From: a virus
DNA length: 37,404 nucleotides
Virus record (IMG/VR): IMGVR_UViG_3300046513_000246
Location: 1-37,404 of that record
Direction: 5' to 3' (one strand)
Within the stretch, counting starts at the first letter, position 1. Every line of letters starts with the position of its first letter. The notes beneath the pieces are model-generated. The model was not told where the DNA came from. It saw only the letters and a program-made list of their open reading frames with translations, and made no database searches. The translations under genes were made by a program, and so were the position numbers. Below, piece after piece: positions 1 through 37,404 of this stretch.

Positions 1-262
1 CAAAAATCTCCCTTGCACTTGCAGAAACATACTCTTGACCAGGCTGAGTTTGCGAAGCGACTTGCGCTGATGGGGCTGTGCTCGCGCTAGCTGCCTTGCT
101 TGTGTCGAATTTGCTGGCGATCACTGCCGCGATTACGAGCGTAACGATTCCACCGCAGAATCCAAGCAATTGTGGACGGAAGCCTTTAATACCGCGCTTT
201 CCGTAGGCTCTCACCACTGCAATCCAACCTGCGACAAACGCCGCTAGAACGACGAGCCCCAT
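1..262 (-). CDS. Small membrane protein, 3' part cut by window edge
   Basis: This is a leftward frame whose start is visible (ATG at 262, preceded by the strong ribosome site AAGGGGA) but whose end lies beyond the window. The visible 87 residues contain two hydrophobic segments (about 3-18 and 31-50) joined by a short basic loop (Arg/Lys-rich, residues 18-29). An Ala/Ser/Gln-rich stretch follows, so the protein is probably inner-membrane with the tail outside or periplasmic. I do not recognise a family. It diverges from the early operon that starts at 510, a position often used in temperate phages for the immunity-side operon, but nothing in the protein supports a repressor role. Confidence 0.6.
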   Translation of the reverse strand, partial: MGLVVLAAFVAGWIAVVRAYGKRGIKGFRPQLLGFCGGIVTLVIAAVIASKFDTSKAASASTAPSAQVASQTQPGQEYVSASAREIF

Positions 263-453
263 TTCCCATCCCCTTAATGGTTGTATCTTGGGAATTTTAC
301 TTGATTCGTTGACAAAAATCATATTTATCCGCTCGCGCCGATAGGATACGGCCGCGATACCTCAGTGCACGGTCTTGTTGGTAAGGCAGCAACTATTGGG
401 CGTTGCTAGGATTTTTAGCCACACTCATGCGCGCAAATTTATTCGTTCGCGTA

Positions 454-481
454 TTGAGTTTTCTATTCATTCATGTATAGT
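454..481 (+). promoter_or_regulatory. Candidate early promoter
   Basis: TTGAGT (454-459), a 16-bp spacer and an extended -10 (TG then TATAGT, 476-481) lie about 22 bp upstream of the GGAG ribosome site of the first early gene. The surrounding 263-509 interval has no credible gene. It holds this promoter and the start region of the divergent membrane-protein gene. A TTGACA at 309-314 has no good -10 at normal spacing, so I do not call it. Confidence 0.5.
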
Positions 482-509
482 TGCTGCTACTGTGTTTCCA
501 GGAGCAATA

Positions 510-788
510 ATGCCCTTCCCCCCTCTCAACCGAACTGATCTCAACTACATCGTTTGCGAGACGGCCGACCGCCTCAAGCAGTCCCTCGCGGCCGGACAAC
601 CGGTTACCACAAAGCTGATCGTCAATAGCATGGCCGAGCGCCTGCGCGACGAACACGTTATAGCTGACTTGGTACAGCGCTCGATGGTTGGTGAAAATGC
701 ATTTGCGGCGCTGACGCGTGAGATCGTCCGCGAAGAGGCTGAGCAGATCGCTCAGGCCACACTGGCCGCCGAGTCGGAGGCAGCGTGA
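510..788 (+). CDS. Early phage protein of unknown function, 92 aa
   Basis: I place the start at ATG 510 because GGAG lies six bases upstream (501-504). The in-frame ATG at 375 would add a basic, low-quality N-terminus lying over the promoter. The product is a small acidic, mostly helical protein with a segment rich in Arg/Glu (about residues 38-55) and an Ala/Glu-rich end. I recognise no domain. It is the first gene of a rightward cluster in which each stop overlaps the next start (GTG at 785 here), so it is probably co-translated with the next two genes. Confidence 0.7.
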   Translation: MPFPPLNRTDLNYIVCETADRLKQSLAAGQPVTTKLIVNSMAERLRDEHVIADLVQRSMVGENAFAALTREIVREEAEQIAQATLAAESEAA

Positions 789-931
789 AATCCTTCGTGA
801 TCATCATCGCCCGGCGCGCCGCGACGCCTGAGCAGCGCACTGTGATGGCTGAGTCGAGCGGCCAAGCCGCTGAGCACGCCGCCGGCCTGTACGACGAGCC
901 TTGCGGCATCACCGTTCGAGAGGGTCGCTGA
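785..931 (+). CDS. Small early ORF, 48 aa
   Basis: The GTG start at 785 overlaps the previous stop (GTGA) and has GGAGG upstream at 776-780. The stop at 929-931 overlaps the ATG of the next gene. The 48-residue product begins with a short hydrophobic run (FVIII) followed by Arg/Ala/Glu-rich sequence. No family is recognised. Support comes mainly from the four-base overlap at its front, the one-base overlap at its end and the good ribosome site. Confidence 0.55.
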   Translation: MKSFVIIIARRAATPEQRTVMAESSGQAAEHAAGLYDEPCGITVREGR

Positions 932-1143
932 TGGACTTCTCTATTCGCTTGCGCACGGCCGAAGACGATTTGGCAGAAAAGCGAGCCGCGCTCATGCAGC
1001 TCGTTACACCGGCGAAGGCTGGTCGCCAGGATCGCGAGCCCAAAGCCGCTACTCGTCGCGCCGTGAAGCTGATCCACGTGCCGGCCGCTCACGGCGAAGT
1101 TCGTGCAACCGAACAGACCGAGTCACGCCATGGCAACCGCTAA
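931..1143 (+). CDS. Small basic early protein, 70 aa
   Basis: ATG 931 overlaps the preceding TGA (TGATG), implying translational coupling. An upstream in-frame ATG at 901 would run through the previous gene and is less likely. The product has a short charged helix (RTAEDDLAEKRAAL, about residues 8-21) followed by a Lys/Arg-rich region. That composition fits a small nucleic-acid-binding or regulatory phage protein, but there is no recognisable domain. Its 3' end overlaps the next gene by 14 bases. Confidence 0.55.
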   Translation: MDFSIRLRTAEDDLAEKRAALMQLVTPAKAGRQDREPKAATRRAVKLIHVPAAHGEVRATEQTESRHGNR

Positions 1144-1336
1144 GGATTTCCGCCGAGGCATTGCCGAGTGTTCCAAGGATGCGATCGCGAGGTATCCAAC
1201 GAACGATCTCGACCGCCTCAACTGCTTCGTTGCGCTGTTTTGTGGCTGGATTAGGGATGACGAGCCAGAGGCCGCCGCAGATCTGTGGCGCGTCTTATCC
1301 CCAACAGAGCCCATGCGCAACCCTGACGGGGCATGA
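1130..1336 (+). CDS. Small early protein, 68 aa
   Basis: I chose ATG 1130, inside the end of the previous gene. The alternative ATG at 1103 gives an N-terminus that merely shadows it. There is no strong ribosome site, so translation is probably coupled. The product has a helical front half and a hydrophobic Cys/Phe/Trp patch (CFVALFCGWI, residues 32-41). Function is unknown. It ends ten bases before the 3' end of the leftward gene at 1346-1828, so the two transcripts converge. Confidence 0.55.
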   Translation: MATAKDFRRGIAECSKDAIARYPTNDLDRLNCFVALFCGWIRDDEPEAAADLWRVLSPTEPMRNPDGA

Positions 1337-1345
1337 CATGCGATC

Positions 1346-1828
1346 TCACCAGTTCTTTGCCCATGACGAGGTTGAGCGCGCCACTTCGAATTTCCCAGGC
1401 TCCTTATCCGAAGGAACGTTGCCATGAACATGACAATGCAGCGCTACGCCGACTGGCTGAAGGAACGTTTTTACGCCCTGAGCTACGCAGTTTGCGCAAA
1501 TGTCTACCGGCACCTGTCCAGCTTCCAAAGGCGCCTTCGATCGGTAGACGAGACCACCACGCGCGGTCCGGTGAAGTTCGTAGTTATCCAGGTCCGCATT
1601 CCGCTTCTGAAGCTCACGGATCTGTTCTTCGAGCTGGCGTTCTCTCTCGGCCAGAGCCGACTGCTTTTCTTGGAGCGCCAAAGCGCGGTCCGTGACGTCC
1701 ATGAGCCGGTCCTTCATGTCGCGGACCGCGTCCTCGATAAGTCTGTCGTCACGGGCAGCGATCGCTGCCTTGGCGGTATCGAGCGTAGCTCTACACGCGG
1801 CAATAGCAGCGGCAAGTGAAAGTTCCAT
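1346..1828 (-). CDS. Coiled-coil protein with a C-terminal zinc-ribbon-like half, 160 aa
   Basis: A leftward gene within the rightward early cluster. Residues about 30-82 are strongly heptad-like and Glu/Gln/Arg-rich, a coiled coil. After a conserved-looking ELHRTARGG turn (about 84-92) come Cys111-x2-Cys114 and Cys132-His133/His135, which could bind one zinc. This layout, long helix then small metal-binding C-terminus, recurs in phage and prophage proteins of unknown role. ATG 1828 has AAAGGAA upstream. Immediately upstream lies a promoter with paired palindromes (1845-1897). The rightward frame through the same DNA (1424-1819) is a shadow. Confidence 0.75.
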   Translation of the reverse strand: MELSLAAAIAACRATLDTAKAAIAARDDRLIEDAVRDMKDRLMDVTDRALALQEKQSALAERERQLEEQIRELQKRNADLDNYELHRTARGGLVYRSKAPLEAGQVPVDICANCVAQGVKTFLQPVGVALHCHVHGNVPSDKEPGKFEVARSTSSWAKNW

Positions 1829-1844
1829 GGGCGGTTCCTTTCAA

Positions 1845-1897
1845 AACAAATTGTTGTGTGGAAATAACAATTTAGCACGGGTGGAATCGCCCGCCAA
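1845..1897 (-). promoter_or_regulatory. Leftward promoter with palindromic operator-like repeats
   Basis: Read leftward, TTGGCG (1892-1897), 17 bp and TAAATT (1869-1874) form a moderate promoter for the coiled-coil gene. Two palindromic elements overlap its start region: the perfect AACAA-A-TTGTT (1845-1855), and AAATTGTT (1848-1855) facing AACAATTT (1866-1873) across 10 bp. Such symmetry at a start site suggests repressor control. A related ACAA-T-TTGT lies upstream of the other leftward early gene (3760-3768). Confidence 0.45.
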
Positions 1898-1931
1898 TTC
1901 AATCGCAATACTTTAACTAGGGAGCACCGAC

Positions 1932-2024
1932 ATGCGCCTCATCGCCATCTACCGCTACTACCGCTCCACCGGGGCTCCGCGCGTGGCGGCCCTGCGCCGT
2001 GCCTTCCGGCTTCTGGTGAGCTGA
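1932..2024 (+). CDS. Micro-ORF, 30 aa basic peptide
   Basis: ATG 1932 is preceded by GGGAGC (1920-1925), and the stop lies one base before the next ATG (2026). The 30-residue product starts MRLIAIYRYYRS and is rich in Arg, Tyr and Leu, resembling the very small basic ORFs common in early regions of betaproteobacterial phages. No function can be given. Support is the ribosome site and the tight spacing. Confidence 0.5.
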   Translation: MRLIAIYRYYRSTGAPRVAALRRAFRLLVS

Positions 2025-2025
2025 C

Positions 2026-2220
2026 ATGGACACCGTCCTGCCAGATCGCGCAGCGCTGGAGATCGCGCACCGCTGGCTTCGGACGCCCTCCCCGCTCGAC
2101 GAAATGTTGAAGAACCCGGCCCTCAAAATCATTTTGGTGGCCATCGCCCGCCGGCACATGCAGCGCCGCAGCGGATTCGATGTGAAGAAGCTGCAGGCCA
2201 ACGATAAGGAAGAAGCGTGA
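2026..2220 (+). CDS. Small early protein, 64 aa
   Basis: ATG 2026 follows GGTGAG inside the end of the micro-ORF. The stop TGA (2218-2220) overlaps the GTG start of the ParB-like gene. The product is helical and basic, with a hydrophobic core (LKIILVAIARRH, about residues 33-44). No family is recognised. The position directly in front of the ParB-like gene, with overlap, suggests they are translated together. Confidence 0.6.
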   Translation: MDTVLPDRAALEIAHRWLRTPSPLDEMLKNPALKIILVAIARRHMQRRSGFDVKKLQANDKEEA

Positions 2221-3140
2221 GCGCGCCCCACTACAACAAGTCCGAAAGCTTTGTCTCGCTAAAGGTCGCCGCCGAGAAGAAGATCCACGGCGACAGCGTC
2301 TCGAAAGTGACCTCGTTCGCGGTGGATCCGCGCCTGCTGGAGGTCGAGGAAGGTTTCAACGCGCGCCCGCTGAACATGGAGCACGTGGCCGAGATGTCCA
2401 TCGCCCTGCAGAACGGCGCGATTTTCCCGCCTCTGGAGGTGCGCGTCGAGGAGGGGCACATCATCCTCGTGGACGGCCACCACCGCCGCGCAGCAGCTCT
2501 CGACGCGGTCGCGAAGGGCTTCGAGATCAAGTCGCTCGACTGTCGCCAATTCCGCGGCGGCGATGCGGATCGCGTCGCCCACATGATCACCAGTGCGGGC
2601 GGTCTGCCGCTAACGCCTCTCCAGCTCGGCATCCAGTTGCGCAAGCTGCTTGGCTTCGGCTGGACGGAAAAGCAGATCGCGACGCGCATCGGCAAGTCCA
2701 TGGAGCACGTGAAGAACACGATCCTCCTGGCCGAGGCAAACAGCGACGTGCACAAGGCCGTCAACGCTGGCGAGGTGTCGAGCACGACGGCCGCGGCGCT
2801 GGTGAAGAAGCACGGCAGCAAGGCCGGCAAGGTGATCGAGGCCGGCGTGGCGAAGGCCAAGGCCAGCGGCAAGGCCAAAGCGACGCCGAAAATGTTTGCC
2901 GAGGCGCCAACGGAATCGAACACCCTCAAGGTCACGCTCGAATGGATCACGGTGGCAGCCCGACTGCCGGACGACGACATCACGGTGCTCGCGGCCCTCA
3001 CCGACGGCAAGGTCTCTCTCATGTACCGCGACGGGATGGGCTGGCGCGCCGAGGACGGCATGCCAATTGAACCCGAGCGCGTGACGCACTGGATGCATCC
3101 GCCAGCTGCACCAAACATGCCGCAGCCCAGCGCGCAGTAA
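2217..3140 (+). CDS. ParB/sulfiredoxin-fold protein fused to a DUF551 domain, 307 aa
   Basis: The N-terminal part is a ParB-N/Srx fold: LNMEHVAEM (about 52-60), then the signature GHHRRAA (87-93), the motif that binds CTP in ParB and is used for nuclease or ATPase activity in relatives. A KorB/ParB-type helix-turn-helix follows (about 147-172, W-T-E-K-Q-I-A-x-R-I-G-K-S). After an Ala/Lys linker (about 200-228), residues about 242-297 match DUF551 (WITVxxRLPDDD at the front, VTHWMHPP at the end). It may bind phage DNA for regulation or as a ParB-like methylase/nuclease-associated factor. There is no ParA gene, so partition is unlikely. GTG 2217 overlaps the previous stop. Confidence 0.82.
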   Translation: MSAPHYNKSESFVSLKVAAEKKIHGDSVSKVTSFAVDPRLLEVEEGFNARPLNMEHVAEMSIALQNGAIFPPLEVRVEEGHIILVDGHHRRAAALDAVAKGFEIKSLDCRQFRGGDADRVAHMITSAGGLPLTPLQLGIQLRKLLGFGWTEKQIATRIGKSMEHVKNTILLAEANSDVHKAVNAGEVSSTTAAALVKKHGSKAGKVIEAGVAKAKASGKAKATPKMFAEAPTESNTLKVTLEWITVAARLPDDDITVLAALTDGKVSLMYRDGMGWRAEDGMPIEPERVTHWMHPPAAPNMPQPSAQ

Positions 3141-3175
3141 CCACCCTACGAACCCAATTTCTTTGAGAGATCGAA

Positions 3176-3427
3176 ATGCACCAGGTCAAATCCACCAGTA
3201 ATGACGCCGTCATCGTCCACGGCCCGGCAGGCTGCGGCAAGTCCCGCCACGCCGCAGCGCTCGCGCGGCACTACGGCAAGACCGTGATCATCGACGACTG
3301 GCAGCCGCGCGCCGGCGCAAGCGTACCTGCAAACGCGCTGGCACTCACTAACGCATCGCCACCGCCGGACAACGCCATCGAGTTCTCGACCGCCATGCGT
3401 GCGGCTGGTGTTGCTACTCGTCGTTGA
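3176..3427 (+). CDS. Mini P-loop protein, 83 aa
   Basis: The N-terminal half holds a clear Walker A motif, GPAGCGKS (residues 16-23), preceded by a beta strand (AVIVH) and followed by a helix and a second strand (KTVIIDDW, about 36-43) whose Asp pair could serve as Walker B. At 83 aa it is far shorter than a normal P-loop NTPase, so it is a minimal or degenerate nucleotide-binding protein. ATG 3176 has GAGAGA upstream. The last 14 bases overlap the end of the leftward gene 3414-3731. Confidence 0.65.
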   Translation: MHQVKSTSNDAVIVHGPAGCGKSRHAAALARHYGKTVIIDDWQPRAGASVPANALALTNASPPPDNAIEFSTAMRAAGVATRR

Positions 3428-3731
3428 TCTGAAGCTTCGCGAACACCTGAAGACGCTTCGAATATGCGGCCCAGTTCTCGGCACTGTCCGTCGGCGCGCA
3501 GCCAGCGTTGTAGAAGTAAATCCGGTCCAGGCTTGGCGATCCTTTATAGGACATCGCTTCGGCTTTTGCCGCAGTCAGGCCCTTCAGATTCTGTGCACTC
3601 GGGTGGTCCTCGTACACGACCCAGTCCTTGCGAGGTTCGCCCAGCGGTTTGTAGTAGCGGTTCAAGGCGATGTAACGGCCGTCTTCCAAGCGGTCGAGGC
3701 AGTACGGAAAGTAGAGATGTCGAGCAGACAC
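3414..3731 (-). CDS. Leftward early-region protein, 105 aa, unknown
   Basis: This is the second leftward gene embedded in the early cluster. It starts at GTG 3731 with GAGGAA upstream. The Tyr/Arg-rich N-terminus (HLYFPYCLDRLEDGRYIALNR region) looks like a small compact beta-rich domain, and a WVVYEDHPSA stretch (about 37-46) precedes a helical C-terminal half. No family is recognised. Amino-acid composition and the ribosome site are convincing, and the opposite-strand frames are poor. It converges on the mini P-loop gene and diverges from the 114-aa gene at 3798. Confidence 0.65.
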   Translation of the reverse strand: MSARHLYFPYCLDRLEDGRYIALNRYYKPLGEPRKDWVVYEDHPSAQNLKGLTAAKAEAMSYKGSPSLDRIYFYNAGCAPTDSAENWAAYSKRLQVFAKLQINDE

Positions 3732-3759
3732 GGCAATTCCTCAAAAGTTTCATTTAAAC

Positions 3760-3768
3760 ACAATTTGT
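3760..3768. promoter_or_regulatory. Palindrome between divergent early genes
   Basis: ACAA-T-TTGT is a perfect 9-bp palindrome in the 66-bp divergent gap (3732-3797). It resembles AACAA-A-TTGTT upstream of the other leftward early gene (1845-1855). Both sit upstream of a leftward early gene. No strong promoter hexamers could be fixed here. Confidence 0.3.
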
Positions 3769-3797
3769 ATCACAACCAGAAAGGAGAAATTCCTCGT

Positions 3798-4142
3798 ATG
3801 AGTACCCAAGCATTTGCCCTGTTTCTGCAGGACCTGCGCGACGGACGCGCCCACTCCGAACTGTCGGCCGGCTTGGCCGACCTGCTCGCCGCCGTAAAAG
3901 ACACCGGCAAGGCCGGCAGCCTGACCCTCCAGCTGAAGGTCAAGCCGGGCGCGCGCGGCAAGGACGTCGACAAGGTAGTCATCGTCGACAACGTCAAGGT
4001 CGACCTGCCCAAGCCCGAGCGTGGCGAGGACTTCTTCTGGGTCACCGACGACAACGAGCTCTCCCGCAAGCATCCCCGTCAGCAATCGCTCGAGCTGCGC
4101 GAAGCGACGGTACCCCAACCACTCCAACTTAAGGAAGCGTAA
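3798..4142 (+). CDS. Early phage protein, 114 aa, usually paired with DUF2303
   Basis: I place the start at ATG 3798 (ribosome site AAGGAG at 3781-3786). The open frame upstream to 3399 only shadows the leftward gene. The product has a helical N-terminus (LDVL-like turn, residues 1-38), a central strand pair (TLQLKVKPG and VVIVDNVKVDLP), and a FFWVTDDNELSRKHPRQ segment (about 83-98) typical of small phage proteins encoded next to DUF2303 genes. The stop overlaps the next start (TAATG), so translation is coupled. Biochemical role is unknown. Confidence 0.72.
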   Translation: MSTQAFALFLQDLRDGRAHSELSAGLADLLAAVKDTGKAGSLTLQLKVKPGARGKDVDKVVIVDNVKVDLPKPERGEDFFWVTDDNELSRKHPRQQSLELREATVPQPLQLKEA

Positions 4143-5035
4143 TGTCCGAAACCCAGAACACGCCCGTATCCGGCCTCGTCGCCGGCCAGCTGGCCGCAGC
4201 CGTCCAAACTCAGGAGCACCTGAGGATCGACGACTCCACCATCGAAAAGATCGGCGCCCTCACCGTGGCCGCTGCCAACGTGCGGTCGGTCGGCGACGCG
4301 CATTACTTGGTGCTGCCGCCGGAGTACAAGCACGTCGACATCACGAAGGCAATCGAGGAAGCGCTGCCGGAACCACACCGCAAGCGCGGCACGGTCGCGC
4401 TGGCCGATCTCCCGAGCTTCCTCGCTTACGTGACCGAGCAGGCTCCGGCCGCCGACACCTACATCTACGCCAATCCGGAGACGCGCACGCTGACGGCAGT
4501 GCTCAACGATCACGGCCGCAGCTTTGTGGGGATGCCGGGGTGGCGTGACTTCCGCGCGGTCTATACCGCTGAACTGAGCCGTGAATTCTCGGCCTGGTTC
4601 AAACACGACCGCACGCCAATGGAGCAAGAGCAGTTCGCGACCTTCCTCGAAGACAACGTCGCGGACATTGCGGAACCGAGCGGCGAGACCATGCTGCAGG
4701 TCGCGCTGACGCTCCAGGCCAAGACCGAAGTGGCGTTCAGCTCGCACCGCCGCCTCGACAACGGCCAGGTGCAGCTGTCGTACACCGAGACCATTGATGC
4801 GCGCGCAGGCGCGGGCGACATCATGATCCCGCGCGAATTCGCACTGGGCCTGCGCCTCTTCAAGAACGGCGACGGCTACAAGGTCCGCGCGCGCCTGAAG
4901 TATCGCCTGGGCGCTGGCAAGGTCAAGTTCTGGTACGAGCTGGACCGCGCCGAGAACGCGATCGAGGACGCATTCAAGGCGTACGTCGAGCAGGCGCGCG
5001 CGAGCGGCTATCAGGTCCTGATCGGCCGGCCGTAA
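4142..5035 (+). CDS. DUF2303 (YfdQ-like) family protein, 297 aa
   Basis: The length and sequence style match DUF2303, a family in the early region of many temperate phages and prophages (E. coli YfdQ is the namesake). Recognisable parts are the YLVLPPEYKHVDIT block (about 58-71), the LADLPSFLAYV block (about 92-102), the DHGRSFVGMPGWRDFRA block (about 123-140) and a basic C-terminal half with FWYELDR (about 262-268). Activity is not established. Neighbourhoods with recombination and regulatory genes suggest a DNA-metabolism or host-takeover role. ATG 4142 overlaps the previous stop. Confidence 0.85.
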   Translation: MSETQNTPVSGLVAGQLAAAVQTQEHLRIDDSTIEKIGALTVAAANVRSVGDAHYLVLPPEYKHVDITKAIEEALPEPHRKRGTVALADLPSFLAYVTEQAPAADTYIYANPETRTLTAVLNDHGRSFVGMPGWRDFRAVYTAELSREFSAWFKHDRTPMEQEQFATFLEDNVADIAEPSGETMLQVALTLQAKTEVAFSSHRRLDNGQVQLSYTETIDARAGAGDIMIPREFALGLRLFKNGDGYKVRARLKYRLGAGKVKFWYELDRAENAIEDAFKAYVEQARASGYQVLIGRP

Positions 5036-5051
5036 GCAAGGAGCACCCGCC

Positions 5052-5456
5052 ATGCCTCGTTTCCATAAGCGGTTCCAGTTCCAGCCGAAAGCCAACGTCC
5101 CTATGGTCACCGAGACCCGAGACCGCCTCGCGCTTGAGCTTCGCATGGCGGGCGAATCCCTGATCGGCCAGCCGACGATCGACGCGTACAACCTACTCAC
5201 CAGAACGTTTGCGACCCTGAACCGCGCCGGGATGGCTTCCGTGGTTGACCCGGGCTCTCTGACCCTGAACGTCATCTGCGATCGCTTTGAACAGACCGGC
5301 AGTATCACCGTGGAGCCCGAGGAAGCCACTCACCTCCGCCAAGTGATCGCGGAGGCAGACGCGGGCATACATCGCATTCCGCTACAGAAATTTGATAAGG
5401 CAGTGGCCGAGGTTAAGGCGTTCTTCGTCTTGGTCGGCGGATCCGACGAGGGCTGA
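5052..5456 (+). CDS. Early phage protein, 134 aa, unknown
   Basis: ATG 5052 has AAGGAG upstream (5038-5043). The product is a compact, mostly helical protein. A Leu/Arg-rich amphipathic stretch (about residues 22-55) is followed by a block of acidic residues (VEPEEATHLRQVIAEAD, about 85-101). Sequences of this form, about 130 aa and in the same operon as DUF2303, are common in betaproteobacterial prophages and lack an assigned function. It ends four bases before the next gene. Confidence 0.7.
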   Translation: MPRFHKRFQFQPKANVPMVTETRDRLALELRMAGESLIGQPTIDAYNLLTRTFATLNRAGMASVVDPGSLTLNVICDRFEQTGSITVEPEEATHLRQVIAEADAGIHRIPLQKFDKAVAEVKAFFVLVGGSDEG

Positions 5457-5460
5457 GCAC

Positions 5461-5655
5461 ATGAAATTTGGAATAGCCGATCCGGCCAGCACGGCGCTTT
5501 ACCGCGCGAACACTCACGCCAGCCCGCCGTTGGATCTCCGCCGCAAGCGCTGCATGTGCGGCAAGGTCGTCACGGCCAAGCAACTCACCCAGCAGGGCGG
5601 ATGTGACGCATGCGCTCATGCCAAGACGAGCGACGTGATGCGGAGGGCAGCGTGA
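5461..5655 (+). CDS. Small zinc-binding-like protein, 64 aa
   Basis: I chose ATG 5461. An in-frame start further upstream would overlap the previous gene. Cys31-x-Cys33 and Cys48-x2-Cys51 form a CxC...CxxC set spaced like a zinc knuckle, flanked by basic residues (RRKR, 27-30). It could bind nucleic acid or a protein partner. There is no named family. The stop overlaps the GTG of the next gene. Confidence 0.6.
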   Translation: MKFGIADPASTALYRANTHASPPLDLRRKRCMCGKVVTAKQLTQQGGCDACAHAKTSDVMRRAA

Positions 5656-5930
5656 TTGATCTTTCTGGCCAAGACGTTCCGCTCGACCAGGACGCCTACC
5701 GTCATCAGCTGTTGCTTCTGAAATCCGCGCATTGCGGACGGCCTGTCGTGCACGAAGGGTTGAACCAGTTCATCAACAGCCTGACTCTGTATCAAGACGG
5801 CGGCAGGGTCGCGATGCTCGTCTACCTGGCCGGGAAAAAAGACGGAATCGACAGCTCGGAGATTCGCGTGAAGTCGAGCGCGAACAACACCACTAACGAA
5901 GGGAATAGCGATGCCGGACAACCTGAATAA
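5652..5930 (+). CDS. Small early protein, 92 aa
   Basis: GTG 5652 overlaps the previous TGA and has GGAGG at 5642-5646. The alternative ATG 5610 would overlap the zinc-knuckle gene by 46 bases. The product is predicted helical up to about residue 55 and ends in a Ser/Asn/Thr-rich tail that looks disordered. No family is recognised. The last 20 bases overlap the next gene. Confidence 0.55.
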   Translation: MIDLSGQDVPLDQDAYRHQLLLLKSAHCGRPVVHEGLNQFINSLTLYQDGGRVAMLVYLAGKKDGIDSSEIRVKSSANNTTNEGNSDAGQPE

Positions 5931-6177
5931 TTTGCACGTGGACGGCACGCCAATCCGTCGGCCATTGGCGCATCGAATTGCGCAGGAGCTGCGCCACCTG
6001 CACCCGAGCTGGACCGAAGACGAGATCGTCACCGAGGCAAAGGCTCAGGCGATCGCACAGCTGCGCGGCAGGGAGCGAGCGACTATGTGTAAGGAACTGA
6101 TGTCGAACACAACGATTGAGAAGCCGCTGGGACAAAGAAAGGAAATGACTGATGAATGCAATTGTGGTGCACCTTGA
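5911..6177 (+). CDS. Small early protein, 88 aa
   Basis: ATG 5911 is preceded by GAAGGGA. The first 55 residues (LHPSWTEDEIVTEAKAQAIAQ region) form a charged helical pair. The end carries a Cys-x-Cys pair (ECNCGAP). Function unknown. The frame overlaps xis by 26 bases. This makes coupling to xis translation likely and places it in the same rightward transcript. Confidence 0.55.
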   Translation: MPDNLNNLHVDGTPIRRPLAHRIAQELRHLHPSWTEDEIVTEAKAQAIAQLRGRERATMCKELMSNTTIEKPLGQRKEMTDECNCGAP

Positions 6178-6346
6178 ATGGGTCCTGATCCCAGTCTTTG
6201 CGGGCCTCACGGGTTACAGCGAAAAAGCCGTCCGCCGTAAGATCGAGGACGGCGTTTGGTTGGAAGGAAAGCACTACAGAAAAGCCCCAGACGGCCGGAT
6301 TACAATGAATCTTCAGGAATACTACAAGTGGGTCGAGCAAAATTAA
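6152..6346 (+). CDS. xis: Excisionase (Xis), 64 aa
   Basis: The sequence WVLIPVFAGLTGYSEKAVRRKI (first strand-helix-turn) followed by DGVWLEGKHYRKAPDGRITM and a terminal YYKWVE is the winged-helix excisionase pattern seen in phages with DUF3596-type integrases. The protein would bind near the attachment site, bend DNA and steer integrase toward excision. It ends 18 bases after the integrase start (GTG 6328), so the two are co-translated. Xis directly upstream of int is the usual order. Confidence 0.85.
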   Translation: MNAIVVHLEWVLIPVFAGLTGYSEKAVRRKIEDGVWLEGKHYRKAPDGRITMNLQEYYKWVEQN

Positions 6347-7482
6347 GCGGGGTTGAACTTCGGGAGAGTAGCATCCGCGTGCTGTTCTCCTATCAGGGCA
6401 AGCAGCGCAAGGAGCCGGTGAAGGTCGACGGCCAAGTGCTGGCGCCGACACCAGCGAACATAAAGTACGCGTCGCGCCTGGTGACCGAGGTCCGGCAGCA
6501 GATTGCTGCCGGCACGTTCGATTACCGCAACACCTTCCCAGACTCCACGCAAGCGCCGGATCCCGAGCCGGTCGGCCGAACTGGTGACGAATTGTTCTTC
6601 GACCTTATCGATCGCTGGTGGAATCTACTCGAACTGAAGCCGTCGACGAAAAGCCAATACCGCCAGCAGAAGGAGAACTTCTGGAAGGTGCACTTGCCCA
6701 ACAAGGCGATCAAGGAATTCGTCCATTCGGACATCAAGGCAGCCTTGAGGAAAGGCACCTGGAAGAGCAACAAGAGCCGTAACAACCAGCTATCGATTAT
6801 CCGCGGCGTCTTCGAGCTGGCGATCATGGACAAACAGATCAAGGAAAACCCGTGCGCAGGCCTCGAATACGCCGACGTGCAGCAGCGAGGCCCTGATCCT
6901 TTCTCCTTGGCGGAAGTGCGGAAGATCCTCGCCAGCGTCGCCGAGAATTACAACGAGCAGCTGTTGAACTATCTGCAGTTCCAGTTCTTCTCCGGCCTGC
7001 GGACGTCGGAAGCGATCGCGCTCACCTGGTCGAATGTCGACGTCAACAAGGGCGAGATCCTGGTTGACGCGGTCAATGTCTACGACGAGGAACAAGACTC
7101 GACCAAGACGTCGACCTCGCGCGTGGTCAAGCTCCCGCGGGAGGCGCTGGCAGCCGTGCTCTCACAAAAGCGGTTCACGGCCAACAGCAGCAAGGTATTC
7201 CACGATCCGTACTACAACGAGCCTTGGCTCTACCACAGGATCACACGCGCCGCCTTCTGGTCGACGACGCTCAAGCGGTTGGGCATCCGGCATCGCCGCA
7301 CCTACAATACGCGTCACACGTACGCGACCATCGGCCTCATGGCCGGCGTCAACCCGGCGTTTATGGCCCGCCAGTTGGGCCACAGCTTGGACATGTTTTT
7401 CAAGGTCTACGCGAAGTGGATCGACGGCCAGCACGACGAACGAGAGCTGGTCAAGATCGAGGCCGCGATTAAAGAGATTTAA
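6328..7482 (+). CDS. int: Tyrosine recombinase integrase, 384 aa
   Basis: GTG 6328 has AGGAAT nine bases upstream and gives the typical MGRxxxSGVELRESSIR start. The ATG at 6256 would read through xis. Residues about 7-70 match the DUF3596 arm-DNA-binding domain, about 87-175 the core-binding domain, and about 190-384 the catalytic domain. Visible catalytic residues are Arg225 (GLRTSEA), probable Lys260, Arg329-His330 (NTRHTYAT), His352 (QLGHS) and Tyr361 (KVYAKW). The first box-II His is Tyr326, as in related phage integrases. It would recombine attP with a tRNA-Ser gene, matching the fragment at 8805-8840. Confidence 0.95.
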   Translation: MGRAKLSGVELRESSIRVLFSYQGKQRKEPVKVDGQVLAPTPANIKYASRLVTEVRQQIAAGTFDYRNTFPDSTQAPDPEPVGRTGDELFFDLIDRWWNLLELKPSTKSQYRQQKENFWKVHLPNKAIKEFVHSDIKAALRKGTWKSNKSRNNQLSIIRGVFELAIMDKQIKENPCAGLEYADVQQRGPDPFSLAEVRKILASVAENYNEQLLNYLQFQFFSGLRTSEAIALTWSNVDVNKGEILVDAVNVYDEEQDSTKTSTSRVVKLPREALAAVLSQKRFTANSSKVFHDPYYNEPWLYHRITRAAFWSTTLKRLGIRHRRTYNTRHTYATIGLMAGVNPAFMARQLGHSLDMFFKVYAKWIDGQHDERELVKIEAAIKEI

Positions 7483-7510
7483 AAAAAAAGAGCCGGCATT
7501 GCCGGCTCTT
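7481..7510 (-). terminator. Intrinsic terminator after int and membrane operon
   Basis: A perfect 10-bp stem (7488-7497 with 7501-7510) with a 3-base loop lies between the convergent int gene and the leftward membrane-protein operon. Read leftward, the stem is followed by nine U residues, a strong terminator for that operon. Rightward it has no U tract and would be weaker. Confidence 0.8.
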
Positions 7511-7549
7511 CACAATAGGTACGAAGCAGCGGTATCTATACAGAATGAC

Positions 7550-8176
7550 TTAGGCCACTTGCTCGTACGAGCATTTTTCGACCACATCCTTCATTAGTAT
7601 TTTTTCAGCAACCACCGCAGCAGCAAGTGCTAATGTTGCTTTTACAAGACCTTTGACTTCTGCAAACACTGCAGCAACAGATGTGCTTCCAGCTCGAATT
7701 GCGGACATGACGAATTTTGTGGCCAAATAAAAGAGTACAAATGGGACCAAAGCTACAGTCAAAAGAAGAAATGGCCCTGACCCGACAATCATATAATTCA
7801 TGACAATTTGCAGTGCACGACGACGCAGTTCTTTCACATACGCCTCCTGCTCAGGATTCGAAGTCTGAAACTTAGCGTCAATGTTCTTCTTATGAGCCTC
7901 ACGCAGAACTTCGTTACGTCCAATTCCTCTCTCCAGAAGCACAACGTGAATTAAAGAAAACCGCTCAGTAAATCTCAGGTATCCATTAATCAAACCACGA
8001 AGCCTCCTATAGAGCTCTGAATCTATTGACCAGCCATGCTCCAAAAATTCGGCACGAAGGTTGTCTCGAAGGTCAAAAAGTTGATCGCGATGATGGTCCA
8101 GTATGCTTTTTTTCAACGCAAACCGCCAAATCGCCAAAAGAAGCAAACCATTGATCCCGAGCATTATCAGATCCAT
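7550..8176 (-). CDS. Membrane protein of the att-proximal operon, 208 aa
   Basis: I place the start at ATG 8176. The ATG at 8182 abuts the AAGGAG ribosome site, whereas 8176 has six-base spacing. Hydrophobic segments lie at about 2-19 (LIMLGINGLLLLAIW), 124-155 (two spans, MIVGSGPFLLLTVALVPFVLFYLATKFVM) and a less hydrophobic Ala/Val-rich region near 165-195. Between the first and second lies a roughly 100-residue charged helical domain. No family is recognised. Its position between int and the attachment site, low G+C and own promoter are typical of lysogenic-conversion genes such as superinfection exclusion or defence, but this role is inferred. Confidence 0.75.
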   Translation of the reverse strand: MDLIMLGINGLLLLAIWRFALKKSILDHHRDQLFDLRDNLRAEFLEHGWSIDSELYRRLRGLINGYLRFTERFSLIHVVLLERGIGRNEVLREAHKKNIDAKFQTSNPEQEAYVKELRRRALQIVMNYMIVGSGPFLLLTVALVPFVLFYLATKFVMSAIRAGSTSVAAVFAEVKGLVKATLALAAAVVAEKILMKDVVEKCSYEQVA

Positions 8177-8186
8177 TTCCATCTCC

Positions 8187-8582
8187 TTAATGTGGGGTTT
8201 CTCCGAGTTCGTTCAAGCCACTCGATTCATTATGCAAATCATTCCGCTCTGCGTGCTTGCGCTGTTGAGAGTATCCCGGCAAGAGACGCTTCTTTCCTCG
8301 TCGTTCGTACATGCCATAGCTCACCCCTGCAAGGCCAACCAGCGACCCAACTATACCTGAGAGGTGAAAGTTCTCCACAACTTTGGCCAAAGCTGTGATC
8401 GCGTCCGGGTTGGCCTGGACTATCGATCTGAAGCCGTCGACAGTGATTCTCACACATTCGAACGCAATCCACCCAGTCAGACCCGTCTTCGCAACACTTG
8501 CCATCTGTGCAACGTTCTGTACCCGAGCGTTGATCTCAGCTATCTGAACATTTTCCCTTTTTTGTGGTGTTCTTGTCGCCAC
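8187..8582 (-). CDS. Small membrane protein, first gene of the att-proximal operon, 131 aa
   Basis: GTG 8582 (GAGAG upstream) opens a two-gene operon. The stop TAA overlaps the ribosome site of the next gene. The product has a helical N-terminus (about 10-32), a moderately hydrophobic stretch (TGLTGWIAFECV, about 33-44), one clear membrane span (about 75-92, IVGSLVGLAGVSYGMY), then a basic cluster and a polar, Asn/Glu-rich tail. Unknown family. Coupling to the 208-aa membrane protein suggests a two-component membrane complex. Confidence 0.7.
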   Translation of the reverse strand: MATRTPQKRENVQIAEINARVQNVAQMASVAKTGLTGWIAFECVRITVDGFRSIVQANPDAITALAKVVENFHLSGIVGSLVGLAGVSYGMYERRGKKRLLPGYSQQRKHAERNDLHNESSGLNELGETPH

Positions 8583-8621
8583 GTTGCGCTCTCATCCAGA
8601 ATTTATTGTAATTGGGAAACT

Positions 8622-8649
8622 AGTATAGTACGTTAAAACCGATGCGCAA
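8622..8649 (-). promoter_or_regulatory. Promoter of the att-proximal membrane operon
   Basis: Read leftward, TTGCGC (8644-8649), a 16-bp spacer and a near-consensus TATACT (8622-8627) lie about 40 bp upstream of the GTG at 8582. This is one of the best promoter matches in the window and would allow expression in the lysogen, independent of late transcription. Confidence 0.65.
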
Positions 8650-8745
8650 TGCTCACGGAATGTCACGACCACTATGCATTTTCAATGAACCGCCACAGTT
8701 AACCCAAATTTATCCCACGGCAGCGTCCTAGGGAGAGTTAACCTG

Positions 8746-8776
8746 AAAAAAAAAGCCAACATTACAGTCGGCTTTT
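8746..8776 (-). terminator. Terminator downstream of the tRNA-Ser 3' end
   Basis: Read leftward: GCCGAC, a 6-base loop, GUUGGC (one G-U pair) and nine U residues. It lies 29 bp beyond the CCA of the tRNA fragment, so it would end the transcript of the tRNA gene rebuilt on integration. The phage apparently carries the tRNA terminator with it. Confidence 0.7.
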
Positions 8777-8804
8777 CCTTTCAAAACAATGGCTTACGTG
8801 TCCT

Positions 8805-8840
8805 TGGCGGAGAGACGGGGATTCGAACCCCGGATAGGCT
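8805..8840 (-). other. 3' fragment of tRNA-Ser, attachment-site core
   Basis: Read leftward, the sequence holds a T-arm (CGGGG, TTCGAAT, CCCCG), the acceptor strand TCTCTCC, discriminator G and CCA ending at 8805. The acceptor strand would pair with GGAGAGA, the start of bacterial serine tRNAs. No 5' half (GGAGAGA, D-arm) exists within the next 90 bp, so this is only the 3' part. It is the expected identity block by which the integrase inserts into the tRNA gene while keeping it functional. The exact core boundary on the 8840 side cannot be fixed without the host site. Confidence 0.8.
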
Positions 8841-8979
8841 ATGAATCTGTCCATGCAAACGCCAATTGCTATTAAAAATCAACGGGTTAAAGCAGAGTCA
8901 ACGTACTATATATCCGCTCAGGTTCGCGTCATATGTCATTGTTTTATATGAGATTGGCAACCGCTGATAGTACGAAATT

Positions 8980-9276
8980 CTAACGCGGCTCGGTCAGTAC
9001 CGACCACTCCTGGACGTACGCAGGACCGTCGTTACCCTGAGGCCGCTCCTCACCTTTGAACAGCATCCCGCCATTGTGCATCGTGGTGAGACGGGCGTCG
9101 TATAGCTCCGGGACCAGGCTCGCGCCAACTTGCGAGTTCGGGTCCTTCACCTCGAGGACATAGCTCCCCTGCAGGCAGCAAAGGGTCAGCGCCCCTTCGA
9201 CATGTGGCGCCTGGCTGATCTCGCGGTTCGACAGGCGCCTGCCGCGCTCGCGAAGCCTTTTCACTTTTCCATACAT
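8980..9276 (-). CDS. Conserved-type phage accessory protein, 98 aa
   Basis: ATG 9276 begins a basic N-terminus (GKVKRLRERGRRLSNREISQAPH, residues 3-25) followed by a beta-rich part (LTLCCLQGSYVLEVKD, about 30-45) and a LYDARLTTMHNGGMLFKG block (about 58-75). Proteins of this design recur next to phage att ends in Burkholderiales, without assigned function. It diverges from brnT. There is no ribosome site: a TATACT ends six bases before the ATG, so the message may be leaderless. Confidence 0.65.
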   Translation of the reverse strand: MYGKVKRLRERGRRLSNREISQAPHVEGALTLCCLQGSYVLEVKDPNSQVGASLVPELYDARLTTMHNGGMLFKGEERPQGNDGPAYVQEWSVLTEPR

Positions 9277-9282
9277 GCTAGA

Positions 9283-9352
9283 AGTATAGCCCGTACGATT
9301 TTTATCGTATATACATAAAATTCTTGCGTTTCTTATTTACCGTATATACAAT
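9283..9352. promoter_or_regulatory. Divergent promoter/operator region of brnTA and the 98-aa gene
   Basis: For brnT: TTGCGT (9324-9329), 17 bp, TACAAT (9347-9352), putting the start site at or next to the ATG (9359). For the leftward gene: TATACT (9283-9288), six bases before its ATG. In between are a perfect inverted repeat TACGAT-TTTT-ATCGTA (9294-9309) and two copies of CGTATATACA (9306-9315, 9341-9350), each containing the palindrome GTATATAC, 35 bp apart. BrnA antitoxins repress their own promoter, so these are likely BrnA operators. Confidence 0.6.
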
Positions 9353-9358
9353 AATTAC

Positions 9359-9625
9359 ATGGACATCACATACGACATCGCCAAAGACGCAACCAACACT
9401 GAAAAGCACGGCGTGTCGCTCGCAGCAGCTGCCGACTTCGAATGGGACGAGGCGCTGGTCTGGGCCGATGAGCGTAAAGCCTACGGTGAGAACCGCGAGT
9501 GTGCCATCGGATACATTGGCAATCGCCTGTTCTACGTGGCGTACGTGGATCGCGAGGATGTCCGTCGCATCATCAGCCTGCGCAAGGCGAACTCAAGGGA
9601 GGTAAGACGATATGCCGAAGCTTAA
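9359..9625 (+). CDS. brnT: BrnT-family toxin, 88 aa
   Basis: The N-terminal pattern D-x-A-K-x-x-x-N-x-x-K-H-G-V-S (residues 6-20) and the C-terminal RRIISLRKANSREVRRY are hallmarks of BrnT, a RelE-fold ribonuclease toxin of type II toxin-antitoxin systems that halts translation by cutting RNA. Length is normal. The start at 9359 matches the family N-terminus, yet no ribosome site precedes it and the promoter -10 lies only six bases upstream, implying a leaderless mRNA. brnA overlaps it by 14 bases. In a phage it could stabilise the prophage or defend against other phages. Confidence 0.9.
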   Translation: MDITYDIAKDATNTEKHGVSLAAAADFEWDEALVWADERKAYGENRECAIGYIGNRLFYVAYVDREDVRRIISLRKANSREVRRYAEA

Positions 9626-9902
9626 ACCGGGGACTGTGGTCCCTACGGCGGAGGAGGACGCTGCGATCACCGCGGCCGCAATGCTTGACCCTGACGCGCG
9701 CCCGTACACGGACGAGGAATGGTCGAAGGTGAAGCCGAAGCGCGCGCGCGGGCGGCCGCCGCAGGAAGTCACGAAGGTGCCCGTCAGCATCCGCCTCGAC
9801 GCGCGCGTGGCAGATGCGTTTCGGGCGACAGGGGAAGGCTGGCAAACGCGGATGAATGACGCCCTGTTCGAGTACGCTCAACAGCACGGTATGATGGGAT
9901 GA
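9612..9902 (+). CDS. brnA: BrnA-family antitoxin, 96 aa
   Basis: The C-terminal half (VPVSIRLDARVADAF, about 56-70, then GEGWQTRMNDALFEYAQQHG) is the BrnA ribbon-helix-helix domain that binds DNA and neutralises BrnT. The N-terminus (PDARPYTDEEW, about 27-37) is the toxin-wrapping region. A strong GGGAGG lies upstream of ATG 9612, in contrast to brnT, which would favour antitoxin excess. It probably represses the repeat-rich promoter at 9283-9352. A hairpin overlaps its stop codon. Confidence 0.9.
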   Translation: MPKLKPGTVVPTAEEDAAITAAAMLDPDARPYTDEEWSKVKPKRARGRPPQEVTKVPVSIRLDARVADAFRATGEGWQTRMNDALFEYAQQHGMMG

Positions 9903-9920
9903 TCTTGCGTTAGATCATCC
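9897..9920 (+). terminator. Hairpin at the brnA stop codon
   Basis: A perfect 8-bp stem (GGATGATC, 9897-9904, with GATCATCC, 9913-9920) and an 8-base loop overlap the stop of brnA. No U tract follows on either strand, so it may act as a weak terminator, an mRNA-stabilising hairpin, or a protein site. Confidence 0.35.
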
Positions 9921-9951
9921 TGCGGCGGCCGTGATCGCACAAAATCGGATC

Positions 9952-10152
9952 ATGGATCGAAGAACCGACCGCCTCACCCAGGTCTACATCGACGCCGTGG
10001 TCAACAGCTTGCCCAGCATCGGACTGCGCGAAGCAGCGTTCGCGCTGCGTGAGCTGGGCGTGCCGATGTGCACGGCATTGCGCGTGCTTACTCGGCCGGA
10101 GGTGCGTCGACACGCGGCCACGCCTCGATCAGAGTCCGCTTTTCGCTGTTGA
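9952..10152 (+). CDS. Small phage protein, 66 aa, convergent with Rz
   Basis: I prefer ATG 9952, with GTG 9931 as the alternative. The ribosome site is weak for both. The central part, LREAAFALRELGVPMCTALRVLTRPEVRRH, is a helix-turn-helix-like arrangement ending in VLTRP-xxRR, which I have seen in short phage and Burkholderiales proteins of unknown function. The 3' 65 bases overlap the antisense end of the Rz gene. It is rightward like brnTA, so it may be read from the brnTA promoter. Confidence 0.5.
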   Translation: MDRRTDRLTQVYIDAVVNSLPSIGLREAAFALRELGVPMCTALRVLTRPEVRRHAATPRSESAFRC

Positions 10153-10594
10153 GTCGCTCAGCTTCTTCTGCCACTTCTGTGCGTCGTCCTTGGCACTCTG
10201 CAAGTAGCTGCCCGTAGGTGCCGGTGAGCGCACGTAGGGCATCGGCGGAATAGTCGGGCACTGCCCGGTCGACCTTGGCGATGGTGTCGCGCAGGCTGCC
10301 AGCAGCAGCGGCAGCGCTGGCAGCCAGGTTGCGTATCGTCTCGTCACGTTTTTCTCCATTGGTTGTAGCTGCCTGCACGCGAGCCTGCCAGTCGGCCGTT
10401 TGCGCGGCCGCGGCCGCTTTGTCGACCGCGATCTGCCTGTCCCACCGGGCCTGCACCTCTTGCCGGCCAATGTCACGTTCATGCTCAAGGAACTCGTGCA
10501 CGCCTACCGCGGCGCCGGTAGCCAGGCCGCCAAGCACCAGGATCTCGAACACGAGCTTGTACGGCGCCAGGCGCGCGAGGATGGCGGCGATCAC
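10088..10594 (-). CDS. Rz: Rz-like spanin, inner-membrane subunit, 168 aa
   Basis: GTG 10594 overlaps the lysozyme stop by three bases and has AAAGGG upstream. The longer open frame to 10795 only shadows the lysozyme gene. One N-terminal membrane span (about 13-32, VFEILVLGGLATGAAVGV) is followed by a long periplasmic coiled coil (about 35-160) rich in Ala, Glu and Arg, the usual layout of phage Rz. Together with Rz1 it fuses inner and outer membranes in the last lysis step. A complete Rz1 frame lies inside it. Confidence 0.85.
   Translation of the reverse strand: MIAAILARLAPYKLVFEILVLGGLATGAAVGVHEFLEHERDIGRQEVQARWDRQIAVDKAAAAAQTADWQARVQAATTNGEKRDETIRNLAASAAAAAGSLRDTIAKVDRAVPDYSADALRALTGTYGQLLAECQGRRTEVAEEAERLNSEKRTLIEAWPRVDAPPAE
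10129..10359 (-). CDS. Rz1: Rz1-like outer-membrane spanin lipoprotein, nested in Rz, 76 aa
   Basis: In another frame within Rz, ATG 10359 opens a short protein with a basic start, a hydrophobic signal (TWLPALPLLL, 11-20) and the lipobox L-A-A-C (20-23). Lipid attachment to Cys23 would leave a mature chain of 54 residues that is Pro-rich near its front (CPTIPPMP), typical of Rz1. The gene ends before Rz does, so it is fully embedded. The extension up to 10488 is a shadow. Confidence 0.85.
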   Translation of the reverse strand: MEKNVTRRYATWLPALPLLLAACATPSPRSTGQCPTIPPMPYVRSPAPTGSYLQSAKDDAQKWQKKLSDSTAKSGL

Positions 10595-11106
10595 GACAGC
10601 CCTTTCAGGCACAGGTCGCGCTCGGCCGCCCGGCGCTTCGTCAGGCCAGGCAGCGACACGAGTACGCCGGCAACACGCGCCTTGTCCCAGCGGGGCAGCT
10701 GGTCGCACGCTGCGCGCAGCATCGGCACGCCGCTGTCCGGATTGGCCGAGTACTGGCGCAGGTAGCGCGCGGCGGTCGAACTGGCGGTGTCGCATGCGAC
10801 CGTCGGGCCCGCGTTGAACACAGCGTCACCGAAGGCGGCCAGGGCCTCCGGCGGCAGGCCAGGCGCGCAGCGGTCAACCAGGGTGATCGCGCGACGCATG
10901 TCGTCGGTGAGCCAGCGGTCGCACTGCTCGATCGAGTAACGAACGCCGGCGCGCACCTCGGGCCCGGTGTGGCCGCGGCAGGCCGTCAGGATACCCGGGG
11001 GATCGCGGTAGGCCACCTGGCGCAGGCCCTCGGCTGGCACCGCCAGCGCCGTTGCCAGCACGGCGGCAATGGCCAGGCGCCCGGGTTTCTTCATCGGATC
11101 AGCCAT
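10591..11106 (-). CDS. SAR-type endolysin, T4-like lysozyme (GH24), 171 aa
   Basis: The catalytic set E26-x8-D35-x5-T41 (PAEGLRQVAYRD then PPGILT) is exact for GH24 lysozymes, which cut the sugar backbone of peptidoglycan. A weakly hydrophobic Ala/Leu-rich N-terminus (about 10-24) just before Glu26 suggests a signal-anchor-release segment, as in phage 21 and P1 endolysins, activated on membrane depolarisation. Several Cys residues (43, 62, 80 and others) could take part in disulfide control. ATG 11106 has AAGGAGGT upstream. It overlaps the holin gene by 8 bases and Rz by 4. Confidence 0.92.
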   Translation of the reverse strand: MADPMKKPGRLAIAAVLATALAVPAEGLRQVAYRDPPGILTACRGHTGPEVRAGVRYSIEQCDRWLTDDMRRAITLVDRCAPGLPPEALAAFGDAVFNAGPTVACDTASSTAARYLRQYSANPDSGVPMLRAACDQLPRWDKARVAGVLVSLPGLTKRRAAERDLCLKGLS

Positions 11107-11350
11107 GGGCCACCTCCTTCGCCTGGGCGGCCTGATGCGCGCGCTGCATCGATCGGACCATGTTGAACGTCACGACCGCGCAGCCGACCGCCTTGTACAC
11201 ATTGGTTGGGAGATAAGGCGCGAAGCTTGGCAGATAGTCGTTCACGCCCTGCACTATCTGCTCAGTAAAGGGGAGTGCGGACAACAGCGCGGCATTGAAC
11301 CACACGCCGGCCGAGCGCAGCGCGGCATTGATACGGTCCTTGATCGTCAT
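11099..11350 (-). CDS. Holin-like membrane protein, 83 aa
   Basis: ATG 11350 follows AAAGGA and overlaps the preceding stop (ATGA). There is an N-terminal amphipathic region, a hydrophobic stretch (about 14-30, AGVWFNAALLSALPF), and a second moderately hydrophobic stretch (about 52-65, AVGCAVVTFNMV), then a basic/polar end. The position directly before a SAR endolysin fits a holin or pinholin. Because another small membrane protein precedes it, one may be the holin and the other its antagonist. Confidence 0.65.
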   Translation of the reverse strand: MTIKDRINAALRSAGVWFNAALLSALPFTEQIVQGVNDYLPSFAPYLPTNVYKAVGCAVVTFNMVRSMQRAHQAAQAKEVAHG

Positions 11351-11535
11351 GCCTTTTCCTTTCGATTTTGGCGCCACTCCTTCATGGGCGCCGAGTGGTA
11401 CCACTGGAAACCGATCCAGAGGATCGATGCTAGGGCTGCGAGCGGCGGCAGCGCGTTGACGAACCAGCCCAGGACCGTCACGGCGGCGGCGCAGGTCGAC
11501 CCGATGTCGAGAACATGTTTTACGTGGTCGAGCAT
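11347..11535 (-). CDS. Second holin-like small membrane protein, 62 aa
   Basis: ATG 11535 is part of the TAATG junction with the preceding gene. The 62 residues contain one or two spans (about 13-25 and 30-46, PPLAALASILWIGFQWY) and a basic tail (KEWRQNRKEKA). This is the usual pattern of short class II phage holins. The stop overlaps the next start. Which of the two small membrane proteins forms the lethal pore cannot be decided from sequence. Confidence 0.65.
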   Translation of the reverse strand: MLDHVKHVLDIGSTCAAAVTVLGWFVNALPPLAALASILWIGFQWYHSAPMKEWRQNRKEKA

Positions 11536-12026
11536 TACTGGCTTTCCGCCGCAGGCGTAAAAAAGCCCGCGGTTGCGGGCTGGTTGAGGAAGATCAGGGC
11601 CGCATGTAGCGTGCCCGGGTCGAACCGCTCAGGATTCGGCATCCCGAGCGCCGCCGCGACAGCCTCCGAGCAGAACCACTTGCGCTTGTCGTTTCCTACA
11701 GGCGACAGCACGAAATGCACGTTCCCCAGCAGGTCATAGGCCTCGCCCTCGTGCGCGTCGAACCACGCCAGGGCCGGCAGCGCGAGATGGTCAGGCAGGT
11801 CGACGAAATCCCAAAGGGCCGGGTCAAATTCGAACCACTTGAACCGCACGCCGCCGTCCATGTACGACGACGAGGCGGCCTGACTGACGGCGCCGGGCCC
11901 GCCGTCGAAGAAGATGAGCTCGACGTGGGAATACGGGCTGCGCGTCCACTTGCGCACCAGGCGGTTGTAGACGCCGGGCATCCCTGCATGCGTGCCTTTA
12001 TAGAAGGCTGCGCGAAACTTGGCCAT
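11535..12026 (-). CDS. Permuted NlpC/P60-like (papain-fold) protein, 163 aa
   Basis: Residues SPYSHVELIF (about 30-39) and WFCSEAVAAALG (about 116-127) match the His-then-Cys order of permuted NlpC/P60 (YiiX/YaeF-like) hydrolases: the His precedes the catalytic Cys. A WFDAHEGEAYDLLGN block (about 87-101) is also typical. It could cut peptidoglycan or an amide at the tail tip, or act in lysis. It sits between tail-fibre and holin genes. A terminator hairpin is encoded in its last codons (11559-11581). Confidence 0.75.
   Translation of the reverse strand: MAKFRAAFYKGTHAGMPGVYNRLVRKWTRSPYSHVELIFFDGGPGAVSQAASSSYMDGGVRFKWFEFDPALWDFVDLPDHLALPALAWFDAHEGEAYDLLGNVHFVLSPVGNDKRKWFCSEAVAAALGMPNPERFDPGTLHAALIFLNQPATAGFFTPAAESQ
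11559..11581 (-). terminator. Intrinsic terminator inside the end of the NlpC-like gene
   Basis: Read leftward: a 7-bp stem around GCCCGC...GCGGGC with a 4-base loop, then six U. It lies upstream of the stop codon at 11535-11537 and encodes the residues TAGFF. Sited just before the holin-lysozyme-Rz block, it would lower lysis-gene transcription unless transcription is antiterminated. Confidence 0.65.
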
Positions 12027-13387
12027 CAGATCTCCTCGATTTCGATGGTGGTTGAGTAAGTCGTTGCGTACTGGATGGCGACGTTGGAATCCTTACTGCG
12101 CCGCCCGTAGACCATGTTGTCGCGCTCAAGCGCAAGATCGGCTGCGCCCGGGAACACGCTCAACAGGATCGGGTAGGCCCGGCTGTTGCGAAGAATGTTC
12201 ACGAGTGCAGCACGGTCCGTCGCGGGCATCGTCTCGAGAGTGATCGGCACTCGCCGGTAGATGTATCCCGCATTGGCGCCCTGATCGCCTGCATCGGTCC
12301 GATAGAGTTCTGTCGTGTCGACCGGATCCAGTTCCGCAGCCGACGCGTTATACGTCGGCGACCAGTACGGCCCGGCCACCAGGCGTGCCGCCTCGACGTA
12401 GCCCTGCAGGTTGTTCGCGTCCGCGATGTCGACGGTCATGCCATATGCCTGCACGGCGGCGGGCAACCACATACGCGCGTACGCCCCACCACCGTAGGCG
12501 TAAGCGCTGGCGGCCTGCGCGGCAGTCCAGCCCCGCAGAGTCACCGCCGGCGCCGGACAGGCCAGCACGGCGCCGCTGTCGTACGTGTACGACTGCCAGG
12601 TGTCGATGTAACCGAGCGGACGGGTGGCGGCGGCGCTGGTGGTCGGATAGTAGGAGGTCAGCGGACCTGCTTCCATTTGAGCGCCCCACAGATAGAACGT
12701 GGTCGCTGTTGCGACGCCACCGAAACCGATGTTGTGTGATCCGCCCGTCGTGGGCGTGAACTTAGCGCTACAACGGAACCAGCCATTGCCCATGTCCTGC
12801 ATAACCGGTGCGGATGCGATCCCGGATGCGGACGTGCCTTTGGTTGTCATGTTGAACGCCGCAGTGCCGGTCTCGGTGTAGTCGGTGATATTAAGAGTTC
12901 CGTTGTAGGTTCCCGCTTTAAAAAATATCGAGACGGTGTACACCTGGCCAGCGGTCAGTGTCTTGCCTTGGTAGTAGTACGCCGCTCCGCTACCATTGGC
13001 CGTGACAAGTTCTGCCGTCTGGAGCCCATTCGGCGCCAGCGTGGCGCTCGTGTTGGCGGTGATGGTGGAGCGGCTCGCTGGAAACAGCCATGCAGCGTTA
13101 TCAAACTGTTCCGAATACGTGAACAGGTTCGTGGCCGACAGCTCGTTTGTCAGGCGCACACGCATCGTTGCCGTGGGCGAAAGGTTGCAGAATGGGAGTG
13201 CGACAGCCTGGACGTTTTCCGGCGACGCCCAGAGTGCGGAGATCGTCGCTGCCAGGCCCACCGCACGCCACACGTCCGACTTCGTGTCCGTCTGCAGATT
13301 CGTGACGGCCAGGATGCCGGCGGTGCTGCTGGCTGTCAGCGTCGCGCGATCGACCGCGTTATCCGAAACTATGCGCATGTTGTTCAT
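12026..13387 (-). CDS. Tail-tip protein with inserted carbohydrate-binding-like module, 453 aa
   Basis: ATG 13387 follows AAAGGAA. Residues 1-85 and about 250-453 form a continuous minor tail protein (WRAVGL at about 40, ITLETMPATDRAAL and VAIQYATTYSTTIEIEEI near the end). Between them (about 86-248) lies a jelly-roll module that starts TNLFTYSEQFDNAAW and ends with FYLWGAQMEAGPLTSYYP. This sequence style is widespread in phage receptor-binding and spike proteins. It probably helps bind a host surface sugar. Confidence 0.7.
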   Translation of the reverse strand: MNNMRIVSDNAVDRATLTASSTAGILAVTNLQTDTKSDVWRAVGLAATISALWASPENVQAVALPFCNLSPTATMRVRLTNELSATNLFTYSEQFDNAAWLFPASRSTITANTSATLAPNGLQTAELVTANGSGAAYYYQGKTLTAGQVYTVSIFFKAGTYNGTLNITDYTETGTAAFNMTTKGTSASGIASAPVMQDMGNGWFRCSAKFTPTTGGSHNIGFGGVATATTFYLWGAQMEAGPLTSYYPTTSAAATRPLGYIDTWQSYTYDSGAVLACPAPAVTLRGWTAAQAASAYAYGGGAYARMWLPAAVQAYGMTVDIADANNLQGYVEAARLVAGPYWSPTYNASAAELDPVDTTELYRTDAGDQGANAGYIYRRVPITLETMPATDRAALVNILRNSRAYPILLSVFPGAADLALERDNMVYGRRSKDSNVAIQYATTYSTTIEIEEI

Positions 13388-13418
13388 GCGGTTCCTTTCA
13401 TCAGGTTCTTATCGGAGA

Positions 13419-13934
13419 TCACAGGGTCCTGATCACGTCCGCAGCCGTCACAAGAATCCACTGGCGATGCGCTTCCCAGCTGTCCTCTCCGATCAGCCCT
13501 GCAGCCAACAGGTTTGAGCGGTAGAGCTTCGACATTGCCATTGCATCCTGGATCACCATTGGAAAGTCCGGGTGGCTCGCAAGCGCCGCGGCGTTCCACT
13601 GTGCGGCGGCGTCCTCCTCGCTGCAAGTCGGGTTGGCTTTGACATAGGTCACGGCCGCGTCCTTTGCAGCGAAACGCTCCTTTTCGATCAACTGCGTGAC
13701 GATGGATTTGTAACCAAAGTCGTCGGTAATGCCAGGCCCGGCGCCAGTCTCCAGCGCGGCTAGCTCGCCCTGGGCCTCTGCCAACTGTATCTGTGCGTCG
13801 CTGTTCACGGAATTGAGCCGCTGGACCGCCGATGACGTCGCGTTCATCGATCCCTGCAGGCCTGCGATTTTCTGGCGCAGCTCCTGGCGGCGCGCCTCGT
13901 TCGCCAGCGCTGTTTGTACGTCGGTCGTTGCCAT
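13419..13934 (-). CDS. Tail-region protein with coiled coil, 171 aa
   Basis: I place the start at ATG 13934 (AAAGGG upstream). The longer frame to 14069 shadows the neighbour. Residues about 1-65 are a heptad-rich helix (ELRQKIAGLQG... LAEAQGELAALE), then a helical domain with DFGYKSIVTQLIEKERFAAKDA (about 78-99) and a Trp-containing C-terminus. It is probably a tail-fibre assembly or chaperone-like protein because it lies between two tail-tip genes. No named family is certain. Confidence 0.65.
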   Translation of the reverse strand: MATTDVQTALANEARRQELRQKIAGLQGSMNATSSAVQRLNSVNSDAQIQLAEAQGELAALETGAGPGITDDFGYKSIVTQLIEKERFAAKDAAVTYVKANPTCSEEDAAAQWNAAALASHPDFPMVIQDAMAMSKLYRSNLLAAGLIGEDSWEAHRQWILVTAADVIRTL

Positions 13935-13948
13935 TTTTCCCTTTCGAT

Positions 13949-16798
13949 TTAAGGCAGCATTTTGAGGTTGTGGCAGAGCATCCCGCCTGCGAAATAAGTA
14001 CCAGCTCCCTCGACGCGGTACGAAACGACCTGCCCTTCGCCCACGGCGAAAACGCTGTCGACCACACATTCATCGAGGCCCATGATGTGGTCTCCAGAAC
14101 GCAGATTTTGCACTGCGGTCCAGCCGCGGTCGACCACGGCGAAACGATGGTTTTCGCTCCATTCGGTAGCAGCGCCGTTCGTCAGCTTGATCCGGTAGCG
14201 CAGCTTCCAGATCGTGGCCACATCGCGCACGATGCCCCCTTGAGGCAGGGGCAACATGGTGTTGTCGTCGACGGCCATCACGCGGGCGCCGTTATGCAGC
14301 TCGCTCGCGTTCACGTCGCAGCCGTTGGCAAGTCGTACCTTGACCCATGGCGCCGGACATGCACCGCCACCGCCACCCGACGTGCCGCCGGAACCGCCAC
14401 CGCTGGAACCGCTCGTGCCGGTGATGGTCGTCGTTGTCAGCGCGGTGCCGTTTGCGGATCCGGCCGCAAAGTCTTGCGTCGCGGACCAGCCGTACGTATT
14501 CGAGTAGCGCACGCGCATCAGGCCGGTGAATACGCCGTTCGTTTCATACTGCTGCGAGACGCCCGGTAGCGCGCCGCTCCCGGCGAAGCGCCAGCCATAC
14601 GACCACGAGCCCTGCGCAATGCCGCTGGCACCGTCGTACGTGCGCGACGGACACCCCCAATAGAACTGAACGAACGGGGAAGTTGCCGTCGTCGATGCGA
14701 ACAACTGCACGTGAATTTGCTGCATCGCATCCAGGTTGTCCGTGTACGTCGAATAGCTTGTCGGCGTGATGGCGAAGTTGTGGTAAATCTGCTGAAAGTT
14801 CGAATTGAGTACCTGCGACGCGACCGGCGTGATCGAGAGGCACCCGATGTTCGGCGCGCCGCCGCGAGTAGTGGAATCGTTGTTCCCGCGCCAGATCACA
14901 CGCCCGCCCGCAACACTGCCGTCGATGCCCTGGACCAGACGGAACCAGTAGTCGGAGAACACGACACTGCCCACCTGGAGCGAGCTGTTCGCAACCTTCA
15001 GCGCTGTGCCGGCCGAAGCCAGCTTGGCGCCGGCCGTCGGATTACCGCTCCCATCTTCCGAATAATTCGACGTGCGCAGATCGGACACCATGGCCGACTG
15101 GATGGCGGCTGAGGCAATATATGTGGAAGCATTCGCCGGCGTGATTTGCCCGCCAACGTTCGTACCGAACGTGGCACCCACGGTGGCATTGTCGGCCGGC
15201 TTGCCGGTACCTGTGACCCCGCCCCAGGTCGACAAGGTTGCGGATTTTGCCGCCAGTGCATTAATTAGTTTCTGTTTCTCGTCGTAATAGGCGTTCCACT
15301 TGGCTTTCCACGTGGTCGGGTCGATCGCCGTGTCCTGCGTCGTATCCGACCATCCTGGATTCAGGGATATGAGGTAGGTGGACAGCGCTGAATGCGCAGC
15401 ATCGTAGTTTGTACGCGAGACCCCGAGCGCATCCGATTGCGTGTCGAGTGATGCCCGTTCGTTGTCGCACGTGTTCCACCGCTGGACCACGTCCAATTTT
15501 TCGCCCTTGGAAAGCACGCCGTCGCTGTTGATGTTTACGATCGCTGCATTCGCCGCGTCGGCCGCTGCCTTGGCCTCCGTCGTGCTCGGGTAGTATGCGG
15601 GCAACACGTCACCCTCGACGATCATTACGTCATCGATGATGATATTTCCGCCGCTCGGGCCGGATGACACCGAGATGTATATCCGGCCGCTACTCTCGAC
15701 GCTGGCGCCCCACGTGATTTTAAAGGCGTAGCGCTGCCATGCCGTTGTCACCCCGGGATTCATCAATTCCGTCAGTGTGCCGGGGTTCGTATTCCATTGG
15801 AGCGACATTGTTGTGCCGCCCGAAATATTCGTCGTTTTTGCGTAAAAGCTGACGACGTATGTGGCACCGACAACCCAACCATTCGGCACCGCGCCTGACC
15901 GCGTTATCCCCTTCGTGTATGAGTGGCTGTTGCTCCAAGAGATCGCTTGTGCGTTGCCGCCCGTGCGCCCCGCCCATAGCGACGCCGACGCCGGCTCATC
16001 TACAGAATTGTTGTTGTAGATGGCCCAGCCATCGGCCAGGGTGCCGTTAGAGACGACTTCGAACGAGCTGTTCGGGCACAGGTTGTCGCCGCCCACGATG
16101 CCGGCGAAATATGCCGCCGGCAAGCCGGTCCCGGCACCAAGGATGATGTTGCCCTGCGCGTCTTTGACCGTCAGGCCGCGGGTGTCGATCGCTTCCGGCA
16201 GGATCGATCCCTTGACGAATACGTTCCCATTCCACACGTAGTCGACGGTCACCCAAGCGCTGCCGTTGTACATCTTCTGCGTGCCGAACGTACGGTCCGA
16301 CTTGTACAACGTGACCATGTCGCGGACCTGCGGCGAACCATATCCGGCGGCGGCCAGCGCCGCGACGGCTTCGCTGTCCGACCACACGGATCCGGATGTC
16401 ACCGCCGCGATGTCGACGTTGCCGCGAGAACCCTGCTGGCCTGTGCTGCCGTCCGCCACTTTCGAGACGGTCACGGTCTGCGTGTAGATCTGGCCGTCGA
16501 CGGTAATACTGGCCGTGATGGTTCCGGACACCGCCGAAAAGCTTGCGAAGCTGAGCGTGGCCGTGTTGCCGCTGATGGACAGCGCTATGCCGCCGCTGTA
16601 CGACCAGGTCACGGTACCGGTCATGTTCAGGAGGGTCGCCGTGAATGTGAACGAGCTCGGCGACGCCGTCAACCCGTCCGATGACACCTTGAAAATGGAA
16701 GCCGACGGGGTGAGGAACATGCCGCGATCCGTCGGCGGGTTGTAGCGCGTGGTCGCGCCCATGATCAGCACGTCGCGGTCATTGACAACAGTGGCCAT
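13949..16798 (-). CDS. Large tail-tip/receptor-binding protein with C-terminal Hint domain, 949 aa
   Basis: The order is: an N-terminal attachment part with Ig-like strands (about 30-115), a short collagen-like GSTGQQGSRG turn (about 120), a jelly-roll carbohydrate-binding-like module (about 235-405), a helical section (about 420-520), a beta-rich region, a Gly/Ser linker (about 795-812), and a Hint (intein/hedgehog-type) domain from Cys814 to His943-Asn944. The Hint domain shows the conserved W-TAVQNLRSGD segment and the C-terminal HN pair. Such domains self-cleave. It would form the central fibre or tip. It begins adjacent to the DUF2163 gene (TGATG). Confidence 0.8.
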   Translation of the reverse strand: MATVVNDRDVLIMGATTRYNPPTDRGMFLTPSASIFKVSSDGLTASPSSFTFTATLLNMTGTVTWSYSGGIALSISGNTATLSFASFSAVSGTITASITVDGQIYTQTVTVSKVADGSTGQQGSRGNVDIAAVTSGSVWSDSEAVAALAAAGYGSPQVRDMVTLYKSDRTFGTQKMYNGSAWVTVDYVWNGNVFVKGSILPEAIDTRGLTVKDAQGNIILGAGTGLPAAYFAGIVGGDNLCPNSSFEVVSNGTLADGWAIYNNNSVDEPASASLWAGRTGGNAQAISWSNSHSYTKGITRSGAVPNGWVVGATYVVSFYAKTTNISGGTTMSLQWNTNPGTLTELMNPGVTTAWQRYAFKITWGASVESSGRIYISVSSGPSGGNIIIDDVMIVEGDVLPAYYPSTTEAKAAADAANAAIVNINSDGVLSKGEKLDVVQRWNTCDNERASLDTQSDALGVSRTNYDAAHSALSTYLISLNPGWSDTTQDTAIDPTTWKAKWNAYYDEKQKLINALAAKSATLSTWGGVTGTGKPADNATVGATFGTNVGGQITPANASTYIASAAIQSAMVSDLRTSNYSEDGSGNPTAGAKLASAGTALKVANSSLQVGSVVFSDYWFRLVQGIDGSVAGGRVIWRGNNDSTTRGGAPNIGCLSITPVASQVLNSNFQQIYHNFAITPTSYSTYTDNLDAMQQIHVQLFASTTATSPFVQFYWGCPSRTYDGASGIAQGSWSYGWRFAGSGALPGVSQQYETNGVFTGLMRVRYSNTYGWSATQDFAAGSANGTALTTTTITGTSGSSGGGSGGTSGGGGGACPAPWVKVRLANGCDVNASELHNGARVMAVDDNTMLPLPQGGIVRDVATIWKLRYRIKLTNGAATEWSENHRFAVVDRGWTAVQNLRSGDHIMGLDECVVDSVFAVGEGQVVSYRVEGAGTYFAGGMLCHNLKMLP

Positions 16799-18261
16799 CA
16801 GACGGTTACCTCCAGGGTGGAACGAATGTTTTCGAAGTCGACTGTGCGGGACGTCACCAAGCCAACCTTGCCGGCGGCGAGGCCGAAGCGGTTACTGAAA
16901 AGAGTCACAGCCTGGCCCAGCTCCGTGAGCAGCTGCGCCGGCGTAGCCTCGAAGCGGTACGTCGTGCGTGGCACTTTCACGATTGCCAAACGCCGGTTCG
17001 CTTCGGCCTGCGCGTCCGTCTTGCGCAACAGGCACGTCTCGACCAGGTCGGGCTCTGCGTCGCGCTTGTACGTCGCCTGCACCGTGGCATCGACTGCCGT
17101 GACGGACAGCCATTCCTGTGCGTACAGGTTCTTGTGCGCGTCAGGCAACGAAGTCTGCAGCTTGTCCTGCACGGTCCAGTTGCGGCAGTAGCCGATCTTC
17201 ACGGCCGCTGCAACCTCCGTCCGTTTGACGATGCTGATGCTGCGATCGAGCTGCTGTGACCGCGGAATTACAGTCGTCGCCGAAGACGGGATCGCGAACT
17301 GGATCAGGCGCAGCTTGCCGGTCATGGACATCGCGAGCTGAGCGCCGACGCTGCTGGCCAGCTGCTGACACGCGACGAGCACATTCGTCCGGTCGGTGAG
17401 CCACAGGCCGACCGGTTGCTGGTTCGCCATGTCAAAGGCCGCCAGCTGGGCGGTGTCAAGATCCGACGTGGCGAAGCGCGTCGTCGACTTGCCGCGCTGC
17501 GTGACCAGGTACTGCACGAGCTGGCTGATCGTGTTCACGTAGGAACCGTTGAACTTCGTGCCCTGGGCGCTGCAAGTCACCACACCCGTGCCGACCGCCT
17601 CGTTACACACGAACCGGCCGGTGCTTGACGTCACCGTGACCGCACCGCGCGGCTTCCCATCCGTGCGCACCTCGATGACGCCCTCGTTCACGCCGTCGCC
17701 GAAGGCATACTCCAACGTGTTCGGGTTGGTCTGCACCGGGCTGATGTTGCTGCCCTCCCCCAGCAGGACCGGCACCAGTGTGTCCGGATTGGTCGCGTTG
17801 CCGCCGATCTTGACGTCGGTGACTGGTGTGTTCAGGAGCTCTAGCTTGTTGACCAGCCGAAGATTGAGCCTGTCCCTCGACTTGCTATCGATGTCGACGA
17901 CCGTCCCGGCAAACACCTGGCGGAAGTCAGCGCGGGCCCACCTCACATCGCCGAGAAACGCATTCACCGGCTGGTTCGCCCACACATCATCCAGCCAGGC
18001 ATCGCGCGCGCCATTGGCGTTGAAGATCTCGATGTCACCAGCGGAGAGGCTGGCGTTCGAATCCATCGAGATTGATTCCGTCACCTTCAAGCCGCCGGCG
18101 ACGACGGCCTGATATGGAGTAGCGGCCGAGCCGATGTATGCCTTCGTCGACAGGTATCGGATCGTATCGACGCCGGCGCTTTTGACGCCGACTTCGAACA
18201 GCATGACACGCTGCGCGCTGGAGTCACCCAGCCACGCAGCAAACTGCGCATCAGTTATCAC
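16798..18261 (-). CDS. DUF2163-type minor tail (hub) protein, 487 aa
   Basis: GTG 18261 overlaps the tape-measure stop by four bases and has AAGGAAA upstream. The sequence pattern (MITDAQFAAWLGD start, a GDIEIFNANGARDAWLDD segment, and a TYRFEATPAQLLTELGQAVTLF-like ending) fits phage hub proteins with an N-terminal DUF2163 domain that sit just after the tape measure. It probably forms the baseplate or tail hub joining the tail tube to the tip protein 13949-16798. Confidence 0.75.
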   Translation of the reverse strand: MITDAQFAAWLGDSSAQRVMLFEVGVKSAGVDTIRYLSTKAYIGSAATPYQAVVAGGLKVTESISMDSNASLSAGDIEIFNANGARDAWLDDVWANQPVNAFLGDVRWARADFRQVFAGTVVDIDSKSRDRLNLRLVNKLELLNTPVTDVKIGGNATNPDTLVPVLLGEGSNISPVQTNPNTLEYAFGDGVNEGVIEVRTDGKPRGAVTVTSSTGRFVCNEAVGTGVVTCSAQGTKFNGSYVNTISQLVQYLVTQRGKSTTRFATSDLDTAQLAAFDMANQQPVGLWLTDRTNVLVACQQLASSVGAQLAMSMTGKLRLIQFAIPSSATTVIPRSQQLDRSISIVKRTEVAAAVKIGYCRNWTVQDKLQTSLPDAHKNLYAQEWLSVTAVDATVQATYKRDAEPDLVETCLLRKTDAQAEANRRLAIVKVPRTTYRFEATPAQLLTELGQAVTLFSNRFGLAAGKVGLVTSRTVDFENIRSTLEVTV

Positions 18262-21200
18262 GAGAGTTTCCTTGTTGAGTTACTAGATGCCCAGGCCGCG
18301 TCAGAGGAGGCCTGCCGAACGCCGTCCACGACGATCTCTGCCGCCTTCTCGGCGCTTGTCTCGCCAGCCTGGATCAAGTCGCCGGTCTGCTTCTGCTGGT
18401 CGGCTCGAAGGCCTTTCAGCTCGGTGGCCATGGCCTCGTTCGACGCGCGCAGCGCTTTAATCTCCTGCACGAGCGCGGTCATGTTGCCGGTACCGATGCT
18501 CGAGTAATTGATTGGTGCTGCGGCCTGAACCAAGCCCGTCACGCCTTGACCAGAAACTGCCGCCGGCAGGTACTGCACGCTTTGGGCAATCGTGGTCAGA
18601 GTCGCGCTGATGTCCGTCAGGGTCGCCGACGAGCCGTTCAGCGCATCGAGACTGGCCTGGGCCACGTCGACGGACTGGCTCGCCCACTTGGCCAGGTCGT
18701 CGTTCGTGCGCATCACGACAGCCAGATCAGACGAGTACTGCGCATCGCCCCCGTTGAGCTTCTGCGACAGCTGCAGGAACGTTTGCTCGATCGACTGCAG
18801 GTTGCCCTGTGCGGTCGAATCACCGGCGGCGGCCTGCTGGCGGGTCTGTTCGAACTGCCGGCGCGCCTCTGCATACTGCTGCTCGGGCGTGAGTGTCGAC
18901 AGGGCTCCCAGCACGAGGCTGTTGTTCAAGCCCTTCGCCGTGGTGGCAAAGGACTTCATCTGTGTGATGAAGTTGCCCAGACTGGTCTTGGCTGCATCCT
19001 GCGCATCCTTCACCTTTTGGGCCGCCTGAACCTGATCGAACAGTGCCTTGTTGCTGTCGTCGAGCGCATCGCGCTGCTTGGCCAGCAGTTGAGCCGACGT
19101 CATCGTCAGCTGGTCCAACTGGGTCTGCAGGTCCTTGCGCTCATCCGCAATGTCCTGCGCCGACTTGGTCGTGTCGACGATGGCCGCGTGCGTTGCGGCA
19201 AAAGCCCCTTCCAGATTCATCAGCGCCGCGTAAGTGTCCTGGCCTGCAGCAGTGGTCAGGTCCAGGCCTGCGACCACGCCGGCAAACTGCTGACGAGTGG
19301 AGACCCAGCCCAAGCCCATCTTGGCGAGAGAGTCGGTGACGTACTTCTGCACAGGCGCCAGCTGCTGCGCCGTGGTCAGGAAGTTCTTGGCATAGTCGGC
19401 CGTCTTCGATTGGAATTCGTCGATGCCGCCCAGCAGTGCAATCAGACTCTCGCGCGCCGCGATCGACTGCAATCCGACAGCACCGAACGTCTTGCCAATC
19501 GATGCCAGGGATGCGTCCATCTTGGCGTAGTCGGTCGCCACCCGGGTCAGAGTCTGCAGATAGCCTTCGCCTACCTGCTGGAACTGCTCCAGGCCGCCGA
19601 TCGCATACTGCGCCATCTGGTCGCCCAGCTTGGAGAACACGGACTCCAGTGCCTTCTGCAGATCGTCACCGCTCAGGCCCTTCAAGCTGACCTTGCCAAT
19701 GTCCACCACGAACGAATTCAGGCGGTTAGCGAAGTCATCCCCGTTCATGCCCAGCAGGACGCCGGCCTGCTCGATGCCGTCGCCCAGGCTCTTGAGTATC
19801 TGTGTGAACTGCTTGTTCGCGTCAGCGCCCAAGGAATTCATCTGAGTACTATGTTTGTCTGAGCTAAACCAGCCGCCGCTGGTCGTGATGTCGGCGTAGC
19901 TCTCCGCGTTCGTGCCGTTCGCAAGAATATTCCCCAGCGACGACTTCTGCATGGTGAAGCCAGAGTCGGAGACCGACTGCTTGCCGCCCATGATTGACGT
20001 GAAGATGTTCTGAAACACCGGAATCTTGCTGGCGATGTACCCCACGACCGCGCCAACTGCAGTTCCGATCGGGCCAAAGTACGAGCCTACCTCGGCACCG
20101 GTCAAGGTCATATCCGCGGCGCCCAGGTTCGTCGTGCCATACCCATGCGCCAAATTGCCCACGTTCGGATTGCTGACGTTCGTGGTCTGAACCAGTTTCG
20201 CGGCAAAGCTTCCGATTCCGGACTGGATCGACTGCAACGTCGTCAGCATGCCCGACAGGTAGTTGATCTGGGTGTTGGAGTTCGAAGCAGTCAGCTCGAT
20301 TGCCTTCGCGATCGAATTCGACTTCGCGCTGCCGTCGCCGAGTACCGTCCCGGTGCCCTGGGATGCTTGGCGTTGCTGCGCTACACTTGGACCGCCGCCG
20401 CCGCCCGAAACCGCTACGCCGAAACCTGCGACCACTGCCGCCATCGCAGCAACGCCGGCAAAACCTCCCCATCCAGACTGCGCGAAAAATTGCGCTGCGC
20501 CCGCCGCCATCGCTGGTGCGATAGAAGCCAAGTTCATTGCGAGTTCGGCCGCGTGAAATACCTGCGACACCTTCATCAGCGTTTGATAGCCGCGGCTGTG
20601 CTCATCAAAGAACCCTGCCGCCGCACTCGCCATGTTGCCGTAGCTGGCCAACTGCTCTTTCGTGTTGCGAGCGTTGATTTGCCCGATCTGAGCGAGGTAC
20701 TCGACCTGTGTCGCCGTGCCGCTTTTCCGAGCGAGCTCAGCTTCCTGACGAGCCTTGTCATTCTTTGCCTGTTCGGCGCCGAATTTCGACATCGCGCTGG
20801 TCAGGTCTACCATGGACTTCGCGGCACCGCTGAGCGAGCCTTTCAGCGCGTTGCCGAAGTTTTGCGCCTTCGTCGGGTCCAGATACTTGGCGACGTCCGC
20901 TGCTGCCTTTGCTCCGGCTTCAGCATTGGCGCCATCGTTCAACAGGCCAGCCAGCGTGCGACGCCGGGAGATCTCCGCATCCAAATCGCTCAGTCTCGCC
21001 TCGTAAAGCGCGCGCGACTTTTCATCAAGGTCCCACTTCGCCATGCCATCGCGCAGATAGTCGGCGTCGCTTTGCAGCTGCTTCGTATCGAGATCGACCT
21101 GAGCCTGCCTTGCGAGCTCGATCTGCTCCTTGGTCTTTCCGATTTCGGCGTTGTGTTCCCGCTGCTTGGCGATCTGCTGGTCGAGGCTGGCAATGTTCGC

Positions 21201-23477
21201 CACACCAGCATCATGGGCCGCCTTGAAGATGTCGTCGTAGGATTTTTTCGCGTCAATATCAATCGAGGACGCGCCTTTTTGCTCGATCTGGCTACGCTCC
21301 TCTTCCAGCATCTTCAACTTATTGAGGTGCCCCTGGCGCTCCACCTCGGTCAGGCCCGCCACGTTCGCCATCCGACGCTCGAAAATCTGCTTGACCATGT
21401 TCTCGTCAAGAGCATTGGCCGTCATTTTCATGTCGAACTGCTCTTTCGTGATCGAGGCGAGCTTGTACTCGGTGTCGATCGCCGCGGCCGAGCCTTTCAG
21501 CTTGAGCAGATCAAGCTGTTCCTCATCGTTAATCTGCTGCTGGGTGGCCTGGCGGCCCACTGCGCCGATCGACCGCTGGGCAGCGTCGATCTCATCGTTT
21601 GTCTTGCGAATGGCGTCGCGTTTGGCCGCTTCCTGGGCGGCGAAGTCCGGGCCAGCTTCCGACTTGTGTGCTTCGATCAGCTTGAGGCGATCCCTCAGTT
21701 CCTGGATGTGGTAGGCCGCCGAGCTGGCCTTTACCGCATCCCACGACTTGGCCTGCAGCTCGTTTGCCGCGGCTGCATCCTTCTCGGCCTGCGTCAGTTC
21801 CTTCTGCTTCGCGATAGCTGGCTCGAGGGCGTCAAGCTGCGCCTGAACCGCCTTGACAGCAGGGTTCTGTCGCGTCAGCCCGCTGGCCAGGTATTCGGAA
21901 ATCTGGTCGCGCAGGTCTTGCGCCTTCTGATCTGGCTGATCGCGAGTCGTGCCCCACTCCTTGATCTTGTCGATCAGCTTGCTCCACGCGTCGCGCTGGT
22001 CGAGGATGGCCTTCGTCACATATCCGATGTTTTCGGCCTGCTTCGGCATGTGGTCGGCCGCGGCCTTCGCCAGCTCGGTCTGCGCCGCCTGGACCTGACC
22101 GGTACGCTCGAGCGAAGCAATATGCTCGATCTGGGTCGTGGTCAGGAAGTGCATGGAGCTGTTCAATTCCTCAGCACCCTTCAGCGGGTCGGTGAACATC
22201 GAGATCATCTTCGGCGTGATCTCATCGACCGACTGGCCCGTCGACTTGGCGAAATCGCTGATGAAGTGGCTGATCAGGTTGATGGCATCGCCGCCAATCT
22301 TCCCGGAGGACGTCAGCGCGAGCACGATCTCCTTCGCCGCGGCGATGGTAACCTCGTGTGTCTGGGTCATGCTTTCGGCGAGCTGCTCCATGCTCTGGCG
22401 CGAAGCGCCGGCGTAGTTGCTGGTAACCAGGAGCGCATTGTCCATGGCGACCATCTCGTCGTGCCCCTTGGCGATGGCGGCCGCGACGCCGATCGCCGCG
22501 GCGGCAAGCGCCACCATGCCGATATTCATCGGGCTGAACATCTCGGCGGTCATGTGCATACGCTCGGCGAGCACCATGAATGAACCAGGCATTTTCGAGA
22601 AATTGCCGGTCAGTGCCTCGTGGCCCAACACCATCAGCTCGCGCTTGGCGCCGGCCGTCGCGAATGCGCCCTTGTTTGCGCCCTTCTCGATTTCACCGAA
22701 GCCCTCGACGCCTGCCTTCGCCATCAGCGCCTGGGTCTTGGCGATTTCCTCCTCCAGGCCCTCGAATGCCTTGATCGCGGCCGGATCAACGCTGTTACCC
22801 ATCGCCTTACGAAGGTTAGCGAGGTCTGACTGCAGCGCGCGCAGCTTGGTGCCGAACGGATCGTATCGGTCGAGGATCTTCTGCGTCTCGGCCGACAGCG
22901 CCGCCGTGCCGGATTGGGCGACCTTCATGGACGCGGCGACGCCGGCCATGTTTTGTGCCTGCAGGCGCTGGGATTCTGCCCACGTGGCCGAGACGCGCGC
23001 GGCGGACGACTGGGCGGCCGATAGACCTTGCGTTGCCGCTGTCGCCTCATTCATGGCGTTCACTTCAACCATCGAGGCCGCAACCATGTCGCGAATGCGG
23101 GCCGTGGCGTTGGCCTCAGCGACCGCGAGCGCATTGGTCTCAGCGCTGAGGCCGGCCTGGGCGTTCTTCATGCCGTCGAGGCGACCGAGCAAGGCCTGTA
23201 CTTCAGCGCCGACGCCGTTTAGGTTCGCCTTGTACTGCGTCAGCTCCTGGCTGGTCATGCCGAACGTGGCGATCTCCTCCTTCAGCTGCCGTACCAGGCG
23301 CTGGCCTGCATCCGTCGCAGAGCCCGACGACTCGGTGATACCGGTCATGGAGTTGATCATGGACTTGGCCGAGTTGTCGACCACGCGCGCGCCCTCGGCC
23401 ATGTCGGACTTCAATTGCGCCGTGTCGGCGGACATGTTGATGACGAGGCCGCCGACGGTAACTGCACCTGATGGCAT
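18258..23477 (-). CDS. Tape measure protein, 1,739 aa
   Basis: ATG 23477 has TAAGGAAA upstream. The protein is long and Ala/Gln/Lys-rich with many coiled-coil stretches and several hydrophobic segments: MVALAAAAIGVAAAIA (about 330-350), a block near 1,020-1,060 with GWGGFAGVAAMAAVVAGFGVAVSGGGG, and others. It follows G/G-T and precedes the hub gene, the standard place of the tape measure. At roughly 0.15 nm per residue it would set a tail near 260 nm, long for a genome of this size. It may also carry DNA-passage functions in the host envelope. Confidence 0.95.
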   Translation of the reverse strand: MPSGAVTVGGLVINMSADTAQLKSDMAEGARVVDNSAKSMINSMTGITESSGSATDAGQRLVRQLKEEIATFGMTSQELTQYKANLNGVGAEVQALLGRLDGMKNAQAGLSAETNALAVAEANATARIRDMVAASMVEVNAMNEATAATQGLSAAQSSAARVSATWAESQRLQAQNMAGVAASMKVAQSGTAALSAETQKILDRYDPFGTKLRALQSDLANLRKAMGNSVDPAAIKAFEGLEEEIAKTQALMAKAGVEGFGEIEKGANKGAFATAGAKRELMVLGHEALTGNFSKMPGSFMVLAERMHMTAEMFSPMNIGMVALAAAAIGVAAAIAKGHDEMVAMDNALLVTSNYAGASRQSMEQLAESMTQTHEVTIAAAKEIVLALTSSGKIGGDAINLISHFISDFAKSTGQSVDEITPKMISMFTDPLKGAEELNSSMHFLTTTQIEHIASLERTGQVQAAQTELAKAAADHMPKQAENIGYVTKAILDQRDAWSKLIDKIKEWGTTRDQPDQKAQDLRDQISEYLASGLTRQNPAVKAVQAQLDALEPAIAKQKELTQAEKDAAAANELQAKSWDAVKASSAAYHIQELRDRLKLIEAHKSEAGPDFAAQEAAKRDAIRKTNDEIDAAQRSIGAVGRQATQQQINDEEQLDLLKLKGSAAAIDTEYKLASITKEQFDMKMTANALDENMVKQIFERRMANVAGLTEVERQGHLNKLKMLEEERSQIEQKGASSIDIDAKKSYDDIFKAAHDAGVANIASLDQQIAKQREHNAEIGKTKEQIELARQAQVDLDTKQLQSDADYLRDGMAKWDLDEKSRALYEARLSDLDAEISRRRTLAGLLNDGANAEAGAKAAADVAKYLDPTKAQNFGNALKGSLSGAAKSMVDLTSAMSKFGAEQAKNDKARQEAELARKSGTATQVEYLAQIGQINARNTKEQLASYGNMASAAAGFFDEHSRGYQTLMKVSQVFHAAELAMNLASIAPAMAAGAAQFFAQSGWGGFAGVAAMAAVVAGFGVAVSGGGGGPSVAQQRQASQGTGTVLGDGSAKSNSIAKAIELTASNSNTQINYLSGMLTTLQSIQSGIGSFAAKLVQTTNVSNPNVGNLAHGYGTTNLGAADMTLTGAEVGSYFGPIGTAVGAVVGYIASKIPVFQNIFTSIMGGKQSVSDSGFTMQKSSLGNILANGTNAESYADITTSGGWFSSDKHSTQMNSLGADANKQFTQILKSLGDGIEQAGVLLGMNGDDFANRLNSFVVDIGKVSLKGLSGDDLQKALESVFSKLGDQMAQYAIGGLEQFQQVGEGYLQTLTRVATDYAKMDASLASIGKTFGAVGLQSIAARESLIALLGGIDEFQSKTADYAKNFLTTAQQLAPVQKYVTDSLAKMGLGWVSTRQQFAGVVAGLDLTTAAGQDTYAALMNLEGAFAATHAAIVDTTKSAQDIADERKDLQTQLDQLTMTSAQLLAKQRDALDDSNKALFDQVQAAQKVKDAQDAAKTSLGNFITQMKSFATTAKGLNNSLVLGALSTLTPEQQYAEARRQFEQTRQQAAAGDSTAQGNLQSIEQTFLQLSQKLNGGDAQYSSDLAVVMRTNDDLAKWASQSVDVAQASLDALNGSSATLTDISATLTTIAQSVQYLPAAVSGQGVTGLVQAAAPINYSSIGTGNMTALVQEIKALRASNEAMATELKGLRADQQKQTGDLIQAGETSAEKAAEIVVDGVRQASSDAAWASSNSTRKLS

Positions 23478-23495
23478 ATCGATTTCCTTAAAAGA

Positions 23496-24244
23496 TCAGC
23501 GGTGCATGGCGTCGAGGGCCGCGGCCTCCATCAGCTTGATGCCCTGGAATATCTCGGGACGCTTTTCAGCCGGAACGCCCAGGCCTTCATACACAACAGG
23601 AAGTGCACAGAGGTTGAGTCCGACCCGTAGCGGCTCCATGCCTCCGGTCCAGATCCACTGCGTGCTCATGTTCAGAAACACTTCGACGGTGGGCCAGTTT
23701 TCAGACCACACCTCGAAGTGCGGGGGCTTGTCTTCGACACCGATCCAGGCAGCCGCTTCGTCGGACGCAAGGCCCCACAGTTCGAAATCGTCGAGCGCGG
23801 CCTTGCCGTCGTCTTTACCGCCGCGCGCCCAGAACGCGGCGGCTTCCGTCAGTTTTTTGCGCGGGAGCCCGTCACGATCTCGGCCACTGCCGTGTTGATC
23901 GCGCGCAGGATGCTCACGCCATGGACGCCGCGCGCGGCCGTCAGCAGGTTGTCGCGGTTGAATTCGATCGGGGCCTTGTTCTCGTCGACAACCTGCTTCC
24001 AATCCGTCATGGTCTTCAGGATGTTGTCGACCGCGCGCTCTTTCCAGGCGCCGGTCGGCTCGTCGTCCGAAGCGTCCGGCTCGGACAGCTTCGCATCGGC
24101 AGCCAGCGCTTCGCGCTCGTCGTCGTCGAGCTGCTTGAACGTGCCAGTGAATTCGAATTTGTTGATCTTGCCGCCGTCGGCCGGGATCTCGACCTTGACC
24201 GGCCAGTTGATGGTTTTGTCTTTCGAGGAGGTGATGATGAACAT
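23496..24244 (-). CDS. Tail assembly chaperone G-T fusion made by -1 frameshift, 249 aa
   Basis: Ribosomes that shift at A-AAA-AAC (23858-23852) leave the G frame just before its TGA and continue in the T frame to the stop at 23496. Fusion length is about 131 + 118 residues. The T part (LTEAAAFWARGGKDD... WIGVEDKPP... GLNLCALPVVYEGLG) is DUF1799-like, the usual second half of such chaperones. The T frame has no start and ribosome site of its own upstream of this point. The fusion guides tail-tube assembly around the tape measure and is absent from the virion. Confidence 0.85.
23849..24244 (-). CDS. Tail assembly chaperone G-like, 131 aa
   Basis: ATG 24244 follows AAAAGGAAA. The product (TINWPVKVEIPADGGKINKFEFTGTFKQL region, residues about 11-40, then an acidic helical half) is the unshifted form of the lambda gpG-type chaperone. 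Gene position between the tail tube and tape measure and the overlapping T frame support this. It ends SRAKN just after the slippery site. Confidence 0.8.
   Translation of the reverse strand: MFIITSSKDKTINWPVKVEIPADGGKINKFEFTGTFKQLDDDEREALAADAKLSEPDASDDEPTGAWKERAVDNILKTMTDWKQVVDENKAPIEFNRDNLLTAARGVHGVSILRAINTAVAEIVTGSRAKN
23852..23858 (-). other. Programmed -1 frameshift site A-AAA-AAC
   Basis: In the G frame the codons are GCA AAA AAC TGA, so the heptamer A-AAA-AAC fits X-XXY-YYZ exactly. The -1 frame then reads CTG ACG GAA into the DUF1799-like part. A stop directly after the heptamer is typical of lambda-like G/G-T. I could not verify a stimulatory RNA structure by eye. Confidence 0.8.
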
Positions 24245-24348
24245 GATGTTTCCTTTTCGCGTGAGGGTGAATGTGCCCGTGTTCGCCGCCGCGCCCACGC
24301 GAAGGGCGACGGCGGCGAGTCGGTGCTCGGTTGTCGGCTTGCGCCGGA

Positions 24349-25509
24349 TTACATGAAGCAGATGGTCAGTTCGTCGTTGCCGTTCAGCGGCACGAACGTC
24401 TGCTTCAGGGTGATCATCGTGATGCCGTCCTTGTCGCCGTACGTGGGCGACGTCAACTGCTGCTGCGGAGCGTCGATCTTGATCTTGTTGCCGGCAGCGG
24501 TGCCGTGCGTGACCGAGAACGGGCCCAGCACGACGGTCTTCATCAAGGTCCACCAGTCTTTGGCCGCCACCGTCGTCGCTTCGAACGTGATGGAACCGGA
24601 CGGCTGGCGATCCGTCAGGACGACGCCTTCCGAGCCGCCGACCAGCGAACGGAACGCCACGGACGTCGCCAGATCGATGCTGAAATCGCTTACGACGCCG
24701 GCCAGGTAGCCGGAGATGTTCAGTCCGCTGGTGTTCAGGTTGTTGATGGCCAGCGGCGCCGCGAATGAGGTCAGCGTCACGGCTGGGATCGGCGTGTCAG
24801 TCGGCGTCGTGTAGAGGCCCGTGAACGCAAAGCTCCACATCGGGATGCCCTGCGCGCTTGCCTTCATCGATACGGTGCCGCGGGCGCCGAGCATCAGGTG
24901 GCGGATGCCGTCGACGTTGACGTAGAACGCCACCGACTCCAGGTTATTCGACACAGGCTGGTAGACCACTTGGAGCGGGATCGAGTAGACGGTCGTTGCG
25001 CCGGCCGGCGTCGTGAGCGAGGTAGTAAAGGTCGCAACCTTGGTCGCACCGACATAGCTCGAGATGACTGCCGACTGTCCGGCGCCAGCGCCGCCCGTGA
25101 GGTAGACCGTCATGCCGACGTATGCACCGTCGACCGCCGATGCGCCGGCGGCCAGCGTCATCGCGGTTGCACTGCCGGCGGTGGCCGTGCCCGTAACCGC
25201 AGCGGCGAGGGTCGTCGCGGACAGGCCGCAGGCGCGCAGCAGTTCGTCATATGCTGGCGCGGTGCCTGCGGTGCCGGAGCCGGCCACTTCGATGTCAAAG
25301 CTGACCTTGGCGTAGATCGCGGCCAGGACCGACGGGTTGTTGCCCATGTAGGCTTTGACGTTGTTGCGCTGCGCCAGCGTCATCTCCATCGGACTCACGG
25401 TCAGATTGCTCATCAAGAGCGCATCGAGCGTCGCCGACGGGGTCGGGTCTTGGCCGTAGGTGGTTTCGATCTTCGCCAAGATGGCGCGTTTTCGGGTCAG
25501 GAATGGCAT
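24349..25509 (-). CDS. Major tail tube protein, 386 aa
   Basis: ATG 25509 has GGAGTAACC upstream. The N-terminus (TRKRAILAKIETTYGQDPTP) and the C-terminus (SPTYGDKDGITMITLKQTFVPLNGNDELTICF) match the tail tube proteins of this phage group. A Thr/Ala/Gly-rich part at about 110-190 (GAGQSAVISSYVGATKVATF) looks like an inserted surface domain. It would polymerise into hexameric rings around the tape measure. It is encoded just upstream of G/G-T in transcription order. Confidence 0.8.
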   Translation of the reverse strand: MPFLTRKRAILAKIETTYGQDPTPSATLDALLMSNLTVSPMEMTLAQRNNVKAYMGNNPSVLAAIYAKVSFDIEVAGSGTAGTAPAYDELLRACGLSATTLAAAVTGTATAGSATAMTLAAGASAVDGAYVGMTVYLTGGAGAGQSAVISSYVGATKVATFTTSLTTPAGATTVYSIPLQVVYQPVSNNLESVAFYVNVDGIRHLMLGARGTVSMKASAQGIPMWSFAFTGLYTTPTDTPIPAVTLTSFAAPLAINNLNTSGLNISGYLAGVVSDFSIDLATSVAFRSLVGGSEGVVLTDRQPSGSITFEATTVAAKDWWTLMKTVVLGPFSVTHGTAAGNKIKIDAPQQQLTSPTYGDKDGITMITLKQTFVPLNGNDELTICFM

Positions 25510-25511
25510 GG

Positions 25512-25739
25512 TTACTCCGTAGTGGGTTGATCAGCCGGAGCGACCGGCGAAAAAAAACCCGCATCAGCGGGCTGCTCGGATTGCACGACCTCGGTCAAGG
25601 TCAGCGGTTCGGTGACCGGAGGCTGGAACATAGTCAGTTGGTGGTCGTTGTCGCGTTCCTCGGTTCGCTCGACCAGCTCGCGGGCGCCATCGGAATTGAT
25701 GACATAGCTGCCGCCATGGCCGTAGTTTTCGTCGTTCAT
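25512..25739 (-). CDS. Small protein, 75 aa, containing a terminator in its coding end
   Basis: ATG 25739 overlaps the previous stop (ATGA) and the gene ends two bases before the tube-gene start codon. The product is polar and acidic with no recognised family. Residues near the end (PADAGFFSP) are encoded by a terminator hairpin (25550-25571). It lies between the tail-terminator gene and tail tube gene. It may be a small structural or regulatory protein. Confidence 0.55.
   Translation of the reverse strand: MNDENYGHGGSYVINSDGARELVERTEERDNDHQLTMFQPPVTEPLTLTEVVQSEQPADAGFFSPVAPADQPTTE
25550..25571 (-). terminator. Intrinsic terminator inside the 75-aa gene
   Basis: Read leftward: CCCGC, a 4-base loop, GCGGG and eight U. 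It ends inside the reading frame, upstream of the tail tube gene in the same operon. It could tune transcript levels of the tail genes or be bypassed by antitermination. Confidence 0.6.
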
Positions 25740-26143
25740 GCAGTGCCTTCCATGGTTCGATATTTCAGGTTGTAGATCACGCGGGTGATGCCGCGTGCGG
25801 GGTTTTCCTCGTCGATGCCACGCGAGACCGGCCCGATAGCGAGATCGATGACCACGCCGCCCAGCGTGCGATCGGCATACAGCGCTGCGTGCGCGGTCGC
25901 ACGGGCCGATTCAGGCGCCAGCTTGGGCACGGCGCCGTCGGCGCCAACCAGCATCTGCACGGACAGGTTCCAGTACACGAAGCCCATTCCGACGACCGGA
26001 TCGGGGTATTCGTCACCGCAGTCCAGGACAATGCACGGGCCATCTTCGAAGCTGAACAGCGCTTCGGTGTCGTCGCGCACGGCCAAGCCTGCGGCGGTGA
26101 TCGCAGCTTGCATCGCTGCCACGATCTGTTCGGTTTTCGTCAT
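25736..26143 (-). CDS. Tail terminator/minor tail protein, 135 aa
   Basis: ATG 26143 and the 26140 stop overlap (ATGA). The compact alpha/beta sequence (MTKTEQIVAAMQAAI front; FEDGPCIVLDCGDEYPDPVVG centre; GITRVIYNLKYRTME end) and the order after DUF3168 suggest a tail-terminator or tail-completion protein (lambda U-like role). The family name is uncertain. The role is inferred from position and length. Confidence 0.6.
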   Translation of the reverse strand: MTKTEQIVAAMQAAITAAGLAVRDDTEALFSFEDGPCIVLDCGDEYPDPVVGMGFVYWNLSVQMLVGADGAVPKLAPESARATAHAALYADRTLGGVVIDLAIGPVSRGIDEENPARGITRVIYNLKYRTMEGTA

Positions 26144-26538
26144 GCCGGTTCTCTGTAATGGATGGTGAAACTCATGTGGTTGAAGAAGACCTTCACGTCC
26201 GGGTCGTACAGGTCGACGTCGTCCTCGTAGAAGCAGTCGTCGACCGGCACACCGGCCACCGTGATCTTCCGCTTGCGGTCCAGCGCCTTGCGCACGGCCG
26301 ACGCAATCCGCACGGCTTCCGCTCGCGATTGGGCCCAGGTCGAGACCTGCATCGTTGCGTGCGTCAGGCCGGGGCTTGTCAGCGCGCGTCGCGCGGCGCC
26401 GCCGCCGACCTTCTGGAACGTCACCGACGGATACACCGGGGGATCATCCATCACATCGGGATAGATCCGCGTGCCGACCAATGCGACCAGGTCGCTGGAC
26501 GCCTGCAGCAGTCCAAGAATCGCCGCGGGAACACTCAT
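26140..26538 (-). CDS. DUF3168-type tail completion protein, 132 aa
   Basis: I place the start at ATG 26538. The open frame continues to 26739 only as a shadow of the gp10-like gene. The sequence (MSVPAAILGLLQASSDLVALVGTRIYPDVM front; VPVDDCFYEDDVDLYDPDVKVFFNHMSFTIHY end) fits DUF3168 family proteins, encoded between gp10-like and tail tube genes. They complete the head-tail joint or tail end. Both ends overlap neighbours by four bases. Confidence 0.75.
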   Translation of the reverse strand: MSVPAAILGLLQASSDLVALVGTRIYPDVMDDPPVYPSVTFQKVGGGAARRALTSPGLTHATMQVSTWAQSRAEAVRIASAVRKALDRKRKITVAGVPVDDCFYEDDVDLYDPDVKVFFNHMSFTIHYREPA

Positions 26539-27044
26539 TTGACGACCTCGGGCAACCTCGCGCCGATGGCTTGGACCATGACGTCGACCGCTTCCTGCGC
26601 CTTGGCCTGGATAGCGGGCCGCATGAACGGGTGCGCCGGCGTGTTGTTCGTCGACGCGGCACGAATCGCGGTAATGGCAGCCTTGCTCCCCCTCAGGGCC
26701 TGACCGGCCTTGCGGTTGATGTGGCCCTTCTCTACCCAAAGCGCGTAGAACGCGGCGTCGGTACCGAATTTCTTTCTCTGCGCCGACGTCAGGTCGCCCG
26801 CGACCACGTTGAACACCACTCGTGTCGGTGTACCGCGGCGCTGCGTGACACGAATTGAGGCCTTCAATGCGCCGGTGATCTCACTTGGCCCAACGGCCCC
26901 GTCGAAGTTCGCGCGCGCCTGATTCCGGACGACGTTGGCGCCCTGGCGCAGGCCCGACCGCAGGACATTCTTGACCAGCTTGTCGCTGACGCCCTCCATG
27001 CGCATCCGCAGATCGGCCAGCCCTTCTATCTTGAGATCAGCCAT
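26535..27044 (-). CDS. HK97 gp10-like head-tail joining protein, 169 aa
   Basis: ATG 27044 follows AAAGGA. The MADLKIEGLADLRMRMEGVSDKLVKNVLRSGLRQGANVVRNQARANF start, a K(F)GTDAAFYALWVEKGH block (about 86-100) and NTPAHPFMRPAI (about 133-144) are the hallmark features of HK97 gp10-type proteins, which link portal-bound connector rings to the tail. It overlaps its neighbours by four and eight bases. Confidence 0.85.
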   Translation of the reverse strand: MADLKIEGLADLRMRMEGVSDKLVKNVLRSGLRQGANVVRNQARANFDGAVGPSEITGALKASIRVTQRRGTPTRVVFNVVAGDLTSAQRKKFGTDAAFYALWVEKGHINRKAGQALRGSKAAITAIRAASTNNTPAHPFMRPAIQAKAQEAVDVMVQAIGARLPEVVK

Positions 27045-27396
27045 TGGATAGTCCTTTCGTACACATCAGAGTGATCCAGTGACGATCAGGCTCGAGCACG
27101 GCCACGATGTCGTAGGCAACGCTGCCGTGTAGGACACGCATGCTCGGTAACAGCTGCACGTCGGCGCGGCGCCGTAACATAATTTCCGTCTGCACGGCAT
27201 TCTGCGTGCCGCCGGCCGCAACGAACTGGCGTCCGCTGATGTCGCGGATTCGGGCCCACGTCCTGCCCTCGCCGGCGAGAACATTGACCCAGGCATTGAC
27301 CGGTTTATTGAGCTCGTCGCGCGCCGCCGACTTCGCCTGCAGGGTGACCCGCTTGTCGAGAGCGAATGGTTTGTCAACTATCAGTGTTCCGCTCAT
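27037..27396 (-). CDS. Head-tail adaptor (head closure) protein, 119 aa
   Basis: The beta-rich sequence (DKRVTLQAKSAARDELNKPVNAWVNVLAGEGRTWARIRDISGRQF front half; MRVLHGSVAYDIVAVLEPDRHWITLMCTKG end) fits the SPP1 gp16/HK97-type head-closure protein family. ATG 27396 overlaps the connector stop. It sits between the gp6-like connector and gp10-like genes, as expected. Confidence 0.8.
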   Translation of the reverse strand: MSGTLIVDKPFALDKRVTLQAKSAARDELNKPVNAWVNVLAGEGRTWARIRDISGRQFVAAGGTQNAVQTEIMLRRRADVQLLPSMRVLHGSVAYDIVAVLEPDRHWITLMCTKGLSNG

Positions 27397-27956
27397 CCGT
27401 ACACCTTCAGATCATCCAGGAGGCGCCCCACGAAGTTCGACTTCACCGACTCCTTGAACTCCTTGATAAGCGGATCCCACTGCTCAGCCAGTCGCGCGAG
27501 GATGTAGAGCCGCGCGGTCGGCGGAACCGTCGTCGCATCCGGGCCATAACCGGCCGTGTAATCGACCGTGACCGCATTGATGCGTGCGGAGGTCGCAGGC
27601 CACGCCTTGCCGGTGGCCGGTACGACGTAACCCGGCTCCGATACCTTGTCCTCGTAGAAATCGGCCGGGTCGAGGGTTTGTGCTTGTCCGCTGACGTCGA
27701 TGAACTTGACGCTCTCCACGCTGTATGTCGGCGCACTCAATCGGATCGCATCAGGAAACGCGTCCAACGTCACTCGCATAGGGCGGTTGACGAACGCCCT
27801 TCCGGCCAAATGCTCGGCCTCGGCGACAATACCGGCGATCCAGATCGCGATCTGCGAATCAAGGGCGGTATCGTCCTGATCGATGCGGAGCGTGTCTTTG
27901 GCGTCGGCCAGCGTCACCGCCATCACCGCGGGCGGCGAGACTTGTCGTGTGGTCAT
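27393..27956 (-). CDS. Head-tail connector gp6-like protein, 187 aa
   Basis: ATG 27956 overlaps the stop of the repeat-containing gene. The front half (VTLADAKDTLRIDQDDTALDSQIAIWIAGIVAEAEHLAGRAFVN, about 14-59) is the classic HK97 gp6-type connector start with the helical LRID..D motif. The end (LYILARLAEQWDPLIKEF) is also typical. It forms a ring under the portal. Confidence 0.88.
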   Translation of the reverse strand: MTTRQVSPPAVMAVTLADAKDTLRIDQDDTALDSQIAIWIAGIVAEAEHLAGRAFVNRPMRVTLDAFPDAIRLSAPTYSVESVKFIDVSGQAQTLDPADFYEDKVSEPGYVVPATGKAWPATSARINAVTVDYTAGYGPDATTVPPTARLYILARLAEQWDPLIKEFKESVKSNFVGRLLDDLKVYG

Positions 27957-29464
27957 CGAAGATTCCTTTGTGTCGCTGCAGGTCGCCCCGAGCTCGTTGT
28001 GGCCGGCCGGCTGTCGTTGTAATGAGACTTCGCCGCGTAGCCAGAGCCGGCGGGCGCGCGTGCATAGGCGATCTGTGCGCTGTAGCGCAATTGGCCGTCG
28101 GCGCCAATCACCACGAAGGAGCTTGTATCTGCGGTCATGCGCCGTGTGACGCGAAGCACGGCAACAGCACCGGATGCCCCGAACGTCCCAGCGGACGAAG
28201 CCAGGCGACGGCCAGCTGAAAGCGCGACAGCGGTACTAGTCAATCCGAACGCCCCCGTGCCGGCCGATAGCCTCCTGTGCGCCTGCATGGCGGTTGGTGT
28301 ACCCAGCATGCCGAACGTCCCAACCGTGACCGTAAGCGTATACGTCGGTCCGCCTGGCCCAGGCACGGGCGTGTAGACCATCTGTACGGTCCCAGGCGAC
28401 AGCACGAATGCTCCCGGCTGGGCCGACAAACGGCGGGACGCCACCATCGGTGCGGTAGAGGCCTGAATGCCATACGTGCCGGCACCGGCAGCCAGCTTGC
28501 GGGCTGCGATGATCGATGCCGAGCCACCGGCCAGGACGAGGGCTCCGGCGCTGGCGGGCAGGCGCCGCGATGCGATCAGATTCGCTGGCGTCCATCCTGA
28601 CGTCAACGCCCCGGTTGCCGCTACCAGACGGCGGGACGCCGACAACGCGGCTTGCGTAGCCGACAATAGAAACGACGCTGCCGCCGCCTGGAGGACATAG
28701 GCGGCTGAAACTATCCGAGGCATCCATATCCGCCGCGGCGAGGCCCTGAACAACTGCCACGGATTGTCGGCCAGTGATTGCATTTCCGCGTCGGTCAGCG
28801 TGCGGTTCCAGGCCGCGACGAGCGACAGCGAGCCCGTGTTCCAACCCTGCGATGCAGTCTGCCGCGCGCCGACGGTCGGCGCGAATCCCGTACCTACCGC
28901 AACCAGCCCCGACGGTGTTGCGGCGGTGGCTTTGCCGTTCTGGAAAACCGCCGTACGCGTCGGGCTGGCCGTCGCACCCATCGTGAAACCACGCGACATT
29001 TCCGCCACGGTCATCGCGACAGGTGCCGTGGCTTGCCCCGTTACGGCCGCGCTACCGTTGAACGGGATGAAGTCGGCTTTACCGTTCGCCAGCCTGAACT
29101 GGTAATAACGACCAGCCCCGCCGTTATCCATGTCGATCGCGGATTGCGTGATGGCCGCGCTGGTCGCGGTACCAACTGCGAAAAGACTATAGCTCGTGCT
29201 GTTGATGCCGCCCGGCGGCGTGTACAGAATATTCGACGCGGCGCGCGCGCCGGTGCCGATCGGGCTGTTCGACTGCGCGCCGGTCGTGTACGCGGCAGTC
29301 GAAATTACGGCTCCGGTCGAGTTTGCCGCGAAGCCGTACGCCTGATCGGCGTGCGACATGCACAGCACCATGTCGCGCGTGATCGGGTTGTCCCAATCGA
29401 TGAGCTGTGCCTGCCATGGCTGCGGCTGGATGGTCCTCACGCGCTTTCCGGCGATCGCGGCCAT
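27953..29464 (-). CDS. LamG-like protein with about nine 22-residue repeats, 503 aa
   Basis: The N-terminal half (about 1-240, TLTDAEMQSLADNPWQLF at its end) is the concanavalin-like LamG fold seen in phage surface proteins. From about 260 to 460 a 22-residue unit recurs: RRL or RKL/RRM, A/S, two small residues, G-x-F/L/Y, then a small-residue strand and SAS/A-like end. Seven units keep the Arg-Arg-Leu-like start. One is interrupted by a GPGGPT insertion. It is encoded between the connector and small head genes and may be a head or neck fibre. Function is inferred. Confidence 0.6.
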   Translation of the reverse strand: MAAIAGKRVRTIQPQPWQAQLIDWDNPITRDMVLCMSHADQAYGFAANSTGAVISTAAYTTGAQSNSPIGTGARAASNILYTPPGGINSTSYSLFAVGTATSAAITQSAIDMDNGGAGRYYQFRLANGKADFIPFNGSAAVTGQATAPVAMTVAEMSRGFTMGATASPTRTAVFQNGKATAATPSGLVAVGTGFAPTVGARQTASQGWNTGSLSLVAAWNRTLTDAEMQSLADNPWQLFRASPRRIWMPRIVSAAYVLQAAAASFLLSATQAALSASRRLVAATGALTSGWTPANLIASRRLPASAGALVLAGGSASIIAARKLAAGAGTYGIQASTAPMVASRRLSAQPGAFVLSPGTVQMVYTPVPGPGGPTYTLTVTVGTFGMLGTPTAMQAHRRLSAGTGAFGLTSTAVALSAGRRLASSAGTFGASGAVAVLRVTRRMTADTSSFVVIGADGQLRYSAQIAYARAPAGSGYAAKSHYNDSRPATTSSGRPAATQRNLR

Positions 29465-29940
29465 TACGTGTACTGAACCGCCGTCGCGGCCACCTTCATC
29501 GTCCAGTTCACATTAATCGACTGACCGCTGCGATTCACGATGTAGACGTTGTACAGGAGCGGCAACAGTTCGACCGTGCCGGATTGCATCAGTAGCGCCG
29601 AATTTGCAGTCGGGACGCGCGCAAAAACGAACGATCCGACGCGCATCGGATACGGGATATAGCTTGCACCCGCCGTCGTGTCGATGTCGGGGAAATTCGC
29701 CCCGTCGATAGCGGGGACGAGGTACAGGTCGGCGGCGGTCGTGCCGGCCACAATGCCCGTATTTGCTGCGACGGCTGCCGACAGCGAAAACTGCGACGCC
29801 AGCGCCTCGATTGCGCCGGACGTGCCGCCCGAACGACAATCCAGCGATGCGGCCAGGCCGGCTGAACCAGCCGTCAGGGACGCCCCGGTCGTGGTGAGCG
29901 TGACTGGGGCGCCCTCTTGCCATTTGATCGTACCGGCCAT
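29464..29940 (-). CDS. Structural-region protein, 158 aa, unknown
   Basis: ATG 29940 (TAATG-type junction with its neighbour). The sequence is Ala/Thr/Ser-rich and beta-like (SGAIEALASQFSLSAAVAANTGIVAGTTAADLYLVPAIDGANFPD) with a YNVYIVNRSGQSINVNWTMKV end. It resembles small phage virion proteins of this module, but I cannot name a family. Likely a head decoration or head-fibre partner. Confidence 0.55.
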   Translation of the reverse strand: MAGTIKWQEGAPVTLTTTGASLTAGSAGLAASLDCRSGGTSGAIEALASQFSLSAAVAANTGIVAGTTAADLYLVPAIDGANFPDIDTTAGASYIPYPMRVGSFVFARVPTANSALLMQSGTVELLPLLYNVYIVNRSGQSINVNWTMKVAATAVQYT

Positions 29941-30398
29941 TATTTCAACTCCAATGCGTCAATGATGTCCCGCGCGGCAGGCGCGGGGATGCCCAGCACA
30001 TCGGCGCGGGACGCCGGAACTTGCGCAAGCGCGTACAGGTTGTTCACCTGTTCCACGGTCGCGATGCCGCAGGCTACCCAGCTGGCGAGCATGGCCTCGA
30101 GCCGCGGGTCCTCGACGTGGATTGCATCGCCACACGCGAACGAGTCCCGAATGACCAGGCACGACGCACGGCACGGGCTGTTCACGTCGTTGCTGGCGTC
30201 GACGATGCGGGCGTAAGGTCCGGCAGCGGCCCACGCCTTTGCAGTCGTCGAGCGCAGCGGACCCGTCATAGTCGTGACCAGCGCCGTGATCAGCTCGACG
30301 ACGCGCGCAGGGTCCGCCGGAAGATGCGCACCGTAGCCACGGCCCGCCGGGTCGTTCGTCAACTCGGCGCGCAGGATTGCAAACTGTTCGGAGGTCAT
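29940..30398 (-). CDS. Structural-region protein, 152 aa, unknown
   Basis: MTSEQFAILRAELTNDPAGRGYGAHL is the conserved-looking start of proteins found in this position in related phages. The middle has several Cys/Asp residues (DVNSPCRASCLVIRDSFACGD) and the end is helical (LYALAQVPASRADVLGIPAPAARDIIDALE). No family assigned. Starts overlap the neighbours by few bases. Possible head accessory. Confidence 0.55.
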   Translation of the reverse strand: MTSEQFAILRAELTNDPAGRGYGAHLPADPARVVELITALVTTMTGPLRSTTAKAWAAAGPYARIVDASNDVNSPCRASCLVIRDSFACGDAIHVEDPRLEAMLASWVACGIATVEQVNNLYALAQVPASRADVLGIPAPAARDIIDALELK

Positions 30399-30400
30399 GA

Positions 30401-30814
30401 TCAGGTCAGGGTAAATGCCCCGGCCGCTTGGTCGAGGTCGATCAAAATCGTTTCGGTGTCGTTCAGCGTGATCGACGAGCCGTAATCGTAGAAGCCGATC
30501 AGGTCGCCGTTCGTCGCCGTGGCGTTGGCCAGCACTGCATAACGGAACGGTCCGACCGTGCCGCCCGCTGCGGTCAGCGTCAGGTCCGCCAGGACCTGCT
30601 TGTAGACGCCGCCGGTTTGCGCAGCCGACGACGTGGTCACATTGCGCGACGAGCAGTTCGTATAGCTGATCTGCGTGATGTCCGCCGTAACAGCTGCGGT
30701 GGCAGCGTTCGGCGCCGTGTTAGTCAGCAGGATCACCAGCTGGTCGGTCGCCAGGTTGTGCTTCTTCTTCGCGAGCGCCTCGACGAACGCATTGATTTTC
30801 GTGAATGTGGCCAT
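30401..30814 (-). CDS. Probable head decoration or accessory protein, 137 aa
   Basis: ATG 30814 is preferred over ATG 30820, which touches the AAAGGA site. The sequence ([37 protein letters not shown] front, Thr/Ala-rich beta body, then [17 protein letters not shown]) matches small structural proteins encoded near the head genes in many siphoviruses. It sits just left of the acyltransferase insert. Decoration role is inferred from position and size. Confidence 0.6.
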
Positions 30815-30935
30815 TGCCATCCTTTCATTGTTCTGCGAGCCGTACGCCCATGGGTGACCGGCCCTGCGTCAGCGATGCCGACGAGGTTTCAAAGAGTGTT
30901 TCCAGAAATATCTTAGAATTAACAAAAGTTGATTT

Positions 30936-30965
30936 TTGGACAGTTCCGTATGAGTATTCTGTAAT
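30936..30965 (+). promoter_or_regulatory. Promoter of the acyltransferase gene
   Basis: TTGGAC (30936-30941), an 18-bp spacer and TGTAAT (30960-30965, five of six consensus bases) lie about 20 bp upstream of the ATG at 30986, in the A+T-rich 170-bp gap between the head gene end at 30814 and the acyltransferase. TTGATT at 30929 is a poorer -35. The rest of the gap shows nothing clear. Confidence 0.4.
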
Positions 30966-30985
30966 CAATTACCAATGGAATTGTC

Positions 30986-32029
30986 ATGAAAGCAACTGAC
31001 AGGCAAAACAACTTCAACCTGCTGAGACTTGTTCTTGCGATGCTTGTAATCCTTAGCCACTCATCTGAGTTAATCGACGGGAATCGAAGCAGAGAATTGT
31101 TAAGTAGGATCTTTGGCACTCACTCGTTCGGAGACTTGGCTGTGGGAGGCTTCTTTTTGCTGAGCGGCTATCTGATCATGCAGAGCTGGGAGATCCAGCC
31201 GCAGCCATGGCAATTCATAAAAAAGCGCGTTCTCCGCATATACCCGGCGTTTATCGTCGCAAGCTTGGCGTGCGCGGTGTGTGTAGGCCCTCTTGCTGCA
31301 GACCCAGATCGCTATTTCGCTTCCTTCGACGTACTTGCGTTCCTCAAAGGGCTTTTATTTTTGCAGAAGCCGGTTGTACCGTCTGTATTCGTCGGTCAGC
31401 CATACCCGGTGATAAACGGTGCTTTGTGGACGATTTGCCGCGAATTCTGCTGCTATATGCTTGTACTCGCCGCTGGCATCAGTGGCGCACTGCGGATTCG
31501 GCATCTCTGGTTAGCCGTGACGGCCGTTGTGCTTGCCCTCATCCTCGTGCCGAATCTGGTTCAGGTGCCTGGAATCGATTCTAGGGATCTCCGGCTTGCG
31601 AGCTTTTTTATGAGCGGCGGATGCTTCTACATTTACCGAAAAAATCTGAGCTTCCGAGGTCCCTTGGCTGCGCTCTTTGCCGTAGCCGCATGCCTAGCCC
31701 TGTTCTCTTGGCGTGCTACGGACCTCGCTCTGCCTACCGTTGGTGCATATGGCTTGCTCTACGCCGCGAGCAAGCGCTCTGCGCTACTTAGCCGCTTTAA
31801 TCGCCTTCCTGATGTTTCATACGGCGTCTACCTCTACGGCTGGCCGATCCAGAAACTTTTTGTTTGGTATTACCCATCAATCTCGCCATGGCTGATGGCG
31901 GCACTCTCCATGGGCTTAGCACTGCTGGCTGGTACAGCAAGCTGGTATCTCATCGAGAAGCCAGCTCTTCGTTTAAAGGGTCCTGCCTTTGCGCCAGCGG
32001 AGCCAACATCAACACCCGTCATGACGTAA
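30986..32029 (+). CDS. Acyltransferase-3 family membrane protein (OafA-like), 347 aa
   Basis: Family features: LVLAMLVILSHSSEL (first span, His in the start), GFFLLSGYLI (about 55-64), RVLRIYPAFIV (basic Arg-x-x-Arg loop, about 80-90), ALWTICREFCCYML (about 146-159), VSYGVYLYGWPIQ (about 276-288) and WYLIEKPALRL at the end. About ten membrane spans. These proteins move an acyl group onto cell-surface sugars or peptidoglycan, so it may alter the host O-antigen and block phage adsorption. It runs against the late operon, its base composition is lower in G+C, and it has its own promoter. Confidence 0.88.
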   Translation: MKATDRQNNFNLLRLVLAMLVILSHSSELIDGNRSRELLSRIFGTHSFGDLAVGGFFLLSGYLIMQSWEIQPQPWQFIKKRVLRIYPAFIVASLACAVCVGPLAADPDRYFASFDVLAFLKGLLFLQKPVVPSVFVGQPYPVINGALWTICREFCCYMLVLAAGISGALRIRHLWLAVTAVVLALILVPNLVQVPGIDSRDLRLASFFMSGGCFYIYRKNLSFRGPLAALFAVAACLALFSWRATDLALPTVGAYGLLYAASKRSALLSRFNRLPDVSYGVYLYGWPIQKLFVWYYPSISPWLMAALSMGLALLAGTASWYLIEKPALRLKGPAFAPAEPTSTPVMT

Positions 32030-32209
32030 TTCCGACAGCCGGTCGGCGATGAACGCCAACAGCTCGTCGTCCGATTTGCCGACTATGTCTTCGGTAAAGA
32101 TCGCCACCGACCCGCCGCGTGTCTTCCGACGGATGACGACGACGAAAACGTGCGGGTCCGCAGCCTGGGCCCGCACGTTGGCGAGCCATGCGGATTCCGC
32201 TGGGCTCAC
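32009..32209 (-). CDS. Small protein beside the capsid gene, 66 aa
   Basis: GTG 32209 lies four bases after the neighbouring stop at 32214. The longer upstream frame is a shadow. The product (SPAESAWLANVRAQAADPHVFVVVIRRKTRGG then a helical DIVGKSDDELLAFIADRLSEL end) is alpha/beta with no named family. Its 3' 21 bases overlap the acyltransferase 3' end tail to tail. Likely part of the head operon. Confidence 0.6.
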   Translation of the reverse strand: MSPAESAWLANVRAQAADPHVFVVVIRRKTRGGSVAIFTEDIVGKSDDELLAFIADRLSELRHDGC

Positions 32210-32213
32210 GGTG

Positions 32214-32375
32214 TTACTGCGCCAGCGATTCGGCGTATGCGACCGCGTCCGGATCGGCGTCGATGGTGCCGGCCAAAGCTTTAACCTGCTTCGCGTCGAT
32301 CTCGACCACGTCGTTGCACTTGCCGAGCTCGCAATCCACGAGGACACGCGCTTTTACTTTCTGGGCTTCTGCCAT
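32214..32375 (-). CDS. Small head-region protein, 53 aa
   Basis: ATG 32375 is preceded by GGAGAT, and the TAA ends at 32214. The 53-residue product (MAEAQKVKARVLVDCELGKCN..., then DVVEIDAKQVKALAG) has a short strand with two Cys (15 and 20) and a helix. I recognise no family; small proteins with strand-then-helix layout often follow the capsid gene in such phages. The frame is shorter than 60 residues but the ribosome site and order support it. Confidence 0.6.
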   Translation of the reverse strand: MAEAQKVKARVLVDCELGKCNDVVEIDAKQVKALAGTIDADPDAVAYAESLAQ

Positions 32376-32425
32376 GTTCTATCTCCGTTGATGGCAGCCG
32401 GCACCATGCCGGCCGCCGATTACGA

Positions 32426-33688
32426 TCAGGTCGCGCTGTTCTGGTAGGTCTTGACGGCGCCGCCGACGTCGATGAAGTTGCCACCGGTGCGCATGAAAGC
32501 CACGAAACCGATCTGGCCATTCAGAGTGAATGCCGAGTCAGTCATGCGGAATACGGTCAGGTCCATCACGTCGCGGATCATGTACTTGCTGTGCTGGCCG
32601 AACAGGATCGACTTCGCATTCGCAGCCATGACCGGCACGTCTTGATTGATGACGATCGGGCGCCCCATCAGACGGTCAGGTGCGCCGCCGTTGACCATCG
32701 CGTCGCCTTCGTAGCCGGGCACGAAGATCGGGCGGCCCTGGCCATCCTTGATCTTGCGGACAACTTTGACCGAGCTGTCGTGCATCATGTAGGCCACGCC
32801 CGGCTGCGAGCGATACGCCGGGTCGATCGAATGCTCCAGGTCGACCAAGTCGTCGTAGATGACGCTGGCCGTCTGGCCCGTGATGCCGGTCTTGCCGATG
32901 CCGGCAGCGGTCACCAGGCCGCGCGGCTGCCCGGTACCCGTACCGTTGGTGTAGTGGGAGTTCTGAATACGGCCCAGGCGCATTGCCAGCAGGGTCTGGA
33001 CATAGGCCTCGATGTCGATGAACGAGTCCTGCACCAGTTCGAACGGCAGCGCGATCGACTTGGACGAGTACTTGTACACGTCCATGGTCAGGTTCGAGAA
33101 ACTGGTATTCAGCGCGGTCGCGCCGCCGTTCTGGCCGACGATCTCGCCGATTTCCGAGGTCGGGTCGCTGGCCGGGAAGTTCATCGTGGCGCCGGAACCG
33201 GTGCGGAACACCGTTGCCACCGAACGCATGCCGCCGTACGCCTTCATGGCGATTTCGAGCTGCTTGTAGTACTCGGGCGAAACGGTGTAGCCGCCTTCGG
33301 AATTGGTCGTGGTCGACATCGCCGCACGAATGTCCGGAGTCTGGCGCGCGAGCATGCGCTTGCGGTCATCCTCGGCCATGCTGTTAATGCCGCCGGCCAG
33401 GAACGCGCGCAGGGCTTTTGCCTCGTCGCCCTGCCTGCCCGGCTCGCGGGTGGCCGCGTTCAGTGCGGCTTCGTGTGCGGCAGCCGGGTTGCTTTCCAGC
33501 GCCAGGCGAGCCATTTTCTGTTCGCGCGCGATCTCATCGTCGATCGATTCGACCTGGGCCAGGACTGCATCCAGCTTCTCGGCTTCGGCGGCCGGCATAC
33601 GCTGGTCGGCCGGGTACTTGTTGTTCAGTTCATTGGCCTGTTTGGCCGCTGCGTCGCGCTGGGCGCGCAGTTGTGCAAGCTTGCTCAT
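32426..33688 (-). CDS. Major capsid protein, HK97 fold, 420 aa
   Basis: ATG 33688 (GGCACTCCCCAC region; AAAGG upstream). Residues about 1-110 form a Lys/Glu/Ala-rich coiled coil, the delta or scaffolding domain removed by the protease. The shell part begins near residue 120 (STTTNSEGGYTVSPEYYKQLE) and has the typical YVQTLLAMRLGRIQNSHYTNGTGTGQPRGL block and a DVPVMAANAKSILFGQHSKYMIRDVMDLTVFRMTDSAF C-terminal region. It builds the icosahedral head. It follows the protease gene. Confidence 0.95.
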   Translation of the reverse strand: MSKLAQLRAQRDAAAKQANELNNKYPADQRMPAAEAEKLDAVLAQVESIDDEIAREQKMARLALESNPAAAHEAALNAATREPGRQGDEAKALRAFLAGGINSMAEDDRKRMLARQTPDIRAAMSTTTNSEGGYTVSPEYYKQLEIAMKAYGGMRSVATVFRTGSGATMNFPASDPTSEIGEIVGQNGGATALNTSFSNLTMDVYKYSSKSIALPFELVQDSFIDIEAYVQTLLAMRLGRIQNSHYTNGTGTGQPRGLVTAAGIGKTGITGQTASVIYDDLVDLEHSIDPAYRSQPGVAYMMHDSSVKVVRKIKDGQGRPIFVPGYEGDAMVNGGAPDRLMGRPIVINQDVPVMAANAKSILFGQHSKYMIRDVMDLTVFRMTDSAFTLNGQIGFVAFMRTGGNFIDVGGAVKTYQNSAT

Positions 33689-33741
33689 GTGGGGAGTGCC
33701 TTTCGGTAATTAGTCCGCTCTCGCGGCCTGGTTGGGGCAAT

Positions 33742-33765
33742 AAAAAAGGCCGCGCGAAGGCGGCC
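33742..33765 (-). terminator. Intrinsic terminator between protease and capsid genes
   Basis: Read leftward: GGCCGC, a 6-base loop, GCGGCC, then six U, in the 101-bp gap (33689-33789) between the protease stop and the capsid start. It could limit read-through into the tail genes or serve as a regulated stop under late antitermination. Confidence 0.65.
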
Positions 33766-33789
33766 GGCTTAGTGGCGCGAGAGCGTCAT

Positions 33790-34536
33790 CTAACGGGTGA
33801 GGCGTGCCAGCATGGAGATTCGCTGCTGTTGGCGCGCGCGGTGTTCGGTGGTGGCGGCCGGGTCGGGATTCTCGGACTCGGGCGGCGCGATCTTCGGCGC
33901 CTTGGCGTAGGCACTCATGTTCCAGGAAGCTTGGGCCTTCGTGCCGGCGGCAACCCGGTCGACCAGGCCAGCAGCAACCGCTTCCTCTGCCGTGTACCAG
34001 GTCTCGGCGTCCATGGCGGAGCGCACATCGTCGACCGCCATGCCGCTTTTCTTGGCGTACTGCGCAGCCAGAGAGCCGTCGATCTTCGACAGCAGGCCGG
34101 CCGTCGCCGTCAGGTCATTTGCGTTGCCCATCGCCCAGGTCCAGGCGTTGTGGATCATGTAGAACGCACCAGCCGAGATCTCGACTTCGTCGGCCGCGGT
34201 GGCAATCACGGTGGCTGCGCTGGCGGCATAGCCGTCGACGTGGGCAATCACCTTGGCGCCAGTCTCGCGGATCGCCTGGCAGATCGCCTGCGCAGCGAAC
34301 ACGTCGCCACCCGGGCTGTTGATGCGCAGGTGCACGGTGCCGCCCTTGAGATCGCGGATCGCTGGAACCAATGCTTCAGCCGACACGCCACCCCACCACA
34401 GCGCGGTTTCCTCGTCGGCGACGATGGCATCGTAGATGTAGATCGTCGTCTCGTCGCCTTCAGCCACGATCCGCGACTGAGGAAGGCGGGCCGGGCGGTT
34501 CTTGTTACTGGCCAGTAGCTTGGTCAGGTTCGGCAT
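33790..34536 (-). CDS. Clp-fold prohead protease, 248 aa
   Basis: I prefer ATG 34536: the GGAGG ribosome site lies inside the codons after the ATG at 34548. The fold is ClpP-like with INSPGGDVFAAQAI (about 73-86), nucleophile Ser106 in GYAASAAT, His129 in YMIHNAW and probable Asp176, ending in a TAEEAVAAGLVD segment. It would cut the delta domain from the capsid protein during head maturation. The end of the portal gene overlaps its start by 32 bases. Confidence 0.9.
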   Translation of the reverse strand: MPNLTKLLASNKNRPARLPQSRIVAEGDETTIYIYDAIVADEETALWWGGVSAEALVPAIRDLKGGTVHLRINSPGGDVFAAQAICQAIRETGAKVIAHVDGYAASAATVIATAADEVEISAGAFYMIHNAWTWAMGNANDLTATAGLLSKIDGSLAAQYAKKSGMAVDDVRSAMDAETWYTAEEAVAAGLVDRVAAGTKAQASWNMSAYAKAPKIAPPESENPDPAATTEHRARQQQRISMLARLTR

Positions 34537-35812
34537 TCTTGCCTCCATTCGGGTTCAATTTCAGGTCAGGGTTCGGCGGCATGTTTTCCTGCCGGCGGAC
34601 CTCATCGGTGCTCATGAAGGGCATTTCGCCTGCGCGACCGAGAGCAATGCGATAGGCGGCGAAGCGCGCGGCCGTGTCGCCGCGTTCGAGCTCGGCCGTG
34701 TTGTGCGCTACGAAGTAACGTTCACGGACCGGCCACAGCTTGCGGTTGAACTCCTGCCGGATGTCGGTCAGCCGCTCCATCAGGGTGTAGCGGACATAGT
34801 TGCCGCCCTGTTCAGCCATGCCGGAGCCCCACGAACTGTTCTTCTCCGTGTGCCCGACCAGGTGCGGTGGCACGCCAAAGATCCGGCAGATTTCCTCAAC
34901 GCCGAACAGACGCGTGGCCAGCAGTTCGGCATCCTTCGCGTTCACACTCAACTGCGCCGGCTCCAGGCCGCCCGTCAGGATCAGCGGACTACGCGCTCCA
35001 CCCCGGCGTGCCTGTAGCGAGACGCGCAACTGCTCGAGCTGATCCTTATTCAGGCTCGACGCCGTCTTGAGCGCGTAGTCGAAGTTCGCCCCATCGGTGA
35101 AGAACTTCCCGGCGAACGCATCGGCGGCCAGGGCCGTCCCGATCTGTTCGCGCGCGGCGTACGTGATCGGGCTCGGGCTGCGCATCAGTTCGTCGTCGTA
35201 GCCCAGACTTGGCAGGTGGATGATATCGGCCTGGTCCAGCACATAAGCAACGCCGTCACGCGGTTGCACGCGCCAGTACCGATTGCCGCGCTCATCGCGC
35301 ATCGGCGTGACGCGCAGAGGATGGAGTGGGCGCCAGCCGATCACCTTTGAGCTGTAATAGCTTGGCCGCAGCAGTTCGGCATATCCGTCGCCGTAGAACA
35401 GCTGGCCGCTGATCAGGAGCTTCCACGCCACCGAGGCGGACATATCCGGATTAGCCTGTTCGTTCAGCATCCACCAGTACGGGTGATCGGGTGCCGGCTT
35501 CTTAGTATCGCCCTCGCGCTCGTAGACCTCGAAAGGCAGGCCGGCGATCGATCCCGCGAGCCTCTGGACGCAGGCGTACACCGTCGAGACGCGCATTGCG
35601 GTCTCGGGCGTCACCGACATACCGGCTGACGACATTGAAACCAGCCCGAGCATGCTCGCCAGCTCGTTGGCGGACAGGTTCGTAGTGGTCGCGTTCTCCA
35701 TCGCCGCATTCACGCCTGCGCGTGCCGCGCCGCCCTCGCGACCGGCCAGGAACGTGTTCAGCACGCGAGACTCGTGGCGCACCGCGTCCAGGTTCAGTAG
35801 TTTCCCGGTCAT
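34505..35812 (-). CDS. Portal protein, HK97 family, 435 aa
   Basis: ATG 35812 follows the terL stop directly (TGA ATG). The sequence has the HK97 portal pattern: TVYACVQRLAGSIAGLPFEVYE (about 78-99), LLISGQLFYGDGYAEL (about 131-146), WRPLHPLRVTP (about 159-169), LFGVEEICRIFGVPPHLVGHTEKNSSWGSGMAEQ (about 305-338) and an AELERGDTAARFAAY end. A dodecameric ring at one head vertex, it admits DNA and joins the connector. Confidence 0.93.
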   Translation of the reverse strand: MTGKLLNLDAVRHESRVLNTFLAGREGGAARAGVNAAMENATTTNLSANELASMLGLVSMSSAGMSVTPETAMRVSTVYACVQRLAGSIAGLPFEVYEREGDTKKPAPDHPYWWMLNEQANPDMSASVAWKLLISGQLFYGDGYAELLRPSYYSSKVIGWRPLHPLRVTPMRDERGNRYWRVQPRDGVAYVLDQADIIHLPSLGYDDELMRSPSPITYAAREQIGTALAADAFAGKFFTDGANFDYALKTASSLNKDQLEQLRVSLQARRGGARSPLILTGGLEPAQLSVNAKDAELLATRLFGVEEICRIFGVPPHLVGHTEKNSSWGSGMAEQGGNYVRYTLMERLTDIRQEFNRKLWPVRERYFVAHNTAELERGDTAARFAAYRIALGRAGEMPFMSTDEVRRQENMPPNPDLKLNPNGGKNAEPDQATGQ

Positions 35813-37404
35813 TCAAAGGTCCAATATAAAAATTTGCGGCGTGGCGGCCGGCTCCGGATTCAGGGCCATGAGCGAGACGGCGTTGAACAGGGCCATCAAC
35901 GGATCGATCTTTCCCGTCCCGGAGGCCTGCTTGGTGATCAGGACAGCATTGCCACGTGGTTCGATCTTGGCGTTGCTGACGCACCAGTACATAAGGGGCT
36001 GGCCACCGTGCACCATGATTCCCTCGGCCAGCTTTCGCTCAGTCAGGCTGATCGCCCCCGTCAGCTTCCAGCCCTGCGAGACGCCGAAGCATTTGGTCTC
36101 GTCGATACCGCCGTCGACCAGCGCCTGGAACATAACCTTGTGCGTTTTCTCCGGGTCCAGGCCCACTGAGGCAAGTAGGCCGGATTCGTTCACCTCTTTC
36201 ACGACGGCCGCCACCTCGGCGACGTCACCAGGCAGCTCCTCGATGATCACGAGGTCGCCTTGCTGTTCGAAGTCGGCGTACTTGCTCTCTTCGCTCTTGC
36301 GCCGCTCGATCGCGATGGGATGCGCCCACGCGCGGGTCCAGGCAAGCCACTTGTGGGTGTCGCGCTCACGTCCGATGACAGCCAGCCCTAACAGATCGTC
36401 CAGGCCACCTCCGTCGATACCGACGGTGACGACCTCCGATCGCTCGAGCAGCTGCTGCAGCGTCAGCCCAGGCACCTTCGCTTGCCGCTCCCAGAAATCG
36501 GCGCCAGTCCATCGATCGGCTCGCAGATTCATGCCGATCTGGACGTTCAGATGCTTCGCAAGGAATTGCTGCAGCGACCCATCGGTCTTGTGAGATATTT
36601 TCCGGAGCTGGTCTTCCAGCCATTCCCGGCTGACTGAGCGGCCGAGGTTCGGGTTTGTGATGTAGTACGTCGACGAGTCGAGATAGGCTTTCGACTTGAC
36701 CATCTTCGGCGGGTACTCGTACAGCACGCCCAGGGACTTCTGATCATGGATCTTGCCATCGCGGACGTCGCGGTAGTACTCCAGCTTTTCTTTGAACACG
36801 CCGGCCGGCGGCTCGTCGCTCTGTGTCGTCAGGTAGATGACCCAACCCTCATCGCGCGAGACCTGGCCGCCGAGCGCCTCCATGAACATCGCTTCGGCAT
36901 TGGCCCGCTTGCCGAACAACCAGTGCTCGTCGACCAGCACCCTCCCCGACTTCTTGCCGGACACGGTATCGGTATCGGCAGCGACGACCTTGAGCGAGGC
37001 GCGCGACACACGATGCGTGATTGTCCGGACGTGGTCCTGCACGTGAAACAGGGTCGACAGTTCATCATCGGCCCGAACCATCGCGGCAGCCGGCTTGAAA
37101 CTGTTATCGGCCACCTCCTTCGTCGGCGCAAGGATCAGGTGCTCCTCTTCTTCGCGCCAGCACAGGATGACCGCCGTCAGCATGATCCCCGCGGCAATCG
37201 TCGACTTCGTATTTTTCTTCGAAATCAACAGATAATATTCGCGGATCAGCTGCTTTCCGGTCTCACCATCGCAGCCTCCAAAGATCGCAGCAACGAAGTC
37301 GAACACCCATTGCTCGCTGCACTCTCCGAAAGTCGGCCTTCCCGGAAGGTCAACGACCCGCAGCTCCTTGAATACTGCCAGGGCCTGGTCTGCCTGCTCC
37401 GGGA
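35813..37404 (-). CDS. terL: Terminase large subunit, 5' end cut by window edge
   Basis: The open frame continues past the ATG-like GTG at 37306 to the right edge: upstream codons read PEQADQALAVFKELRVVDLPGRPTFGECSEQW in register, so 529 residues are visible and the true start lies outside. Motifs: deviant Walker A LISKKNTKST, Walker B VLVDEHWLF, and nuclease acids in GIDGGGLDDL (motif I) and GLDPEKTHK. It pumps DNA into the prohead and cuts at packaging ends. It is the first late gene visible, next to portal. Confidence 0.95.
   Translation of the reverse strand, partial: PEQADQALAVFKELRVVDLPGRPTFGECSEQWVFDFVAAIFGGCDGETGKQLIREYYLLISKKNTKSTIAAGIMLTAVILCWREEEEHLILAPTKEVADNSFKPAAAMVRADDELSTLFHVQDHVRTITHRVSRASLKVVAADTDTVSGKKSGRVLVDEHWLFGKRANAEAMFMEALGGQVSRDEGWVIYLTTQSDEPPAGVFKEKLEYYRDVRDGKIHDQKSLGVLYEYPPKMVKSKAYLDSSTYYITNPNLGRSVSREWLEDQLRKISHKTDGSLQQFLAKHLNVQIGMNLRADRWTGADFWERQAKVPGLTLQQLLERSEVVTVGIDGGGLDDLLGLAVIGRERDTHKWLAWTRAWAHPIAIERRKSEESKYADFEQQGDLVIIEELPGDVAEVAAVVKEVNESGLLASVGLDPEKTHKVMFQALVDGGIDETKCFGVSQGWKLTGAISLTERKLAEGIMVHGGQPLMYWCVSNAKIEPRGNAVLITKQASGTGKIDPLMALFNAVSLMALNPEPAATPQIFILDL

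Follow-up and report, generated by a model that had tools for sequence, protein, structure and literature searches.

A likely host-derived acyltransferase-3 gene lies antisense behind the capsid gene of a probably temperate soil phage, in a slot where such genes recur

Shigella phage Sf6 carries oac, which encodes an O-antigen acetylase (gp15) and confers immunity to superinfection (PMC9558356). The gene lies opposite to the tailspike gene and has an annotated promoter and terminator. P22 pid, like the gene that we describe here, is antisense in the late region, and relatives of P22 have at that place either an empty site or another insert (PMC3573128). The Tab gene of phage JBD26 is also comparable, as it lies on the opposite strand within the late operon; it has its own promoter and is expressed from the prophage (PMC10884400). 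Tab has been called a moron in a looser sense of the word, that of an added gene, for which a terminator is not required (PMC10884400).

The gene analysed here belongs to a 37,404-nt stretch of viral DNA (IMG/VR record IMGVR_UViG_3300046513_000246), referred to as the window, and coordinates are those of the window unless another genome is named. The genes for the terminase (37306), portal, protease, capsid and the small proteins that follow the capsid are all on the minus strand, as are those for head completion, tail and lysozyme. The major capsid protein is of the HK97 type (32426-33688, minus strand; PF05065, E=7e-59). In the tail region, a 949-aa protein (13949-16798, minus strand) has a weak intein-splicing match over residues 823-906 (E=0.0012, below the cut-off). 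The virus is probably temperate, because a tyrosine integrase gene is present (6256-7482, plus strand; PF00589, E=7e-15; PF12167, E=3e-19). Adjoining the integrase gene is a 210-aa gene (7550-8182, minus strand) that is very A+T-rich (GC 0.44, GC3 0.41), matches phrog_13156 of unknown function and is a candidate second moron, and a 96-aa protein encoded at 9612-9902 on the plus strand matches phrog_4692, a toxin-antitoxin antitoxin family (E=2e-19). By megablast, the head region had no match among named phages. The closest named prophage is that of Massilia rhizosphaerae (capsid 85%, terminase 95%), so the host is likely to be Massilia or a relative, and we are probably dealing with a phage of soil bacteria.

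Within the head operon, an open reading frame with an ATG start runs rightward on the plus strand (30986-32029), and the flanking head genes are all on the minus strand, in agreement with the initial annotation. It encodes a standalone AT3 membrane acyltransferase of 347 aa. The PF01757 (Acyl_transf_3) profile matches residues 9-316 with profile positions 3-321 of 326 (E=5.2e-24, 85 bits, where the cut-off is 31 bits), the O-acetyltransferase family phrog_3333 matches with E=7e-32, and the SGNH domain is absent. A search of NCBIfam returned no name. AT3 proteins share an R/K-x10-H motif in TMH1, an FFxISG-type motif and RxxR in loop 2-3, and in OafA the counterparts of R14, H25 and both RxxR arginines are essential (PMC7448272). 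All three motifs are present here, as R14-x10-H25, FFLLSG (56-61) and R81-x-x-R84, and R14, H25, R81 and R84 are invariant among 29 phage AT3 rows. The identification as an acyltransferase, first made from the letters of the DNA, is therefore confirmed, since the profile match spans the domain and the catalytic residues are present. Two positions before FF the protein has a glycine (Gly54) instead of the Asp that nearly every other row of alignment A1 shows; among wider phage AT3s this position is variable. The structure model (pLDDT 92.7) is all helical, with 14 helices of varied length; the fold expected of the family has ten transmembrane helices. Its sole standout structural match is human HGSNAT with acetyl-CoA, and this match is weak (probability 0.96, TM 0.44, E=0.22); in PMC12423673, HGSNAT and AT3 are placed in one superfamily. 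Searching the PDB by sequence returned no AT3 among solved structures.

The ends of the insert can be fixed to the base, because five relatives with an empty site (L228, L229, L002, L224 and L230) align across the junction. When the flanks in the window are joined with one copy of CGGCT omitted, the alignment with these empty sites is colinear. Such a comparison had been proposed as the way to define the ends, and it shows that the boundaries first given, 30936-32029, were too narrow. The entire insert is 1,194 bp long (30843-32036) and contains 143 bp of upstream region, the gene and 7 bp past the stop codon. On both sides there is a 5-bp direct repeat, CGGCT on the late strand (left copy 30838-30842, right copy 32037-32041). 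By a simple count, which is a rough estimate, a chance overlap of at least 5 bp is expected at such a junction in less than 1% of cases, and therefore the repeat represents a target duplication or microhomology. We considered a mobile element or cassette and rejected it, as the insert contains no transposase or other gene and no terminal inverted repeats by eye. Illegitimate recombination is the likelier route, because there is no transposase and because the ends of this insert and those of the insert in the related phage L161 (see below) are unlike when read side by side. None of the fetched relatives that share the junction of the window carries the insert.

The initial annotation stated that the gene splits the head module. 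It is indeed inserted in the head module, but not between genes, as the insertion cuts through the final codons of the second small late gene after the capsid gene (32009-32212, minus strand). The split falls after the Arg-Leu codons of this gene, which now encodes 67 aa with a new C terminus, SELRHDGC, that is encoded by the insert; its 3' end and that of the acyltransferase gene overlap by 21 bp. The former end of the small gene, CGG CTC GCA GAA CAA TGA (RLAEQ-stop), is stranded on the other side of the insert (30825-30842, minus strand), and in L228 and L002 the small gene runs on into this same sequence. In the five empty-site relatives the small gene is uninterrupted and reaches the next gene, which in L228, L229, L224 and L230 is a homologue of the 139-aa gene adjoining the insert (30401-30820, minus strand; phrog_644, up to 96% identity in relatives). 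Homologues of the small gene extend beyond the truncation point in all five and also in L083, L048 and others. Of the small genes after the capsid gene, the first encodes 53 aa (32214-32375, minus strand) and is kept in relatives. In many relatives the slot after it is occupied by an 85-aa gene (L161:1735-1989, minus strand; L075:8480-8731) that replaces the 67-aa gene and is unrelated to it.

A finding that the initial annotation had missed is that the slot behind the capsid gene recurs for AT3 genes. A profile scan identified IMGVR_UViG_3300028585_000538 (L161), a phage with related head genes (capsid 65%). Its AT3 gene is 57% identical to that of the window, is also antisense and also comes after the second of the small genes that follow the capsid gene, truncating the end of that small gene, and its insert likewise has a short end repeat, GCTG at both junctions. 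Unlike in the window, the interrupted gene belongs to the 85-aa family, and the junction flanks are not homologous. The empty site in this case is provided by L075, where the 85-aa gene ends in IELEAINKAV instead of the IELP found in L161. Because the interrupted genes are of different families and the flanks are not homologous, either the two insertions are separate or the cassette has moved. In L162, which has another capsid type, an AT3 gene that is 55-56% identical lies antisense in the interval between capsid and connector, ahead of the connector and flanked by genes for a PcRGLX-like 863-aa and a SASA-esterase-like 1058-aa protein. The PcRGLX-like protein (L162:5691-8282, minus strand) has an apparent N-terminal signal peptide by eye, which is unusual for a virion head protein. 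A PF01757 search of 50 phage records, a set that excluded L161 and L162, gave two matches, L071, whose AT3 is unrelated and lies on the sense strand within the capsid-connector interval, and L082, which is another phage type with an antisense AT3 gene adjoining lysozyme. Antisense calls in the interval of other relatives (for example L063, 361 aa; L032, 365 aa) appear from their residue make-up to be shadow frames and were set aside. From these comparisons, an AT3 gene is rare in these phages, yet its placement is non-random. The antisense orientation, with only three cases, could be due to chance or could be a condition of retention.

The composition of the acyltransferase gene is clearly foreign. 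Its GC3 is 0.586, compared to 0.792 +/- 0.037 for the late genes (minimum 0.725), and the GC content of the insert is 0.520, compared to 0.628 +/- 0.018 in stretches of equal length (1,194 bp) from the late region, which bears out the earlier description of the gene as A+T-richer. Base composition unlike that of the phage is one mark of a moron; another is absence from the same place in relatives, as in the five empty sites. What had been named as speaking against the initial annotation was a gene carried by all relatives at the same place and with phage-like composition. This is not what we found, as AT3 occurs in only 2 of the 50 records and five relatives have the empty site.

To judge from its homologues, the gene is likely host-derived, from a Massilia-type source. 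It forms a clade with the L161 gene and three Massilia copies (support 98/97). These Massilia-type chromosomal orphans (L121, L124 and L125) resemble the window gene in sequence (56-59% identity), in the N-terminal NNFNLxRL and in a related upstream region; they differ from it in being chromosomal, beside unrelated host genes, and in a higher GC3 (0.69-0.86). A homologue at E<=1e-40 is present in 4 of 62 genomes of the M. rhizosphaerae genus, three of which are 56-59% identical, and at E<=1e-60 in 20 of 393 genomes of the family. The chromosomal homologues examined are single orphan genes in mixed surroundings, outside any recognised O-antigen cluster. For them we rejected an origin in a prophage of the window's type, as tblastn with the structural genes of the window detected none of these nearby (about 10 kb). 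AU tests do not reject a single clade of phage genes, either for window, L161 and L162 (p 0.117) or for window and L161 (p 0.228), and the first, wider AT3 tree had long branches.

The claim that the gene has its own promoter stands in part. The upstream 60 bp can be aligned among chromosomal and phage AT3 copies, and a candidate promoter, TGGACA-17-TGTAAT (30937-30965, plus strand), matches at 10 of 12 positions. On the other hand, a consensus promoter scan found nothing, 30 of 1,000 shuffles (3%) score 10 or more and the -10 element TGTAAT has no A at position 2. The relatives L161, L162, L124 and L125 have a promoter sequence TTGnnn-17-CATACT (-35 TTG, -10 CATACT), which aligns at 30929-30960 of the window, where the spacing is 3 nt longer. 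The candidate overlaps this ancestral-type promoter site and may serve in its place. Downstream of it is a conserved leader with a weak Shine-Dalgarno sequence (GGA) and the start codon (30973-30988, plus strand), which aligns with TGGAACGG..ATG of the chromosomal copies and L161; the window keeps a TGGAACGG-like leader. Promoter activity is plausible from this conservation. After the gene, where 7 bp of insert remain past the stop codon, no terminator-like site was found, nor was one found on the minus strand within the insert. By having no terminator of its own, the gene falls outside the classic two-signal definition of a moron (promoter plus terminator).

The interval between capsid and connector (27957-32425 in the window) varies among relatives from 23 bp to 8.1 kb, with lengths of about 350 bp or 2.3-4.8 kb being the commonest. 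Long intervals encode SASA-, GDSL-, LamG-, BNR-, esterase-, fn3- or PcRGLX-like proteins, several of them with matches below curated cut-offs. In the window this is a 503-aa protein (27953-29464, minus strand) with weak lectin-like (LamG) similarity (PF13385, E=0.0043, below the cut-off). The interval was also noted in L052, L054, L071, L077, L100, L102, L103 and L162. This suggests that the interval proteins are virion proteins that meet host glycan, with a capsid location proposed on the basis of gene order.

We consider it probable that the gene is a late-operon moron, a host AT3 gene that was inserted antisense together with part of its upstream region, is expressed in the lysogen and acylates a surface glycan, thereby altering the phage receptor. 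The gene would have arrived by a recombination that left the 5-bp repeat, landing at the end of a small gene that follows the capsid gene. During lysogeny, the late operon would be off and the AT3 gene would be read from its own promoter. An acetyl (acyl) group from cytoplasmic CoA would cross the inner membrane via R14/R81/R84 and H25, and the acceptor would be a surface or periplasmic glycan, such as the LPS O-chain, capsule or another polymer. The acylated glycan would be an altered receptor, and related phages dependent on the glycan in its unmodified form would fail to adsorb. Upon induction, late transcription would have to traverse the insert toward the remaining head, tail and lysis genes, and antisense silencing of the AT3 gene is then possible. 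By analogy with Sf6 Oac, O-antigen modification with superinfection exclusion is consistent with the family.

Alternatively, the enzyme may act on a glycan that is not a receptor, such as peptidoglycan, osmoregulated glucan or exopolysaccharide, and give the lysogen another benefit, for example lysozyme or stress tolerance. AT3 proteins act on a wide range of substrates (PMC9558356, PMC9833829) and the chromosomal relatives are orphans, but the recurrence of the gene beside lectin-, BNR- and acetylesterase-like head-region genes points to a glycan that the phage encounters, and we regard this alternative as unlikely. A role in the lytic cycle, where acylation of glycan early in or throughout infection would free progeny from debris or shut out competitors, seems less likely still. 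The gene comes with its own candidate promoter sequences, which would need no phage factor, and P22 pid, an antisense moron of the late region, is expressed in neither strict lysis nor strict lysogeny (PMC3573128). However, late transcription would run antisense across the AT3 gene, and phage AT3 genes are best known for lysogen conversion (PMC9558356). Least likely of all is a passenger without function for the phage, a host fragment from illegitimate recombination that is tolerated since it does not stop late transcription; the damaged end of the small gene, the lack of the insert in every fetched relative with the same junction and the alteration of a conserved residue at Gly54 would fit this, but the frame and catalytic residues are intact at 57-59% protein identity to the nearest relatives, and passengers do not explain why L161 and L162 have a gene of this family, likewise antisense, in the corresponding interval.

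If the gene is a moron that alters the receptor, as we favour, the interval may have a wider meaning. Tentatively, and with considerable doubt, it can be seen as a receptor-conflict locus, where virion proteins would bind or de-acylate a glycan and the recurrent antisense AT3s would acylate the same glycan in the lysogen, from opposite strands and with opposite timing. Should the neighbouring lectin- and esterase-like proteins be part of the virion and share their glycan target with the AT3 enzyme, the locus would open the coupling of receptor attack and superinfection exclusion to direct testing in a soil bacterium outside the usual model organisms, and would hint that these phages bind glycan through their capsids.

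Among the known systems, Sf6 oac comes closest. Like the window gene, it is a standalone AT3 gene of a temperate phage, antisense to a late neighbour, with a promoter sequence of its own, in the window a candidate, and adjoining a gene for a glycan-active virion protein, which in the window is a predicted one. Both proteins fall in PHROG O-acetyltransferase families, with 31% identity over 37% of the query. Sf6 oac differs in having an annotated terminator and a proven substrate and in its position between integrase and tailspike, whereas the window gene is inside the head operon. The other two systems share the antisense position and differ in the product: P22 pid encodes an 86-aa protein with another function, and Tab is a small assembly inhibitor, not an enzyme, encoded between the terminase genes. 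This kind of gene is already known, and the added value of the present locus is the recurrence of the slot and a history, exact to the base, of what is probably a host gene turned phage moron, for which there are empty sites, a likely source of host type and a further insertion at the corresponding place in a related phage.
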